From positions 2,418,001 to 2,482,000 of the forward strand of contig NZ_CP154631.1 of assembly GCF_039555755.1 (NCBI RefSeq): DNA of 64,000 nt, in the 5' to 3' direction. The notes under the pieces are model-generated. The model was not told where the DNA came from, searched no databases, and was given only the letters and a program-made list of their open reading frames with translations. Numbering within the stretch: position 1 is the first letter of the stretch; every line of letters starts with the position of its first letter. The position numbers and the translations under genes were made by a program. This DNA comes from Pseudomonas sediminis (GTDB taxonomy: Bacteria > Pseudomonadota > Gammaproteobacteria > Pseudomonadales > Pseudomonadaceae). Shown one piece after another: positions 1 to 64,000 of the stretch.

Positions 1-435
1 CTGCAACTGCTCGGTTTGACCACGCCGACGCCGCTGGCCGTGATCGAACGACGCTGGTGTTGGCTGCGCGGTCGCGCTTACCTGATTACCGACTATTGTG
101 GCGGGCAGGATATAATCGCCCGTTTCGAGGCATACAAGCAGGCAACACCCCCGGAAACCGAGCTGCTGGCGCTGGATCGACTGTTCGCTGCCCTGCTGCG
201 CGAACGCATCAGCCATGGTGATTTCAAGGGGCATAACCTGTTCTGGGATGTTGAACTGGGCGCCTGGTCGCTGATCGACCTCGATGCCATGCGTCAGCAT
301 CGCAGTGCACACAGTTTCGCCCGGGCCTATGCCCGCGACCGCGCCCGTTTTCTGCGCAACTGGCCGGCGGACTCAGCTCTGCACCAGTTGCTCGACCAAC
401 GTTTACCGCAGGTGCCCGGCACCTGCCCGAATTAG
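1..435 (+). CDS. LPS core kinase, 3' end only (WaaP/InaA-type fold)
   Basis: The reading frame is open from base 1, so the gene begins upstream of the window and only its C-terminal 144 codons are present. The motif HGDFKGHNL (bases 214-240) is the catalytic loop of the LPS kinase/InaA fold, with the catalytic Asp and metal-binding Asn intact, and LIDLDAM (271-291) is the DFG-like metal site. Family members phosphorylate heptose of the inner core LPS on the cytoplasmic side. In P. aeruginosa a kinase gene (PA5006, wapQ) lies directly before the carbamoyltransferase gene, as here, so this is probably its counterpart. It ends 12 bases before the wapO start. Family assignment is firm; the exact substrate is inferred from position. 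Confidence 0.82.
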   Translation: MQLLGLTTPTPLAVIERRWCWLRGRAYLITDYCGGQDIIARFEAYKQATPPETELLALDRLFAALLRERISHGDFKGHNLFWDVELGAWSLIDLDAMRQHRSAHSFARAYARDRARFLRNWPADSALHQLLDQRLPQVPGTCPN

Positions 436-447
436 AGGCTCAAACCT

Positions 448-2202
448 GTGGCACTGACCATTCTCGGCCTGTCCGGCGCCCTCAGTCACGATCCGTCCGC
501 CGCGCTGTACATCGACGGCAAGCTGATCGCGGCCGTGGAAGAGGAGCGCTTCGTGCGCGACAAGCATGCGAAGAACCGCATGCCCTACGAGTCGGCCAAA
601 TTCTGCCTGGAGCAAGCCGGGGTCAAGCCCTCGGATGTCGACGTGGTAGCGATTCCCTTCGCCCCCATCAGCATCTTCGAGAAGGCCCGCTGGCAGTACG
701 CCAAGCGCTATGCCTACGCCCCGGATCGCGCTCTCGATGCCATCCTGTTCGGCAACCGCCGCTACAAGCGCTACAAGAAGCGCATCGAGTGGTGCCTGGT
801 ACAGCTCGGCTTCGACCTGAAGAAGATCAAGATCGAGCCGGTCGAGCACCACCTGGCGCACGCTTCCAGCGCCTATCACTGCTCGGGCTTCCAGGAAAAA
901 ACCGCGATCCTCGGCATCGACGGCAAGGGCGAGTACGCCACGACCTTCTTCGGCTATGGCGAGAACGGCAAGATCCACAAGATCAAGGAATTCTACGATC
1001 CGGATTCGCTCGGCGGTCTCTACGGTGCGATCACCGAGTACCTGGGTTTCGAGATGCTCGATGGCGAGTTCAAGGTCATGGGCATGGCGCCTTATGGCGA
1101 TGCTGCCAAGTACGATTTCTCGCGTCTGGCCAAGTTCGAGAACGGCGAGCTGATCATCAACACCGAGTACGCCAACGTCATTGGTTTCCGTCGCTACAAG
1201 GAAAATGGCAAGGGCTACTACTTCTCGCCCAAACTGATCGAATGGCTCGGGCCGAAGCGTGAGGGCGATATCGCCGACGACCCTTACATCCATTACGCGG
1301 CCAGCATGCAGGCGCTGTTCGAGAAGTTGGCGCTGCAGATGATGGAGTACTACCTGGGCGACATCCTCAAGGAAACTGGCAAGATCGCCTTCGCTGGCGG
1401 CTGCGCGCTGAACGTCAAGCTCAACCAGAAGATCATCGCCCGCGATGACGTCAAGGAGCTGTTCGTGCAGCCGGCTTCCGGTGATGCCGGCACCGCCGTT
1501 GGTGCTGCCGCCTACGTCTCGCATAAGCGTGGCGTGCCGGTGGAGAAGATGGAGCACGTCTACCTCGGCCCCTCGTACAGCAACGAAGAGGTTATCGCCG
1601 CTTGCGCCAAGCACCCGAACCAGCCGGTTTTCAAACGCATCGACAACACGGCTGAGCGCATCGCCAAGATCATGGTCGATGGCAACCCGGTGGCCTGGTT
1701 CCAGGGCCGTATGGAGTTTGGCCCGCGCGCCCTCGGTGGCCGTTCGATCATCGGTTGCCCAAGCATTCCGGGCGTCGCCGACCGCATCAACGAGCAGATC
1801 AAGTTCCGCGAGCGCTGGAGACCCTTCTGCCCGTCCATGCTCGACACCGTGGCGGCGAAGATGCTCAAGGTGGATCACCCGAGCCCGTTCATGACCTTCA
1901 CCTTCGAGGTGAACGAAGAGTGGAAAGAGCGCGTCAGCGAAGTGGTGCATGAAGACGGCACCTCGCGCGCTCAGGTGCTGGAGCGCCAGTACAACCCGCG
2001 CTGGTATGACCTGATGCTGGAGTTGGAGAAGCTCACCGGCAATGGTGTTTCGCTGAACACCTCGCTCAACCGTCGTGGCGAGCCAATGATCTGTTCGCCG
2101 ACCGATGCGCTGAACATGTTCTACGGCTCGGACCTGCAATACCTGATCATGGAAGACGTACTTGTGGTCAAGGACGGCAAGGATTGGTATGACAGCGTCT
2201 GA
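448..2202 (+). CDS. wapO: LPS core carbamoyltransferase (NodU/CmcH family)
   Basis: This 584-residue protein has the NodU/CmcH/TobZ two-part layout. The N-terminal domain opens with a glycine-rich nucleotide-binding segment (LGLSGALSHDPSAAL) followed by AAVEEERF. The C-terminal Sua5-like half carries the motif WFQGRMEFGPRALGGRSI near residue 425. Such enzymes use carbamoyl phosphate and ATP to O-carbamoylate sugars; in Pseudomonas WapO carbamoylates heptose II of the LPS inner core. It starts at GTG, with AGAGG a few bases upstream. The preceding gene is a core kinase and the next gene, wapH, begins inside the last codons of this one, which implies translational coupling. Function assignment combines family motifs and conserved neighbourhood. 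Confidence 0.9.
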   Translation: MALTILGLSGALSHDPSAALYIDGKLIAAVEEERFVRDKHAKNRMPYESAKFCLEQAGVKPSDVDVVAIPFAPISIFEKARWQYAKRYAYAPDRALDAILFGNRRYKRYKKRIEWCLVQLGFDLKKIKIEPVEHHLAHASSAYHCSGFQEKTAILGIDGKGEYATTFFGYGENGKIHKIKEFYDPDSLGGLYGAITEYLGFEMLDGEFKVMGMAPYGDAAKYDFSRLAKFENGELIINTEYANVIGFRRYKENGKGYYFSPKLIEWLGPKREGDIADDPYIHYAASMQALFEKLALQMMEYYLGDILKETGKIAFAGGCALNVKLNQKIIARDDVKELFVQPASGDAGTAVGAAAYVSHKRGVPVEKMEHVYLGPSYSNEEVIAACAKHPNQPVFKRIDNTAERIAKIMVDGNPVAWFQGRMEFGPRALGGRSIIGCPSIPGVADRINEQIKFRERWRPFCPSMLDTVAAKMLKVDHPSPFMTFTFEVNEEWKERVSEVVHEDGTSRAQVLERQYNPRWYDLMLELEKLTGNGVSLNTSLNRRGEPMICSPTDALNMFYGSDLQYLIMEDVLVVKDGKDWYDSV

Positions 2203-3322
2203 GCAGGCCTCTGGCGCGGCGCAGCGCTGGGTTCTGCAGTTTTGCCATGGTTATGACGGCCCTTTTCTGGATTGTGCGCGGCAGTATGCGGTGCTATTCA
2301 AGGGCTCGCCTTACAAGGTCTGCACCGTCTACCTGACTGGTAAGCCGTCAGCGGAGGTCGAGCGCGGCTCGGCGTCCGACGAGGTGATCTTCCTCGACTA
2401 TTCCAGCGCGCAGGTGCGCGGTCTCAAGTTGGGGGCAATCCGCGATTTGCGCCGGATCGCTGCTTCGCGTGATTTCGGCCTGTGCATCGCGCACCGCTTC
2501 AAACCGATCTATGTCGCGCTGCTTGGCAGCCGCCTACCGGTGATCGGCGTGCATCACGCCTTTGGCGACTACAAGCGCCGTTCGCGGCAGATGTTCGCCA
2601 ACCTTTTCCGCAAGCGCCTGATGCTTCTCGGCGTCTCCAATGCCGTGCGCGACGACATGCGCGCCTGCCTGTCCGATTGGCCGACAGAGCGCATCGAGAC
2701 ACTCTATAACCGAATCGACGTCGCTTCAGTGCAGGCCGATCAGGTATCCCGCGAGGCCGCGCGTGAACATCTGGCTTTGCCCCAGGATGCCTGGGTGGTC
2801 GGCAACGTCGGCCGCCTGCACCCGGACAAGGACCAGGCCACGCTCATCCGTGGTTTTGCTCAGGCCTTGCCGCAGCTACCAACTGGTAGCCTGCTGGTGA
2901 TCATGGGCAGTGGCCGTCTGGAAGCCGATCTCAAGGCCTTGGCGGCTGAGCTGGGCGTCAGCGAGTCGGTGCGTTTTCTCGGCCAGGTGTCGAATGCAAG
3001 GCGCTATTTCAAGGCGTTCGACGTATTCGCCCTGACCTCCGATCACGAGCCATTTGGCATGGTGCTGCTGGAAGCGATGGCCGCCGGAGTGCCGGTGCTG
3101 GCGACCGATTGTGGAGGGGCTCCCGAGGTTGTGTGTGAGCCGCAAGCACTGTTTCCGCTGGGCGACGCTGCGACGTTGGCGTCTCGTTTGTCGGTTGTAT
3201 CAAGCACTGATTGGAAACCGATCGAGCACGGTGTGAAGGGCTGTTTCACGGACGAGGGCGCTCATGCGTGTTTCTGGTCGCGGCCGGGTGTCGTGTGTCT
3301 AGCGCAGTCGAGGAAACCATGA
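2189..3322 (+). CDS. wapH: LPS core glycosyltransferase, GT4 family
   Basis: A 377-residue GT-B glycosyltransferase. The C-terminal Glycos_transf_1 domain shows VGNVGRLHPDKDQATLI, then the nucleotide-sugar segment EPFGMVLLEAMAAGVPVLATD with the conserved E-x7-E pattern. It would add a hexose to the LPS outer core in the cytoplasm. The ATG at 2189 lies within the end of wapO (14-base overlap). The order after wapO matches PA5005-PA5004 of P. aeruginosa, so the wapH name rests on synteny plus family. The C-terminal tail after the GT domain looks shorter than I would expect, but the frame runs through an FTDEGAHACFWS-like ending, so I do not call a frameshift. The stop overlaps the next start as ATGA. 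Confidence 0.82.
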   Translation: MTASEQASGAAQRWVLQFCHGYDGPFLDCARQYAVLFKGSPYKVCTVYLTGKPSAEVERGSASDEVIFLDYSSAQVRGLKLGAIRDLRRIAASRDFGLCIAHRFKPIYVALLGSRLPVIGVHHAFGDYKRRSRQMFANLFRKRLMLLGVSNAVRDDMRACLSDWPTERIETLYNRIDVASVQADQVSREAAREHLALPQDAWVVGNVGRLHPDKDQATLIRGFAQALPQLPTGSLLVIMGSGRLEADLKALAAELGVSESVRFLGQVSNARRYFKAFDVFALTSDHEPFGMVLLEAMAAGVPVLATDCGGAPEVVCEPQALFPLGDAATLASRLSVVSSTDWKPIEHGVKGCFTDEGAHACFWSRPGVVCLAQSRKP

Positions 3323-4377
3323 TGCCTGAGCGCGTATCCAGGCAGCTGGTTTATCTGGTTTACGGAGGTAAGCTGGAATATCATCAGGAGGCCAAGTACA
3401 GCATCCTCTCGGCCCTGCACCATGCCCAGGGAGCCTGCCCTCGAATTCTGCTGTACACCGATGAGCCCGAGCAGTTCCGCGGTTGGCCGGTCGATCTGAT
3501 CACGCTCGATGCCGAGACCTTGAAGACCTGGACAGGCCCTGCAACTTACCTGCACCGTCGAAAAGCTGCTGCCATTCGTGATGCATTGCAGTATGCCGAG
3601 CAAAGCATTTTCATCGATACGGACACCTTCTTTCTGGATTCTCCGGTGAGGCTCTTCGAGCGTCTGGCAAAAGCGCCGTGGCTTGTCGATGAAATCGAAG
3701 GTATCTGGAAAGAGTACAAGGGCGAGCCCCTGCATGATGTATTGGCGCCCTATTTGGCAGAACGGCATGGAGTCGATCAGCAGATGTTGCTGATCAACTC
3801 TGGCGTTCTGGGTTTCCAGGCAGATGCCTCTGGTTTGATGGATGAGGTGCTGAGTCTCATTGATGTCATGCATCCGATGGTTCCCAAGATTCATATCATC
3901 GAGCAATTCGCCGTTGGAGTGGCGGCCAGACACCTGGGGCGGCCTGCGGAGTCTCGCGGGGTGATCAAGCATTATTTTTCGGGGAAGAATTATTGGCGTC
4001 ACCTGGTCGCTGCGTTCTTTCGGCGCCATGGTGACGCGTTCTCAGAGCTCGCCGTGCAGGCAGTTCTTGAGATGCCAACCACAAAGCCGAGGCCTGCTTT
4101 GGGGCACCGTTTGTACTTTCGTTTGCGAAGTCTGTTCCTACCCTCCCGAGCCCGCTCTCATGCCAAGCTGGCGTACTACGCTGCAGTGATGCGCGCCGAT
4201 CCCTACGCTGAGGCCTGTGGCCATGGCTATGCAGAGGAGTTGCGGCGCAAAGCCATTCCCGCAGGTGAAAGCCTGAGCATGCAACCCTGGAGCAAGATAT
4301 TGAGTGGGCAGCAGAAGCGGTATCTGGCGAGGCTGCTGGGTGAGGCTGCTTCAGGGAGCTCTCGTGATCTTTCCTAA
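3319..4377 (+). CDS. putative nucleotide-sugar transferase with DTD motif
   Basis: This 352-residue protein has features of a GT-A (GT8-like) glycosyltransferase. There is an N-terminal alpha/beta region (LVYLVYGG), a basic RRK at 80-82, and FIDTDTFF with the Asp-x-Asp metal/nucleotide site at residues 100-102. No signal peptide is visible. Two in-frame ATGs occur at 3319 and 3322; the first forms an ATGA overlap with the wapH stop, and AGGA just upstream serves either. I recognise no specific family name, and no counterpart is obvious at this place in the P. aeruginosa core cluster. By location it probably adds an outer-core sugar, but donor and acceptor are unknown. Confidence 0.68.
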   Translation: MMPERVSRQLVYLVYGGKLEYHQEAKYSILSALHHAQGACPRILLYTDEPEQFRGWPVDLITLDAETLKTWTGPATYLHRRKAAAIRDALQYAEQSIFIDTDTFFLDSPVRLFERLAKAPWLVDEIEGIWKEYKGEPLHDVLAPYLAERHGVDQQMLLINSGVLGFQADASGLMDEVLSLIDVMHPMVPKIHIIEQFAVGVAARHLGRPAESRGVIKHYFSGKNYWRHLVAAFFRRHGDAFSELAVQAVLEMPTTKPRPALGHRLYFRLRSLFLPSRARSHAKLAYYAAVMRADPYAEACGHGYAEELRRKAIPAGESLSMQPWSKILSGQQKRYLARLLGEAASGSSRDLS

Positions 4378-4392
4378 TCGCGTATTCGAGGT

Positions 4393-5364
4393 GTGCCTTT
4401 GAACGTGCTTTTTCTCGTCCAGGCCGAGCAACGAGCGATACTGGATCGACTGTACGATGGTATTGCACAAGCGTGCGATAGCTGTGATATCCGTTGGCTG
4501 AGCAGCGATGAACAAGCCAATCTGCAGCGTTACTTCCGTGAGCACGTGGATGTATCGCGTTACGACAGAATTCTCTTCTTTCTGCGTTTCAAGAAAGAAA
4601 TGCGTCAATGGCGTTTTATTCGCACCCTGCCCAATCTGGTTATCCTGGAACACGACGCCTACCAGAACTACATCCCCTGTAAGTACACGGGCAAGTTCAG
4701 CGCGCATTACCGGCGGATGCCCTGGGTGCGCATCATCAGTTCCGGTGCACAGGTCAGCCAGCGTTTGTGCGATGAGGGCTTCGACGCCTGTTTCGTGCCC
4801 AAGGGCTATGACCAGGCGTTGCTCTCCTATCAGGGCCGGGAGCGGGATATCGAGCTGGCTTTCGTCGGCAGCACCAAGAGCGTGGCCTACAGTGGGCGCA
4901 AGGCGCTACTCGATGAGCTCGGGCAGGTCGAGAATCTGCTCGTAACCAAGACCAAATCGGGTGAGGAGTATTGCGATACGCTCAACCGCATTCGCTTCTT
5001 CGTGAGTGCCGATGTCGGTATGGGCGAGTACATGATCAAGAATTTCGAGGCCATGGCATGCGGTTGTGTGCTGCTGGCCTATGATCATGGGGAGCAGGAA
5101 AATGCGGCTCTCGGTTTCGTCGATATGCACAACTTGGTTCTGTATCGAAACGTCGCCGAATTGCGCGAGAAGCTGCATATGTTGCGGCAGGATCCGTCCA
5201 GAACTGCAGCTATCGCCGAGGCGGGGCGTCAACTGGCCGAGCAATACTATGGTTTCGCCGCCATCGGGCACCAGATCGTCGAGGCCATGCGTCCGCCGTT
5301 ACGTCGGGCATCGCAGCCTTCCTGGTTGCAGTTGCAGCTGCGCAAGGTTGGCGTTTACTACTAA
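4393..5364 (+). CDS. CgeB/YkvP-like glycosyltransferase
   Basis: A 323-residue protein resembling the CgeB-like GT-B glycosyltransferases. The C-terminal half contains VGSTKSVAYSGRKALL, a SADVGMGEYMIKNFEAMACG segment with the nucleotide-sugar binding E-A-M-A-C-G motif, then VLLAYDHG. A C-terminal region of aromatic and basic residues could help membrane association. The start is uncertain: GTG at 4393 is the longest, while TTG at 4399 is better spaced from GAGG at 4388 and would give MNVLFLV. It sits 15 bases after the preceding transferase and 11 before the next, inside the core operon. Role in outer-core assembly is inferred from context. Confidence 0.72.
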   Translation: MPLNVLFLVQAEQRAILDRLYDGIAQACDSCDIRWLSSDEQANLQRYFREHVDVSRYDRILFFLRFKKEMRQWRFIRTLPNLVILEHDAYQNYIPCKYTGKFSAHYRRMPWVRIISSGAQVSQRLCDEGFDACFVPKGYDQALLSYQGRERDIELAFVGSTKSVAYSGRKALLDELGQVENLLVTKTKSGEEYCDTLNRIRFFVSADVGMGEYMIKNFEAMACGCVLLAYDHGEQENAALGFVDMHNLVLYRNVAELREKLHMLRQDPSRTAAIAEAGRQLAEQYYGFAAIGHQIVEAMRPPLRRASQPSWLQLQLRKVGVYY

Positions 5365-5375
5365 GGCAGGTGCCA

Positions 5376-6473
5376 GTGGATATCCTCAACATCATGTGGG
5401 GAGGCGGCCCGGCATTCGTCTCCGTGCACAAGGTGCACCGCGAAATTCTCCGCTTCGGCGAGCCCGGCGCGTCAATCAGTAGCCTTTTGCTGCAGGGTGG
5501 CGAGGCGGGCGCACTGGCGGAAGTCGGAGAAGTTTCGTGTCTTGAGCTGTCCTCTGCGCGTATCAAGGGGCGCGGTCTTAATGCGCTACGACGCTGGTTC
5601 GACCGCCGACGTCTGGCCGCAGTGCTGGTCTCGCGCCAGCCACGGGTGGTGCTGCTAGACGGCATTGGTGTGGCCGCCTACGTTCTTCCAATACTGTCTG
5701 CACTGAGCGAGGTGCGGGTCATTGTGCTGTTTCACGGCCACAAGCGCCTCAGGCCTGATCAGGTCAGGCTGCTGCAGCGGTTCCCGGCCGACAGACTGCA
5801 GTTGGTGGCGGTTTCTGAAACGCTGGCTGGCGATCTTGAGCGTCAGGTCGGGCGTAGTGTTCTTGGCGGTCGCATCGCTCTGGAGCCGACCACGCTGCGA
5901 GCGTCGCTCAAGAGCAGGGAGGATGCCCAGCGTGCTCTGGGTTTGCCAGTGGCCGCAACGGGGCGCACGATCGGGGCTGTGGGCCGGCTAGTCGCCGAGA
6001 AGGGCTTCGCTCTGCTGATCGAGGCGGTGGCCGGCTGGTTGAAGGCTCATCCCGGAGATCGCCTGGTGATAGTCGGTGAAGGACCGGAACGGGAGGCCTT
6101 GCTTGCGCTGGCGCAGAGGCTTGGCGTCGTCGACCAGGTCTATCTGCCGGGTCATGTCGCAGAGGCCCCGCGCTTGTATCAGGCGTTCGACCTGCTATGT
6201 ATCCCGTCTCGTCAGGAGGGCCTGGGATTGGTGCTGCCTGAGGCTGTCATCGCTGGCATCCCCGTACTGGCAACAGATCTACCCGTCTTCCGCGAACAGC
6301 TGGCCGGAGATTTCGGCTTGCAGGCTTCTGATCGCAAGGATGCCTGGGAGGTTGCCCTGCATCAGCATCTGCAGGGCGATTTGGCGGCGTTGGCGCAGGC
6401 GCAGCAGCAAGGCCTTGATCCCGAGGGCGCCTGGTTGCGCTTCAGCGAGGATTACCGCGCGTTGTTGCGTTAG
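5376..6473 (+). CDS. GT4-family glycosyltransferase, LPS core
   Basis: A 365-residue GT-B glycosyltransferase. The N-terminal domain starts MDILNIMWGGG, and the C-terminal Glycos_transf_1 domain has IGAVGRLVAEKGFALLIEA, VIVGEGPERE and SRQEGLGLVLPEAVIAGIPV, with the E-x7-E donor-binding pair intact. GTG at 5376 is chosen over GTG at 5370 because AAGG at 5363-5366 is correctly spaced from it. It lies 11 bases after the previous gene and ends by overlapping the convergent kinase-fold gene by 4 bases. It may correspond to PA5001/Ssg, a cell-surface sugar transferase of P. aeruginosa, but I cannot prove orthology, so no symbol is given. Confidence 0.8.
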   Translation: MDILNIMWGGGPAFVSVHKVHREILRFGEPGASISSLLLQGGEAGALAEVGEVSCLELSSARIKGRGLNALRRWFDRRRLAAVLVSRQPRVVLLDGIGVAAYVLPILSALSEVRVIVLFHGHKRLRPDQVRLLQRFPADRLQLVAVSETLAGDLERQVGRSVLGGRIALEPTTLRASLKSREDAQRALGLPVAATGRTIGAVGRLVAEKGFALLIEAVAGWLKAHPGDRLVIVGEGPEREALLALAQRLGVVDQVYLPGHVAEAPRLYQAFDLLCIPSRQEGLGLVLPEAVIAGIPVLATDLPVFREQLAGDFGLQASDRKDAWEVALHQHLQGDLAALAQAQQQGLDPEGAWLRFSEDYRALLR

Positions 6474-7078
6474 TCGTCCAGAACTGCCGTAGTCAGGGCG
6501 GCCATTGGGAACTGCTCCGCTAGGCCGAGGTTTTTCAGCAGACGCGTAAAGTGGGCGAGGTTGCGCCTGGCCTTGGCCTTCGATAAAGGCCGGCGTTGAA
6601 CGCTCAGGTCGGCAATGTCGATCAGGCCCAGCGAGCCTTCCGGTGTTCGTACGATATTGCCCAGGTGAAGCGAGCGGAAATAGATACCGCGAAGGTGCAA
6701 GGTGCGAATGAAGTCGACCAGATTCGGTAGCTGCGTGGTGAAGGCAGTCGGGTCTTCCAGATAGATATCCTTGAGCGTTCTTCCTTGCAGCGGGCTATAC
6801 AGCACCGCGCTCAGCGAGGTGTCCTCCAGTTGATACAGTTCCAATGGAGTGAGTGTGGGGATGCCGAGTGATTTCAGGCGCTTGGCATTGAGCCAGAAAC
6901 GATCCGAATAGGGAACGAACAGCGCCGAGGAGAGCAGGCGCTTGCGTCTGAAGAGTTTGAGAAAGTTACCGTCGGCCAATCTGTACACTTTGGGGCCGAG
7001 ACTGTCCTCCTCCAGAACCTGTGCGTCGGCCGTCAGGGTGGCTAGCATGTTGTTGCTTAGTTTGGTTTTGATGGGCAT
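6470..7078 (-). CDS. LPS kinase-fold protein lacking the catalytic Asp (PA4998-like)
   Basis: A 202-residue protein of the Kdo/WaaP (InaA, toluene tolerance) kinase fold. NFLKLFRR supplies the likely ATP-site lysine near residue 41. The catalytic loop reads FRSLHLGNIV, with Asn141 in place but Ser136 where Asp is normally found. LIDIADL keeps the metal-binding Asp154. Position next to waaL and msbA matches PA4998 of P. aeruginosa. It is transcribed against the glycosyltransferase operon, and its start faces a roughly 220-base divergent spacer shared with waaL. Either it is a pseudokinase or it uses another base; the change could be typical of this subfamily. Confidence 0.75.
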   Translation of the reverse strand: MPIKTKLSNNMLATLTADAQVLEEDSLGPKVYRLADGNFLKLFRRKRLLSSALFVPYSDRFWLNAKRLKSLGIPTLTPLELYQLEDTSLSAVLYSPLQGRTLKDIYLEDPTAFTTQLPNLVDFIRTLHLRGIYFRSLHLGNIVRTPEGSLGLIDIADLSVQRRPLSKAKARRNLAHFTRLLKNLGLAEQFPMAALTTAVLDD

Positions 7079-7299
7079 GAAGTGGGCCGGGCGTTCAATT
7101 GGCTGTCAAACCAGCGAGTATATGAGAGTTCAGCGCTGGATACGGCTTCGCTCGCGTTGATCGATCGCTGCGCTAAAAGCGAGGTAAATCAATTGTGTAG
7201 CGTGAGTCATTGGGGGCGAGCCATCCTCTTGATGGCGTGTAGAATATCATCCTCTGAATACATGGCCGTCATCAGATGGCCCATCTTACTGGAGTGAAG
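7079..7299. other. divergent promoter region between kinase-fold gene and waaL
   Basis: This 221-base spacer separates two divergent LPS genes and should hold both promoters. It is visibly more AT-rich than its neighbours. No clear sigma70 pair, dyad or terminator stands out by eye. A Shine-Dalgarno GGAG at its right end serves waaL. Confidence 0.5.
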
Positions 7300-8481
7300 A
7301 TGGTAGGCGTTCGTAGTGCCTGGGCGGTCGGCGTCCTGTGTATGGGATATCTGTGGTTTCTGTTCGGCATTGTCTGGGTGCCCAGTAACAAGCTCTATCA
7401 GCAGGGGCTGGTGTTGCTTCTATGGTTGCCAGTGCTGATCGCAGTGCTGGTGCTACACAAGCGGTTGCTGCCAGTCTGGCGAACCAACAAGGTATTTCTG
7501 GGGCTGTTGCTGATGCTGCTGGGCTGGGCGGCACTAAGCACACTCTGGACCGCCGCCGAAGAGCCACTCAAGGAGCTAAAACGGGTTCTGTATGTTGGCT
7601 TGTTTCTACTTTTATTTCAGATACTGGCCGAATTGCGATCGGCATTTGTCTGGAAAGGACTGGGCTTGGCCTTTGTCGCGCTAGCGCTCTCCTGTCCGGT
7701 CAGCTTCTATCTGTTTTATGTGCAAGGTATGCATCCGCTGTACGCAAGGTTGGATGGTATAGGGCAGGCCGGCCATCCCATTCTTGGCGCTTATGTGATG
7801 GCGTTGGCCGTCATGTGGGGGCTGCAGTTCATACCTCGTCAGCCTTGGCAACGCCTCGTGTGGGCCGGGTTGATCTCCCTGCTAATCGCATTTGTCGTGC
7901 TCGGGCAGAGCCGCGGTGCCATGTTGGCTCTCGCATTGGCTCTGCTGTCTATGCCGCTCTGGAACGGTGGGCGCATCGCCTGGCTGGTCGCACTGATTAC
8001 CTGCGCTTTGGCTGTTGTGGGTGCGGTGTTGTTCATGCCGTTTATCCTGGAGCGCGGCTTCTCCTATCGCCCGGAGATATTCGCCTCCAGTGTGCAGATG
8101 ATCATGCACAATCCCTGGCTCGGCCTGGGAATCGGTTCGGAGTACCGCGTATTTACTGCCAACTTCCCTGATGGGTTTGATCACTCCCACAATGCCTTCA
8201 CTCACGCGGCCATTGAGCTTGGGATTCCAGGTTTGTTGCTGTGGGGCGGGCTCTGGCTGGAGGCTTTTCGGGTCGCCTGGCTTCAACGCTCTTCGTGGGA
8301 AGGGCGTCTACTGCTGAGCAGTCTCCTGGTTGCCTTTGTCGCGTTGCAGTTTGACGCGGCCAGTCTCTGGGATAGCCCGCGAGCCGAGTGGTTTGTCTCC
8401 TGGCTACCGATCGGGCTAGCGATGGCGCTCGCCGCCCGTCGGGCTCGCTCTGCCGAGCCCGGGTTGCAAAGATTCGATTGA
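7300..8481 (+). CDS. waaL: O-antigen ligase, polytopic membrane protein
   Basis: A 393-residue integral membrane protein with about twelve hydrophobic segments. The family landmarks are present: GQSRGAMLAL, carrying the conserved Arg, and DHSHNAFTHAAIELGIPG, carrying the H-x-x-N motif whose His is required for ligation. WaaL transfers undecaprenyl-diphosphate-linked O-antigen onto the finished lipid A-core at the periplasmic face. ATG 7300 is preferred over ATG 7276 because GGAG lies just upstream. It stands between the PA4998-like gene and msbA, as in P. aeruginosa. No O-antigen synthesis genes are in the window. Confidence 0.88.
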   Translation: MVGVRSAWAVGVLCMGYLWFLFGIVWVPSNKLYQQGLVLLLWLPVLIAVLVLHKRLLPVWRTNKVFLGLLLMLLGWAALSTLWTAAEEPLKELKRVLYVGLFLLLFQILAELRSAFVWKGLGLAFVALALSCPVSFYLFYVQGMHPLYARLDGIGQAGHPILGAYVMALAVMWGLQFIPRQPWQRLVWAGLISLLIAFVVLGQSRGAMLALALALLSMPLWNGGRIAWLVALITCALAVVGAVLFMPFILERGFSYRPEIFASSVQMIMHNPWLGLGIGSEYRVFTANFPDGFDHSHNAFTHAAIELGIPGLLLWGGLWLEAFRVAWLQRSSWEGRLLLSSLLVAFVALQFDAASLWDSPRAEWFVSWLPIGLAMALAARRARSAEPGLQRFD

Positions 8482-8614
8482 ATCGGCCCGTCGTGCTCTT
8501 GAGGCTGCCCCAAGGAAGGGGCGTAAAAACTTCTCGATGTGCTTAGGTGCGTAGCGAGAGCGTGCTGTTACAATCCGCCCCTTGCTAATCCTGCCAGTGC
8601 GTGAGGCGAGCCGA

Positions 8615-10444
8615 ATGGCCAATTCCAACCAGCAATCCAGCATGAAGGTGTATCTGCGATTGCTGCGCTACGTGGTTCCCTACTGGGGCCTTTTCACCAT
8701 CAGTCTTCTGGGCTTCCTGATCTTCGCCTCCACCCAGCCGATGCTGGGCTACATCCTCAAGTATTTCGTCGATGGGCTGTCCAATCCCGAGGCCAGTCTG
8801 TTCGCGGGCGTGCCCTGGCTGTTGGAGCATGCGCCTTGGCTAGCGCACCTGAAGCTGCTGCAGGCGGTGCCATTGCTGATCGTGCTGATCGCATTGTGGC
8901 AGGGTATTGGCTCTTTCCTTGGCAACTACTACCTGGCCAAGGTCTCTATGGGGCTGGTACAGGATTTGCGCATCGCGCTGTTCAATAACCTGCTGACCCT
9001 GCCCAACCGCTACTTCGATAACCACAACTCCGGTCATCTGATCTCGCGTATCACCTACAACGTGACCATGGTCACCGGTGCCGCCACCGATGCGATCAAG
9101 GTTGTCGTTCGTGAGGGTATGACGGTGATTTTCCTGTTCGCCACCCTGTTGTGGATGAACTGGAAGTTGACTCTGGTGATGGTGGCGATTCTGCCGATCA
9201 TCGGCCTGATGGTGACCAGTACCAGCAAGAAATTTCGTAAGCAGAGCAAAAAGATCCAGACCAGCATGGGCGATGTCACTCATGTCACCTCCGAAAGCAT
9301 CCAGGGCTACCGTGTGGTGCGCAGTTTTGGTGGCGAAGACTATGAGAAGCAGCGCTTCTTCGACGCCAGTGAGGAGAACAAGAACAAGCAACTGAAGATG
9401 GTGCGCACTGGCGCCGTCTATACGCCTTCGCTGCAACTGGTGATCTACAGTGCCATGGCCGTGCTGATGTTTCTTGTCCTGTGGCTGCGCGGCGATGCCT
9501 CGGCGGGGGATCTGGTGGCTTACATCACGCTGGCGGGCCTGCTGCCCAAGCCGATTCGCCAACTGTCCGAGGTCAGCTCGACCATCCAGAAAGGTGTGGC
9601 GGGTGCCGAGAGCATTTTCGAGCAGCTCGATGAGGAGCCGGAGGTCGACCGCGGCACCCAGGAGCGCGAGCGCATCAACGGCCGACTGGAAGTAAAGGCG
9701 CTGAGCTTCAGCTACCCCGGCTCGGATAAACCTGTTCTGAACAACATTTCCTTCGTTGCCGAACCGGGGCAGATGGTGGCGCTGGTGGGGCGTTCCGGTA
9801 GCGGCAAGTCGACCCTGGCCAACCTGATTCCGCGGTTCTATCACCACGAGCAGGGCAGCATCCTGCTCGATGGGGTGGATGTGGAGGATTACACCCTGCG
9901 CAACCTGCGCCGGCACATTGCTCTGGTCACCCAGCACGTCACCCTGTTCAACGACACGGTGCGTAATAACATCGCCTATGGCGATCTGGTCGGCGCTCCG
10001 CTCGAAGCCGTTCAGCAGGCGGCGGGCGATGCCTATGCCGCCGAGTTCATCGAGAAGATGCCGCAAGGCTATGACACCCTGGTTGGCGAGAACGGCGTGC
10101 TGCTGTCCGGTGGTCAGCGCCAGCGCCTGGCTATCGCCCGCGCGCTGCTCAAGGATGCGCCTGTGCTGATTCTCGACGAGGCCACCTCGGCGTTGGATAC
10201 CGAATCCGAGCGACACATCCAGGCCGCCCTGGACCAGGTGATGCAGGGCCGTACCACGTTGGTGATCGCTCATCGCCTGACCACCATCGAAAAGGCCGAC
10301 CTGATTCTGGTGATGGATCAGGGGCAGATCGTCGAGCGCGGCAGCCATGCCGAGTTGCTGGCACAGAACGGCTACTACGCGCGGCTGCATGCCAAGCAGT
10401 TCGAGGATGGCAGCCAGCCCGCTGCGGTCGAGCAGGACATCTGA
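8615..10444 (+). CDS. msbA: lipid A export ATP-binding/permease protein MsbA
   Basis: A 609-residue ABC half-transporter: six transmembrane helices in roughly residues 20-320, then a nucleotide-binding domain. Walker A is GRSGSGKST, the signature is LSGGQRQRLAIARALL, and Walker B/D-loop is VLILDEATSALD, followed by the switch His in IAHRLTT. It flips lipid A-core across the inner membrane. ATG 8615 is preceded by GAGGCGAG. A possible -10 element TACAAT lies at 8569-8574. The stop overlaps the next start as TGATG, so the mig-14-like gene is translationally coupled. Confidence 0.95.
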   Translation: MANSNQQSSMKVYLRLLRYVVPYWGLFTISLLGFLIFASTQPMLGYILKYFVDGLSNPEASLFAGVPWLLEHAPWLAHLKLLQAVPLLIVLIALWQGIGSFLGNYYLAKVSMGLVQDLRIALFNNLLTLPNRYFDNHNSGHLISRITYNVTMVTGAATDAIKVVVREGMTVIFLFATLLWMNWKLTLVMVAILPIIGLMVTSTSKKFRKQSKKIQTSMGDVTHVTSESIQGYRVVRSFGGEDYEKQRFFDASEENKNKQLKMVRTGAVYTPSLQLVIYSAMAVLMFLVLWLRGDASAGDLVAYITLAGLLPKPIRQLSEVSSTIQKGVAGAESIFEQLDEEPEVDRGTQERERINGRLEVKALSFSYPGSDKPVLNNISFVAEPGQMVALVGRSGSGKSTLANLIPRFYHHEQGSILLDGVDVEDYTLRNLRRHIALVTQHVTLFNDTVRNNIAYGDLVGAPLEAVQQAAGDAYAAEFIEKMPQGYDTLVGENGVLLSGGQRQRLAIARALLKDAPVLILDEATSALDTESERHIQAALDQVMQGRTTLVIAHRLTTIEKADLILVMDQGQIVERGSHAELLAQNGYYARLHAKQFEDGSQPAAVEQDI

Positions 10445-11340
10445 TGCTTAGCCGTCTGCAATTCTGGCGTGAGCGCGGCTGGACGCCGATTAGCGCCACC
10501 GATTATGCCGAGGCCTGGTCGCGTTTCGGCGGTAGCGTCGCCACCCACCCTGCAGTGGTGGCGCGTCTGGCTGATCTGGCTAGCATTCCCGTGCGCTACC
10601 TGGGTTGGTTGGTCGATGGCCAATTGAGCGCGGCGATGCCGACTTGGGGCCGATACTTGGCGCTGTCCAAGGATGTGCTGAAGCAGCAGGGGCGGCGTGG
10701 GCTCTTCGATCTGGGTAATGCCGAGATCATTCTGCCCATCGCCAACGGTCTGAAAGTGCCGGTGCAGCACTCCATGCGCTACGTTTCCGAGCTCAACGCC
10801 GCACAGGTCACCCCGCTGCGCGAGCAGCCCGAGGGGCTGGCATTGGCTCGCGAGCCCGAGCAATACAGCAAGAAATTTCGCTACAACCAGCGCCGCGAAC
10901 AGCGCCTGCTGGAGGAGGCGGGCGGGGTGATCCGGCCGATGCTGGATCTGACGGCGCAGGAGCAGGCGCGCATCTACGCTGATCTGTTTCAGCGTCGCTG
11001 GAGCTTTGAGGCCACCGGCAAAGCGCATCTGGTCGAGGTGTTCAGCCGCCTGCGCGAGTTCATGACCGGCTCGCTGATCTATCTGAATGACGAACCCGTG
11101 GCGATCCAGGTGCTCTATCGGGTCGAGGCGCCGCAGTGGGTCAGCCTGGAGTACATCAACGGCGGCGTTGACCCGCAACAACGCGAGTTCAGCCCCGGCA
11201 GCGTGCTCAGCTTCGTCAACACGCAAAGCGAGTGGGAGCAGGCGCGGGCGCTGGGCAAACCACTGCGTTATTCGTTCGGTCGCGCCGACCGCGAATATAA
11301 GGATCGCTGGTGCAACCGGGTACCGGTCTATCAGGTGTGA
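10444..11340 (+). CDS. Mig-14-like GNAT-fold protein
   Basis: A 298-residue soluble protein similar to the Mig-14 family, which has an acetyltransferase-like fold and is linked to antimicrobial peptide resistance in Salmonella and Pseudomonas. Segments seen are KKFRYNQRREQRLLEEAGG, typical of FemAB/GNAT-like proteins, and a C-terminal YINGGVDPQQREFSPGSVL followed by RYSFGRADREYKDRWC. It begins inside the msbA stop and is followed 4 bases later by the PIG-L de-N-acetylase, the order of PA5003-PA5002 in P. aeruginosa. Likely acts in LPS or envelope modification; the biochemical reaction is not established. Confidence 0.8.
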   Translation: MLSRLQFWRERGWTPISATDYAEAWSRFGGSVATHPAVVARLADLASIPVRYLGWLVDGQLSAAMPTWGRYLALSKDVLKQQGRRGLFDLGNAEIILPIANGLKVPVQHSMRYVSELNAAQVTPLREQPEGLALAREPEQYSKKFRYNQRREQRLLEEAGGVIRPMLDLTAQEQARIYADLFQRRWSFEATGKAHLVEVFSRLREFMTGSLIYLNDEPVAIQVLYRVEAPQWVSLEYINGGVDPQQREFSPGSVLSFVNTQSEWEQARALGKPLRYSFGRADREYKDRWCNRVPVYQV

Positions 11341-11344
11341 GCGC

Positions 11345-12727
11345 ATGAACGGACGCAAGCAACAGCTGCTCAAGCAGCATCGGCGCAACAAGCGCATCGC
11401 CCTATTGTTGGCGCTGTTGGCGTTGCTGGCGCTCGGTGTTTTCGTCGCCTGGTGGCTACCGCCTCTGTTGCTGGTACTTGGTTGGGTGGCGCACGAGGCT
11501 TGGTTCGCCGACCACCTGTTCTATTCGCCGCGCGACGATTACCGCTACGACTTCCCCGATGATTGCCTCAGCGTACCGGCACGTATCGAGCAGGGCGCAC
11601 TGCAGGTCGAGGTGGACCTCGTCGGTTACGACACGCTGATTCTCGAGTTGAGCCTAGCCGCGACCTGGCTGGGACGTTGGGTCGATCCGTATGTGCGTCT
11701 GGGCGATGACCGCCAGGATTTTGAGCGTGGCGTGGCTGGGCGCCGCTACCTCAATGTCTCTGGGCAGTCGGTGCGAGGGCTGAGCATCGTCCCTCGCTTC
11801 TGCCGTATCGTGGGCGAATTGCGCGTGCATGCCATGCGCAGCCCCGACTTTACCGCGCAGCGCATGCTGATCATCGCGCCACATGCTGACGATGCCGAGC
11901 TGGCGGCCTTTGGTCAGTACAGTCGCTCGTCCGAGACCGCCATCGTCACCCTGACCCAAGGTGAGATCGAGGCCGAAAACTATCAGCGCCTCGGCCTGGA
12001 CAAGGCCGCTGCCGCCCGTCTGAAAGGCCGGCTGCGCTCCTGGGACAGCCTGGCCGCGCCGCTTTGGGGCGGCGTACCGCAGCATCGCTGCGTGCAGCTC
12101 GGCTACTACTGCCTGCAGCTGCCCGCCATGGCCGAGCAACCGCAAGTGCCCTTTGGCTCACGCGAATCGGGGGAAAGCGATGTGCGCCCTGTGCGCCGTC
12201 ACAATCCGCTGCCGCTACCGGCCGACACCGATGGTCAGCCGACCTGGAATAACCTGATCGCCGACCTAGTAGCTGTGATCGAGCATTACCGCCCCGAAGT
12301 GTTGCTGACGCCGCACCCGGAGTTGGACCCGCATCACGATCATGTCGCCAGCACCCGTGCCGTGCTCGAAGCCTGCGAGCGCAGCGGCTGGAAGCCGAAA
12401 GCCCTGTTGCTCTACGCCAATCACCTGAATGACAACGACCGTTGGCCCATGGGCCCGGCGGGTAATGGCATCGCCTTGCCGCCGGCGATAAACGCGCTGC
12501 CGGCCGACCGCCTGTGGAGCCCGACGCTGGATGCTGAACGGCAGTTGGACAAGGCCATGGCGCTGGGCCTGCAGCATGACCTGCAAGGCCCGCTGCCGCT
12601 GAAAAGACGCCTGCGCCGCCTGATTCAGTGGGCGTTGGCCGGGCGCCGCTGGCCCGCCACGGGCGAGGACGAGTTCTTCCGTAAGGCCGTGCGCCGACAT
12701 GAGCTGTTCTGGGTTCGCCCGCTCTGA
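11345..12727 (+). CDS. dnpA: PIG-L family de-N-acetylase (DnpA-like)
   Basis: A 460-residue protein with a hydrophobic N-terminal segment (about residues 18-45), a beta-rich region, then a PIG-L deacetylase domain. The zinc motif reads APHADDAELAAFG, and the second motif is PHPELDPHHDHV. PIG-L enzymes remove acetyl groups from GlcNAc-containing glycans; the P. aeruginosa homologue PA5002 (DnpA) lies in the LPS core cluster and was reported to influence antibiotic tolerance. ATG at 11345 follows the previous stop by 4 bases. The substrate is presumed to be an LPS or other surface sugar. Confidence 0.85.
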   Translation: MNGRKQQLLKQHRRNKRIALLLALLALLALGVFVAWWLPPLLLVLGWVAHEAWFADHLFYSPRDDYRYDFPDDCLSVPARIEQGALQVEVDLVGYDTLILELSLAATWLGRWVDPYVRLGDDRQDFERGVAGRRYLNVSGQSVRGLSIVPRFCRIVGELRVHAMRSPDFTAQRMLIIAPHADDAELAAFGQYSRSSETAIVTLTQGEIEAENYQRLGLDKAAAARLKGRLRSWDSLAAPLWGGVPQHRCVQLGYYCLQLPAMAEQPQVPFGSRESGESDVRPVRRHNPLPLPADTDGQPTWNNLIADLVAVIEHYRPEVLLTPHPELDPHHDHVASTRAVLEACERSGWKPKALLLYANHLNDNDRWPMGPAGNGIALPPAINALPADRLWSPTLDAERQLDKAMALGLQHDLQGPLPLKRRLRRLIQWALAGRRWPATGEDEFFRKAVRRHELFWVRPL

Positions 12728-12788
12728 GCTGCCCGCCGTATTCGCCATGCTATGATTTTTCCCGTTTTTCTCCCCTTCTGGAGCTGCC

Positions 12789-14210
12789 ATGAAACTATCC
12801 ATGCCCCGCTATGACCAAGCCACCGTTCTGGTGGTGGGCGATGTGATGCTCGATCGCTACTGGCATGGCGGCACCTCGCGGATTTCTCCCGAAGCCCCGG
12901 TGCCCGTGGTGCGTGTCGACCAGATCGAGGACCGCCCAGGTGGTGCTGCCAACGTGGCACTGAATATCGCGGCGCTCGGTGCGCGGGCGCTGCTGGTTGG
13001 CGTCACGGGTGAGGACGAAGCCGCCGACAGCCTCAGCGACAGCCTGCAGGGCGTGGGGGTGGAAACCCATTTCCAGCGTATCGATGACCAGCCCACCATC
13101 GTCAAGCTGCGGGTGATGAGCCGCCACCAGCAGTTGCTGCGCATGGACTTCGAGGAACCGTTCAGAACCGACACCGCCGCTCTGGCGCGTGAGGTCGATG
13201 CACTGCTCGATGGGGTCAAGGTGCTGGTGCTGTCGGACTATGGTAAGGGGGTGCTGCAGAACCATCAGGTACTGATCCAGGCGGCGCGTAACAAGGGCAT
13301 TGCGGTGCTGGCCGATCCCAAGGGCAAGGACTTTTCCATCTACCGTGGTGCCAGCCTGATCACGCCTAACCTGCACGAGTTCGAGCTGATCGTCGGCGGT
13401 TGTGCCGATGAGGCCGAGTTGGTCAGCAAAGGCGCCAAGCTGATGCGCGAGCTGGAGTTGGGCGCTTTATTGGTGACCCGTGGCGAGCACGGCATGACCC
13501 TGCTGCGCCCGGAGCATGCGCCACTGCACCTGCCGGCCCGTGCCCGAGAGGTGTTCGACGTCACTGGTGCTGGCGACACGGTGATTTCCACCTTGGCCGC
13601 CTCCATCGCGGCGGGCGAGGAGCTGCCGCTGGCAGTGGCCCTGGCCAACCTGGCCGCTGGCATCGTGGTCGGCAAGCTGGGCACTGCAGCCATCAGCGCA
13701 CCCGAGCTGCGTCGTGCGGTGCAGCGCGAAGAAGGTTCCGAGCGTGGCGTACTGAGTCTGGATCAATTGCTGATCGCCATTGAAGACGCCCGCGCCCATG
13801 GAGAGAAGATCGTCTTCACCAATGGTTGTTTCGATATCCTTCACGCCGGTCACGTGACCTACCTGGAGCAGGCGCGCGCGCAGGGCGATCGCCTGATCGT
13901 GGCGATCAACGACGACGCCTCGGTCAGCCGCCTGAAAGGCCCCGGCCGCCCTATCAACGCGGTCGACCGTCGTATGGCGGTGCTCGCTGGCCTGGGGGCG
14001 GTGGACTGGGTTGTGAGCTTCAGTGAAGACACGCCCGAGCGCCTGCTCAAGCAGGTGCAGCCGGATGTGCTGGTCAAGGGCGGTGACTATGGTGTCGACC
14101 AAGTGGTCGGTGCCGACATCGTCCAGGCCTATGGCGGCGAAGTACGCGTACTTGGTCTGGTGGAGAACAGCTCCACCACAGCAATCGTCGAGAAGATTCG
14201 CAGCAAGTGA
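12789..14210 (+). CDS. hldE: bifunctional heptose 7-phosphate kinase / heptose 1-phosphate adenylyltransferase
   Basis: A 473-residue fusion enzyme of ADP-heptose synthesis. The N-terminal PfkB-type kinase domain has the ADP/phosphate motif [12 protein letters not shown] near residue 260. The C-terminal cytidylyltransferase-fold domain has [21 protein letters not shown] and ends with [12 protein letters not shown]. It makes the activated heptose used by the inner-core heptosyltransferases. A well-placed GGAG precedes ATG 12789, and TATGAT at 12751-12756 is a possible -10 element, so it may have its own promoter in addition to readthrough. It is the last gene of the core block. Confidence 0.95.
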
Positions 14211-14363
14211 ACGCGGACTGAGCAAGGCGCGAGTCGTGCTCGGTCTATTCGTTTCCAGTCATGGCTCGACCCGATTGTCGCCGGGTTGTAGTCATAGTGA
14301 CTGCCGGCCCTGACTTCACCCTCGATTGCATCCCTCGTACTGAAGAGATGCCATGATCGTCGA
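14211..14363. other. intergenic DNA after hldE, no gene seen
   Basis: About 150 bases between the hldE stop and the first recognisable IS-derived sequence. No coding potential, hairpin terminator or RNA gene is evident. The other end of the IS relic and the left terminator arm are missing here, so this DNA may include a deletion junction. Confidence 0.4.
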
Positions 14364-14525
14364 TGTGATGATCATCCGGCACCAGCACCTCCTGTGTGGG
14401 GGAGTTAGGCTGCTTTGCTGACGATCTTCTGCCTTGATGTATCCCATAAACGACAATGCCCCCATCGACCGATGGAGGCATTGTCTCTGGCTTGGATACA
14501 GACTACTCGGTTTTTACACAGTCTG
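14364..14525 (-). mobile_element. relic of an IS1182-type insertion sequence (transposase 5' end and terminal repeat)
   Basis: These 162 bases align with the terminal part of the intact IS at 36975-38570 (its 38420-38570 portion). Shared stretches include GCTGCTTTGCTGACGA, CCCATAAACGACAATGCC and the closing ACACAGTCTG. On the minus strand the first roughly 30 transposase codons can be followed, reading MGYI, then RQQSSL, then with a shifted frame PTQEVLVPDDH against PTLEELVPEDH in the intact copy. The subterminal hairpin (14452-14485) is preserved. The rest of the transposase and the opposite terminal repeat are absent. The sequence divergence indicates an old insertion of a related element, not a copy of the present one. 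Confidence 0.85.
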
Positions 14526-14540
14526 AATTGCGGGCTTTTT
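14526..14540. terminator. right half of a former terminator stem (hldE / lipoprotein)
   Basis: Immediately outside the IS relic lies AATT followed by GCGGGCTTTTT, then the convergent lipoprotein stop at 14543. This is what remains of an AAAAAGCCCGC-AATT-GCGGGCTTTTT hairpin if the IS entered the loop; the left arm is not found in the window. Without it the structure can no longer fold here. Confidence 0.6.
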
Positions 14541-14542
14541 GT

Positions 14543-15262
14543 TTAGAAGCGGAAGACTTCCGTATCGATCTTGATGGGTTCTGCCACTGGAATCTTCGGC
14601 CCGGCGGCAGGCTCCTGCGGCTTGGCTTTGGCGATCGGGGTCTTCTTGCGCGGCGGCTCAGGCGTGGGCTCAGCCGCTGCGATGGGCTGGATGGCCACCG
14701 CCAGCTCCGCCGCCAGGCGGTGCAGCAGAATGCTCTGCGCCTTGACCTGTTCGGCCAGGGCGCCACTGTGCGCTTCTTCCAGGCGGATCAGGCGGCTATC
14801 GCGCAGTTGCCCGCGACGGTCGAGCAGGCGCCATTGCGCTTCGAGTACGGCGGGTTGAGTCGGGCCGGAGTCCAGACGGGTAATGGTCAGCATGACCTGC
14901 GCATCGGCGCTGAAGCCGGGGGCTGCCGGGGCCAGCACCAGGCGCTGGCTGTCCAGGCGCCAGGCCAGCTGGCGCAGCATCTGCTGGTCTATATCGTTGG
15001 CCAGGCCGCTGGCCCAGCGCGCATCCTGCGTGGCAACGAGGCTGCCATCGGCCTGGCGCTGCAGCAGGTGCTGTTGGCGCAGATAGTCGGCAACGCTGAT
15101 CGGGCCGACCAGCACGGTCACACCGTTATCCTTGGTCGGCGTCACCGCATCGCCGCTGTCGAGTTGGTAAAGGGGCACCGGCTTCTGCTGCAGCAGGCTG
15201 CAACCGCTCAGCACGAGCAGCGCGGTCAGAAGCAGAGCGATAGGGCGTACTACAGTCATCAT
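14543..15262 (-). CDS. PqiC-like membrane lipoprotein (ABC-type transport auxiliary)
   Basis: A 239-residue lipoprotein. The signal sequence ends in LLVLSGC, a lipobox with Cys as the first mature residue. The body (PLYQLDS, VGPISVADYLRQQHLL, WASGLANDIDQQMLRQLAW) resembles the PqiC/DUF330 family, outer-membrane partners of MCE-type lipid transporters. The C-terminus is an extension rich in Pro, Lys and Glu. The start is ATG at 15262 or 15259. It stands alone here, with no pqiA/pqiB next to it, between hldE and parC, so any partner must be encoded elsewhere. Family call is moderately firm; function is inferred. Confidence 0.75.
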   Translation of the reverse strand: MMTVVRPIALLLTALLVLSGCSLLQQKPVPLYQLDSGDAVTPTKDNGVTVLVGPISVADYLRQQHLLQRQADGSLVATQDARWASGLANDIDQQMLRQLAWRLDSQRLVLAPAAPGFSADAQVMLTITRLDSGPTQPAVLEAQWRLLDRRGQLRDSRLIRLEEAHSGALAEQVKAQSILLHRLAAELAVAIQPIAAAEPTPEPPRKKTPIAKAKPQEPAAGPKIPVAEPIKIDTEVFRF

Positions 15263-15428
15263 CAATTCCAGGCAGCCGCTTCTGGGGCAGCTGCACATCG
15301 ATCCCATATCATGCAGGGGTCATGGATGACCCAGGGCGCGTATCATCCGTCAAACCGCGCTACGACTCCAGCCTTGGCTGCTTGTCGGTAGCGCGGATAT
15401 CCCGGAAGAACGGGGCGTGTTGTCGACG

Positions 15429-17678
15429 CTATTCCACCAGAAGCTGGTCGACGCGCTGGAAGCCGCGCGGCAGCTTGTTGCCACGGCGGCCGCGCTCGCC
15501 CTTGTAATGCTCGAGGTCGTCGGCTTTGAGTGTCAGGGTACGCTTCCCGGCCTGCAAAACCAAACTCGAGCCGCTGGGCAGCACGGCCAGATCGGTCAGA
15601 TACTCCTCGCGCGAGGCCACTCGCTCGCCTGGAATGCCGATGATCTTGTTGCCCTTGCCTTTGCCCAGTTGCGGCAGGTCGGTGACCTTGAACAGCAGCA
15701 GGCGGCCTTCGGTGGTCACGGCGGCCAGCCAGTCGTCTTCCAGATTGTTGACCGGCTTGGGTGCAACCACCTTGGCGCCGTTGGGCAGGGTCAGCAGGGC
15801 CTTGCCGGCCTTGTTCTTGGCTTGCAGGTCTTCGCCCTTGACCACGAAGCCGTAGCCGGCGTCGGAGGCGATCACATACAGGGCACTGTCCTCCGGCAAC
15901 ATCACGCATTCGAAGGTTGCCCCCGGTGGTGGTGTCAGACGACCGGTCAGCGGTTCACCCTGGCCGCGCGCCGACGGCAGGCTGTGGGCGGCGAGCGAAT
16001 AACTTCTGCCTGTCGAGTCGATAAACACCGCGTACTGGTTCGAACGGCCCGGTGCGGCGGCCTTGAAGCCATCGCCGGCCTTGTAGGACAGACCGGTGGC
16101 GTCGATGTCATGGCCCTTGGCGCAGCGCACCCAGCCTTTTTCCGAGAGCACCACGGTGACCGGTTCGGTCGGCATCAGCTCGGTTTCCGACAGGGCCTTG
16201 GCTTCGGCGCGGGCGACGATCGGCGAGCGACGGTCATCGCCGTACTTCTCGGCGTCTTCGATGATCTCCTTGCGTACCAGCTTCTTCAGCTTGGCTTCGC
16301 TGCCGAGCAGAGCCAGTAGCTTCTCGCGTTCCTTGGCCAGCTCGTCCTGCTCGCCTCGGATCTTCATTTCTTCCAGGCGAGCCAATTGGCGCAGGCGGGT
16401 GTCGAGGATGTAGTCAGCTTGCACATCGGTGAGGCCGAAGGTTTCCATCAGCACCGGCTTGGGCGAATCTTCGGTGCGGATGATGCGGATCACCTCGTCG
16501 AGGTTGAGGAAGGCAATCAACAAGCCTTCCAACAGGTGCAGACGCTTCTCCACCTTGTCCAGGCGGAACTGCAGGCGGCGGCGCACGGTGCCGACGCGGT
16601 ACACCAGCCACTCGCTGAGCAGGGTGCGCAGGTCCTTGACCTGCGGCTTGCCGTCGAGGCCGATGACGTTGGTGTTGACCCGGTAGCTGGATTCCAGGTC
16701 GGTGGTGGCGAACAGGTGAGTCATCAGTTCATCTGCATCGACGCGGTTGGAGCGCGGGATGATGACGATGCGGCACGGGTTCTCGTGGTCCGACTCATCG
16801 CGCAGGTCAGCGACCATCGGCAGCTTCTTGGCCTGCATCTGTGCCGCTATCTGCTCCAGCACCTTGGACCCGGAGACCTGATGCGGCAGGGCAGTGACGA
16901 CGATGTCACCGTCCTCGACACTGTACACGGCGCGCATGCGCACCGAGCCGCGGCCGGTTTCGTAGATCTTCAGCAGGTCGGCCTTGGGCGTGATGACTTC
17001 GGCTTCGGTGGGGAAGTCAGGGCCCTGGATATGCTCGCAAAGCTGCTCGATCGTGGCGCTAGGCTCATCGAGTAGACGCACGCAGGCCGCGGCGACTTCG
17101 CGCAAGTTGTGCGGCGGCACGTCGGTGGCCATGCCGACAGCGATGCCGGTGGTGCCGTTGAGCAGCAGGTTGGGCAAGCGTGCCGGCAGCGTCGCCGGCT
17201 CGTTCATCGTACCATCGAAGTTCGGCACCCAGTCGACCGTGCCCTGGCCCAGCTCGGAGAGCAGCACTTCCGAGTAACGCGACAGGCGCGCCTCGGTGTA
17301 GCGCATGGCAGCGAAGGACTTGGGATCGTCCGGCGCGCCCCAGTTGCCTTGGCCGTCGACCAGTGTGTAGCGGTAGCTGAACGGCTGCGCCATCAGCACC
17401 ATGGCTTCATAGCAGGCGATGTCACCGTGCGGGTGGAACTTGCCGAGCACGTCACCGACGGTCCGCGCCGACTTCTTGTGCTTGGAGTCGGCGTCCAAGC
17501 CCAGCTCGCTCATGGCGTAGACGATACGGCGCTGCACGGGTTTCAGGCCGTCGCCGATGTGCGGCAGGGCGCGGTCCATGATCACGTACATGGAGTAGTT
17601 GAGATAAGCCTGCTCGGTGAAGTCGGCGAGTGACCGGCGTTCAACACCTTCCAGGCTCAAATCGAGGGATTCGCTCAT
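15429..17678 (-). CDS. parC: DNA topoisomerase IV subunit A, with Ser87Ile in the quinolone-resistance region
   Basis: A 749-residue type IIA topoisomerase A subunit: breakage-reunion domain with the active-site Tyr in [10 protein letters not shown], a coiled-coil tower, and a C-terminal domain of degenerate blades. It decatenates daughter chromosomes with ParE. The quinolone-resistance determining region reads [14 protein letters not shown]; the Ile is residue 87, encoded by ATC (17418-17420 on the complement). Other Gammaproteobacteria have Ser here (S80 in E. coli, S87 in P. aeruginosa), and AGC to ATC is a single base change. Glu91 is unchanged. It is followed downstream by the PqiC-like gene and lies near parE with two small genes between, as in P. 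aeruginosa. Confidence 0.97.
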
Positions 17679-17685
17679 GCGGGCC

Positions 17686-18210
17686 TCATTGCAAGGTTGA
17701 TTGGCGCAGCACCAGGGTGCCGCCCTTCTGACTGAATTCGAGTTGTTTCAGGGCGCTCATGCCCAGCAGCACTTCATCACCGTCCATGCCGGAGGCGATC
17801 AGTGCGGCGACGTCACGCAGTTCGATATCGCCCAGGCGCAGGCTGTCCAGGCGCGTGCGATGTCCCGTGGCGCGGCCGTTGGCGGTGCTGATGATGACCG
17901 GCGCACCGCGTTGCAGGCCGAGCCGCTCGGCCACCGTGCTGGGGATCGCGACCTGCGTGGCGCCGGTATCGAGCAGGAAGGTCACGTCCTGCCCATCGAT
18001 CTGGCCGTTGACCACGTAATGCCCCTGACGGCTGCTGGCCAGGCTGACTTCGACGAAACCATCGCCATGTAGCGACTGCGGCGTCTGGTTCGGGTTGCGC
18101 TGGCGATCTTCCCAGTTGCCGAAGAAATGCGTGGCCAGCAGCAGGCCTGCACCCCAGGCGAGCACCCACATCACGCGTCCGGCACGGCGGCCGGGCGTCT
18201 GCTCGCTCAC
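17686..18210 (-). CDS. membrane-anchored retropepsin-like aspartic protease
   Basis: A 174-residue protein with one N-terminal transmembrane helix (about residues 12-28) and a periplasmic retropepsin-type domain. The catalytic motif is [12 protein letters not shown] (Asp-Thr-Gly), and the later hydrophobic-Gly segment is EVLLGMSAL. Bacterial proteins of this clan AA family (TIGR02281-like) presumably act as dimers; substrates are unknown. It starts 4 bases inside the end of the phytase-like gene, and parC starts 8 bases after it ends, so the parE-to-parC block on the minus strand is one transcription unit. Confidence 0.82.
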
Positions 18211-19190
18211 GGGCGCCGGCTCCAGCCGCCCTTGGGCGCAGCAAAACGCCAGACGATTGGGCGTTCTTCACCATCGGCGCGGGCCTGGCTGCCATTGTCG
18301 ACGCCGATCCAGGCGCCGTCCTTGTCGATCCACAGCGCTTCGGCCATGCCGTAGTCCGGCGTATAGCGGCGTGGCTCGCTCAGTGCCTCGGCGGCGAATG
18401 ACCAACAGATATCCGCAATACCGTCGCTCAGGGTGCGGCGGCAGATACGATGAGCCTGGCGTTCCAGAGTGAAGATTTTTTCGCCGAAATAGGCCAGGCC
18501 GGAGAAGTCGCGAGGGGCCAAATGGCCGCCGAGGGCTTCCGGGGAGGGTTCATCACCGCTTTCGCTGGTCAGCACGCAACCGCCCGTGCAGCGCCAGCTA
18601 CTGCCGCGCCGATGCAACACGGTCAGGCCGCGACGACGTTGTTCCGCTGCCAGCCACAGGCGTTCGCCTGCTGGGTCGATGGCGATGCCTTCGAAGCCCT
18701 GGTTGAAGTGCAAGAGCATGCCGCTGGCGCGCGCCTGGCGTACCAGGCCGCTGGGCAAGTTGAGCCACTGTGCGTTGCCGTTGCTGCTGACCTGCAACAC
18801 GGCGGCACGGGTTTCGCTGACCAGGTAACGGTTGCCCTGCGCATCGCACGACAAGCCTTCGAAATCCAGCTTGCCGCCGCGTACCAGGCCAGCCGCCCAG
18901 TTGCGCATGCGCAGCCCCCAGGGCAGGGTGTTCTCGGGTGGTTCAGGGGCGACGAAGGTTTCTGCCTCGGCGCGCAGCAAGCCCTCCTCTCGGTGCAGTT
19001 GGTAGATACGGTCGTCGTCGCGGTCGGACACCGCCCATATCGTGTCGCCACACATGGCCAGGCCGGACAGATTGCCACTGGGCATTTCCGTCACCGGGTA
19101 TTCCGCCTGCAGCTTCAGCTCTTCCAGCACCACTGGCTCGGCATTGGCGACGCCGGCCAACAGACCAAGTGCAAGGAGGTGGTTGCGCAT
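18207..19190 (-). CDS. secreted esterase/phytase-like beta-propeller protein
   Basis: A 327-residue protein with a short signal peptide (MRNHLLALGLLAGVANA). Repeated motifs such as NLSGLAMCGDTIWAVSDRDD, DFEGLSCDAQGNRYLVSE, FEGIAIDPAGERLWLAAE and DFSGLAYFGEKIFTLERQ are typical of the 'esterase-like activity of phytase' propeller family. A periplasmic location is expected. The enzymatic role is unproven. Its start codon overlaps the parE stop by one base, and its end overlaps the protease gene by four, indicating tight coupling with topoisomerase IV genes for reasons not evident from function. Confidence 0.75.
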   Translation of the reverse strand: MRNHLLALGLLAGVANAEPVVLEELKLQAEYPVTEMPSGNLSGLAMCGDTIWAVSDRDDDRIYQLHREEGLLRAEAETFVAPEPPENTLPWGLRMRNWAAGLVRGGKLDFEGLSCDAQGNRYLVSETRAAVLQVSSNGNAQWLNLPSGLVRQARASGMLLHFNQGFEGIAIDPAGERLWLAAEQRRRGLTVLHRRGSSWRCTGGCVLTSESGDEPSPEALGGHLAPRDFSGLAYFGEKIFTLERQAHRICRRTLSDGIADICWSFAAEALSEPRRYTPDYGMAEALWIDKDGAWIGVDNGSQARADGEERPIVWRFAAPKGGWSRRP

Positions 19191-21088
19191 CAGGCCAGTA
19201 CCTCGGCCAGGTTGCCCTTGGTTTCCAGCCAGCTCTTGCGATCACTGGCGCGTTTCTTCGCCAGCAGCATGTCCATCACTTCGCGGGTGCCTTCGAAATC
19301 ATCCAGCGTGAGCTGCACCAGGCGCCGGGTGTTCGGGTCCATGGTGGTTTCGCGCAGCTGCGGCGGGTTCATCTCGCCGAGGCCCTTGAAGCGGGTTACC
19401 TGCGGTTTGCCGCGGCGCTTCTCGGCCACCAGGCGGTCGAGGATGCCGTCACGCTCGGCATCGTCCAGAGCGTAGAAGATCTCCTTGCCCAGGTCGATGC
19501 GGTACAGCGGTGGCATGGCCACGTAGACGTGACCGGCATCCACCAGTGGGCGGAAGTGCCGGACGAACAGGGCGCAGAGCAGGGTGGCGATGTGCAGGCC
19601 GTCGGAGTCGGCGTCGGCGAGGATGCAGATCTTGCCGTAGCGCAGCTGACTCAGGTCGCTCGAACCCGGATCGATGCCGATGGCGACGGCGATATCGTGC
19701 ACTTCCTGGCTGGCCAACACTTCGCTGCCGTCCACTTCCCAGGTGTTCAGGATCTTGCCGCGCAGCGGCATGATGGCCTGGAATTCTTTGTCGCGCGCCT
19801 GCTTGGCGCTACCGCCGGCGGAGTCACCCTCGACCAGGAACAGCTCGCAGCGCAGCGGGTTCTGCCCCGCGCAGTCGGCCAGCTTGCCGGGCAGTGCCGG
19901 GCCCTGGGTGATCTTCTTGCGTTCGACCTTCTTGCCCGCCTTGAGGCGGCGGCCGGCGTTGCTGATGGCCAGTTCGGCCAATGCCAGGCCGGTTTCCGGG
20001 TTGGCGTTGAGCCACAGACTGAAGGCGTCCTTGACCACGCCGGAGACGAACGCGGCGGCCTCGCGGGAGGACAGGCGTTCCTTGGTCTGGCCAGAGAACT
20101 GCGCGTCCTGCATCTTCATTGAGAGGACGAAGGCGATGCGCTCCCAGACGTCTTCCGGTGCCAGCTTGACGCCGCGCGGCAGCAGGTTGCGGAACTCGCA
20201 GAACTCGCGCATGGCATCCAGCAGGCCCTGACGCAGGCCGTTGACGTGGGTGCCGCCCTGCGCGGTGGGGATCAGGTTGACGTAGCTTTCCTGCACCGCG
20301 TCGCCGCCCTCCGGCAGCCACAGCAGGGCCCAGTCTACCGCCTCCTTGTTGCCAGCCAGGGCGCCGCAGAAGGGTTCGACGGGCAGGCGTTCGAATTCGC
20401 TGACGGCGTCGACCAGGTAGGAGCGCAAGCCATCTTCGTAATGCCACTCGACTTTCTCGCCGGCGGCCCTGTCCTCGAAGGTCACCGACAGGCCCGGGCA
20501 CAGCACGGCCTTGGCCTTGAGCACATGCTTGAGGCGGCTGACCGAGAATTTGAAGGAGTCGAAATACTTGGCGTCCGGCCAGAAATGCACGCTGGTGCCG
20601 GTATTGCGTTTGCCGACCGTGCCGATGACTTCCAGGTCGCTGGCCTTGAAGCCATCGGCGAAGCTCATCTGGTACTCGTTGCCATCACGCTTGACGGTGA
20701 CTACCACGCGCGTCGACAGGGCGTTGACCACGCTGATACCGACGCCGTGCAGGCCGCCAGAGAACTGGTAGTTCTTGTTGCTGAACTTGCCGCCGGCGTG
20801 CAGCTTGGTGAGGATCAGTTCGACCCCGGGCACGCCCTCTTCCGGGTGGATATCCACCGGCATGCCGCGGCCGTCGTCGAGCACTTCCAGGGAGTTGTCC
20901 TCGTGGAGGATCACCTGGATGGTCTTGGCGTGCCCGGCCAGGGCTTCGTCGACGCTGTTGTCGATGACTTCCTGAGCCAGGTGGTTGGGGCGCGTGGTGT
21001 CGGTGTACATGCCCGGGCGCTTGCGCACCGGGTCGAGGCCGGAAAGGACTTCGATGGCGTCTGCGTTATAGGCGTTCTGCTGGGCCAT
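19190..21088 (-). CDS. parE: DNA topoisomerase IV subunit B
   Basis: A 632-residue GHKL-type ATPase subunit. The ATP-site motifs are NSVDEALAG, DDGRGMPVD and GGLHGVGISVVNALS. The TOPRIM domain shows LVEGDSAGGSAKQARD and DADSDGLHIATLL. The quinolone-associated segment PLRGKILNTWEVDGSEVLASQEVHD keeps the usual residues, so no resistance change is visible here, unlike parC. It is preceded upstream by yqiA with 15 bases between, and it heads the parE - phytase-like - protease - parC unit. Confidence 0.97.
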   Translation of the reverse strand: MAQQNAYNADAIEVLSGLDPVRKRPGMYTDTTRPNHLAQEVIDNSVDEALAGHAKTIQVILHEDNSLEVLDDGRGMPVDIHPEEGVPGVELILTKLHAGGKFSNKNYQFSGGLHGVGISVVNALSTRVVVTVKRDGNEYQMSFADGFKASDLEVIGTVGKRNTGTSVHFWPDAKYFDSFKFSVSRLKHVLKAKAVLCPGLSVTFEDRAAGEKVEWHYEDGLRSYLVDAVSEFERLPVEPFCGALAGNKEAVDWALLWLPEGGDAVQESYVNLIPTAQGGTHVNGLRQGLLDAMREFCEFRNLLPRGVKLAPEDVWERIAFVLSMKMQDAQFSGQTKERLSSREAAAFVSGVVKDAFSLWLNANPETGLALAELAISNAGRRLKAGKKVERKKITQGPALPGKLADCAGQNPLRCELFLVEGDSAGGSAKQARDKEFQAIMPLRGKILNTWEVDGSEVLASQEVHDIAVAIGIDPGSSDLSQLRYGKICILADADSDGLHIATLLCALFVRHFRPLVDAGHVYVAMPPLYRIDLGKEIFYALDDAERDGILDRLVAEKRRGKPQVTRFKGLGEMNPPQLRETTMDPNTRRLVQLTLDDFEGTREVMDMLLAKKRASDRKSWLETKGNLAEVLA

Positions 21089-21103
21089 AGGGTCTCTTGT
21101 TCG

Positions 21104-21715
21104 TCAATTGAATGCGGAAAAGTCGGTATCACGCCAGAGTGTGGCGTTAATACCGGCAAAAGCGAAGAGGGTCGGCAGGCGTTCGGCAAAACCCTGGAAA
21201 CCGTGGTCGCCACCGGCCTGGATGCGCAGGGCGCAGCCGCGGTAGTAGCGCTCGGCGTCGCGGTAGTCGAGGGTCTCGTCGCCGGTTTGCAGCCATACCT
21301 GGTAGCGGCTGGCGTCCAATGGCGGCGCCACCTCCAGTTCGGCCAGGGCGTGGACGTGATCCTCGGTGAGGTCCCAGGTCTCGTCGCTGTAGTAATTCTT
21401 CTGTGGGCCCAGATAGCCGTCGAAACGCAGGTGCGGCTGCACGGCCGGATTGATCAGCAGCGCTTTCAGCCCATGCTGCTCGGCCAGGTAAGTGGCGTAG
21501 TAGCCGCCCAGAGAGCTGCCCACCAGCACGGGTGTGCCAAGTTCGCTGATCAGCGCCTGCAACTGGGCGATGGCCTGGCGTGGATGATGATGCAGGGCCG
21601 GTACGCGCAGTTGGTTTTCCAGGCCCAGATGGACCATGGCGCGGCTCAGTTGGCTGGCTTTGTGCGAGGCTGGCGAGCTGTTCAGGCCGTGTATATAGAG
21701 GATGGATGCGGTCAT
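21104..21715 (-). CDS. yqiA: YqiA-type alpha/beta hydrolase (esterase)
   Basis: A 203-residue alpha/beta hydrolase of the YqiA/YcfP family. SILYIHGLNSSP forms the oxyanion region, LVGSSLGGYYA is the nucleophile elbow with the catalytic Ser, and GGDHGFQGF near the C-terminus supplies His. Asp is likely in TGDETLDY. E. coli YqiA hydrolyses short-chain and palmitoyl-CoA-like esters; the natural substrate is unknown. In both E. coli and Pseudomonas the gene is located between cpdA and parE, and this order is kept. Confidence 0.88.
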   Translation of the reverse strand: MTASILYIHGLNSSPASHKASQLSRAMVHLGLENQLRVPALHHHPRQAIAQLQALISELGTPVLVGSSLGGYYATYLAEQHGLKALLINPAVQPHLRFDGYLGPQKNYYSDETWDLTEDHVHALAELEVAPPLDASRYQVWLQTGDETLDYRDAERYYRGCALRIQAGGDHGFQGFAERLPTLFAFAGINATLWRDTDFSAFN

Positions 21716-21776
21716 GGAGCGGGAGGCTACTCGTCCGAGGCCTCAAGCTGCAAGCTTCAAGCTGATTGGGGGTATG

Positions 21777-22598
21777 TCAGTAACCCTTGACGCTGTAGTC
21801 CACTTCGAAATCAATGCCGGTGACGCGCGATACGCCGGTGTCCAGCTTGCCGTCGGCATGCAGACGCAGCCAGCGATAGCCGGGGGCATCATTGCCCACC
21901 TGAAACTCCTCGCTGCCCGGTGCGAACTGTACGCAGGTCGAGGGCGAGGCGAGCAGGCGCAGGTTATCGCGTATCTGGTCGAACTCCTGGTGGATATGCC
22001 CCCAGAGCACGGCCCGCGCCTGCGGGTAACGGTCAAGGATGGCGAACAACGCATCGGCGTTACGCAAGCCTATGGGCTCCATCCACTTGCAGCCGATGGA
22101 TACCGGGTGGTGATGCAGGCAGATCAGGTGATGGCGCAGCGGTGCTTCGCTGAGCGCGCGTTCGAGCAGTTCGAGTTGGCTGTCGGCAAGAAAACCGGGC
22201 ACGGCGCCCGGAATCGAGGAGTCGAGCAGGGTAATGCGCCAAGCCCCGAGGTCGATCACCGGCTCCAGCAACTCACTGTCTTTGCAGGCGGCCTGCATCG
22301 GTGGGGTTTCATCGTGATTGCCGGCCAGCCAGCGAGCCGGGGCGGCAATGGCCGAGGTGAGTTGGCGAAAGCGCTGATACGACGCAACGCTGCCGTCCTG
22401 AGAAAGATCGCCCGTGGCCAGGATCAGATCTATCTGCGGCTGCTCCTGCTGCACCCGCTCGATCACTCGTTGCAGGCTGTCGCAGGTATCCATGCCCAGC
22501 AGCTTGCCGTCCGCTTCGGCGAACAGATGGCTGTCGGACAACTGCACCAGCAGGACCGAGGATTCGGTGGATGGGGCGGGCAGGCTCGGCAAGACCAT
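21777..22598 (-). CDS. cpdA: 3',5'-cyclic-AMP phosphodiesterase
   Basis: A 273-residue class III phosphodiesterase with the metallophosphoesterase signature: QLSDSHLF (D-x-H), ATGDLSQDG (GD), AGNHDE (GNHD), LHHHPV and LWGHIHQEF (GHxH). CpdA hydrolyses cAMP and so lowers Vfr/CRP-dependent transcription. It is preceded by a 190-base spacer that contains a short hairpin with a T-run, and followed by yqiA. Synteny with PA4969 supports the name. Confidence 0.92.
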   Translation of the reverse strand: MVLPSLPAPSTESSVLLVQLSDSHLFAEADGKLLGMDTCDSLQRVIERVQQEQPQIDLILATGDLSQDGSVASYQRFRQLTSAIAAPARWLAGNHDETPPMQAACKDSELLEPVIDLGAWRITLLDSSIPGAVPGFLADSQLELLERALSEAPLRHHLICLHHHPVSIGCKWMEPIGLRNADALFAILDRYPQARAVLWGHIHQEFDQIRDNLRLLASPSTCVQFAPGSEEFQVGNDAPGYRWLRLHADGKLDTGVSRVTGIDFEVDYSVKGY

Positions 22599-22675
22599 CT
22601 CCTAAGGCATTATCGAGTGAATTATGGTGGTTGCTGCGGCAAAGGGAAAACCCGGGAAGCGGAAGCAGATCACAG

Positions 22676-22697
22676 AAAAAACGCCGAGAGCGTTTTT
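22676..22697. terminator. candidate intrinsic terminator/attenuator upstream of cpdA
   Basis: AAAAACGC-CGAGA-GCGTTTTT is a perfect 8-bp stem with a 5-nt loop and T-runs on both strands. It lies between the DUF1249 gene stop and the cpdA start, so transcripts coming from nudF may end or attenuate here before cpdA. Confidence 0.55.
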
Positions 22698-22790
22698 GAC
22701 GTGGCTTGCGCTAACCCTTGGCAACGAAAACCATGCAAGCAGAACAGGCCCGTAATATCGGCCGGGCAGTGCAAAGCTTGATTGCGGGGG

Positions 22791-23243
22791 CTACATCACC
22801 GGCTGTGGTTCGTGGCCGCATGCCAGGCAATGGCTCAGCCACTCGCCAAGGAACAGGTTGAGCTGACTCTTTTCATCCGGTTGATGCATCGCCGCATTGG
22901 GGTAGGGATAGCGAATATGCAGGCGCCGCGCGTCCTCTGCGCCGACCACCTCGGCCATGCGCGCATCGTGATACACCCGCACCTCCAACTGTGGCACCGG
23001 TAGCCAGGGCAGGCTGTATTCCTGGCGCACGCGCAGGGTGGTGGTATAGGGGCAGCTTTCCAGCACTTCCAGCGCTAGCACGCCGAGCAGGTGCTCGCCC
23101 TGGCTCAGGGCTACGCGACGGCTTTGCGTGTGCTTGCGCATGTCTGGCAGCAGACGCATCAGGCGCGCGTAATTGGCCTCGCAAGCCGCTTGCAGCTCGA
23201 CCAGGTCGACCCGATAGCGCTCGCGCAGCAGGTTCACGACCAC
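22791..23243 (-). CDS. DUF1249 (YqiB-like) protein
   Basis: A 150-residue protein matching the YqiB/DUF1249 family: YARLMRLLPDMR near the N-terminus, a middle beta region (LEVLESCPYTTTLRVRQ), RVYHDARMAEVV, and RYPYPNAAMHQPDEKSQLNLFLGEWLSHCL at the end. No catalytic motif is recognised. It begins at GTG, either 23243 or 23237; the latter would make a GTGA overlap with the nudF stop. The nudF-yqiB-cpdA order is widely conserved. Function unknown. Confidence 0.85.
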   Translation of the reverse strand: MVVNLLRERYRVDLVELQAACEANYARLMRLLPDMRKHTQSRRVALSQGEHLLGVLALEVLESCPYTTTLRVRQEYSLPWLPVPQLEVRVYHDARMAEVVGAEDARRLHIRYPYPNAAMHQPDEKSQLNLFLGEWLSHCLACGHEPQPVM

Positions 23244-23833
23244 ATCCCCCGCACTTCATCACGATTCAGCGCCAGCCATTGCAGGGCGATGATGCTGGCA
23301 GCATTGTCGATACGTCCGTCGCGCACGGCGGCCAGCGCATCTTCCAGCGGCATCACCTGAACACGAATGTCCTCGCCTTCCTCGGGCAGGCCATGCACAC
23401 CGCCGGCACCTTCACTGCTGCAGCGACCGACGAACAGATGCACGCGCTCGTCCGAGCCGCCGGGCGAGGGGTAATACTGGGTGATCGGCCACAACGAAGT
23501 CAGGGGCAGGTCGGCTTCCTCGATGGCCTCGCGACGCGCGACCTCTTCGGGCTCTTCGTCCTTGTCGATCAGGCCGGCGACCAGTTCCAGCAGCCAGGGA
23601 TTGCTGCTCTTGTCCATGGCGCCGACGCGAAACTGCTCGATCAGCACCACTTCATCGCGCTGCGGATCGTATGGCAGCACGCAAACGGCATCGTGACGCA
23701 CGAACAGCTCGCGGGTCAGTTGCGGGCCCATGTTGCCGGCGAACTGGCGATGGCGCAGCTTGATCCGGTCGAGGCGATAGAAACCGCGAAAGCAGTTTTC
23801 GCGCTCGATGATGTCGATGTCGTCTTTGCCCAT
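23234..23833 (-). CDS. nudF: ADP-ribose diphosphatase (Nudix hydrolase)
   Basis: A 199-residue Nudix protein. The Nudix box is GLIDKDEEPEEVARREAIEE, with the REAIEEAD metal-binding core. The N-terminal strand exchange region (FRGFYRLDRIKLRHRQF) and VLPYDPQRDEVVLIEQFR are typical of dimeric ADP-ribose pyrophosphatases. It hydrolyses ADP-ribose to AMP and ribose 5-phosphate. It is followed by the overlapping DUF1249 gene. Confidence 0.92.
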   Translation of the reverse strand: MGKDDIDIIERENCFRGFYRLDRIKLRHRQFAGNMGPQLTRELFVRHDAVCVLPYDPQRDEVVLIEQFRVGAMDKSSNPWLLELVAGLIDKDEEPEEVARREAIEEADLPLTSLWPITQYYPSPGGSDERVHLFVGRCSSEGAGGVHGLPEEGEDIRVQVMPLEDALAAVRDGRIDNAASIIALQWLALNRDEVRGMWS

Positions 23834-23938
23834 GGCAACTCCCCAGATAGTCGTAACGGGCCAAACTGCGGCCCGTTACGCATCACACTAGCGAGCATAG
23901 TGCTCGCCGATCAAGCCTGGCTGACGGAAAGTACGCCG

Positions 23939-26030
<2,092 letters not shown>

Positions 26031-26247
26031 TCTAAACAAGCTGGTGGAAGAAAACCAACTCGGCGGTCAATAAATATCGACCCGCGCGTCGGAAAACGAC
26101 TGTTGGCGTGGCGAATGATGGATTGTTCCCGACGAGCAACATAGCTTGCCGCCAGCTAGACTGATGCTGCCCATGGCGCGCTTGACCCCCGCCTGCGGCG
26201 CCCCGTAGCCTTGCTGATTACCGCCTATTCAAGGATCGACAACCATC

Positions 26248-27690
26248 ATGTTGCGCAGACTTTCCCTGGCAATCACCGTGGCCGCCGCTTCGGTGGGCCT
26301 GGTTCAGGCCGCAGAGGCCCCGCTGTCGAGCAAGACCGACCTGGTCACCGTGTATCAGGAAGCGGCGCAGAACAATGCCGATATCGCCGCCGCGCGCGCC
26401 GATTATCAGGCTCGCCGTGAAGTCGTGCCGCAGGCACGCGCTGGCTTGCTGCCCAACCTGTCGGCTGGTGCCAATTACGGCGACACGCGCACTGAAATCG
26501 ATTCGCCGAGTGCGACGATCTCGCGCAGTGGCCTGGTGTACCAGGCCAACCTCAGTCAGCCGCTTTTTCGCGCTGACCGCTGGTTCCAGCTGCAGGCGGC
26601 CGAGGCCACCAGCGAGCAGGCCGCGCTGGAGCTGTCCGCCACCGAGCAGAACCTGATCCTGCAAAGTGCTGAAACCTACTTCGCCGTGCTGCGCGCCCAG
26701 GACAACCTGGCCTCGACCAGGGCCGAAGAGGCGGCCTTCAAGCGTCAGCTGGATCAGGCCAACGAGCGCTTCGATGTCGGCCTGTCCGACAAGACCGACG
26801 TGCTCGAAGCGCAGGCCGGTTTCGATACCGCCCGTGCCAATCGCCTGCTCGCCGAGCGCGCGGTGGATGATGCCTTCGAAGCCCTGGTGACCCTGACCAA
26901 CCGTGATTACGTGGCGGTCGAAGGCATCGTCCACTCCCTGCCGGTGCTGGCGCCGACGCCCAATGACGCCAAGTCCTGGGTCGATACCGCTGCCGCGCAG
27001 AACCTCAACCTGCAAGCCAGCCTGTACGCGGTAAACGCTGCCGAAGAAAATCTGCGTCAACGCAAGGCCGGCCATGCGCCGACCCTGGATGCGGTGGCCA
27101 GCTATCAGCAGGGCGATAACGACAGCTTGGGTTTCACCAACTCCGGTTCTCCTCTGTCTCCGCGTTACAGCGGCGACGTTTCGCAGCGTTCCATCGGTCT
27201 GCAATTGAACATCCCGCTGTACAGCGGTGGCCTGACCAGCTCGCAGGTGCGCGAGGCTTATCAGCGTCTCGGCCAGACCGAGCAGCTGCGTGAAAGTCTG
27301 CGTCGCCAGGTGGTGCAGAACACGCGCAACCTGTTCCGCGCGGTGAACACCGATGTGGAAACCGTACAGGCGCGTCGCCAGTCGATCATCTCCAACCAGA
27401 GCGCGCTGGAAGCCACCGAGATCGGTTACCAGGTCGGTACTCGCAACATCGTCGACGTGCTCGACGCCCAGCGTCAGCTCTACAGCGCCGTGCGCAACTA
27501 CAACGATGCCCGTTATGACTACATCCTCAACAACCTGCGCCTGAAGCAGGCAGCTGGTACCTTGAGCCCGGCCGATCTGGAAGCGCTGGGTAGCTTCCTC
27601 AAGCCGGACTACAACCCGGACAAGGACTTCCTGCCACCGGATCTGGCCTCTGCCGCCGAGGAACGCCTGAAGAACAATCAGGATTTCTGA
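26248..27690 (+). CDS. tolC: TolC-family outer membrane efflux protein
   Basis: A 480-residue outer membrane factor with signal peptide (cleavage after VGLVQAA). It has two internally related OEP repeats: ALELSATEQNLILQSAETYFAVLRAQDNL and the later ESLRRQVVQNTRNLFRAV, with the aperture region YQVGTRNIVDVLDAQRQLYSA. It forms trimeric channels for tripartite efflux pumps and type I secretion. AAGGA stands upstream of ATG 26248. It is monocistronic, ended by a strong terminator, and is divergent from thiC, as in P. aeruginosa (PA4974). Confidence 0.93.
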   Translation: MLRRLSLAITVAAASVGLVQAAEAPLSSKTDLVTVYQEAAQNNADIAAARADYQARREVVPQARAGLLPNLSAGANYGDTRTEIDSPSATISRSGLVYQANLSQPLFRADRWFQLQAAEATSEQAALELSATEQNLILQSAETYFAVLRAQDNLASTRAEEAAFKRQLDQANERFDVGLSDKTDVLEAQAGFDTARANRLLAERAVDDAFEALVTLTNRDYVAVEGIVHSLPVLAPTPNDAKSWVDTAAAQNLNLQASLYAVNAAEENLRQRKAGHAPTLDAVASYQQGDNDSLGFTNSGSPLSPRYSGDVSQRSIGLQLNIPLYSGGLTSSQVREAYQRLGQTEQLRESLRRQVVQNTRNLFRAVNTDVETVQARRQSIISNQSALEATEIGYQVGTRNIVDVLDAQRQLYSAVRNYNDARYDYILNNLRLKQAAGTLSPADLEALGSFLKPDYNPDKDFLPPDLASAAEERLKNNQDF

Positions 27691-27707
27691 GGCGTTCGCA
27701 GCAAAGC

Positions 27708-27735
27708 AAAAGCCCGACGCGAGTCGGGCTTTTTC
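27708..27735 (+). terminator. intrinsic terminator of tolC
   Basis: AAAAGCCCGAC-GCGA-GTCGGGCTTTTT: an 11-bp stem with a 4-nt loop and a T-run, 18 bases after the tolC stop. Confidence 0.9.
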
Positions 27736-27753
27736 ATTTTGGCGATGTGCCAC

Positions 27754-27798
27754 GTAGGGTGCGCTGCGCGCACCGATATGGCGGGTGGTGCGCTACCC
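27754..27798. repeat. palindromic intergenic repeat, TAGGGTGCGC type
   Basis: GTAGGGTGCGC(T)GCGCGCACCG begins this unit and GGTGCGCTACCC closes it. The hairpin GGTGCGC-TGC-GCGCACC recurs with one loop change at 50493-50513. These look like Pseudomonas extragenic palindromic repeats. Confidence 0.65.
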
Positions 27799-27823
27799 GA
27801 GTTTGAACCGGGCTGAATCAGTC

Positions 27824-27888
27824 GTAGCCCGGATGTAATCCGGGGAATGTTGCCGGCGTGATGCTTGCCCCGGATTGCATCCGGCTAC
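27824..27888. repeat. palindromic intergenic repeat, GTAGCCCGGAT type, overlapping the waaA stop
   Basis: Two inverted copies of GTAGCCCGGATG(T/C)AATCCGGGG flank a 21-base centre. The right edge, CCGGCTAC, contains CTA at 27885-27887, which is the waaA stop codon TAG on the minus strand. The same unit occurs at 50545-50582. Confidence 0.75.
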
Positions 27889-29150
27889 AGAAGACGCTGC
27901 AAACCCTTCAGCAAGCGCTCCAGCGCACCCTGGTTGGCCTTGAGCACACTCAGACCGGCCTGACTCATGCTTTGCATCTCGCTCGGTTCATTGAGCAATG
28001 TTGCAATCCTGTCCGCCAACTGCGCGGCGTTTTCCACCTCGCTCAGGGCGCCGGCGTCACGCAACTGCGCGGCGATTTCCAGGAAGTTGAACAGGTGCGG
28101 GCCGCTCAGTACCGGTTTGCCCAGAGCCGCCGGTTCCAGCAGGTTATGCCCGCCATTGGCCACCAGGCTGCCGCCGACGAAGGCGATATCCGCCAGCGCA
28201 TAGAGAAACAGCAACTCACCCATGGTGTCGCCCAGCAGCACCTGGTCGCTGGCTTGCACGGCTTCACCCATGGAGCGGCGGCGTGTCTTCAGTCCTTCAC
28301 TGATGCACAGATCATGGACCGAATTGAAGCGTTCGGGGTGGCGTGGCACCAGAATCAACAGCGCATCCGGCCGCGTTGTCAGTAACTGGCGATGGGCGGC
28401 GAGGACGATCTCGTCTTCACCCGCATGGGTGCTGGCGGCGATCCATACGGGGCGCTGTTCGGCCTGCCACTGACGACGCAGTTCGGCTGCCCGTTGCGGC
28501 AGCTCGGCATCGATCTTCAGGTCGAACTTGATCGAGCCGGTCACTTCCACGCACTCGGGGCGTGCGCCCAAGGTCAGAAAACGCTGCGCCTCGGCCTGGG
28601 TCTGCACGGCGATCAGCGACAGCTCGGCGAGCATCGGCGCAGTGAGCTTGGCGAAACGCGCATAGCCGCGTGCAGAGCGCTCTGACAGGCGCGCATTGGC
28701 CAGCGCCACCGGGATACCGCGCTTGGCGCATTGGTGGATGTGGTTCGGCCATAGCTCGGTTTCCATCACCACGGCCAGGCACGGCTGTACGCGCTCGAGA
28801 AAGCGCGCTGCGGCCCACGGCAAGTCGTAGGGCAGGTAGCAGTGCTGAACGCTGTTGCCGAACATGGCCTGGATGCGCTCGGAGCCGGTCGGCGTCATGC
28901 AGGTCACGGTGATCGGCAACTCGGGATAGTGCGACTGCAGCGCGCGGATCATCGGCGCGGCGGCGATGCTCTCACCGACCGATACCGCGTGCACCCAGAT
29001 CCCGCCGGGCTGCATCGTTGGCAGGCCAAGGGAGAAGCGTTCGTTGATACGTCGTGCGTAAGCCGGCGCCTTGCGCGCGCGCAGGGCCAGGCGCAGGGCA
29101 ATCAGGGGCAGAGCCAGGTGCAGCAGCAGGGTGTATAGGGGTCTGTTCAT
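27885..29150 (-). CDS. waaA: 3-deoxy-D-manno-octulosonic acid (Kdo) transferase
   Basis: A 421-residue inner-membrane-anchored GT-B transferase that adds Kdo to lipid IVA. An N-terminal hydrophobic anchor (LLLHLALPLIALRLAL) is followed by FSLGLP and WVHAVSVGESIAA, with the catalytic Glu in VGE. The C-terminal domain has LVPRHPERF, FVGGSLVANGGHNLLEPAALGKPV and FNFLEIAAQL. The stop codon is supplied by the edge of an intergenic repeat. It is separate from the core cluster at the start of the window but serves the same pathway. Confidence 0.95.
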   Translation of the reverse strand: MNRPLYTLLLHLALPLIALRLALRARKAPAYARRINERFSLGLPTMQPGGIWVHAVSVGESIAAAPMIRALQSHYPELPITVTCMTPTGSERIQAMFGNSVQHCYLPYDLPWAAARFLERVQPCLAVVMETELWPNHIHQCAKRGIPVALANARLSERSARGYARFAKLTAPMLAELSLIAVQTQAEAQRFLTLGARPECVEVTGSIKFDLKIDAELPQRAAELRRQWQAEQRPVWIAASTHAGEDEIVLAAHRQLLTTRPDALLILVPRHPERFNSVHDLCISEGLKTRRRSMGEAVQASDQVLLGDTMGELLFLYALADIAFVGGSLVANGGHNLLEPAALGKPVLSGPHLFNFLEIAAQLRDAGALSEVENAAQLADRIATLLNEPSEMQSMSQAGLSVLKANQGALERLLKGLQRLL

Positions 29151-29187
29151 GGGGGCGCAGCTTAGCGTTGCCAGCCAGGCGCTGGAA

Positions 29188-29344
29188 GGGCACCTCTAAA
29201 AACTACCTGCGTTGTCATCACTGCGTTAAAAACAATCTGGAACGCCAGCCCGGTCAAATGCTCATTTACAACTCGTAAACTGCGCTTTTTCGCTTGTTTT
29301 TGCCTTGTGCTGACCGCCTCGCCTACGTTTTTAGAGTGGTGCCC
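29188..29344. repeat. MITE-like repeat with inverted ends (element A)
   Basis: A 157-bp non-coding element bounded by GGGCACCTCTAAAAAC on the left and GTTTTTAGAGTGGTGCCC on the right, which pair except for a 2-bp indel. Its core (29220-29272, minus orientation) is closely similar to 32807-32860 of element B, including ATGAGCATTT, GACCGGGCTGGCG and TTTTTAACGCAGT. It fills the gap between waaA and the LysR gene. No ORF is present. Confidence 0.8.
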
Positions 29345-29354
29345 TGGCGGGCAG

Positions 29355-30242
29355 TCATGCCTGCGGGCGCAACAGTTCGCGCGCCAGGCAGTCGGCCAGC
29401 CAGTTGGCCGCCGGGCCGAGCGCGCCGTCGCGCCGGGTGACGAGCTCCACCACCAGCGGCAGCGGCGCCCAGTCGCTGCACAGTTCCTGCAGGTGGCCCT
29501 GGTAGGTCGGGTACTGCGCCACATGGCGCGGCAGCCAGGCCCAGCCAACACCGCGTATCACCAGCTCGGCCATCACATAGAAGCTGTCGGCACGCCACAC
29601 CAGCGGGCTGATCTGCTCGCCGCCGGGATAGTGGCTGTCCTGCGGGGTCATCAGCAACTGGCGATGTTCGGCCAGGTCACGCCGCTCCACGCTGTCGAGT
29701 GCAGCCAGCGGATGGTTCGGGCTGCATACCGTGACCATCTCGATGGTGCCCAGACGCTGGCTCTCCAGTTCCCGCGGCATTTGTTCATGATGAAACAGCA
29801 GGCCCAGGTCGGCCTGGCGCTGCAGCAGCTTGCGCGCCACGTCGCCCTGCGCGCCGCTGGAAAGCTGCACTTCGAGCAAGGGAAAGGCATCTGCTAAAGC
29901 TTCCAGGCTGGCCAGCACCGGCTGGTAGGGCATGGCTTCGTCCTGTGCCAGGCGCAGACGCGCCTCCTCGCCGCGTGCCAGACCGAGCGCGCGGCCGTCC
30001 AGTCGTTCACATTGCTGCAACACGCTGCGGGCCTGCTCCAGCAGCGCGACGCCTGCTTCGGTCAGGCGCGGCTGGCGCCCACTGCTGCGTTCGAAGAGGG
30101 TCACGCCGAGGTCGCTCTCGAGCAGGGCGATGGCGGTGCTGACCGCCGATTGCGCGCGGCCGGTGTGCCGAGCTGCGGCGGAGAAGGATCGACTCTCTGC
30201 GGTCAGGACGAACAGTTGCAGCTGATCGAGATTCCAGTTCAT
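29355..30242 (-). CDS. LysR-family transcriptional regulator
   Basis: A 295-residue LTTR. The N-terminal winged helix-turn-helix is LDQLQLFVLTAESRSFSAAARHTGRAQSAVSTAIALLE, and the rest is a periplasmic-binding-like effector domain (VQLSSGAQGDVARKLLQRQADLGLLF). ATG 30242 is used; TTG at 30248 would add two residues. It diverges from the SMR transporter gene, and an ATC-N9-GAT dyad lies immediately before its start, so autoregulation and control of the SMR gene are likely. Synteny corresponds to PA4989. The effector is unknown. Confidence 0.88.
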   Translation of the reverse strand: MNWNLDQLQLFVLTAESRSFSAAARHTGRAQSAVSTAIALLESDLGVTLFERSSGRQPRLTEAGVALLEQARSVLQQCERLDGRALGLARGEEARLRLAQDEAMPYQPVLASLEALADAFPLLEVQLSSGAQGDVARKLLQRQADLGLLFHHEQMPRELESQRLGTIEMVTVCSPNHPLAALDSVERRDLAEHRQLLMTPQDSHYPGGEQISPLVWRADSFYVMAELVIRGVGWAWLPRHVAQYPTYQGHLQELCSDWAPLPLVVELVTRRDGALGPAANWLADCLARELLRPQA

Positions 30243-30247
30243 GGTCA

Positions 30248-30270
30248 ACCTATCTTGATCATAGATAGGT
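30248..30270. promoter_or_regulatory. LysR-type operator in the lysR/SMR divergent spacer
   Basis: ACCTATC-TTGATCATA-GATAGGT is a perfect 7-bp dyad with a 9-base spacer and includes ATC-N9-GAT, a textbook T-N11-A LTTR site. It lies 5 bases upstream of the regulator's ATG and about 60 upstream of the SMR start. Confidence 0.7.
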
Positions 30271-30331
30271 AATGACTTTATCCCATCATGGAAGAACTTA
30301 GAATCGTGGCCATCTTTCAGGAGTCGCCACC

Positions 30332-30664
30332 ATGCCCGGATACCTCTATCTCGCTATCGCCATCGCGGCCGAGGTGATTGCCACCACTTCGATGAAGGCT
30401 ATCGACGGCTTCAACAAACCCTTGCCGCTGTTGCTGGTGATCGGCGGTTACGCGATCGCCTTCTGGATGCTGATTCTGGTGGTGCGTACCATCTCGGTGG
30501 GCATTGCCTACGCCATCTGGGCGGGGTTGGGCATCGTCCTGGTCAGCATCGCGGCAATGTTCATCTACCAGCAGAAGCTCGATCTGCCGGCCGTGCTCGG
30601 CATGGGACTGATCGTCAGTGGCGTGGTGGTGATCCAGCTGTTCTCGCAATCGACCGGGCACTGA
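30332..30664 (+). CDS. small multidrug resistance (SMR/EmrE-type) transporter
   Basis: A 110-residue, four-helix inner membrane protein. The essential Glu of helix 1 is in AIAAEVIATTSMK (Glu14). The motifs YAIAFWMLILVVRTISVGIAYAIWAGLG (helices 2-3, including the conserved Trp) and VSGVVVIQLFS (helix 4) are typical of EmrE/QacE proton antiporters that export quaternary ammonium compounds. AGGAG precedes ATG 30332. Divergent from the LysR gene as in PA4989-PA4990. Confidence 0.92.
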   Translation: MPGYLYLAIAIAAEVIATTSMKAIDGFNKPLPLLLVIGGYAIAFWMLILVVRTISVGIAYAIWAGLGIVLVSIAAMFIYQQKLDLPAVLGMGLIVSGVVVIQLFSQSTGH

Positions 30665-30727
30665 TCGGCCGCGGGCGAGGAAGTTGACGGGTTATACTGC
30701 GCGCCTGTTTTTCGCCGAGGCCCGTTC

Positions 30728-31903
30728 ATGTCCCAGTCTCTCAGCACCGATGTCCTGATCGTCGGCGGCGGTATCGCCGGCCTCTGGCTCAATGCGCGCC
30801 TGCGTCAGCATGGCTTCGCCACCGTTCTGGTGGAGCGCGGCAGCCTGGGCGGCGGGCAGAGCCTGAAGTCGCAGGGCATCATTCATGGCGGTGCCAAATA
30901 TGCCCTGCATGGCGCGCTGACCGGTGCTTCCGAAGCTATCGCCGATATGCCGCGCCGCTGGCGCGAAGCGCTGGCCGGCAGTGGCGAGCTGGACCTCTCC
31001 GGTGTGCGCATCCTGTCCGACGCCCATTATCTCTGGTCGCCCGGTACCCTGGCCGGCAACCTCACCAGCTTCTTTGCCAGCAAGGCGGTGCGCGGTCGGG
31101 TCGATCAGGTCAAGGGTGAGCAATTACCGCCGGCGCTGCAGCACCCGAAGTTCAAGGGCAAGGTCTATCGACTCGCCGAGCTGGTGCTCGATGTGCCGAG
31201 TCTGATCGCACGTCTGGCCGAACTGGCCGGTGATGGCCTACTTGCCGCCGAGCGTATCGAACCGCTGCAGGAAAACGGTGAGCTGTGCGGGTTGATCGTC
31301 GACGGTCGCGAGATTCGCGCGCAGCGCGTGGTGCTCAGCGCCGGGGCCGGTAATGCCGAGCTGCTCGCCGCGCTGGGCATCGAACAGCCCGCGCAGCAGT
31401 TGCGCCCGCTGCATATGGTGTTGGCCAAGGGGCCGGCACTGAAGCCGCTGTACGCGCACTGCCTCGGCGGTGGGCCGAAGCCGCGGGTCACCGTCACCAC
31501 CCATCCGGCCGCCGATGGCCAGTGGGTCTGGTACCTGGGCGGCGATCTGGCCGAGGCTGACGGCGTTGCGCGCGACGAAGGCGCTCAGATTCAGGCGGCG
31601 CAAAAGGAAGTGGCCTCGCTGCTACCCTGGGTCGACCAGAGCCAGACGCGCTGGGCGACATTGCGCGTTGATCGCGCCGAGCCCGCGCAGTCGGGCCTGG
31701 TGCGCCCGGACAACGCTTTCCTCGCCGAACAGCAGCGCCTGTTGGTGGGCTGGCCGACCAAGCTGGCGCTGGCGCCGGATTTCGCCGACCGCGTACTGGC
31801 CGCCCTGCAGCGGGACAAGGTACAGCCGGCTGGCCATGCGCCGTTGCCTGAGCTGCCGCGCCCCGCGCTGGGGCAGCCGGTATGGGAGGCACTGTTACCA
31901 TGA
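30728..31903 (+). CDS. FAD-dependent oxidoreductase (DAO family)
   Basis: A 391-residue flavoprotein. The N-terminal dinucleotide motif is VLIVGGGIAGLWLNARLRQ followed by VLVERGSLGGGQSLKSQG. The C-terminal part contains RWATLRVDRAEPA, usual for glycine/D-amino-acid oxidase relatives. The substrate is not deducible. Its stop overlaps the aldo/keto reductase start as ATGA, matching PA4991-PA4992 in P. aeruginosa, so the two probably act together. Confidence 0.82.
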   Translation: MSQSLSTDVLIVGGGIAGLWLNARLRQHGFATVLVERGSLGGGQSLKSQGIIHGGAKYALHGALTGASEAIADMPRRWREALAGSGELDLSGVRILSDAHYLWSPGTLAGNLTSFFASKAVRGRVDQVKGEQLPPALQHPKFKGKVYRLAELVLDVPSLIARLAELAGDGLLAAERIEPLQENGELCGLIVDGREIRAQRVVLSAGAGNAELLAALGIEQPAQQLRPLHMVLAKGPALKPLYAHCLGGGPKPRVTVTTHPAADGQWVWYLGGDLAEADGVARDEGAQIQAAQKEVASLLPWVDQSQTRWATLRVDRAEPAQSGLVRPDNAFLAEQQRLLVGWPTKLALAPDFADRVLAALQRDKVQPAGHAPLPELPRPALGQPVWEALLP

Positions 31904-32709
31904 GCACCCTGCACGATCTGCATCGCCCGCTGGGCTCCACCGGCTTGCGCGTTTCGCCGCTGGGCCTGGGTACGGTCAAGCTCGGCCGTGATCAGGGCGT
32001 GAAGTATCCCAACGGTTTCACCATCCCTGACGATATGCAGGCCCTGGCCTTGCTGCGGCAGGCTCGCGAGCTGGGCATCAATCTGATCGATACCGCGCCG
32101 GCTTACGGCGTCAGCGAGCAACGCCTCGGTCCACTGCTGCGTGGCCAGCGCGATGAGTGGGTGATCGTCAGCAAGACCGGTGAGGAGTTCGAGCAGGGCC
32201 AGTCGCACTTCGATTTTTCCGCCGCGCATACCCGCCTGTCGGTCGAGCGCAGCCTCAAACGCTTGGAGACCGACCGTATCGACCTGCTGTTGGTGCACTC
32301 CGATGGCAACGATCTGGCGGTACTGCGTGAAACGGGCGTGTACGAGACGCTGGCAGCGCTCAAGCGCGAGGGCAAGATCCTCGGCTACGGGATTTCCGGC
32401 AAGACCGTCGAGGGTGGGCTGCTGGCGCTGGAGCAAGGCGACTGCGCCATGGTCACTTATAACCTGAGTGAGCAGGGCGAGAAGCCGGTGTTGGACTACG
32501 CTGCCAGTCACGCCAAGGGCATTCTGATCAAGAAAGCGTTGGCCAGTGGGCATGCCTGCCTGGCCGAGGGTGTCGATCCTGTACGTGCCAGCTTCGAACT
32601 GATCTTCGCTCATCCGGGCGTCAGCAGCGCCATCGTTGGCACCATCACGCCCGCGCACCTGGCGGCCAATGTCGAGACGGTCGCGGCGGTTTTGCAGGGT
32701 ATCCGCTGA
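31900..32709 (+). CDS. aldo/keto reductase
   Basis: A 269-residue (beta/alpha)8 oxidoreductase. Seen are LGLGTVKLGRD, NLIDTAPAYGVSEQRLG with the catalytic Asp and Tyr, VSKTGEEF with the catalytic Lys, and LLLVHSDG carrying the His. SSAIVGTITPAHLAANV near the C-terminus binds NADP. It begins within the stop of the flavoprotein gene. The stop codon is at the very edge of repeat element B. Confidence 0.87.
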   Translation: MSTLHDLHRPLGSTGLRVSPLGLGTVKLGRDQGVKYPNGFTIPDDMQALALLRQARELGINLIDTAPAYGVSEQRLGPLLRGQRDEWVIVSKTGEEFEQGQSHFDFSAAHTRLSVERSLKRLETDRIDLLLVHSDGNDLAVLRETGVYETLAALKREGKILGYGISGKTVEGGLLALEQGDCAMVTYNLSEQGEKPVLDYAASHAKGILIKKALASGHACLAEGVDPVRASFELIFAHPGVSSAIVGTITPAHLAANVETVAAVLQGIR

Positions 32710-32895
32710 GAACCTATTCACGATCTCGCGAGCTAGAGCGATACAACACCGATGGCGGCCCCGCAAAAACAAGCGAGGAACGGTCGGAGTCGCGGGCGAC
32801 TGTACTGTTGTACATGAGCATTTCGACCGGGCTGGCGCTCCAGCTTATTTTTAACGCAGTAGCGCCGAAGCGCAGCAGATCGTGAACAGGTTCTG
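32709..32895. repeat. MITE-like repeat with 18-bp inverted ends (element B)
   Basis: A 187-bp non-coding element bounded by AGAACCTATTCACGATCT and its inverted copy AGATCGTGAACAGGTTCT (17 of 18 match). The core 32807-32860 matches element A at 29220-29272, and both carry GCAAAAACAAGCG nearby. The left end begins at the last base of the aldo/keto reductase stop codon. Confidence 0.85.
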
Positions 32896-33042
32896 AGGTC
32901 CCCGGTCACGTCCTCTTACAGCCTTGGGTTGTGCTGAGTGGTCGGCTTGGGGCAGCCTTGAGCGGTTTTCGCTTCAACCTGATCCTCGCGTGAAGGCCGC
33001 TCGTCGAGCTGGATTCACGCCCAGCCGGAACAAGGAGTCGAG

Positions 33043-33951
33043 ATGCCGCGTACGCTGATCCGCAAGGACCCGAGTAACTTCAAGACCCTGCCACTGCTCG
33101 TCGAAGCTAGCCCCGATGGTCTGAGATACCAGAGCCTGGGGCAGCCGCTGAATTTCCAGCAGATGCTCGAACGCCGCCGTCCGGTCGAGGTGGCGGACAG
33201 TTCGCGCTTTTCCATCGAGCTGGCCAACCTTGGCGTATCGGTACGCATGACCCTGCGCTTGCACGGTCGTGACTACTGGTTGCTGGTGCGCCAGCGCCGC
33301 CCGGATCGCGGTGACACAGTCCTCAAGCTGATTTCCGGCTACGTGCCGGCGCATGAGCTGAATCTGCCGTTGCTTACCGCGGTTCAGGAAGTAGCCGAGG
33401 AATGCCTGCTGGAGAGTGCCGATGGCTGGCTGGGCGGGCGTTTTGCCGATACCTGGTTGCCCACGCCCTATCAGGGTGCGCTGCGCTATCGTGAGTCCAG
33501 TCACTTCCGCCTCAGTCCGCTGTCCGGTGCAGCGCTACCGGTGCAGTGTGGCAACCTGACCCTGCTCGAGCGCCCGCGTGCCTATGTGCATCTTCCTACG
33601 GCATCCTTGCAGCTGGTCTATGACATGAGTCTGGAGCTGCCGCGCGATGCCCGCCAACTGAGTCTGTTCCATGTCGATGAATGCCTGGAGGAGGGCCGGT
33701 TGGTGGCGCGGCTGGAGCGTCGTCGCCCGGATCTTTACCTGTTGGCGCTGCAGCGGGGGGCGCCCAGTGGCGAGCTGTTCACCCTGAGCAAAGGCGAGTT
33801 GCGGCCTGCCGGTACCCGCGGCCTGTGGCTGTCGGAGAGTTTTGCCGAACAGGATGGCTGGCTGGTGCGCGACGAGCGGATTCGCTGGAAAGACTGGCTG
33901 CAGCGCTACGGTGTGAAACCCCCGCAGCGGAGAGCATTGGCCAGCGCGTAG
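33043..33951 (+). CDS. conserved protein with a degenerate Nudix-like box
   Basis: A 302-residue protein I do not recognise by name. An early region (MLERRRPVEVADSSRFSIELANLGVSVRMTLRL) is followed by YWLLVRQRRPDRGDTVLKLISGYVP. Residues 99-123 fit a Nudix box spacing variant: Gly99, Glu105, then QEVAEECLL (115-123) in place of R-E-U-x-E-E-x-G-U. If the fold is Nudix, the Glu cluster is kept but Arg and Gly are lost. A start with GGAG (33032-33035) precedes ATG 33043. The stop TAG is within a palindromic repeat. I would not trust transporter-type names for it. Confidence 0.65.
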   Translation: MPRTLIRKDPSNFKTLPLLVEASPDGLRYQSLGQPLNFQQMLERRRPVEVADSSRFSIELANLGVSVRMTLRLHGRDYWLLVRQRRPDRGDTVLKLISGYVPAHELNLPLLTAVQEVAEECLLESADGWLGGRFADTWLPTPYQGALRYRESSHFRLSPLSGAALPVQCGNLTLLERPRAYVHLPTASLQLVYDMSLELPRDARQLSLFHVDECLEEGRLVARLERRRPDLYLLALQRGAPSGELFTLSKGELRPAGTRGLWLSESFAEQDGWLVRDERIRWKDWLQRYGVKPPQRRALASA

Positions 33952-34000
33952 GGCGGGTGTAACCCGCCGTTGGCCTTCTGGCGGGTTGCACCCGCCCTAC
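33948..34000. repeat. palindromic intergenic repeat, GTAGGGCGGGTG type, overlapping a stop codon
   Basis: GTAGGGCGGGTGTAACCCGCC and its inverted copy ending CACCCGCCCTAC flank an 11-base centre. The left edge provides TAG (33949-33951), the stop of the preceding gene. Confidence 0.78.
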
Positions 34001-34016
34001 ATGGGCTGCGCCGCTT

Positions 34017-35546
34017 TCACACTCGGCTGTCGCGCATGCGCGTCAACTGCCGCTCGAGCAGTGCCGGATAAGGATCGAGCAGGCGCTCCACGCAGCTGGC
34101 CCCTTCCGGGCTGGCAATCGGGCGGATGCGGGCGCGCTGGCGGGCCAGGGCATCCTGCGCGACGCGTTGCTCGACCAGCAGCAGGTTGCGGCTGTGTTGC
34201 GACAAGGCCAGGGCGTCCAGGGCGCTGTCGCTGAGCAGCAGGTCGGCCTGGCCCAGTTCTTCCAGATCACGGCCCAAGGTCAGCCCCAACTGCAGTTGCA
34301 GGGTGATGCCGCTGTCGGCGACCTCGACCTGCAGGGCATGGCCCAGGGCGCGCATCAGCTCGCCACAGCAGATCGCGTGGGTCAGGTAGTCTTCGCCGCA
34401 TTCGCGCTCATGGAACAGCATCAGGCTGCTGCCGTCCTTGAGGGTATGCAGTTGCCCCTGGTAGAGCGCGGCAGCTTGTTCCAGGCAACCCCGATAGCGA
34501 TCCAGCAGGTCCAGTAGTCGCGTGCGTGGTAGGCGACGAAGCTGCTCCTGAGCACCGAGTTGAATGGCCAGCACGGCGCTGGCTTGCGAGGGGCGCGGAG
34601 CCTTGGCGACCGGCGCAGGCGCTTCGGAGTCGTCACGCAGGTCGGCAAAGGGATCATCCGGCTCTATGGCGTCGGGCCAGGGCTTGAGCTGCTCGTCATC
34701 GCCATCCTCAGCGCTGATGTGCGTTTCATCGAACGCATGCTCGGCCTCGATCGCCTCCTGCTCGTCGAAGCGCTCGTCGTCTTCTTCTGGCAGATAGTCC
34801 TCGCTGTCATCGAGCAGCTGTTCGTCATCCAGCTCCTGTTCGGGCTCCGGTTTTTCCGGTACCAGGCGCGCCTGCAGTTGACGCGCCAGATCACCGATCT
34901 CGTCGTTGCGCCCCGCCCCCGGTGCAGGGTCGTCCGGGTCACGCAGCCACAGGCGCATTTGCAGCAAGGGCGTGGAAATGTAACGGCCCAGGCGCATGCT
35001 CAGCGACAGGGTCAGTGCCAGCAGGATCAGGCTGAGAATGCCCATGCTCTGCAGGCTGATGGTCATCGGCTGCTGGAACTGGCTCATATCGAGGCTGATG
35101 CGCAACTGTCCGGCCATCACCTCCTGGAACGTGATGGGGGTGGTGTACAGACCCTCGGTTTCGCCCAGAACGCTGCGCGTCGGGCGCGAGCCAGCTTCGG
35201 CGAGGATGCGGTTATCCACGCTGTAGATGGCCGCATGGGCAACCAGCGGGTTCTTCGCCAGGTTGTTCAATAGCACGTTGAGACTGAGGATGTCGTTGGA
35301 CACCAGCAGCTCGGTGGACGACGCCGCCGTCTGGGTGATCAGCGCCTGACCCAGTGCATCGGCCTGCTGCTGCATGGCCTGCTTGAACTGCATGCCCATG
35401 ACCCAGGCATAGATGACCATTGCCAGGGCTACCAGCAGCACGCTGTGGCTGGCAATACGCAGCACCAGAGGCACCCGCCGCTGACGCAGCGCGTGGAAGA
35501 TCAGGATGAAGAAGTTATCGGGTTTGACGGGCGCAGGCCGGTTCAC
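34017..35546 (-). CDS. SerB-associated membrane protein (AhpA/YtjB-like) with a degenerate cyclase-like domain
   Basis: About 509 residues from GTG 35546 (the longer ATG start at 35615 is less likely). Helix 1 is SVLLVALAMVIYAWVM; a periplasmic sensor region of about 100 residues and helix 2 (LSLILLALTLSLSM) resemble YtjB/AhpA proteins, also found beside serB in E. coli. A HAMP-like stretch and a very acidic linker of about 60 residues follow. The C-terminal part (LLDLLDRYRGCLEQAAALYQ, LKDGSSLMLF, GELMRALGHAL) is laid out like a class III nucleotide cyclase domain but lacks the first metal Asp. It diverges from serB. Confidence 0.65.
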   Translation of the reverse strand: MNRPAPVKPDNFFILIFHALRQRRVPLVLRIASHSVLLVALAMVIYAWVMGMQFKQAMQQQADALGQALITQTAASSTELLVSNDILSLNVLLNNLAKNPLVAHAAIYSVDNRILAEAGSRPTRSVLGETEGLYTTPITFQEVMAGQLRISLDMSQFQQPMTISLQSMGILSLILLALTLSLSMRLGRYISTPLLQMRLWLRDPDDPAPGAGRNDEIGDLARQLQARLVPEKPEPEQELDDEQLLDDSEDYLPEEDDERFDEQEAIEAEHAFDETHISAEDGDDEQLKPWPDAIEPDDPFADLRDDSEAPAPVAKAPRPSQASAVLAIQLGAQEQLRRLPRTRLLDLLDRYRGCLEQAAALYQGQLHTLKDGSSLMLFHERECGEDYLTHAICCGELMRALGHALQVEVADSGITLQLQLGLTLGRDLEELGQADLLLSDSALDALALSQHSRNLLLVEQRVAQDALARQRARIRPIASPEGASCVERLLDPYPALLERQLTRMRDSRV

Positions 35547-35720
35547 AGAGCACGGCTCTTGTCGACTGAAGTTGCCGCGCAGTATAGCGAGCGGTCTGGG
35601 GCGGGCAAAGCGCATGGCTGCCCGGATCGACGGGAAACTGGGTAGAATGTGCGCCTTTTAGTCGGTCGGTGGCCAATTCGCCGCTTGCCTGCCTCAATCG
35701 TTTGCCTTGGAGGGTGCGTC

Positions 35721-36935
35721 TTGCGCGAAATCGTCCTGATCAATATCACTGGCGAAGATCGCCCCGGACTCACCGCTGCCATCACCGGGGTGCTGGCTCA
35801 AGGCGGGGTGAATATCCTCGATATCGGTCAGGCGGTGATCCACGACACCCTGTCGTTCGGCATCCTTATCGAAATTCCTGACAACGGCCGCTCCCAGTCA
35901 GTGCTCAAGGACTTGCTGTTCACTGCCTACGAGCTCGACCAACAGGTGCGTTTCACTCCGGTTTCCGAAGACGACTACCGTCAGTGGGTTGGTGGCCAGG
36001 GCAAGGCGCGCCATATCGTGACTCTGCTGACGCGCAAGGTCAGCGCCGAGCAGTTGCAGCGCGTCAGTGCGATCACCGCCAAGTACGGCCTGAACATCGA
36101 TCATATCGACCGTCTTTCCGGGCGTATGCCGCTGGACATGCCGGCCGAGCAGGGCAAGGGCTGCATCGAGTTTTCCGTGCGTGGCGAGCCGGCCGATCCA
36201 GTTGCCCTGCGCGCTGAGTTCCTCAGCGTGGCGCAGGAACTCAACGTCGACATCGCCTTCCAGCGCGACTCGGTGTTCCGTCGCAATCGTCGCCTCGCCG
36301 TGTTCGACATGGACTCGACGCTGATTGAGGCCGAGGTCATCGACGAGTTGGCCAAGGCTGCCGGCGTGGGTGAGCAGGTGGCCGAAATCACCGAGCGCGC
36401 CATGCGCGGCGAGCTGGATTTCCGCGCCAGCTTCAAGGAGCGCCTGGGCTTGCTGCAGGGGCTGTCGGAGGACGTGCTGGAGGAGATCGGCGCGTCCCTG
36501 CGCCTGACCGAGGGTGCCGAGGTGTTGTTCGCCGAACTCAAACGCCTGGGCTACAAGACTGCGATTCTCTCCGGCGGCTTCACTTACTTCGCCAAGCAAC
36601 TGCAGGCCAAGCTGGGCATCGACTACGTGTTCGCCAACGAACTGCAGATCGAGAACGGCAAGGTCACCGGCGTGGCTGTCGAGCCCATCGTCGATGCGCA
36701 GCGCAAGGCCGATCTGCTGCGTGAGTTGGCGCATAAGGAAGGTTTGCAGCTGGAGCAGACCATCGCTGTCGGCGATGGCGCCAATGACCTGCCGATGCTC
36801 GGTCTGGCCGGTCTCGGCGTGGCTTTCCGCGCCAAGCCGTTGGTCAAACAATCGGCCAAGCAGGCGATCTCCACCCTTGGGCTGGACGGCATTCTTTATC
36901 TGCTGGGCTTCCGTGATCGTGAGGGGCAGGAATAA
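35721..36935 (+). CDS. serB: phosphoserine phosphatase
   Basis: A 404-residue enzyme with two N-terminal ACT-type regulatory domains (INITGEDRPGLTAAITGVL; IVTLLTRKVSAEQLQRVS) and a C-terminal HAD phosphatase. The catalytic motif is AVFDMDSTLI, with AILSGGFTYFA and VGDGANDLPML. It makes L-serine from phosphoserine in the last step of serine synthesis. The start is TTG at 35721: GGAGGG lies six bases upstream, and homologues begin with the REIVLIN segment. Its terminator downstream has been split by the IS. Confidence 0.95.
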   Translation: MREIVLINITGEDRPGLTAAITGVLAQGGVNILDIGQAVIHDTLSFGILIEIPDNGRSQSVLKDLLFTAYELDQQVRFTPVSEDDYRQWVGGQGKARHIVTLLTRKVSAEQLQRVSAITAKYGLNIDHIDRLSGRMPLDMPAEQGKGCIEFSVRGEPADPVALRAEFLSVAQELNVDIAFQRDSVFRRNRRLAVFDMDSTLIEAEVIDELAKAAGVGEQVAEITERAMRGELDFRASFKERLGLLQGLSEDVLEEIGASLRLTEGAEVLFAELKRLGYKTAILSGGFTYFAKQLQAKLGIDYVFANELQIENGKVTGVAVEPIVDAQRKADLLRELAHKEGLQLEQTIAVGDGANDLPMLGLAGLGVAFRAKPLVKQSAKQAISTLGLDGILYLLGFRDREGQE

Positions 36936-36958
36936 GCCCCAGTGTTGCGTCGGATATG

Positions 36959-36974
36959 AAAAAGCCGCCTGAGC
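36959..36974. terminator. left arm and loop copy of the serB/fimX terminator, split by the IS
   Basis: AAAAAGCCGCCT (36959-36970) is followed by GAGC (36971-36974), which is the left copy of the 4-bp target duplication. The matching arm AGGCGGCTTTTT is at 38575-38586. Without the IS they form a perfect 12-bp stem with a GAGC loop between two convergent genes. Confidence 0.88.
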
Positions 36975-37009
36975 CAGAGCGTGTGAAAACGCACTGACGC
37001 CAGAAAAAT

Positions 37010-37045
37010 CCAACGCCCCGACTGGTTCGGGGCGTTGGTGTTTTT
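37010..37045. terminator. intrinsic terminator inside the IS, downstream of the transposase gene
   Basis: CAACGCCCCGA-CTGGT-TCGGGGCGTTG: an 11-bp stem followed by GTGTTTTT on the plus strand and by an A/T-rich ATTTTT on the minus strand. It would stop transposase transcripts and also serB readthrough. Confidence 0.8.
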
Positions 37046-37070
37046 GATGCTTGGAAATGGAAGGCGGGAT

Positions 37071-38510
37071 TTACCCCAACAGCTCGATCAGCCGACGGGC
37101 ACCCATCACATTGATGGCACGCTTCAGGTTGTAGGCGTTGACCGCCAGGGCCATTTCCGTCCGAGCGCCCTGCAGTTGTCGGAGCAGGAAGCGACCATTA
37201 CCCAAAATCCATTGCTTCAGGTTGCCGAAGGGATGTTCGACGATGGATCGGCGCCTGACCATCATCTCTGGATGCGCCTGCATCCGCTGATGCATGCGCT
37301 CGAATGCGGCCTCATGGACATGCCGAGTCACGTGTCGACGTTTAGCCTTGGTGCAGCGTGATTTCAATGGACAAGCCGTGCAGTCGCCGCGTAGAGCATA
37401 AATGCGCTGTAGGCCGTTTACCTGCTTGAGCGGTAACCATTGGCCTGCAGGGCATTGGTACTGGTCGTTTTCTGCGTCGTAGCTGAAGGCGCTGCGATCG
37501 AATAGCGGCGTGTCGTCGCCCTTGTTATTTATGCCCCGATTCTCCGGCACATAGGCCGTAATCCCAGCATCATCACACGCTTGAAACTGCTCACCATTGG
37601 AGTAGCCGGCATCGGCTGTAACCGTCAGCTCTTCCTGCGCCAGGATCGCCTGGGCAGCCTTGGCCATAGGTTCCAGTTGTTGGTTATCGCTGCCATCCTG
37701 AGTGACAGCATGATGCACGATCAGCCCATGCTCGCCATCCACCGCGTTTTGCACGTTATAAGCCACGCGAGCCCCCTGGTGGGTACGCATCATGCGCGCC
37801 TCGCTCTCACCCACGACGAACTGCTCCAGCCCCTGTACCTCCATCAACGCCTGGGCTGTCAGGTTATCGGCATGTCGGCTCTCCAGCTGCTGCAGCGCAG
37901 CCTTGACCGCACTGCGATCAACCACTTCAGCGGCCTCACTGCGGTCAGCCTCGTCCAGTTCGGCCAGATAACGGGCGATCTGCGCCTCCAGCTTGCCTTG
38001 TTGACGCTTGAGCTTCGTCAGGCTCAGATGCTTGCGTTGCGACGCTACCGCCTGAAACTTGCTGCCATCGATGGCCACGAGTTGCCCGCTGATCAGCCCC
38101 ACCTGGCGACAGAACCGGACGAAGGTGCGGCAGGTCGCCTGAAAAGCAGCGCTGTTGTCCTTGCGAAAATCAGCAATGGTCTTGAAATCCGGTGCCAATC
38201 GGCCCAGCAGCCACATCACCTCGACATTGCGTTGGCACTCAGCTTCCAGGCGCCGGGAGGAGCGGATGCGCTGGAAGTAACCGTACAGATAAAGCTTGAG
38301 TAGATCCGCTGGATCATAGCCAGGACGTCCAGTCTTGAGTGGTTCGGCCTTGCTGAAACCCAGAGCCTGCAGATCCAGGCGGGCGACATAGGCCTCGATC
38401 ACCCGTACCAGGTGATCCTCCGGCACCAGCTCCTCCAATGTGGGAGGAAACAGGCTGCTTTGCTGACGACCTTCGCCCTGGATGTAGCCCATAAACGACA
38501 ATGCCCCCAT
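37071..38510 (-). CDS. IS1182-family DDE transposase
   Basis: A 479-residue transposase. The N-terminal domain has FPPTLEELVPEDHLVRVIEAYV and GRPGYDPADLLKLYLYGYFQRIRSSRRLE; the DDE core includes LVAIDGSKFQAVAS, TVTADAGYSNGEQF and, at the end, RRRSIVEHPFGNLKQWI with the Glu. A zinc-like CTACPLKSRCT cluster precedes it. The reading frame is intact. Its first ATG (38510) is within a hairpin stem; a second candidate start is ATG 38492 (MGYIQGEG). Confidence 0.94.
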   Translation of the reverse strand: MGALSFMGYIQGEGRQQSSLFPPTLEELVPEDHLVRVIEAYVARLDLQALGFSKAEPLKTGRPGYDPADLLKLYLYGYFQRIRSSRRLEAECQRNVEVMWLLGRLAPDFKTIADFRKDNSAAFQATCRTFVRFCRQVGLISGQLVAIDGSKFQAVASQRKHLSLTKLKRQQGKLEAQIARYLAELDEADRSEAAEVVDRSAVKAALQQLESRHADNLTAQALMEVQGLEQFVVGESEARMMRTHQGARVAYNVQNAVDGEHGLIVHHAVTQDGSDNQQLEPMAKAAQAILAQEELTVTADAGYSNGEQFQACDDAGITAYVPENRGINNKGDDTPLFDRSAFSYDAENDQYQCPAGQWLPLKQVNGLQRIYALRGDCTACPLKSRCTKAKRRHVTRHVHEAAFERMHQRMQAHPEMMVRRRSIVEHPFGNLKQWILGNGRFLLRQLQGARTEMALAVNAYNLKRAINVMGARRLIELLG

Positions 38511-38530
38511 CGACTGATGGAGGCATTGTC
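38497..38530 (-). promoter_or_regulatory. hairpin occluding the transposase start
   Basis: Arms GACAATGCCCCCAT (38497-38510) and ATGGAGGCATTGTC (38517-38530) pair with one mismatch around a 6-nt loop. In a transcript entering from outside, the transposase AUG and the G-run before the second AUG lie in the 3' arm. A matching hairpin exists in the relic at 14452-14485. Confidence 0.75.
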
Positions 38531-38570
38531 TTCAGCTTGCTCTCAGACTGCTAGGTTTTCACACAGTCTG

Positions 38571-38586
38571 GAGCAGGCGGCTTTTT
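38571..38586. terminator. right loop copy and arm of the split serB/fimX terminator
   Basis: GAGC (38571-38574) is the right target duplication, followed by AGGCGGCTTTTT. The partner arm is 1.6 kb away, beyond the IS, so fimX transcripts arriving from the right no longer meet a compact hairpin here. Confidence 0.88.
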
Positions 38587-38598
38587 CGTCGGCGGGAT

Positions 38599-40668
38599 TT
38601 ATTCGTCGCCGGCGGAGAAGTCGTAGTCCATCGACTGGCTCGGGCCCTGCAGGTAGTAGCCCTGAATGAAGTTGACCCCGGCCTGCCACAGCGTCGCCAG
38701 TACGCTGGCACTTTCGACGAAGGGCACGATGGTCAGCTTGGCCTGGGCATGCAAGCTGCTGAGTAGGGTTTTCAGCGCTTCCTGGTTCTCTGCATTGCTC
38801 AGGTCCTGGGAGAAGGAACCGTCGACTTTGACGAAGTCCACTTGCAGGTGCTTGAGCGTGTTGAACGGGTTCAGGGCGCAGCCGAACTGGCTCAGAGCGA
38901 CCTTGCAGTGCAGCTCAGCCAGGCCCTGGGTCAGCACCTTGGCCTGTTTCAGGTAGGTAATGGCATCGGGCTCGCTGAACTGGAATACCAGTGAATCCGA
39001 TGGCAGGCGAGCGGCCTTGAGGGCCACGCTTAGCCAGGGCAACAAGGTCTGATCCTGCAGGCTGGCGCTGGACAGGTGCACGAACAGGCGGGTGTTGTGG
39101 CCTTTGGAGCGGTGGTCGGCCAGCAGCTTGATCGAGTTGAGGATCACCCAGCGGTCGATTTTCTCGCCCAGGCCCGCGTCCTTGGCCGCGGCGAGGAACT
39201 GCGCCGGCGGAACCTCTTCGCCCTGTGGGCTGAGCAGGCGCAGCAGCACTTCGTAATGTTCGTGGGCGTCGCCACGCAGGCTGATGATTGGCTGGAACAG
39301 TAGGCGGAAGCTGTTGTTCTCCAGTGCCTGCTGCACCATCGCCAGCAGGTTGCCGCGGTTGGCGGCTGCGGCCAGCTCATCGGCCGGGTTGAACAGCTTG
39401 ATGGCGTTGCCGTCGCTGAGCTCGTCGGCGCAGCGGTGCGCGCGATCGATGACTTCCTGTGCCTTGGCGGTTTTCTCACTGAGCCCCGCCACGCCGATTG
39501 AAAGCGTGGTCTGTACGGTGCGGCCGCTGACGTCGAACAGGTGGCCTTCGACCTTCTTCAGCAGGGCTGCCAGACTGGCCTGGCACTGCTCGGGCGTCTG
39601 GAGCGGCAGTAGGGCGGCGAACACGTCGTCACCGAAGCGGGCCAGCTGGGTCTCCATCGGGAAATGCGCGCGCAGCAGGCCGGCCAGGTCGGTCAGCAGC
39701 ATGTCGATGCCGGCCAGGCCGATTTCGCCCTGCATGCCGGCGTAGCGGTCGACCCGGATATACGCCAGGGTCGAGGGCTGGCCGCTGTTGATGGCGCGTT
39801 CGGCGGCGTTGTCCATCAGCTCGAGGAAGTGGTTGCGGTTGAATAGGCCAGTGACTAGGTCCTGGCTGCTGATCTCACGCAGTTTCTCTTCCAGTTCGGC
39901 ATTGGACGTTTGCGCGCGGATCACCACCTGAATGCACGGCTCGCCATCATAGGTGGCGGGGGAAAAGGTCATTTGCGCGGCGAAGCTGCTGCCATCGGCG
40001 CGCACGCCCTGGCAGTTGAGCTCGGCGTGGCCTTCAGCGCTCTGGTAGTTCTTCAGGAAGTCCTTGAACGCCCCGTGATCGGCACTTGCGATCAAGTCGA
40101 TCATCGGCATGCCTTCGAGCTCATCACCGTCCTCGTAGCTGAACAGCTCGAGATAGGCACGGTTGGCATAGATGTGCATGCCGTCGTGGACATAGGTGAT
40201 GGCGTCGACCGAGCTTTCCAGTAGCAGCTGGCAGCGTTTCTCGGCTTCGCGTAATGCCACTTCGGCGGCACGACGGGCGCGGCGCTCTTCGAGATTGGCC
40301 AGCTCGCGCTTGGCGACCAGCACCAGGCGTTCATCCTCGCCTTGCGGCAGGGCGTCTTGTGCGCCGAACAGCAGGGCTTCGGTAATGATCTCGGAGTCAT
40401 TCTCCTCGACCAGTTGGATGACCGGGATGTCCTTGGCCTGGCGGCGAATGGCGGTTATCGCCTCGCTGGGTTCTAAGTGCTCGCTACTGGGGGCGCAGAT
40501 CAGCAAGTCCCAAGTCTGTTGCAGGCTTTCAGCAAGGTCGTCGCTGGAGGTCAGGCGATGCACGCGAGTGGCATGTCCTGCATTGCGGAACAGACTGACT
40601 AGGCGCTCTGCTTCGTTCTGCGAGTCTTCGAGAATCAGCAGGCGGATGGTTTTTTTTTCGATGGCCAT
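38599..40668 (-). CDS. fimX: FimX-like REC-PAS-GGDEF-EAL protein for twitching motility
   Basis: A 689-residue protein with an N-terminal response-regulator-like domain (LLILEDSQNEAERLVSLF), a PAS domain (CQLLLESSVDAITYVHDGMHIYANRAYLE), a GGDEF domain and an EAL domain. The GGDEF site reads RFGDDVFA and the EAL site YEVLLRLL, so both are degenerate, as in P. aeruginosa FimX, which binds c-di-GMP through its EAL domain and promotes type IV pilus assembly. FIQGYYLQGPS closes the EAL fold. The gene order serB - fimX - PA4958-like - psd matches P. aeruginosa, apart from the IS. Confidence 0.9.
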   Translation of the reverse strand: MAIEKKTIRLLILEDSQNEAERLVSLFRNAGHATRVHRLTSSDDLAESLQQTWDLLICAPSSEHLEPSEAITAIRRQAKDIPVIQLVEENDSEIITEALLFGAQDALPQGEDERLVLVAKRELANLEERRARRAAEVALREAEKRCQLLLESSVDAITYVHDGMHIYANRAYLELFSYEDGDELEGMPMIDLIASADHGAFKDFLKNYQSAEGHAELNCQGVRADGSSFAAQMTFSPATYDGEPCIQVVIRAQTSNAELEEKLREISSQDLVTGLFNRNHFLELMDNAAERAINSGQPSTLAYIRVDRYAGMQGEIGLAGIDMLLTDLAGLLRAHFPMETQLARFGDDVFAALLPLQTPEQCQASLAALLKKVEGHLFDVSGRTVQTTLSIGVAGLSEKTAKAQEVIDRAHRCADELSDGNAIKLFNPADELAAAANRGNLLAMVQQALENNSFRLLFQPIISLRGDAHEHYEVLLRLLSPQGEEVPPAQFLAAAKDAGLGEKIDRWVILNSIKLLADHRSKGHNTRLFVHLSSASLQDQTLLPWLSVALKAARLPSDSLVFQFSEPDAITYLKQAKVLTQGLAELHCKVALSQFGCALNPFNTLKHLQVDFVKVDGSFSQDLSNAENQEALKTLLSSLHAQAKLTIVPFVESASVLATLWQAGVNFIQGYYLQGPSQSMDYDFSAGDE

Positions 40669-40730
40669 AGAGGGGTCATTACCGCGCCGAACGGACGCGA
40701 AAAAGCGACAAATGGTGAGTCCACCGGAGC

Positions 40731-42536
40731 CTACAGCGACTTCCAGAGCGAGTCAAAATCTTCCTCCCCGGCAGGCTTCTGGCTTTGCGAGGCTGTGACC
40801 GGTGTCCCGGCTGAGGCTTCTTCCACGCCCACTCGGTGATATTCGAACTGGCTGAAGCTGCCGGTGCTGACTTGCTTGCGCGTCAGTACCGCGCGGTGCT
40901 CTTCGCCGTGGTCGTTGATCAGTACCTTGCTGCCTTCCTGGAACGGCAGGCGCGGCGTGATCAGGCTGGCAGGGCGGGAAATGGCGCTGATTTCCGGCAG
41001 CAGCAGGGCGCGCAGGTACTGGCTGTTCTGCTCGCCTTTGCGCAGCAGTTGCAGGCCGCACGGGCGCGCGTGCGGTGCGATCAGCTCGATCCCCATCTGC
41101 GTGCCGCCGCCGCGGACCTGACGAATCCAGCGCACGATGGCCACGCTCCAGCCCTGGCTGGGATTGTCTTGTACGCCTAACAGTTCGCCGGCCTGCAGTT
41201 GGCTGGGGACGTCCTTTGGCCAGGAAAGGCAATAGCCACCGGGGCTGTGATTGACGATGGGCAGAGGAAAGGTCGGGTAGCTTTCGCCATTGCTCTCGGG
41301 TTGAGCCTGCTCGCCGGGGGTTACCTTGGTGTACTGAATCTCTTCGAAGTGGATTTCGTCAGCCGCATTGCGTTGGGCATCGAAGGCGTTCGACCAGACG
41401 TCAGGCTCGCCGGTAACCGGCTTGAACACCGCTGCGCCGATCTCCACGGGACGCTTGAGCACTTCGGCGAACGAGCTGCGTCCGGCGAGGAAGAAGTGCA
41501 GCGCGGTCATGCCGATGCACAGGGTCAGGCTGCCGTGGCCCGCAGTGCGCTGGAAGGTGCGTTCGGCGATGTCGCCCCAGGCCGCCGCGACGTGTTGCAG
41601 CAGGTCGAGGCTGATGCCCTCCGGAATCATCAGGCGCGATTTGCTGCGCTCTTCTTCCGGCAGATCGAGGTACTCCTTGATGGCGTCGACCAGCGGCTGG
41701 GTATCGATACCCAGCAGGTTGTGCAGTTCGCTGCTCTGGTACAGCGACTTGTAGCGTGGTGGGCCGTCGATCTGTGGCGCCAGCACGAACAGGCTGTCTG
41801 GATCATCGCCGGCCTGCAGCTTGACCAGCGTGCTCCAAGGCTCCAGCGCTTCTGCCAGGCGTGCGATGCCGTTCTGGCGCATCTGGTTGGTACGCGCGCA
41901 GCCCAGCAGCAGTGCGGTCACGTAGGTCTGCTCGGTGCTCATGCCCTGAGTATGGCGTGCCAACGGGTCACGAATGACCTGACGCTGCAGGCGCTGCTCG
42001 CAGGCAATCTGATAGAGCTGGTGCAGCTCCAGCCAGAGCCCTTCGGGCACCGGGCAGTAAAGCTGACTGGCACGAATCAGCGGGCAGCACAGGCTGTGGC
42101 TGGCACGCTGCAGGGAGACGGCGAGCAGTTGGTCGCGATCCTTGCCGCTACGGGTGATCACGCGGGAAATGATCAGCTTGTAGCCAACGGCCAGGTGGTT
42201 CTGTAACGCCTGGCACAGGTTGGCCACCTTGCGCGGGCGTTCGTCGAGCACGATGGCCTGGTTGAGAAAGTGGCGTTCCAGGTGTTGGCAGACGAAGCTG
42301 ACTTCCGGGCGTAGCAACTCCAGCAACTGCAGACGGTTTTCCGAGGGAGTGAGGAATTGATTGAGTTCCACCAGGCTCTGATACAGCTGGCGTGCAGTTT
42401 CACCGATGTTCGCCTTGGGCAGGCCAGCGATCCAACGTTTGAGATCGCGGGGGCTGCCGTCGCAGAAGCTGAGGCTCTGCTTGCTCGGCGTGGGAACGCG
42501 CAATAGCTGAAGGTGGGTACTCTGTTTATCCATCAA
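40731..42536 (-). CDS. conserved FimX-neighbour protein (PA4958-like)
   Basis: A 601-residue cytoplasmic protein without signal peptide or membrane segments. The long N-terminal part is helical and leucine-rich (RQLYQSLVELNQFL, LFVLAPQIDGPPRYKSLY). The C-terminal 200 residues contain PLPIVNHSPGGYCLSW and GTQMGIELIAPHARP, resembling a PilZ-like beta-barrel with NxSxxG-type motif but without a clear RxxxR. It may bind or have lost binding to c-di-GMP. It is 62 bases upstream of fimX and co-oriented. No function is assigned. Confidence 0.7.
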   Translation of the reverse strand: MMDKQSTHLQLLRVPTPSKQSLSFCDGSPRDLKRWIAGLPKANIGETARQLYQSLVELNQFLTPSENRLQLLELLRPEVSFVCQHLERHFLNQAIVLDERPRKVANLCQALQNHLAVGYKLIISRVITRSGKDRDQLLAVSLQRASHSLCCPLIRASQLYCPVPEGLWLELHQLYQIACEQRLQRQVIRDPLARHTQGMSTEQTYVTALLLGCARTNQMRQNGIARLAEALEPWSTLVKLQAGDDPDSLFVLAPQIDGPPRYKSLYQSSELHNLLGIDTQPLVDAIKEYLDLPEEERSKSRLMIPEGISLDLLQHVAAAWGDIAERTFQRTAGHGSLTLCIGMTALHFFLAGRSSFAEVLKRPVEIGAAVFKPVTGEPDVWSNAFDAQRNAADEIHFEEIQYTKVTPGEQAQPESNGESYPTFPLPIVNHSPGGYCLSWPKDVPSQLQAGELLGVQDNPSQGWSVAIVRWIRQVRGGGTQMGIELIAPHARPCGLQLLRKGEQNSQYLRALLLPEISAISRPASLITPRLPFQEGSKVLINDHGEEHRAVLTRKQVSTGSFSQFEYHRVGVEEASAGTPVTASQSQKPAGEEDFDSLWKSL

Positions 42537-42700
42537 ACTCGGAGGCTCCGGCCACGCACTAGCAAGCGGCTCTAGTAACAGTCTTTCGAACTCTAGCAGT
42601 ATCTGCTTGGGCTGGCAGCCCGTCTGTGTGGACGGTCTACCTCGCCAGAGTACGGATCTATGACCGAACGGTCGAGATGCGGGTGCTTTTTCTCAGCAGC
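42537..42700. other. spacer between psd and the PA4958-like gene
   Basis: About 160 bases. It contains an inverted repeat GACCG-AA-CGGTC (near 42663) enclosed by ATCT/AGAT, without a T-run. It should carry the promoter of the PA4958-like/fimX unit; no clear -35/-10 pair was found. Confidence 0.4.
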
Positions 42701-43561
42701 TCAGTCCTGAGTTGTGCCCATCAGTTGGCCCATGCGCACCGCGCTGCCAGCGTCCAGCTCTTGCGCCCATTGCACCTGATTCGGGCCGAACAGGACGATG
42801 GCAGTGGAGCCCAGCTTGAAACGGCCCATTTCGGCGCCCTTGGCCAGTTCGATTGGCCCGCGTGCTTGCGCGTCATAGCGTGTGCTCTTGAGCTCGCGCT
42901 TGGGTGGGGTGACCAGGCCGGCCCATACCGTCTCGACGCTGGCGACGATCATCGCGCCCACGAGCACTACCGCCATCGGACCGCGCTCGGTATCAAACAG
43001 GCAGACCACGCGCTCGTTGCGGGCAAACAGCTCCGGCACATTTTCTGCGGTGGTCTGGTTGACCGAGAACAGGCGACCCGGCACGTAGACCATTTCTTTC
43101 AGCGTGCCCCCCAGCGGCATATGCACGCGGTGGTAATCCTTCGGTGAGAGGTACACGGTGGCGAACTGGCCACCCATGAACGGCGCTGCGCGTTCGGCGT
43201 CGCCGCCAAGCAATTCGACAGCGCTGAAGCTGTGGCCCTTGGCCTGGAAGATGCGGCCGTGCTCGATGGCGCCGAGTTGGCTGATCGCGCCGTCGGCCGG
43301 GCTGAGAATCGCGCCGGGAGTTTCATCCAACGGGCGCGCGCCGTCTTTCAGGGCGCGGGTGAAGAACGCGTTGAAGTGTTCGTAAGTGCGCAGGTCTTCG
43401 ACTTGCGCTTCGCTCATGTTGACCTGGTACTGCTTGGCGAACCACGAGATCAGCGGATTCTTCAGCCAGCCGATACGGCATTCGGCAACGCAGCCGATCA
43501 GGCGCGACAGCAGGTGATGAGGCAGCAGGTACTGGCTGAGGATAAAAAGACGTTGTTTCAT
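42701..43561 (-). CDS. psd: phosphatidylserine decarboxylase proenzyme
   Basis: A 286-residue membrane-associated enzyme that makes phosphatidylethanolamine. The self-cleavage motif is FKLGSTAIVLFG, where the LGST Ser becomes the pyruvoyl group. Other landmarks are LSPADGAISQLG and YLSPKDYHRVHMPLGG. ATG 43561 is preceded by AAGGA, so the longer frame start at 43591 is not used. It lies between the sulfurtransferase gene and the PA4958-like gene. Confidence 0.96.
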   Translation of the reverse strand: MKQRLFILSQYLLPHHLLSRLIGCVAECRIGWLKNPLISWFAKQYQVNMSEAQVEDLRTYEHFNAFFTRALKDGARPLDETPGAILSPADGAISQLGAIEHGRIFQAKGHSFSAVELLGGDAERAAPFMGGQFATVYLSPKDYHRVHMPLGGTLKEMVYVPGRLFSVNQTTAENVPELFARNERVVCLFDTERGPMAVVLVGAMIVASVETVWAGLVTPPKRELKSTRYDAQARGPIELAKGAEMGRFKLGSTAIVLFGPNQVQWAQELDAGSAVRMGQLMGTTQD

Positions 43562-43630
43562 CGTGTTTCCTTGAAGGTTCTGAACCGGCACTGGCGTGGC
43601 CAGGCCGGGGATATCTGATCGTCGGCGCGC

Positions 43631-44446
43631 TCAGCGTTCGATGGGGGTGTCGGGCAGATTGCCCCACTCGGACCAGGAGCCTGCATAGGCCTTCACGCGT
43701 GGATAGCCGAGCGCCTTGGCCACCACATAGCTGAAGCCGGAGCGGCGGTGCGTCTGGCAGTGAGTGATCACTTCCTTGTCGGGCGTGATGCCCAGGTTTT
43801 GCAGGACATCGGCGATGTCCGTACGGATGCGCATGCCGCGTTGCGGGTCCATGCCCGCGGTCCACTCGAAATGGGTGGCGCCGGGGATATGCCCGCCACG
43901 CGCTGAACTCAGTTTTTCGCCGCGGTACTCGTCTGCGCCGCGCACGTCCCAGATGGCCAGGTCGGCAGCATCCAGGCGCGATTGCAGATAATCGCGAGTG
44001 GCGGTGGGGGCGTCGCTCAGCGTCAGTGATACCTCGGTGCGGGTCACGGCTGGTTCTTCCTGGCTCAGCTCGAGGCCATCGCCAACCCAGGCCTGCAAGC
44101 CGCCGTTGAGGAAGTGGTAGCGCGAATGGCCGATCACGTCGAGCAGCCAGATGAAACGACCGGCCCAGGGGCCGCCCTCATCGTCGTAGACCACATAAGT
44201 GGCATCGGCGTGGTGGCCAATATCGGCGAACAGCGCTTCGAGTTGGGCTTGCTCGGGTAGTAGGCCGGGAGCGGGCGGGGCACCCAGTTGCGTGCGCTTG
44301 GTATCGACCCAGCGTGCGCCGGGGATATGGCCGGCTGCATAACGCGCAGCACTGCTCAGGTCGAGCAGGATCAGATCGGGGGCGTCCAGGCGCTCAGCCA
44401 GCTCGGCTGGCTCGATCACCAATGGCAAGTTGTCGAAGGCGGACAT
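43631..44446 (-). CDS. two-domain rhodanese-type sulfurtransferase
   Basis: A 271-residue protein with tandem rhodanese domains. The N-terminal inactive domain has LLDLSSAARYAAGHIPGARWVD; the C-terminal domain has IWDVRGADEYRGE, GGHIPGATHFEW and the active-site loop THCQTHRRSGFSY with Cys. It transfers sulfane sulfur, with thiosulfate or mercaptopyruvate as possible donors. ATG 44446 follows an AAGGAGG ribosome-binding site. It lies just upstream of psd, matching PA4956. Confidence 0.9.
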   Translation of the reverse strand: MSAFDNLPLVIEPAELAERLDAPDLILLDLSSAARYAAGHIPGARWVDTKRTQLGAPPAPGLLPEQAQLEALFADIGHHADATYVVYDDEGGPWAGRFIWLLDVIGHSRYHFLNGGLQAWVGDGLELSQEEPAVTRTEVSLTLSDAPTATRDYLQSRLDAADLAIWDVRGADEYRGEKLSSARGGHIPGATHFEWTAGMDPQRGMRIRTDIADVLQNLGITPDKEVITHCQTHRRSGFSYVVAKALGYPRVKAYAGSWSEWGNLPDTPIER

Positions 44447-44496
44447 GACGGCCTCCTTGAATGAAAAGAGGTCGATTGTAGCGGAAACAGAGCGCT

Positions 44497-46020
44497 TCAG
44501 CGCCCGCGCCTGGAAAAGCTGCCCAGTGCGCGCTCGATGCACTGCACGGTCTTGCCGAACGCCTGCAGGCAGACGTCGTTGAGTGGTTGGCCGCCCTGGT
44601 CCGCTATAACCAGCATCACCACGCGACCATTGTTGGCCACAGAGCGCAGCAGCAGGTGTTCGCTGGGGAAAAGTGCCTTGAGGTTGCCGGGCAGCAAGGC
44701 AGAAAACTGCGCGATGTTGCTCGGTGTCAGGCGCAGTTGCCCGGGCGCGCTGAGCAGGCGCTTCAACACCTGGCTCTGTGCCGGATCGAGGCTGAGGCTC
44801 GCAGCGCTGGCGTCGAGGCCGGCATGTTGCTGGCTCTGCAGGCGAGTGTGATTACGATCGGCAAGTAGCAGCAGCACGCGCTTCATACCGCAGGCCTGCA
44901 AGGCGTCTCGGGCGCAGGCAGTCAGCTGTGGCACGTTGGCAAAGGTGCTGGGGTCGGAGAGCAAGCGTGCGCAGTGCTGGCGCCAGGCGGCGAGGTCATC
45001 GCGTTTTGGGGGGGCAGCTACGCTCACGGCTGGTTTGAGGCGATGAGCGTCCCAGGGCCAGATCAGTGCCAGCGCCGGGTGCCACAGTGCGGGGTCGTGG
45101 ATCAAGCGCGCGCTGCTCACGGCATGCTGGTGCACTTCCTGCTGCAGTTCGTTGAGGGGTATCTGCAGGTACAGCCTGGTCAGTCTTTGCCAGCGCAGGC
45201 AGTGCGCGGTATCCCAGGCCTGATGCGCTGAGACCGCCAGGCCGTTGGCCAGCAGCACGCAATTGCTCGGGTGAGTGAGCCAGTGGCGCAGGGGGATGTC
45301 GGCGTCGAGCATCTGCTGTAGATGCAGGGAATGCTCGTTATCACGGGCGATGTGCAGTGCCTTGACCAATTGACGCCGATCTCGCTCCAGCAAGCGGTAG
45401 CCGCGAACGATCCACTCGGGCAGGCGCCAGCGCTCGGCCAGTTTGACGCACAGCTGGATCAAGGTGACCCCGAGCAATTCCTTCTCGACGACGGCAGGGC
45501 GCTCGCCTTTTAGTAGTACGCGCTGTTCCCACGCTTCGAAGAGTTGAGGATGGGCGCACAGCAGCGGCCAGATAGGGGAGAGAAACAGCAGGCTGCAGCC
45601 GTGCAGTTCATTCCACAGGCGTGCCAGGCGTGCGCCGAACAGGCCGCGCGCCTGTTGGCTGGCATGCTGACTAATCAGCAGGATCTGCTTGAGTGGCAGA
45701 GGGATGTCGCTTTCTGGCAGGGCAGGTGCCTGGTTGAGAAGGGCTTCGCAGCGGCTCAGTCCCAGACGTGAAAGTGCCGTTTCGACACTCTCGGCGGGAT
45801 CGCTGAGGCTGTTGCCCGACTGGTTGGCTTCGCGCAGCACTTGCAGGGCAAAGGATGGGCTGGCTTCTATCGCCTCGGCAATTTCGCGCCAGGTGCGGCG
45901 GCTGTCGGCGAGGATGCGACGCAGGCGCAAATGCTGCTGCTGCTCGATTGGCAGTGGCAATTTGCCCAGTTGTTGTAACCAGGCATCCAGCGTGCGTGGC
46001 AGGGACTTTGACGTCGACAT
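44497..46020 (-). CDS. HDOD-domain protein
   Basis: A 507-residue protein with an HDOD-like helical region: LPLPIEQQQHLRLRRILADSRRTWREIAEAIEASPSFALQVLREANQ and the following ALSRLGLSRCEALL. HDOD proteins are non-catalytic HD relatives that often act in signalling. The C-terminal part may be GAF-like (ACGMKRVLLLLADRNHTRLQSQ). It diverges from motA over a 120-base spacer and corresponds to PA4955. Its specific role is unknown. Confidence 0.75.
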   Translation of the reverse strand: MSTSKSLPRTLDAWLQQLGKLPLPIEQQQHLRLRRILADSRRTWREIAEAIEASPSFALQVLREANQSGNSLSDPAESVETALSRLGLSRCEALLNQAPALPESDIPLPLKQILLISQHASQQARGLFGARLARLWNELHGCSLLFLSPIWPLLCAHPQLFEAWEQRVLLKGERPAVVEKELLGVTLIQLCVKLAERWRLPEWIVRGYRLLERDRRQLVKALHIARDNEHSLHLQQMLDADIPLRHWLTHPSNCVLLANGLAVSAHQAWDTAHCLRWQRLTRLYLQIPLNELQQEVHQHAVSSARLIHDPALWHPALALIWPWDAHRLKPAVSVAAPPKRDDLAAWRQHCARLLSDPSTFANVPQLTACARDALQACGMKRVLLLLADRNHTRLQSQQHAGLDASAASLSLDPAQSQVLKRLLSAPGQLRLTPSNIAQFSALLPGNLKALFPSEHLLLRSVANNGRVVMLVIADQGGQPLNDVCLQAFGKTVQCIERALGSFSRRGR

Positions 46021-46140
46021 ATTGGCTCGAGTCGAAACTGGCTTTTGACCATAACTGGCTATAGTCTGGCGTATAAGTTCCGATAATTAGAAGGGTTGTT
46101 TTCAATAACCCATCCACTAGGCTCTTCAAGCGTTTATTTC

Positions 46141-46992
46141 ATGGTAAGAATCATAGGCATCATTGTTGTCTTTGGCTGTGTGCTCGGTGGGTTCATACTC
46201 TCGGGCGGCAAGTTTATGGCCTTGGTCCATCCCTTCGAGGTTCTGATTATTGGCGGCGCGGCGCTGGGGGCATTCTTACAGGCCAACCCCGGCAGCATGT
46301 TCATGACGGTGTTCAAGAAGTCGTTGAGCATGTTTGGCAGTCGCTTCACTCACGCCTATTACCTCGAAGTGCTCAAGCTGCTGTACGAGATACTCAACAA
46401 GAGTCGCCGCGAGGGCATGATGGCCATCGAGGCCGACGTCGAAGACCCCAACGCCAGTCCGATTTTCAGCAAGTATCCCGGTGTGCTCAAGGATGCGCGG
46501 ATGACTGCATTCATCTGCGATTACCTGCGCATCATGTCTTCCGGCAACATGGCTCCACACGAACTGGAAGGCCTGTTCGATATGGAGCTGGCCAGCCTCA
46601 AGGATGAAGTGGAGCACCCTGCGCACGCGGTGGCCAAGGTCGCCGACGGCATGCCGGCCATGGGTATCGTCGCCGCTGTACTGGGCATCGTGATCACCAT
46701 GTCGATTCTGGCCGAGGCGGACAACGCCCAGATCGGTGAGAAGGTAGGTACGGCCCTGGTCGGTACCTTCCTCGGCATTCTCGCTTCCTACGGCTTCTTC
46801 GGCCCGCTTTCCGGCGCGCTGGAGCATGACGCCAAGGAAGAGCTGAATCTCTACGAGGCGATCAAGGCGACGCTGGTCGCTTCCGCTTCTGGCATGCCGC
46901 CGACCCTGGCTGTCGAGTTCGGACGCAAGGTGCTGTATCCCGCGCATCGCCCGAGCTTCAGCGAGCTCGAGCAGGCCATGCGCGGCAACTAA
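46141..46992 (+). CDS. motA: flagellar stator protein MotA
   Basis: A 283-residue proton-channel stator subunit. It has four membrane helices: IIGIIVVFGCVLGGFILS, FEVLIIGGAALGAFL, and a later pair around VADGMPAMGIVAAVLGIVITM and VGTALVGTFLGILASYGFF. The large cytoplasmic loop has the charged residues used for rotor contact (RREGMMAIEADVEDP). ATG 46141 gives the usual family N-terminus but has only a weak ribosome-binding site. motB begins three bases after its stop. Confidence 0.95.
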   Translation: MVRIIGIIVVFGCVLGGFILSGGKFMALVHPFEVLIIGGAALGAFLQANPGSMFMTVFKKSLSMFGSRFTHAYYLEVLKLLYEILNKSRREGMMAIEADVEDPNASPIFSKYPGVLKDARMTAFICDYLRIMSSGNMAPHELEGLFDMELASLKDEVEHPAHAVAKVADGMPAMGIVAAVLGIVITMSILAEADNAQIGEKVGTALVGTFLGILASYGFFGPLSGALEHDAKEELNLYEAIKATLVASASGMPPTLAVEFGRKVLYPAHRPSFSELEQAMRGN

Positions 46993-46995
46993 GCC

Positions 46996-48000
46996 ATGGA
47001 AAATAACCAACCCATCATCGTCAAGCGGGTCAAGAAGACTGCGGGCGGGCACCATGGTGGCGCCTGGAAGATCGCTTTCGCCGACTTCGCGACCGCCATG
47101 ATGGCGTTCTTTCTGGTGATGTGGCTGATGTCATCGGCCACGCCGGAGCAGAAACGCGCGATCTCCGGTTACTTCCAAGACCCCATCGGCTTTACCGAAA
47201 GTGCCAGCCCCTACGCCATCGACCTGGGCGGGACGCCGACGCCGGCACCGGAGCGTACGCTCAATCCGGATGTTTCCGAGACGCCGGAGAGTCAGCCGGA
47301 CGAGACGGGCGTCAGCACCGATCAGATCGAGACCCTGGCCGAGAAGATGGAGCAGGAGCGCCTGGAGCTGCTGTTGCAGGAATTGCAGAACAAGGTCGAA
47401 GAAAACCCCGAGCTGCAGCGTTTCAAGGATCAGATCCTGTTCGAGATCACCCAGGATGGCCTGCGCATTCAGATCATGGATGCCGAGAACAGGCCGATGT
47501 TCGCCCTTGGCAGCGCAGAGCTGCAGCCCTACTTCGAAGACATCCTGCTGGCGATGGCCGACACCATTCGAGCGGTGCCGAACAAGATCAGCGTCAGCGG
47601 TCATACCGATGCCAAGCCGTTTATCGGCCATGGTGATTTCGGTAACTGGGAGTTGTCATCCAATCGTGCCAATGCCGCAAGGCGCACGCTCGTGGCCGGC
47701 GGGTACCCGGACGAGCAGGTGGCGCGTGTCGTCGGGTACGCTTCGTCGGCGTTGTTCGATCGTGAGGATCCGTTCAATCCCGTCAATCGGCGCATCGATA
47801 TCGTCGTGCTGACCAAGAAGGCGCAGCGCGCTATCGAGGGCGAGCAGGGCGCGGGTGCAGAGCCGTCAGCACAAGAGCCGGGACCCGCCGGCAGCCCGCC
47901 AGTGCCACCCGCCGACGCGCTACCGGCCGATCAACTGCGTGAGCGGTTGAATATCTTCGAGACTGGCAACAGTCCGCTCGACCAGTTGAACAATCAGTAA
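46996..48000 (+). CDS. motB: flagellar stator protein MotB
   Basis: A 334-residue partner of MotA. The single helix near residue 30 is [21 protein letters not shown], whose first Asp is the proton-carrying residue. A plug/linker and an OmpA-like peptidoglycan-binding domain follow ([36 protein letters not shown]). It tethers the stator to the cell wall. The C-terminus is Pro/Ala rich. Its last 7 bases overlap the convergent rsgA gene. Confidence 0.95.
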
Positions 48001-49025
48001 TCGTCTTCCGGCAGGCTGGCGATGATGTGCCGATAGCTGGCCATGCGCTGTGGCTTTACGCGACCGTCTTCCAGCGCCTGCAGCAGGGCGCAACCGGGTT
48101 CGCGATCATGCTTGCAGTCACGAAAGCGGCAGCGCCCGAGCAGGTCGTGGAATTCGATGAAGCCCGCTTCCACGTCATCACGGCTGACATGGCCGAGGCC
48201 GAATTCGCGAATACCCGGGGAGTCGATCAATTGGCCGCCACCGGGAAAGTGGAAAAGACGAGCGGTGGTGGTGGTGTGCGTGCCCTTGCCAGTCAGCTCA
48301 GACAGCGCGCCGACACGCGTATCGACGCCGGGTAACAGGCTGTTGACCAGCGATGATTTGCCCACGCCAGATTGGCCCACGAATACGCTGACGTTACCGT
48401 TCAAGCGCTGTTTCAGCTGCTCCATGCCGTCGCCTTGATGGGCCGAGACCTCCAGCAACGGATACTCAAGCTCACGATAGACCTTGAGCAGAGCGTCCAG
48501 CGCGACCTGGTTCTGCTCGTCGATCAGATCGGCCTTGTTCAGCAGCAGCAACGGACGAATACCCGCGTGCTCGGCGGCCACCAGATAACGGTCGATCAGG
48601 TTGGCGTGCGGCTCGGGCAGCGGCGCGAAAACGATGACGATCTGGTCGACGTTGGCCGCCACCGGCTTGAGTTGGCCGCGCATGTCGGGGCGGCATAGCT
48701 CACTGTTTCGCGGCAATTGCGCGACGATGACGCCATCACCCTGATTGCCCGGGCGCCAGACCACCTGGTCGCCAGTGACCAGCGCCGGCAGGTTGGCGCG
48801 CAGGTGGCAGCGAAACACCTGGCCGGCCATTTCACCCTGCAAGCCCTCGATTTCCACCTGCACGCCGAAGTGGGCTATTACCAGGCCGGTCTGTTCCGGG
48901 CCGAGGTCACCGCCTTCCAGTGCTTCCACTGCCTTCGATTCACGCTTGGCTGCGCGGGCCGCGCGCTCACCTTGAATCTTTTCGATCCGCCAGTTCTGGC
49001 GGCGGTTGAGTTGGCGTTTGGCCAT
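47994..49025 (-). CDS. rsgA: ribosome small-subunit GTPase RsgA (YjeQ)
   Basis: A 343-residue circularly permuted GTPase acting in 30S maturation. It has an OB-fold N-terminal domain, then [10 protein letters not shown] (G4), [18 protein letters not shown] (G1), [19 protein letters not shown] (G2) and [11 protein letters not shown] (G3), and a C-terminal zinc domain with [16 protein letters not shown]. It is convergent with motB and divergent from the methyltransferase gene. Confidence 0.95.
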
Positions 49026-49112
49026 GGAGCTTCCGGGTAGTGGAGTGTTGATCGCGGCGAGTTTAGCATGAGCGCTCGGCGGCCATTCGGCTGTCAGGAA
49101 CAGAGGTCGGGA

Positions 49113-49907
49113 ATGACGATAGGCGAGGAAAGAACGGTGCTGCGGCTACCGTTGTTGCGCGCTCTTTTAGCGCAGGGCCTGTCCCTGGCGCTGGTGGTGG
49201 TGCTGGTCTATCTGCTGGCGTTACTGCCTTGGCGCATGTCGTTGTTTTCAGTGGCGCTGCTACAAGGTGTCGTAGCCGCAGTGATCGGCTGGCGCCTGGG
49301 CCTGTCACGCTGGTGGTTGTGGATCAATCTGGCGTTTTTACCCGCACTGCTGGTGATGCAGCGCGCTGAATTACCGGCCTGGCTTTTCCTGCTGGGATTC
49401 GTGCTGTTGCTGCTGGTCAACTGGAACAGTTTGCGTGAACAGGTGCCGCTCTACCTGAGTGGGCGCAAGGCACAGCAACGTCTGCAGCAGTTCATGAGCG
49501 AGCGTGAGTCGCCGCTGCGCTTCGTCGACCTGGGGTGTGGTACGGCAGGTACGGTACTGCAGCTGGCCAGGCAGTTTCCGCGCGGACAGTTCGTGGGTGT
49601 CGAGACGGCGCCCCTGCTCTTCGCTTTCGCCTGGCTGCGCTGCTTGCTGCAGGAAAACTGCAGCATTCGTTATCGGAGCTTGTGGCAGGTCGAGCTTGGC
49701 GAGTTCGATGTCGTCTACTGCTTTCTCTCGCCCGTGCCGATGCCGCGCCTGTGGGCCAAGGCGCAAGCCGAGATGCGCGCTGGCAGCTGGCTGATCAGCA
49801 ATACCTTCGAGATTCCGGGTGTGCCTGCTGATCGCGAATTCGACGTCAGCGAGGGGCGGCAAACCTCTCTGTTTCTCTGGCAGATGAAGGGCGCCGAGAT
49901 CCGCTAG
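49113..49907 (+). CDS. membrane-anchored SAM-dependent methyltransferase-like protein
   Basis: A 264-residue protein with three or four N-terminal hydrophobic helices (about residues 15-110: [56 protein letters not shown]) followed by a class I methyltransferase domain. The SAM motif is [17 protein letters not shown], then [11 protein letters not shown] and [13 protein letters not shown]. The start at 49113 is preceded by GAGG. It lies between rsgA and orn. The substrate is unknown; membrane anchorage suggests a lipid or envelope target. Confidence 0.7.
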
Positions 49908-49936
49908 ACTTGGCGCCTGAGCCAAGGAGCCTAACC

Positions 49937-50479
49937 ATGCAAAACCCCAACAACCTGATCTGGATCGACCTGGAAATGACCGGGCTGGAGCCAGAGCGTG
50001 ATGTGATCATCGAGATGGCCACTATTGTCACCGATAGTGAGCTGAACGTGCTGGCTGAGGGACCGGTGATCGCCGTTCACCAGAGCGACGAGGCTCTGGC
50101 CGGCATGGACGAATGGAACACCCGCACCCATGGCCAGAGTGGCCTGACCCAGCGCGTGCGTGAGAGCAAGATCGACAGCGCCGCTGCCGAGGCGCAGACC
50201 ATCGCTTTTCTCGAGCAGTGGGTGCCGAAGGGTAAGTCGCCAATCTGCGGCAACAGCATTGGTCAGGATCGCCGCTTTCTCTACAAGTACATGCCGGCGC
50301 TGGAAGCCTACTTCCACTACCGCTACCTGGACGTATCGACGCTGAAGATACTGGCCGGCATGTGGGCGCCAGAGGTCAAGGACAGCTTCCAGAAAACCGC
50401 CACCCACCAGGCGCTGGACGACATTCGCGAATCCATCGCCGAGCTGCGTCACTACCGCAAGCATTTCCTCAAGGTGTAA
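49937..50479 (+). CDS. orn: oligoribonuclease
   Basis: A 180-residue DEDDh 3'-5' exonuclease that degrades short RNAs and pGpG. The catalytic motifs are [15 protein letters not shown] (Exo I), [12 protein letters not shown] (Exo II) and [11 protein letters not shown] (Exo III). AAGGAG stands upstream of ATG 49937. In Pseudomonas it is essential for clearing pGpG from c-di-GMP turnover, which links it to the c-di-GMP protein FimX elsewhere in the window. Confidence 0.97.
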
Positions 50480-50492
50480 ATGAACCCGCTCT

Positions 50493-50513
50493 TAGGGTGC
50501 GCCGCGCGCACCG
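50493..50513. repeat. short palindromic repeat, TAGGGTGCGC type
   Basis: GGTGCGC-CGC-GCGCACC, a perfect 7-bp stem preceded by TAG and followed by GAGCGG. It matches the unit at 27754 apart from one loop base. Confidence 0.62.
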
Positions 50514-50544
50514 AGCGGTTGTCGCGGTGCCGGCGTTAACTCGT

Positions 50545-50582
50545 GTAGCCCGGATGAAATCCGGGAAAATTCATCCGGCTAC
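50545..50582. repeat. palindromic intergenic repeat, GTAGCCCGGAT type, overlapping the queG stop
   Basis: GTAGCCCGGATGAAATCCGGG and its inverted partner ATTCATCCGGCTAC. CTA at 50579-50581 is the queG stop codon on the minus strand. It is the same family as 27824-27888. Confidence 0.75.
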
Positions 50583-51643
50583 AGCGCGTTGTGCCGATCC
50601 AGTGCCCATTCCACATGCTCGCGCACAAGTTCCGATGGGTGTTCGCGGCGAGCATTGAGCGCCTGCAACACCGGGATGGTCGAAGGTGCATTGCCCAGAC
50701 CGACTGCCAGGTTACGCAGCCAGCGCTCGTAGCCGGCGCGGCGTAGCGGTGAACCTTCGGTACGACTGAGAAATTCTTCTTCCGTCCACAGGAACAGCTC
50801 GGCCAGGCTGCTGTTGTCCAAGCCGTGGCGCGGCTGGAAGTCGCCCTGCTCGGTGGGGCGAGCGAAGCGATTCCAGGGGCAGACGATCTGGCAGTCGTCG
50901 CAGCCGAACACCCGGTTGCCGATCGGCGCACGTAGCTCTTCGGGGATCGAGCCTTTCAACTCGATGGTCAGGTAGGAAATGCAGCGCCGGGCGTCCAGCA
51001 TGTAGGGGCCGGCGAAGGCCGCTGTGGGGCAGATATCCATGCATGCGCTGCAGCGTCCGCAATGCTCGCTGCCATGCGGTGCGTCCACCGGCAGTGGCAG
51101 GTCGACGAACAGCTCGCCGAGAAAGAAGTAGCTGCCAGCCTTGCGATTGAGCACCAGAGTGTTCTTGCCTATCCAGCCGAGGCCGGCCTTTTCGGCGATG
51201 GCCTTTTCCAGCACTGGGGCACTGTCGACGAAGGCGCGGTAGCCGAACGGACCGATCTGCTGCTGGATGCGTTCGGCCAGTTGCTGCAGGCGCTTGCGGA
51301 TCAGCTTGTGGTAGTCGCGGCCCAGGGCGTAGCGCGACACGTAGGCTTGCTCCGGCTCCTGCAGGCGCTGGACCATCTGCGTATCGCCGGGCAGATAGTC
51401 CATGCGCAGGGACACCACGCGCAGGGTGCCGGGCACCAGCTCATCCGGGTGCGAGCGTTTGCTGCCGTGGGCGGCCATGTAGTCCATCTCGCCCTGGTAG
51501 CCAGCATCGAGCCAGCGTTGCAGGTGCGCCTCGTGCTCTCCCAGCTCGACATCGGTGATGCCGACTTGCTGAAAGCCCAGCTCACGTCCCCAGTCCTTGA
51601 TGGACAGGGCGAGGGCGTCGAGGTCGAGGGTTTGATCGGACAT
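50579..51643 (-). CDS. queG: epoxyqueuosine reductase
   Basis: A 354-residue cobalamin and iron-sulfur enzyme that completes queuosine in tRNA. Two ferredoxin-like clusters are seen: EHCGRCSACMDICPTAAF and GCDDCQIVCPWNRF. The cobalamin-binding part includes YHKLIRKRLQQLAERI and DSAPVLEKAIAEKAGLGWIGKNT. ATG 51643 starts the family-typical sequence. It diverges from nnr. The stop TAG is provided by an intergenic repeat. Confidence 0.95.
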   Translation of the reverse strand: MSDQTLDLDALALSIKDWGRELGFQQVGITDVELGEHEAHLQRWLDAGYQGEMDYMAAHGSKRSHPDELVPGTLRVVSLRMDYLPGDTQMVQRLQEPEQAYVSRYALGRDYHKLIRKRLQQLAERIQQQIGPFGYRAFVDSAPVLEKAIAEKAGLGWIGKNTLVLNRKAGSYFFLGELFVDLPLPVDAPHGSEHCGRCSACMDICPTAAFAGPYMLDARRCISYLTIELKGSIPEELRAPIGNRVFGCDDCQIVCPWNRFARPTEQGDFQPRHGLDNSSLAELFLWTEEEFLSRTEGSPLRRAGYERWLRNLAVGLGNAPSTIPVLQALNARREHPSELVREHVEWALDRHNAL

Positions 51644-51670
51644 GGGACGGGCGCAGGCGATGGACGTGGG

Positions 51671-51676
51671 TATAAT
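51671..51676 (+). promoter_or_regulatory. consensus -10 element upstream of nnr
   Basis: TATAAT, a perfect sigma70 -10 hexamer, lies 28 bases upstream of the nnr ATG in the queG/nnr divergent spacer. No good -35 hexamer is seen at the usual spacing, so an activator or extended contacts may be involved. Confidence 0.55.
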
Positions 51677-51704
51677 TCTGCCAGACATACGCTGCGAGCG
51701 AGCC

Positions 51705-53201
51705 ATGCATCTACCCGCCTCTTTACCGTTGAGCCTGCACAGCGCCGAACAGGTGCGTGCGCTGGATGCGCAACTGATCGCCGCCGGCACCCCCGGCTTC
51801 GAGTTGATGCAACGCGCGGCACATGCGGCCTGGCGCGCCCTGCGCAGGCGCTGGCCGGATGCCGACGAAATCACCGTACTGGCTGGGCGCGGCAATAATG
51901 CGGGTGATGGCTACCTGATTGCCGCTCTGGCTCGGCGTGCTGGGTGGCGTGTGCGAGTGCTGGCGGTGGGGGATGCTGCGGCTCTGACTGGTGATGCTGC
52001 TCAGGCCGGCGCCGAGGCGCGAAGAGCGGGTGTGGACATTTTGCCCTGGAACGAGTGCGCGCCATTGGCGGGTGTAGTGGTCGATGCGTTGCTCGGTACC
52101 GGGCTGTTAGGGGCGGTGCGTGAACCCTATGCCCGGGCGATCGTTATGCTCAACCAGAGTGGCTTGCCGGTGCTGGCGGTAGATATTCCTTCTGGCTTGA
52201 ATGCTGACAGCGGCGCGTGTCTCGGTGTGGCAGTGCGCGCCGATCTGACCGTGACCTTCATCGCCCTCAAGCTCGGCCTGCTGACGGGAGTTGGTCCGGA
52301 GCTATGCGGCGAGCTGCAGTTCGATGATCTGCAGGGCGACGCTCAACTTTCGGCCCAGGCGCCCAGCGTGGCGCAGCGCCTCGATTCCGCCAACCTCCCA
52401 CGGTTGAGCGCCCGCTCGCCTGTGGCGCACAAGGGGCAGTTCGGTCATCTGCTGGTGGTCGGGGGTGATCTGGGCATGGGCGGCGCTGCGCTGCTCTGTG
52501 CTGATAGCGCATTGCGCGCCGGTGCCGGCCTGGTATCACTGGCGACTCGTCCCGAGCACGTTGCGGCGTCCCTGGTGCGGCGGCCTGAAATCATGTGCGC
52601 TGCAATCGCTTCCGCCAATCAGTTGTTGGCACTGAGCGAGCGCGCCGATGTCTGTGTGGTAGGGCCTGGCCTGGGGCAGGGCGCCTGGTCGCGCAGTTTG
52701 CTGTCTGCTATCAGCGGTCTCGATGTGCCTCAGGTCTGGGATGCCGATGCGTTGAATCTTCTGGCTGCTGGCCAGGTCACCGCGCCTGGTCAGGGTGTGC
52801 TCACGCCGCACCCGGGCGAGGCGGCGCGCTTGCTGGGCTCCGATACCGCAAGCGTGCAGGCGGATCGGCTGGCTGCGGCGCGAGCGTTAGCGCAACGTTT
52901 CGGGCTGGTAGTGGTACTCAAGGGCGCAGGCAGCTTGATCGCTGAACCGGGCGGGCGGCTGGCGTTGTGTGATCGCGGCCATCCGGCGATGGCGGGCGCG
53001 GGGTTGGGAGATGTGCTGGCGGGATTGATTGGCGCACTGCTGGCGCAAGGTATGGCAGCGTATGATGCGGCCTGCCTGGCGGTGTGGCTGCATGCGCGGG
53101 CTGGTGAGGTGCTGGCTGCGCAGGGGCGCGGGCTGGCTGCTGGTGATCTACCTTGCGCTATTCGTCAGTTATTGGAGGAGTCGTGTCCTTGTGTGAAGTG
53201 A
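51705..53201 (+). CDS. nnr: bifunctional NAD(P)H-hydrate epimerase / dehydratase
   Basis: A 498-residue fusion. The N-terminal YjeF_N (NnrE) domain has [20 protein letters not shown] and [12 protein letters not shown]; the C-terminal ribokinase-fold NnrD domain has [30 protein letters not shown] and [16 protein letters not shown]. It repairs damaged, hydrated NAD(P)H. ATG 51705 follows a -10-like TATAAT. The stop overlaps tsaE by 19 bases, indicating coupled expression. Confidence 0.94.
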
Positions 53202-53656
53202 AACTCGAAGCGGCTGACGAAGCTGCGATGCTGACGTTGGGTGCGCGGATTGCCGAGATCAGCGGTGGCCTGGGCATCATCTATCTGCATGGTGATCTGG
53301 GTGCCGGCAAGACCACCCTTTCACGTGGCATTTTGCGCGGCCTGGGCCATGCTGGTGCGGTCAAAAGCCCGACCTTTACCCTGGTCGAACCCTACGAAAT
53401 TGGCGACGTGCGCGCCTTTCATTTCGATCTTTACCGTCTGGTCGATCCTGAAGAGCTGGAGTTTCTCGGCATCCGTGATTACTTCGAGGGGGATGCCCTG
53501 TGCCTGATCGAATGGCCGCAGCGTGGCGCAGGCGTTTTGCCAAAGCCCGACCTGGACATTACCATTGACACCCAAGCGAGCGGCCGTTCGCTGTTGCTGC
53601 AGGGGCATGGGGCTCGAGGGGAGGCCTGGTGCAAGGCCCTGAGCAGCAAGCAATGA
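53183..53656 (+). CDS. tsaE: tRNA threonylcarbamoyladenosine biosynthesis ATPase TsaE
   Basis: A 157-residue P-loop protein of the t6A pathway. Walker A is [16 protein letters not shown], followed by [11 protein letters not shown] and FHFDLYRL. It drives the TsaB-TsaD complex that modifies A37 of ANN-decoding tRNAs. GTG at 53183 is chosen because GGAGGA lies directly upstream. It precedes amiB by about 10 bases. Confidence 0.94.
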
Positions 53657-53666
53657 ATAAGAAGCG

Positions 53667-55094
53667 ATGGGGTTGGTTATGCGCATAGGCGCGCTGGTTA
53701 CCGCTGTGGGAGTGTTGTTGGCGGCCCTGGCTGCCGAGGCCCTGGCTGCCTCCGATATACGGAGCGTGCGTCTGTGGCGTGCCCCGGACAATACTCGCCT
53801 GGTCTTCGATCTGTCTGGGCCGGTACAGCACAGTGTGTTCACCCTGGCCGCACCTGATCGCATCGTCATCGATGTCACGGGTGCCAAGCTGGCCACCAAT
53901 CTCGAGCAGCTTTCGCTGGCCAACACCCCGATCACCGGTGTGCGCTCGGCTCAGCGCAGCGCTGACGACCTGCGCGTGGTCATCGATTTGTCGGCGCCGG
54001 TGTCGCCGAAGAGTTTTACCCTGGCGCCTAATCAGCAATATGGCCATCGTCTGGTGGTCGATTTGTTCGACCAGGGCAGTGCGCCACCCGCCACGCAAAC
54101 GCCCAGTATCGCCACCAGTGAACCTCCTGTGCCGGTCACGCCGACCCAGCCGCCACCCAAGTTGACGCCCGTGCCCAATGGCAAGCGCAATATCGTCGTC
54201 GCCATCGATGCCGGCCATGGTGGCGAGGACCCGGGTGCACTGTCGCCGGTCAAGGGGCAGTACGAAAAGAACGTGACGCTGGCCATTTCCAAAGAGTTGC
54301 AGCGGCAGATCAATGCCGAAAAAGGTTTCCGAGCCGAACTGGTCCGCACGGGGGATTATTTCATCCCGTTGCGTAAGCGCACCGAGATCGCGCGCAAGAA
54401 GGGTGCCGATCTATTCGTCTCCATTCATGCCGACGCGGCGCCGCGCTCCTCGGCGTTCGGCGCCTCGGTCTATGCCTTGTCTGAACGGGGTGCTACATCC
54501 GAGACCGCGCGCTGGCTGGCCGACGCCGAGAACCAGTCCGACCTGATCGGTGGCGCCGGCAACGTCAGCCTCGATGACAAGGACAAGATGCTTGCTGGTG
54601 TGTTGCTGGACCTGTCGATGACCGCTTCTCTGTCCTCCAGTCTCAATGTGGGGCAGAAGGTGTTGTCGAACATGGGCAGCATCACTCCGCTGCATAAGCG
54701 CCGTGTCGAGCAGGCAGGCTTCATGGTGCTGAAATCGCCGGATATTCCCTCGATTCTGGTGGAAACCGGCTTCATCTCCAATCCCAACGAGGCGAGAAAA
54801 CTGCACACCGCCAGTCATCAGCAGGCGCTGGCCCGCTCGATTACTTCGGGGGTCAAACAGTTCTTCCACGAAAACCCACCGCCCGGCACCTACGTCGCTT
54901 GGTTGCGCGACGAAGGCAAGATCGCTGCTGGCCCGCGTGAGCATGTGGTGGCGCGTGGCGAGAGCCTGGCGCTGATCGCCCAGCGTTACCAGGTCGGCCT
55001 GGCCGCCCTGCGTAGTGCCAACAAGCTCAATGGTGACGTGATCAAGGTCGGCCAGACATTGCAGATACCCGCCACAGCGCTGGCAGCCCAGTAG
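53667..55094 (+). CDS. amiB: N-acetylmuramoyl-L-alanine amidase AmiB with LysM
   Basis: A 475-residue periplasmic amidase for daughter-cell separation. It has a signal peptide (cleavage near EALA-ASDIR), an AMIN septal-targeting domain ([20 protein letters not shown]), a proline-rich linker, a zinc amidase domain ([14 protein letters not shown] and [10 protein letters not shown] hold the metal His residues, [11 protein letters not shown] the catalytic Glu) and a C-terminal LysM ([18 protein letters not shown]). ATG 53679 is an alternative start. The stop overlaps mutL by one base. Confidence 0.94.
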
Positions 55095-56974
55095 TGAGTG
55101 TCATGTCCCGTATTCATTTGCTCAGCCCGCGCCTGGCCAACCAGATTGCTGCCGGCGAGGTGGTCGAGCGTCCGGCGTCGGTCGCCAAGGAATTGCTGGA
55201 AAACAGCCTGGATTCCGGTGCGCGACGCATCGATGTCGAAGTCGAGCAAGGTGGCGTCAAGCTGCTCAAGGTGCGCGACGACGGTGGCGGCATCGCCCCG
55301 GACGATCTGCCGCTGGCCTTGGCGCGCCACGCCACCAGCAAGATCCGTGAGTTGGAAGACCTCGAAGCCGTGCTCAGCATGGGCTTTCGTGGGGAGGCGT
55401 TAGCGTCGATCAGTTCGGTGTCGCGCCTGACCCTGACTTCGCGTACCGCAGATGCCGAGCAGGCCTGGCAGGTGGAAACCGAAGGCCGTGACATGGAGCC
55501 GCGGATACAGCCTGCCGCGCATCCAGTCGGCACCTCGGTGGAAGTGCGTGACCTGTTCTTCAATACCCCGGCGCGCCGCAAGTTCCTGCGTGCCGAGAAG
55601 ACCGAGTTCGATCACCTGCAGGAAGTGATCAAGCGTCTGGCGTTGGCCCGCTTCGATGTCGGCTTCCACCTGCGTCACAACGGCAAGACCGTGTTTGCTC
55701 TGCACGAGGCGAGCGACGAGATCAGTCGTGCGCGCCGCGTCGCTTCAGTCTGTGGGCCGGCTTTTCTCGAACAGGCGTTGCCAATCGAGATCGAGCGCAG
55801 CGGTCTGCGTTTGTGGGGGTGGGTCGGATTGCCGACCTTCTCCCGTAGTCAGGCGGATCTGCAGTATTTCTACGTCAATGGACGCATGGTGCGCGACAAG
55901 CTGGTTGCGCATGCGGTGCGCCAGGCCTATCGCGACGTGCTGTTCAATGGTCGCCACCCGACCTTCGTGCTGTTTCTCGAAATCGATCCATCGACGGTGG
56001 ACGTCAACGTTCACCCGACCAAGCATGAAGTACGTTTCCGCGACAGTCGCATGGTTCATGACTTCCTCTACGGCACATTGCATCGTGCCCTGGCCGATGT
56101 GCGCCCGGAGGATCAGGTGGCGGCCCCGGCGGCCATATCGCCCATGGTGCGCCCGACCGGCCAGGCCGCCGGGGAGTTCGGCCCGCAAGGCGAGATGGGC
56201 CTGGCCGCCAGCATACTTGAAACCCCGCAGGCCACTGCGCAGCCGGCCTGGCGCGGCAGTGGTGCTGGTTATCAGCAGCCTGCCGGTAACCCCGGCGTAT
56301 CCGCTGGTGAAGCCCAGGCTGCATATCGCGAGTATTTTTCGCCACTGCCGGCTGCCCAGATTCAGCCCATGCCGCAGGAGCAGGGTGACATTCCACCACT
56401 CGGCTATGCCGTGGCGCAGCTCAAAGGCGTCTACATCCTCGCCGAAAACGCTCAGGGCCTGGTGGTGGTGGATATGCACGCCGCCCACGAGCGCATCACC
56501 TACGAACGCCTGAAACATGCCATGGCCAGCGAAGGTTTGCGTGGCCAGCCGTTGCTGGTGCCTGAGTCGATCGCCCTCAGTCAGCGCGAAGCCGATTGCG
56601 CCGAGGAGCATGGTGAATGGTTCCAGCGTCTGGGCTTCGAGCTGCAGCGCCTCGGTGAAGAAACCGTGGCGATTCGCCAGATTCCGGCCCTGCTCAAACA
56701 GGCCGAGGCCACCCAGTTGGTGCGTGATGTGCTGGCCGACCTACTGGAGTACGGCACCAGCGACCGCATCCAGGCGCATCTCAACGAACTGCTGGCGACC
56801 ATGGCTTGTCATGGCGCGGTGCGCGCCAACCGGCGCCTGACCCTTCCCGAGATGAATGGCTTGCTGCGTGATATGGAGCAGACCGAGCGCAGCGGCCAGT
56901 GCAACCACGGGCGTCCGACCTGGACGCAACTCAGCATGGATCAGCTCGACAAGCTGTTCATGCGCGGCCAGTAA
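55094..56974 (+). CDS. mutL: DNA mismatch repair protein MutL
   Basis: A 626-residue GHKL ATPase. The ATP-site motifs are [30 protein letters not shown] and [15 protein letters not shown]. The C-terminal domain carries [17 protein letters not shown], the endonuclease-type metal motif found in Pseudomonas MutL, and [14 protein letters not shown] 55094 gives the same length to the conserved [18 protein letters not shown] as in relatives; ATG 55103 is possible. It is part of the amiB-mutL-miaA-hfq string. Confidence 0.96.
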
Positions 56975-57027
56975 TTGAATGAAGCCCTGAGTCAGGGGCG
57001 CCCGTCTTCGTGTTTCGAGTCATATCG

Positions 57028-57999
57028 ATGTCTTCGCTTCCTCCTGCAATCTTCCTGATGGGGCCGACCGCTGCCGGCAAGACCGACCTGGCCCTGGAGC
57101 TCGCTCGTGTGTTGCCGTGCGACCTGATCAGCGTCGACTCGGCGCTGGTCTATCGCGGCATGGACATCGGCACGGCCAAGCCGGAGCGCGACGTTCTGGA
57201 CGCGTTTCCCCATGCATTGATCGATATTCGTGACCCGGCCGAGAGCTATTCGGCGGCGGAATTTCGCACCGATGCGCTGGCCGCGATGGCTGAGAGTGCT
57301 GCGCGCGGGCGTATCCCCCTGTTGGTCGGCGGCACCATGCTCTACTACAAGGCCTTGTTGGAAGGGCTGGCTGATATGCCCAGTGCTGACCCGGCGATCC
57401 GCGCCGAGCTGGAGGCGCGTGCGGCGGCCGAAGGCTGGGAGGTGCTGCATCGGGAGCTGGCAGCGGTCGATCCGCAGTCCGCTGCGCGTATCCATCCCAA
57501 TGATCCGCAGCGTCTGACTCGGGCGCTCGAGGTCTATCGCCTGAGCGGTATGAGCATGACCGAACATCGCCTGCGCCAGGCTGCAGGAAATCCCGATATG
57601 GGCACATCAGGCGCCGGGCAATTACCCTATACTGTTGTTCAGCTTGCTATCGCACCAGCGCAGCGTCAGGTTTTGCATGACCGCATCGCTCAACGATTTC
57701 GGGTGATGTTGGAACAGGGTTTCGTGGAAGAGGTCCAAGCCCTGCGTAGACGAAGTGACTTGCACGCGGGATTGCCGTCTATACGGGCGGTGGGTTATCG
57801 CCAGGTATGGGAATACCTCGATGGCGAGCTGTCCCGGGACGAAATGATCGAGCGGGGCATCATCGCTACTCGGCAACTGGCCAAGCGTCAGTTCACCTGG
57901 TTACGCGGTTGGGAGAACGTGCATTGGCTCGATAGCCTGGCCTGCGACAATCTGTCTCGCGTCTTGAAATACATGGGAAGCGTCTCCATATTGAAATGA
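57028..57999 (+). CDS. miaA: tRNA dimethylallyltransferase
   Basis: A 323-residue enzyme that prenylates A37 of UNN-reading tRNAs. The P-loop is [17 protein letters not shown], followed by [20 protein letters not shown] (substrate-binding Asp) and [30 protein letters not shown] and [12 protein letters not shown] are in the C-terminal half. ATG 57028 fits homologue starts better than 57010. hfq follows after about 100 bases. Confidence 0.96.
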
Positions 58000-58079
58000 G
58001 ACCTTGCCGCTGGTCGTCTATCCTTTGGGGGTGGAACGGCCTGAAGTCATTGTTTACCTACTAAAACTATTGAAATTGA

Positions 58080-58361
<282 letters not shown>

Positions 58362-58373
58362 TAGGGGGCTGCA

Positions 58374-59675
58374 TTGTTCTTCGAGCGTCATGAGGGCGGT
58401 GAGCGGGCCATCCTGGTTCATCTGGAAGGCCAAGACTCCGAGGCGAGCGAAGATCCCCAGGAGTTCCAAGAATTGGCCATGTCGGCGGGTGCTGACATGG
58501 TCGCTTTCTTTAGCGTGCCCAGCAGTCGCTTGACTGCCAAATACCTTATCGGCAGCGGCAAGGTCGAGGAGTTGCGCGACCAAGTCAAGGCCATCGAAGC
58601 CGATCTGGTCATCTTCAATCACACCCTGACACCGAGCCAGGAGCGCAACCTCGAGCGCGCCTTCGAGTGTCGTGTGCTTGATCGTACGGGGTTGATCCTC
58701 GATATCTTCGCGCAGCGTGCGCGCACCCACGAAGGCAAGTTGCAGGTCGAGCTGGCTCAGCTCGATCACATGAGTACGCGCCTGGTGCGTGGTTGGACTC
58801 ACCTCGAGCGGCAGAAGGGTGGTATCGGTCTGCGTGGTCCGGGTGAAACCCAGCTGGAAACCGACCGCCGCTTGCTGCGCGTGCGCATTCGCCAGATCAA
58901 GCAGAAACTCGAGAAGGTGCGCAGTCAGCGTGAGCAGGCGCGCCGTGGGCGCAGGCGCGCGGACATTCCTTCGGTTTCCCTGGTGGGGTACACCAACGCT
59001 GGCAAGTCCACGCTGTTCAATGCCCTCACTACCTCCGAGGTCTATGCGGCTGATCAGTTGTTCGCCACGCTCGACCCGACCTTGCGGCGTCTCGAACTCG
59101 ACGACCTGGGGCCGATCGTGCTGGCCGATACCGTGGGTTTCATTCGTCACCTGCCGCACAAACTGGTCGAAGCCTTCCGTGCTACGTTGGAAGAGTCGAG
59201 CAACTCCGATCTGCTGCTGCACGTTATCGATGCCCATGAGCCCGAGCGTATGGCGCAGATCGAGCAGGTGCAGAACGTGCTCAAGGAGATCGGTGCACAC
59301 GAATTGCCGATGCTCGAGGTATACAACAAGCTGGATTTGTTGGATGGTGTCGAGCCGCAGATCCAGCGCGATGCTGATGGCAAGCCGCTGCGTGTCTGGT
59401 TGTCGGCCCGTGAGGGGCGTGGCCTTGAACTGTTGCGTCAAGCAGTGGCGGAGCTGCTGGGTGAAGATTTGTTCGTCGCTACGCTGCAATTGCCGCAACG
59501 CTTGGGGCGACTGCGTGCGCAGTTCTTCGCGCTGGGGGCAGTGCAGAGCGAGGAGCATGACGAGTTGGGGCATAGCTTGCTGGCGGTACGTTTGCCGCGA
59601 GTCGAGCTCAATCGCCTGGTGAGTCGCGAAGGTTTGGAGCCTCAGGCCTTCATCGAGCAACATACTTTGCAATAA
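58374..59675 (+). CDS. hflX: ribosome-associated GTPase HflX
   Basis: A 433-residue GTPase. The HflX-specific GIGLRGPGETQLETDRR follows an N-terminal domain with KYLIGSGKVEELRDQVKA. The G1 motif is VGYTNAGKSTLFNAL, G3 is LADTVGFIRHLP and G4 is VYNKLDLLD. The start is TTG at 58374 with AGGGGG upstream. HflX splits stalled or heat-damaged ribosomes. It is co-directional with hfq and hflKC. Confidence 0.95.
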   Translation: MFFERHEGGERAILVHLEGQDSEASEDPQEFQELAMSAGADMVAFFSVPSSRLTAKYLIGSGKVEELRDQVKAIEADLVIFNHTLTPSQERNLERAFECRVLDRTGLILDIFAQRARTHEGKLQVELAQLDHMSTRLVRGWTHLERQKGGIGLRGPGETQLETDRRLLRVRIRQIKQKLEKVRSQREQARRGRRRADIPSVSLVGYTNAGKSTLFNALTTSEVYAADQLFATLDPTLRRLELDDLGPIVLADTVGFIRHLPHKLVEAFRATLEESSNSDLLLHVIDAHEPERMAQIEQVQNVLKEIGAHELPMLEVYNKLDLLDGVEPQIQRDADGKPLRVWLSAREGRGLELLRQAVAELLGEDLFVATLQLPQRLGRLRAQFFALGAVQSEEHDELGHSLLAVRLPRVELNRLVSREGLEPQAFIEQHTLQ

Positions 59676-59772
59676 AGCCTGGGACAGTGGCTTTGCTGTC
59701 ACCATAGGGCTTTGGGTAGCATTGGCCGGCGCGCCGTGGGCGCGCCTTCGCTTTATCAGTACGGAGAACGCT

Positions 59773-60942
59773 ATGGCTTGGAATGAGCCGGGTGGCAACT
59801 CGAACAATCAAGACCCTTGGGGCGGCCGCAAAGGCGGTGGCCGGCAGGGGCCGCCGGATCTCGACGAAGCGTTCCGCAAACTGCAAGAAAGCCTCAATGG
59901 GCTGTTTGGCGGTGGCAAGAAACGTGGTGACGACGAATCCGGTCGCAGTGGCGGCGGCGGTGGCTTCGGCCTGCTGTTCGTCGGTCTTGGCCTGTTGGCG
60001 GTGGTATGGCTGTACAGCGCGATATATGTGGTGGATGAGCAGGAGCAGGCTGTGGTGCTGCGTTTCGGCAAGTACCACGAGACCGTTGGTCCTGGCCTGA
60101 ATATCTATTTCCCGCCAATCGACCGCAAGTTCCAGGAAAACGTCACGCGTGAGCGCGCTTACAGCAAGCAGGGCGCCATGCTGACCGAAGACGAGAACAT
60201 CATCGAAGTACCGCTGACCGTGCAGTACCGGGTGAGCAATCTGCAGGACTTCGTGCTCAACGTCGACCAGCCGGAAGTCAGCCTGCAGCACGCCACCGAC
60301 AGTGCCGTGCGCCATGTGGTGGGTTCCACCGAGATGGACCAGGTGCTGACCGAAGGTCGTGAGCTGATGGCCAGTGAGGTGCGTGAGCGCCTGCAGCGTT
60401 TCCTCGACAACTACCGGACCGGTATCACCATCACTCAGGTGAACATCCAGAGCGCTGCTGCGCCGCGTGAAGTTCAGGAAGCCTTCGATGACGTGATCCG
60501 TGCCCGTGAAGACGAGCAGCGCGAGAAGAACCAGGCCGAGTCGTACGCCAACGGCGTCATTCCGGAAGCGCGTGGTCAGGCCCAGCGTCTGCTGGAAGAG
60601 GCCAACGGTTACCGTGATGAAATCATCGCCCGCGCTCAAGGTGAGGCGGATCGTTTCACCAAATTGGTCACCGAGTACCGCAAGGCGCCTGAGATCACTC
60701 GTGAGCGTCTGTACATCGACACCATGCAGGAAGTGATGAGCAACACCAGCAAGGTTCTGGTCACCGGTGACAAGGGGCAGAACAACCTGCTCTACCTGCC
60801 GCTAGACAAGATGATCGACAGCCGTGGTGGCGCTTCTTCCTCCAGCTCCGCCAACAGCAGCAATTCGACAACGCGTGATCCGGCCGTGCCGCTGAGCAGC
60901 GATCTGTCGCAGCGTAATCTGCGTACCCGGGAGGGCCGTTGA
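59773..60942 (+). CDS. hflK: FtsH protease modulator HflK
   Basis: A 389-residue membrane protein. The N-terminus is Gly-rich and hydrophilic, the single helix is FGLLFVGLGLLAVVWLYSAIYVV, and the SPFH/band-7 domain follows (VVLRFGKYHETVGPGLNIYFP, ITQVNIQSAAAPREVQEAF), then a coiled coil (EEANGYRDEIIARAQGEADRF) and a Ser/Asn-rich tail. Together with HflC it forms a large periplasmic cage around FtsH. A GGCGCGCC-GTG-GGCGCGCC hairpin lies in the 97-base gap before it. The stop overlaps hflC (TGATG). Confidence 0.95.
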   Translation: MAWNEPGGNSNNQDPWGGRKGGGRQGPPDLDEAFRKLQESLNGLFGGGKKRGDDESGRSGGGGGFGLLFVGLGLLAVVWLYSAIYVVDEQEQAVVLRFGKYHETVGPGLNIYFPPIDRKFQENVTRERAYSKQGAMLTEDENIIEVPLTVQYRVSNLQDFVLNVDQPEVSLQHATDSAVRHVVGSTEMDQVLTEGRELMASEVRERLQRFLDNYRTGITITQVNIQSAAAPREVQEAFDDVIRAREDEQREKNQAESYANGVIPEARGQAQRLLEEANGYRDEIIARAQGEADRFTKLVTEYRKAPEITRERLYIDTMQEVMSNTSKVLVTGDKGQNNLLYLPLDKMIDSRGGASSSSSANSSNSTTRDPAVPLSSDLSQRNLRTREGR

Positions 60943-61811
60943 TGAACAACAAGTCCCTGATCGGCCTGATCGTGGCCGTGGTTGTGGCCCTGGTGGCATG
61001 GAACAGCTTCTATATCGTGGCTCAGACCGAGCGTGCGGTATTGCTGCAGTTCGGCCGCGTGGTTCAGCCTGATGTGCAGCCTGGTCTGCATGTGAAGATT
61101 CCTTACGTCAACCAGGTGCGCATCTTCGACGGTCGTCTGCTGACGCTGGATTCAACTTCCTCGCGCTTCCTGACTCTGGAGAAGAAAGCGCTGATGGTCG
61201 ATGCCTACGCCAAATGGCGGGTGAAGGATGCCGAGCGTTTCTATCAGGCGACGTCTGGTATGAAACAAGTGGCAGACGAGCGTCTGGCGCGTCGTCTGGA
61301 GGCATCGCTGCGTGACCAGTTTGGTAAGCGCACTCTGCACGAGTCGGTATCTGGTGAGCGTGATGCGCTGATGGCCGATGTGACCGCGACCCTCAACCGC
61401 GCTGCCGAGCGTGAGCTGGGTATCGAAGTGGTCGACGTGCGAGTCAAGGCTATCGACCTGCCGCGCGAAGTGAACCGCAGCGTGTTCGAGCGGATGAGCA
61501 CCGAACGTGAGCGTGAGGCTCGCGAGCATCGCGCCAAGGGTCGTGAGCTGGCTGAAGGTATTCGCGCCGACGCCGACCGTCAGCGCCGCGTGCTGCTGGC
61601 TGAAGCCTATCGTGAAGCTGAAGAGCTGCGCGGTGACGGTGATGCTCAGGCTGCTTCCATTTACGCCCGCGCCTACGGTCAGGATCAGGAGTTCTACTCC
61701 TTCTACCGTAGTCTGCAGGCTTACCGCGAAAGCTTCGCTGACAAGCGTGATGTGCTGGTGCTTGACCCGAGTAGCGATTTCTTCCGCTACCTGGAAAAGT
61801 CCAAGCGTTGA
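60942..61811 (+). CDS. hflC: FtsH protease modulator HflC
   Basis: A 289-residue partner of HflK. The helix is LIGLIVAVVVALVAWNSFYIV, and the SPFH domain contains AVLLQFGRVVQPDVQPGLHVKIPYVNQV and GIEVVDVRVKAIDLPREVN. The coiled-coil part has RAKGRELAEGIRADADRQ. ATG 60942 shares its A with the hflK stop; GAGGG precedes it. Two hairpins follow its stop. Confidence 0.95.
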   Translation: MNNKSLIGLIVAVVVALVAWNSFYIVAQTERAVLLQFGRVVQPDVQPGLHVKIPYVNQVRIFDGRLLTLDSTSSRFLTLEKKALMVDAYAKWRVKDAERFYQATSGMKQVADERLARRLEASLRDQFGKRTLHESVSGERDALMADVTATLNRAAERELGIEVVDVRVKAIDLPREVNRSVFERMSTEREREAREHRAKGRELAEGIRADADRQRRVLLAEAYREAEELRGDGDAQAASIYARAYGQDQEFYSFYRSLQAYRESFADKRDVLVLDPSSDFFRYLEKSKR

Positions 61812-61818
61812 TCGGCAA

Positions 61819-61847
61819 CCCTGGCGGCGCGATGCGTCGCCAGGGTG
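61819..61847. repeat. inverted repeat after hflC
   Basis: ACCCTGGCG and CGCCAGGGT form a 9-bp stem 7 bases after the hflC stop. There is no T-run, so it could stabilise the 3' end or act as a Rho-dependent or processing site. Confidence 0.5.
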
Positions 61848-61877
61848 ACCTCGAAGTAAAACGTGGTATCATGCGGC

Positions 61878-61901
61878 AGCCGGGAAAATCCCGGCTTTTT
61901 T
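61878..61901 (+). terminator. intrinsic terminator between hflC and the DUF2065 gene
   Basis: AGCCGGGA-AAA-TCCCGGCTTTTTT: a GC-rich stem and a T-run, placed to end the hfl transcript or attenuate transcription into hisZ-purA. Confidence 0.85.
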
Positions 61902-61916
61902 GCGTCTGTGGGAATC

Positions 61917-62102
61917 ATGTGGCAGGAACTCGGCATCGCGTTGTGTCTGGTATTGGTGCTGGAAGGCATCCTGCCCTTCCTCTAGCCGCGCCATTGGCGC
62001 GGAGCGGTCATGCAGGCAGCTCGTCTGCCCGACCGTCGACTGCGCCTTATGGGGCTGACCAGCATGCTGCTGGGTACTGCCCTTCTATATCTGCTTCACT
62101 GA
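61917..62102 (+). pseudogene. DUF2065 gene interrupted by an in-frame amber codon
   Basis: From ATG 61917 the frame reads MWQELGIALCLVLVLEGILPFL, then TAG (61983-61985), then PRHWRGAVMQAARLPDRRLR and [18 protein letters not shown] up to TGA at 62100-62102. Together this is a 61-codon DUF2065-type small membrane protein with two helices, as expected between hflC and hisZ (PA4940 position). From memory of the family, the residue before PRxW is Tyr, so TAC or TAT to TAG is a one-base change. The remainder is well conserved, suggesting a recent mutation or a sequencing error. Confidence 0.82.
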
Positions 62103-62139
62103 AGGCTTGTGCCGCCCGGATCGAGAGGGGAATGGCGAA

Positions 62140-64000
<1,861 letters not shown>

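What the first reader, a model, noticed from the sequence alone, without database searches (positions are those of the whole stretch)
36959..38586. Intact IS inserted exactly in the loop of the serB/fimX terminator, duplicating the loop
AAAAAGCCGCCT + GAGC stands left of the IS and GAGC + AGGCGGCTTTTT right of it. Removing the IS and one GAGC restores a perfect 12-bp stem with a GAGC tetraloop between two convergent genes. The 4-bp target duplication is therefore the hairpin loop itself. This suggests the transposase recognises an extruded or single-stranded hairpin tip, not a sequence. Insertion in a bidirectional terminator is also a safe harbour.
Basis: partly seen in the sequence, partly recalled or inferred. 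Interest (0 to 1): 0.75.

Follow-up and report, generated by a model that had tools for sequence, protein, structure and literature searches.

The report
Mobile element that splits gene terminators
A Pseudomonas jumping element inserts mostly into the tip of short, symmetrical stop-transcription signals between genes and copies the tip's few letters each time; the evidence suggests that it mainly reads a symmetrical sequence pattern there, helped by but not strictly needing the folded hairpin.

Summary
An intact 1,596-bp IS1182-family element (36975-38570) splits the serB/fimX terminator, with GAGC, the loop, on both sides and 13 paired arm bases. It is the rule: 87 of 106 distinct duplication-bearing copies from the genus have at least 6 of 7 core pairs around the duplication. 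At four plasmid sites, IS-free sister plasmids carry the terminator with one copy of the duplicated bases.

The proposed mechanism is half right. The target is not 'any hairpin tip, not a sequence': 61 of 70 IS-bearing strong hairpins have an A/T tract 5-7 bp from the loop, against 61 of 513 strong hairpins in host DNA. A symmetric motif (A-tract, about 6 bp, C^N4-6^G, about 6 bp, T-tract) predicts sites far better than pairing does. Pairing adds information in five genomes (p=0.0003) but none in a held-out genome (p=0.83), where 9 of 28 targets lack a hairpin. Distant relatives use another dyad motif with almost no covariation.

Best reading: a transposase dimer recognises two half-sites found in short bidirectional terminators; their spacing sets the duplication length. 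The IS also carries its own terminator-like hairpin. New variant of known IS1182 palindrome targeting.

The parts
36958..36970 (+). left arm of the split terminator (GAAAAAGCCGCCT), beside the 3' end of the serB-type gene
36971..36974 (+). left copy of the 4-bp duplication GAGC (the terminator loop)
36975..38570 (-). intact IS1182-family insertion sequence, 1,596 bp
36975..36990 (+). left terminal inverted repeat CAGAGCGTGTGAAAAC
38555..38570 (-). right terminal inverted repeat, CAGACTGTGTGAAAAC read on the minus strand
37071..38510 (-). transposase, 479 aa (DUF772 and DDE_Tnp_1 domains; IS1182 family)
37010..37038 (.). the element's own bidirectional terminator-like hairpin, between its left end and the transposase stop codon
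   Evidence: both strands; related GC hairpin in the 14 copies printed, imperfect in some
38571..38574 (+). right copy of the 4-bp duplication GAGC
38575..38587 (+). right arm of the split terminator (AGGCGGCTTTTTC), beside the 3' end of the converging gene
35649..36935 (+). left neighbour: SerB-type ACT+HAD phosphatase (ORF as listed; true start may lie further in)

Best explanation
This is an IS1182-family element of a Pseudomonas clade that targets short, symmetrical, bidirectional intrinsic terminators. SHOWN from sequence: insertions centre on the dyad of AAA(A)-N5-6-C^N4-6^G-N5-6-(T)TTT; the bases between the two cuts, usually exactly the loop, are duplicated; both arms are kept; duplications are 4, 5 or 6 bp and each cut keeps its distance to its own A/T tract. 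INFERRED: a transposase dimer in the strand-transfer complex contacts two inverted half-sites on duplex DNA (C at the cut edge, A/T tract about one helical turn from the dyad centre), so the spacing of the half-sites sets the stagger. Self-complementarity of the GC core helps in several host genomes but is not strictly required. The element's own long-stem terminator-like hairpin probably restores insulation between the neighbours, and its geometry lies outside the preferred target.
For: Motif: A at -8 in 25/28 and T at +8 in 28/28 held-out sites, C at -1 in 24/28, G at +1 in 25/28. The motif adds far more to pairing than the reverse (chi2 231 against 5.5 over six genomes). Core length 5-7 bp in 61/70 IS hairpins against 61/513 strong hairpins and 61/177 terminator-like hairpins in host DNA. 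Of 14 sites with at most 4 of 7 core pairs, T at +10 is 14/14, A at -8 71%, C at -1 86%. At 5-bp duplications A at -8 and T at +8 hold in 18/21 and 18/21, at 6-bp in 5/5 and 5/5. The 42-47% relatives duplicate 4 bp at the centre of a different dyad whose degenerate positions 5, 7 and 9 do not covary. Empty sites on sister plasmids.
Against: Pairing adds significantly to the motif in five genomes other than G986 (chi2 13.1, p=0.0003), and strongly if the motif is reduced to tracts and edge bases (chi2 64.5 over six genomes), although that reduced motif ignores the GC richness of the core. In group B one position (6) covaries (z 2.7). One of the 14 'unpaired' sites, L035, has a perfect 14-bp stem displaced by 2 nt. 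At 6-bp duplications C at -1 holds in only 2/5. P. khavaziana copies give 5-6 bp at 4-nt loops, so the stagger is partly a property of the element. Natural terminators carry motif and hairpin together, so separation rests on few sites. No biochemistry.
Confidence: 0.58

Rival explanations
1. Structure-directed insertion: the terminator extrudes as a cruciform and each IS 3' end is joined to the 5' edge of the loop on one strand, duplicating the loop (the 'pathway c' drawn as a possibility by Wan et al. 2017 for IS1272). A/T tracts matter because they ease extrusion.
For: Duplication equals loop in 46 of 55 hairpins with 4-5-nt loops, reached by 295 of 100,000 within-subtype shuffles; both edges exactly at the loop in 44 of 71; pairing adds to the motif in five genomes; folding energy median -13.1 against -4.3 kcal/mol for local controls.
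Against: 9 of 28 held-out sites have at most 4 of 7 core pairs, and pairing adds nothing there. Longer, stabler GC stems are avoided: core of 8 bp or more in 8 of 70 IS hairpins against 107 of 177 tract-bearing hairpins in host DNA. Loops of 6 nt or more mostly gave 4-bp duplications in the first set (5 of 5), though L304 in G986 gave 6 for 6.
Confidence: 0.28
2. Transcription-coupled targeting: the transposase meets stalled or terminating RNA polymerase, or the melted DNA behind it, at terminators.
For: Terminator enrichment; 49 convergent against 10 divergent sites.
Against: Base-exact dyad symmetry and symmetric tract distance; sites without a usable terminator hairpin still keep the tracts; terminators with longer cores are avoided.
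Confidence: 0.08
3. No target preference: insertions are random and only those at harmless gene ends survive.
For: By a codon-composition heuristic the median distance to the nearest coding edge is 35 and 42 nt, so most sites are intergenic.
Against: Base-exact centring (44 of 71); local shifts within the same flanks show such hairpins in under 1%; one terminator hit by two elements 78.75% identical to each other with the same duplication.
Confidence: 0.03

Closest known systems
IS1272 and TnSha1 (IS1182 family, staphylococci; Wan et al. 2017 PMC5678879 and Furi et al. 2016 PMC4923244, passages read)
   Same: Same family; targets are hairpins, several confirmed there as terminators; no primary consensus reported; repeated hits of one hairpin.
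   Different: They report no duplication and loss of part or all of the target hairpin. Here both arms are kept and the loop is duplicated; a symmetric sequence motif is found; some targets have no hairpin.
ISPpu20 (IS1182-like element on pWW53, named in the annotation seen)
   Same: About 70% identical in DNA over the whole element; sits in a terminator with a 5-bp loop duplication and a verbatim empty site in pCAR1.2.
   Different: Different subtype; no target rule for it was seen in the papers searched.
ISPsy8 and other REP-targeting elements (IS3 and IS110 families; PMC1525189, passages read)
   Same: ISPsy8 duplicates 3 bp at the symmetry axis of a REP hairpin.
   Different: Other families; bound to one repeat sequence per host.
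IS1397 (IS3 family; mentioned in PMC1525189; loop insertion recalled)
   Same: Inserts into palindromic units.
   Different: Other family, specific for one repeat family.

Membership tests
IS1182 family | transposase matches the curated family model | tested here: met
   NF033551, 429.7 bits, cutoff 270
IS1182 family | DDE-type transposase domains in one ORF | tested here: met
   DUF772, DDE_Tnp_1 and DDE_Tnp_1_6 in a single 479-aa ORF; catalytic residues were not mapped
IS1182 family | terminal inverted repeats | tested here: met
   16 bp, 14 identical
IS1182 family | some members target palindromes (Siguier et al. 2015, seen only as cited) | tested here: met
   87 of 106 sites with at least 6 of 7 core pairs
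IS1272-type inverted-repeat replacement | no target duplication; target hairpin removed | tested here: not met
   duplication in 106 of 117 copies with both flanks; both arms kept; empty sites on sister plasmids
Structure-only (hairpin-tip) targeting | hairpins are used whatever their sequence | tested here: not met
   0 of 70 IS-bearing strong hairpins lack an A/T tract within 15 bp, against 336 of 513 in host DNA
Duplex dyad (half-site) targeting | half-sites suffice and pairing adds nothing | tested here: inconclusive
   holds in G986 (p=0.83), not in five other genomes (p=0.0003)
REP-targeting elements | copies lie in REP repeats | tested here: not met
   by eye only L132, L141 and L167 of G237 lie in a REP-like repeat

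The most novel reading that the evidence does not exclude
A DDE transposase whose cut stagger is set by the target: two half-sites are read separately and whatever lies between them (4, 5 or 6 bp) becomes the duplication. The element has become adapted to bidirectional terminators as safe harbours, bringing a replacement terminator whose long GC core makes it a poor target for further copies.
Probability: 0.45. Interest if true: 0.75.

Novelty: new variant of a known kind. Interest (0 to 1): 0.6.

Why it matters
Targeting by IS1182-family elements has been described as hairpin targeting without a sequence rule. This set gives a base-resolution rule (half-sites, spacing, variable stagger), a held-out test, true empty sites, and two related subgroups with different dyad motifs, so that hairpin reading and duplex reading can be told apart by a simple assay. 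It also suggests how such an element can reach at least 35 copies in one genome while lying mostly between genes.

Tried and rejected
Pure hairpin-tip recognition: rejected. Pure sequence recognition with no role for pairing: not accepted, because of the five other genomes. Fixed 4-bp stagger: rejected (79 of 4 bp, 21 of 5, 5 of 6, 1 of 3 among 106). Stagger set wholly by the loop: weakened by the P. khavaziana copies.

An IS-free serB/fimX site of the same species was not found: G064 carries a different small element there. Among 30 orthologous serB ends looked at, terminator-like hairpins between serB and the fimX-type gene were read by eye in L173, L188 and L200, with other loops; in G012 (L172) the hairpin looks broken.

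Rows dropped before counting: one search took 81 full-length copies, dropped 2 without a right flank and 3 duplicates (76 left, 71 with a duplication of 3 or more); one search dropped 9 duplicates and kept 42, one of them (L269) without a right flank. Copies cut by contig ends and partial copies were never counted. Genome searches scored only some candidates per genome (2, 40), so copy numbers are lower bounds. The motif tests use duplications of 4 or more only. Of 11 copies with both flanks and no duplication, 7 re-pair with each other into clean duplications (5 in G986, 2 in G237), L262 differs by one base, and L056, L058 and L149 stay unexplained.

Literature: full-text searches listed no paper that I recognised, from titles and starts of abstracts, as describing loop duplication by an IS1182-family element in Pseudomonas. 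Only open-licence papers are held; ISfinder and TnPedia could not be searched; PMC7190074 is not held. Papers seen as passages: PMC5678879, PMC4923244, PMC3281130, PMC1525189.

Full report
WHAT IS THERE. The reported arrangement is exact. The element spans 36975-38570, has imperfect 16-bp terminal repeats, one transposase ORF on the minus strand, and matches the IS1182-family model far above its cutoff. GAGC flanks it directly on both sides. With the IS and one GAGC left out, the outer arms form 13 perfect pairs around GAGC. The two neighbouring genes converge on the site.

IS IT GENERAL. The genome holds nine full-length copies of at least 98.8% identity and five of a 74% relative. Eight of the nine have a perfect stem of 5-14 pairs around the duplication; the ninth, L008, has an imperfect, bulged stem and a 3-bp duplication. 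Extending to the genus and to named contigs gave 118 distinct full-length copies, 117 with both flanks and 106 with a duplication of 3 or more: 79 of 4 bp, 21 of 5, 5 of 6, 1 of 3. In the first 71 of these, a stem of 5 or more lies within 2 nt of the duplication in 61, against 2.8% of random host positions; 8 or more in 56, against 0.097%. Local shifts and folding energy agree (median -13.1 against -4.3 kcal/mol). Exchanging right arms among sites destroys the pairing: stems of 6 or more flush with the duplication number 44 observed, 1.7 on average and 7 at most in 5,000 shuffles.

TRUE EMPTY SITES. Close relatives of the element sit on Pseudomonas plasmids. At four distinct sites, IS-free sister plasmids carry the terminator with one copy of the duplicated bases: AGTGA (pRBL16, pPABL048), AATT (pF051), TACC (an unnamed P. 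mosselii plasmid) and ATTAA (pCAR1.2). At three sites the predicted empty site is found letter for letter; the AATT site has small differences downstream. The ATTAA terminator carries two elements only 78.75% identical to each other, in pWW53 and in pPHE24, with the same duplication, most simply two independent insertions.

WHAT SETS THE CUT. Among hairpins with loops of 4 or 5 nt the duplication equals the loop in 46 of 55 (44 of 52 if 3-nt loops are allowed). Shuffling lengths within IS subtypes reaches that in 295 (468) of 100,000. In the window's own IS group it is 11 of 11, while two 6-nt loops in that group gave 4 bp. It is not the whole story: P. khavaziana copies give 5-6 bp at 4-nt loops, and L022 and L024, two subtypes in what looks like the same hairpin in two genomes, gave ACTAG and CTAG. 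Seen from the half-sites it is simpler: at 5-bp and 6-bp sites A at -8 and T at +8 still hold (18/21 and 18/21; 5/5 and 5/5), so each cut keeps its distance to its own tract. At 6-bp sites the C at -1 is found in 2 of 5 only.

HAIRPIN OR SEQUENCE. Three tests bear on this. First, in 1.66 Mb from six host genomes there are 513 hairpins with a stem of 8 or more and a loop of 3-9. An A/T tract 5-7 bp from the loop is found in 61; 336 have none within 15 bp. Of the 70 IS sites that pass the same filter, 61 are of the 5-7 class and none lacks a tract; among tract-bearing hairpins alone it is 61/70 against 61/177, p=1.9e-14. Selection removes insertions inside genes, so the second comparison is the fairer one. 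Second, G986 was found after the half-site idea had formed. It has 35 listed copies, 34 with both flanks, 28 usable. With a motif trained on 77 other sites, adding pairing gives chi2 0.0 (p=0.88), adding folding energy 3.0 (p=0.084, in the direction of weaker folding), adding the motif to pairing 115. Nine of 28 sites have at most 4 of 7 core pairs; T at +8 is 28/28 and A at -8 25/28. Third, leaving one genome out at a time over six genomes (71 sites), the motif dominates (chi2 231); pairing adds modestly overall (p=0.019), clearly in the five genomes other than G986 (43 sites, chi2 13.1, p=0.0003) and not in G986 (p=0.83). With a motif reduced to tracts and edge bases, pairing adds much more (chi2 64.5), but that motif ignores the GC richness of the core. 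An earlier, smaller test gave p=0.029 for pairing. I conclude that the half-site motif is the main determinant and pairing an aid whose weight differs between elements or hosts.

THE WIDER FAMILY. Ten relatives at about 49-68% protein identity lie outside the counted set. Loop-type duplications were read by eye in six: L059 (TTACC, bulged stem), L072 (AACCT), L073 (ATGA), L076 (TTCG), L088 (AAGA) and L105, an Acidobacteriales genome (CTTACC, 6 bp). L077, L104 and L236 show none, and one end of L071 was not located. A more distant set (up to 48.5% identity, both ends located) differs: 36 of 46 distinct copies have an exact 4-bp duplication, most often GGCC (15) or GGTC (9), at the centre of a dyad with conserved G, C, G at -10, -8, -6 and C, G, C at +6, +8, +10. 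There, degenerate positions do not covary (paired against shuffled: 0.31 and 0.39 at position 5, 0.31 and 0.30 at 7, 0.39 and 0.32 at 9); position 6 does to some extent (z 2.7). This is what duplex half-site recognition predicts, and there the duplication is not the loop.

MECHANISM. Shown: target anatomy, duplication of the bases between the cuts, variable stagger that follows half-site spacing. Inferred: a transposase dimer in the strand-transfer complex docks on two inverted half-sites about one helical turn from the dyad centre and cuts at the C edge of each; the A/T tracts could act through bending or minor-groove shape. Cruciform extrusion remains possible as an aid.

HOST SIDE. Of 113 sites classified by a codon-composition heuristic, 49 are convergent, 54 tandem and 10 divergent; 3 were unclear. 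The IS carries a bidirectional terminator-like hairpin at 37010-37038; a related GC hairpin, imperfect in some, appears in the 14 copies printed. Its centre scores 1.7 on the target motif, the best place anywhere in the IS 7.6, the window's own site 19.6 and the median site 21.6, so the element is a poor target for itself. That this hairpin terminates transcription, or is there for that reason, is inference.

REARRANGEMENTS. Copies without a duplication in G986 and G237 give clean duplications when their flanks are exchanged: L284 with L299; L291, L293 and L294 in a ring; L132 with L141. Recombination between IS copies explains 7 of the 11.

NOVELTY. IS1182-family palindrome targeting is known for IS1272 as loss of hairpin sequence without duplication (PMC5678879, PMC4923244; passages read). 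The loop-duplicating mode was drawn there as one possible pathway. What is added here is that this mode is the norm in a Pseudomonas clade, the half-site rule, and evidence that the hairpin is not strictly needed. I found no paper on it in the searches listed under Tried and rejected, which cover open-licence papers only.

Noticed in passing
window 14369-14525 (L016): A solo right-end remnant of a related IS (85% identical over 158 bases); AATT and then GCGGGCTTTTT follow its end, so it too seems to have sat in a terminator.
   Followed up: partly
L221 (G064, same species): The orthologous serB terminator in a same-species genome is split by another small element of about 170 bp with TGAATAGGC on both sides (by eye).
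   Followed up: partly
L284, L291, L293, L294, L299 (G986); L132, L141 (G237): Flanks have been exchanged between IS copies, a trace of recombination between copies.
   Followed up: yes
L132, L141, L167 (G237): Copies lie in what looks like a REP-type repeat (gatcgcagccttcggcagctcctgcag, by eye), not in a terminator.
   Followed up: no
L004 and L005 (G000:C1:671600-673195 and 250825-252420): Two of the nine full-length copies carry an in-frame TAG in the transposase gene.
   Followed up: no
L080-L099 and L224-L261, flanks of 42-47% relatives: Their targets share a degenerate dyad (about GTCCGCTTTGGGTCGATAGCGGAC) in many genera; it may be a widespread intergenic repeat of its own.
   Followed up: partly
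L104 (Acidobacteriales): A relative without a duplication sits between arms of an 18-bp inverted repeat (by eye), which may resemble the IS1272 mode.
   Followed up: no
L045, L046, L049, L050: Both ends of IS relatives lie close together with the middle missing, possible internally deleted, MITE-like derivatives.
   Followed up: no
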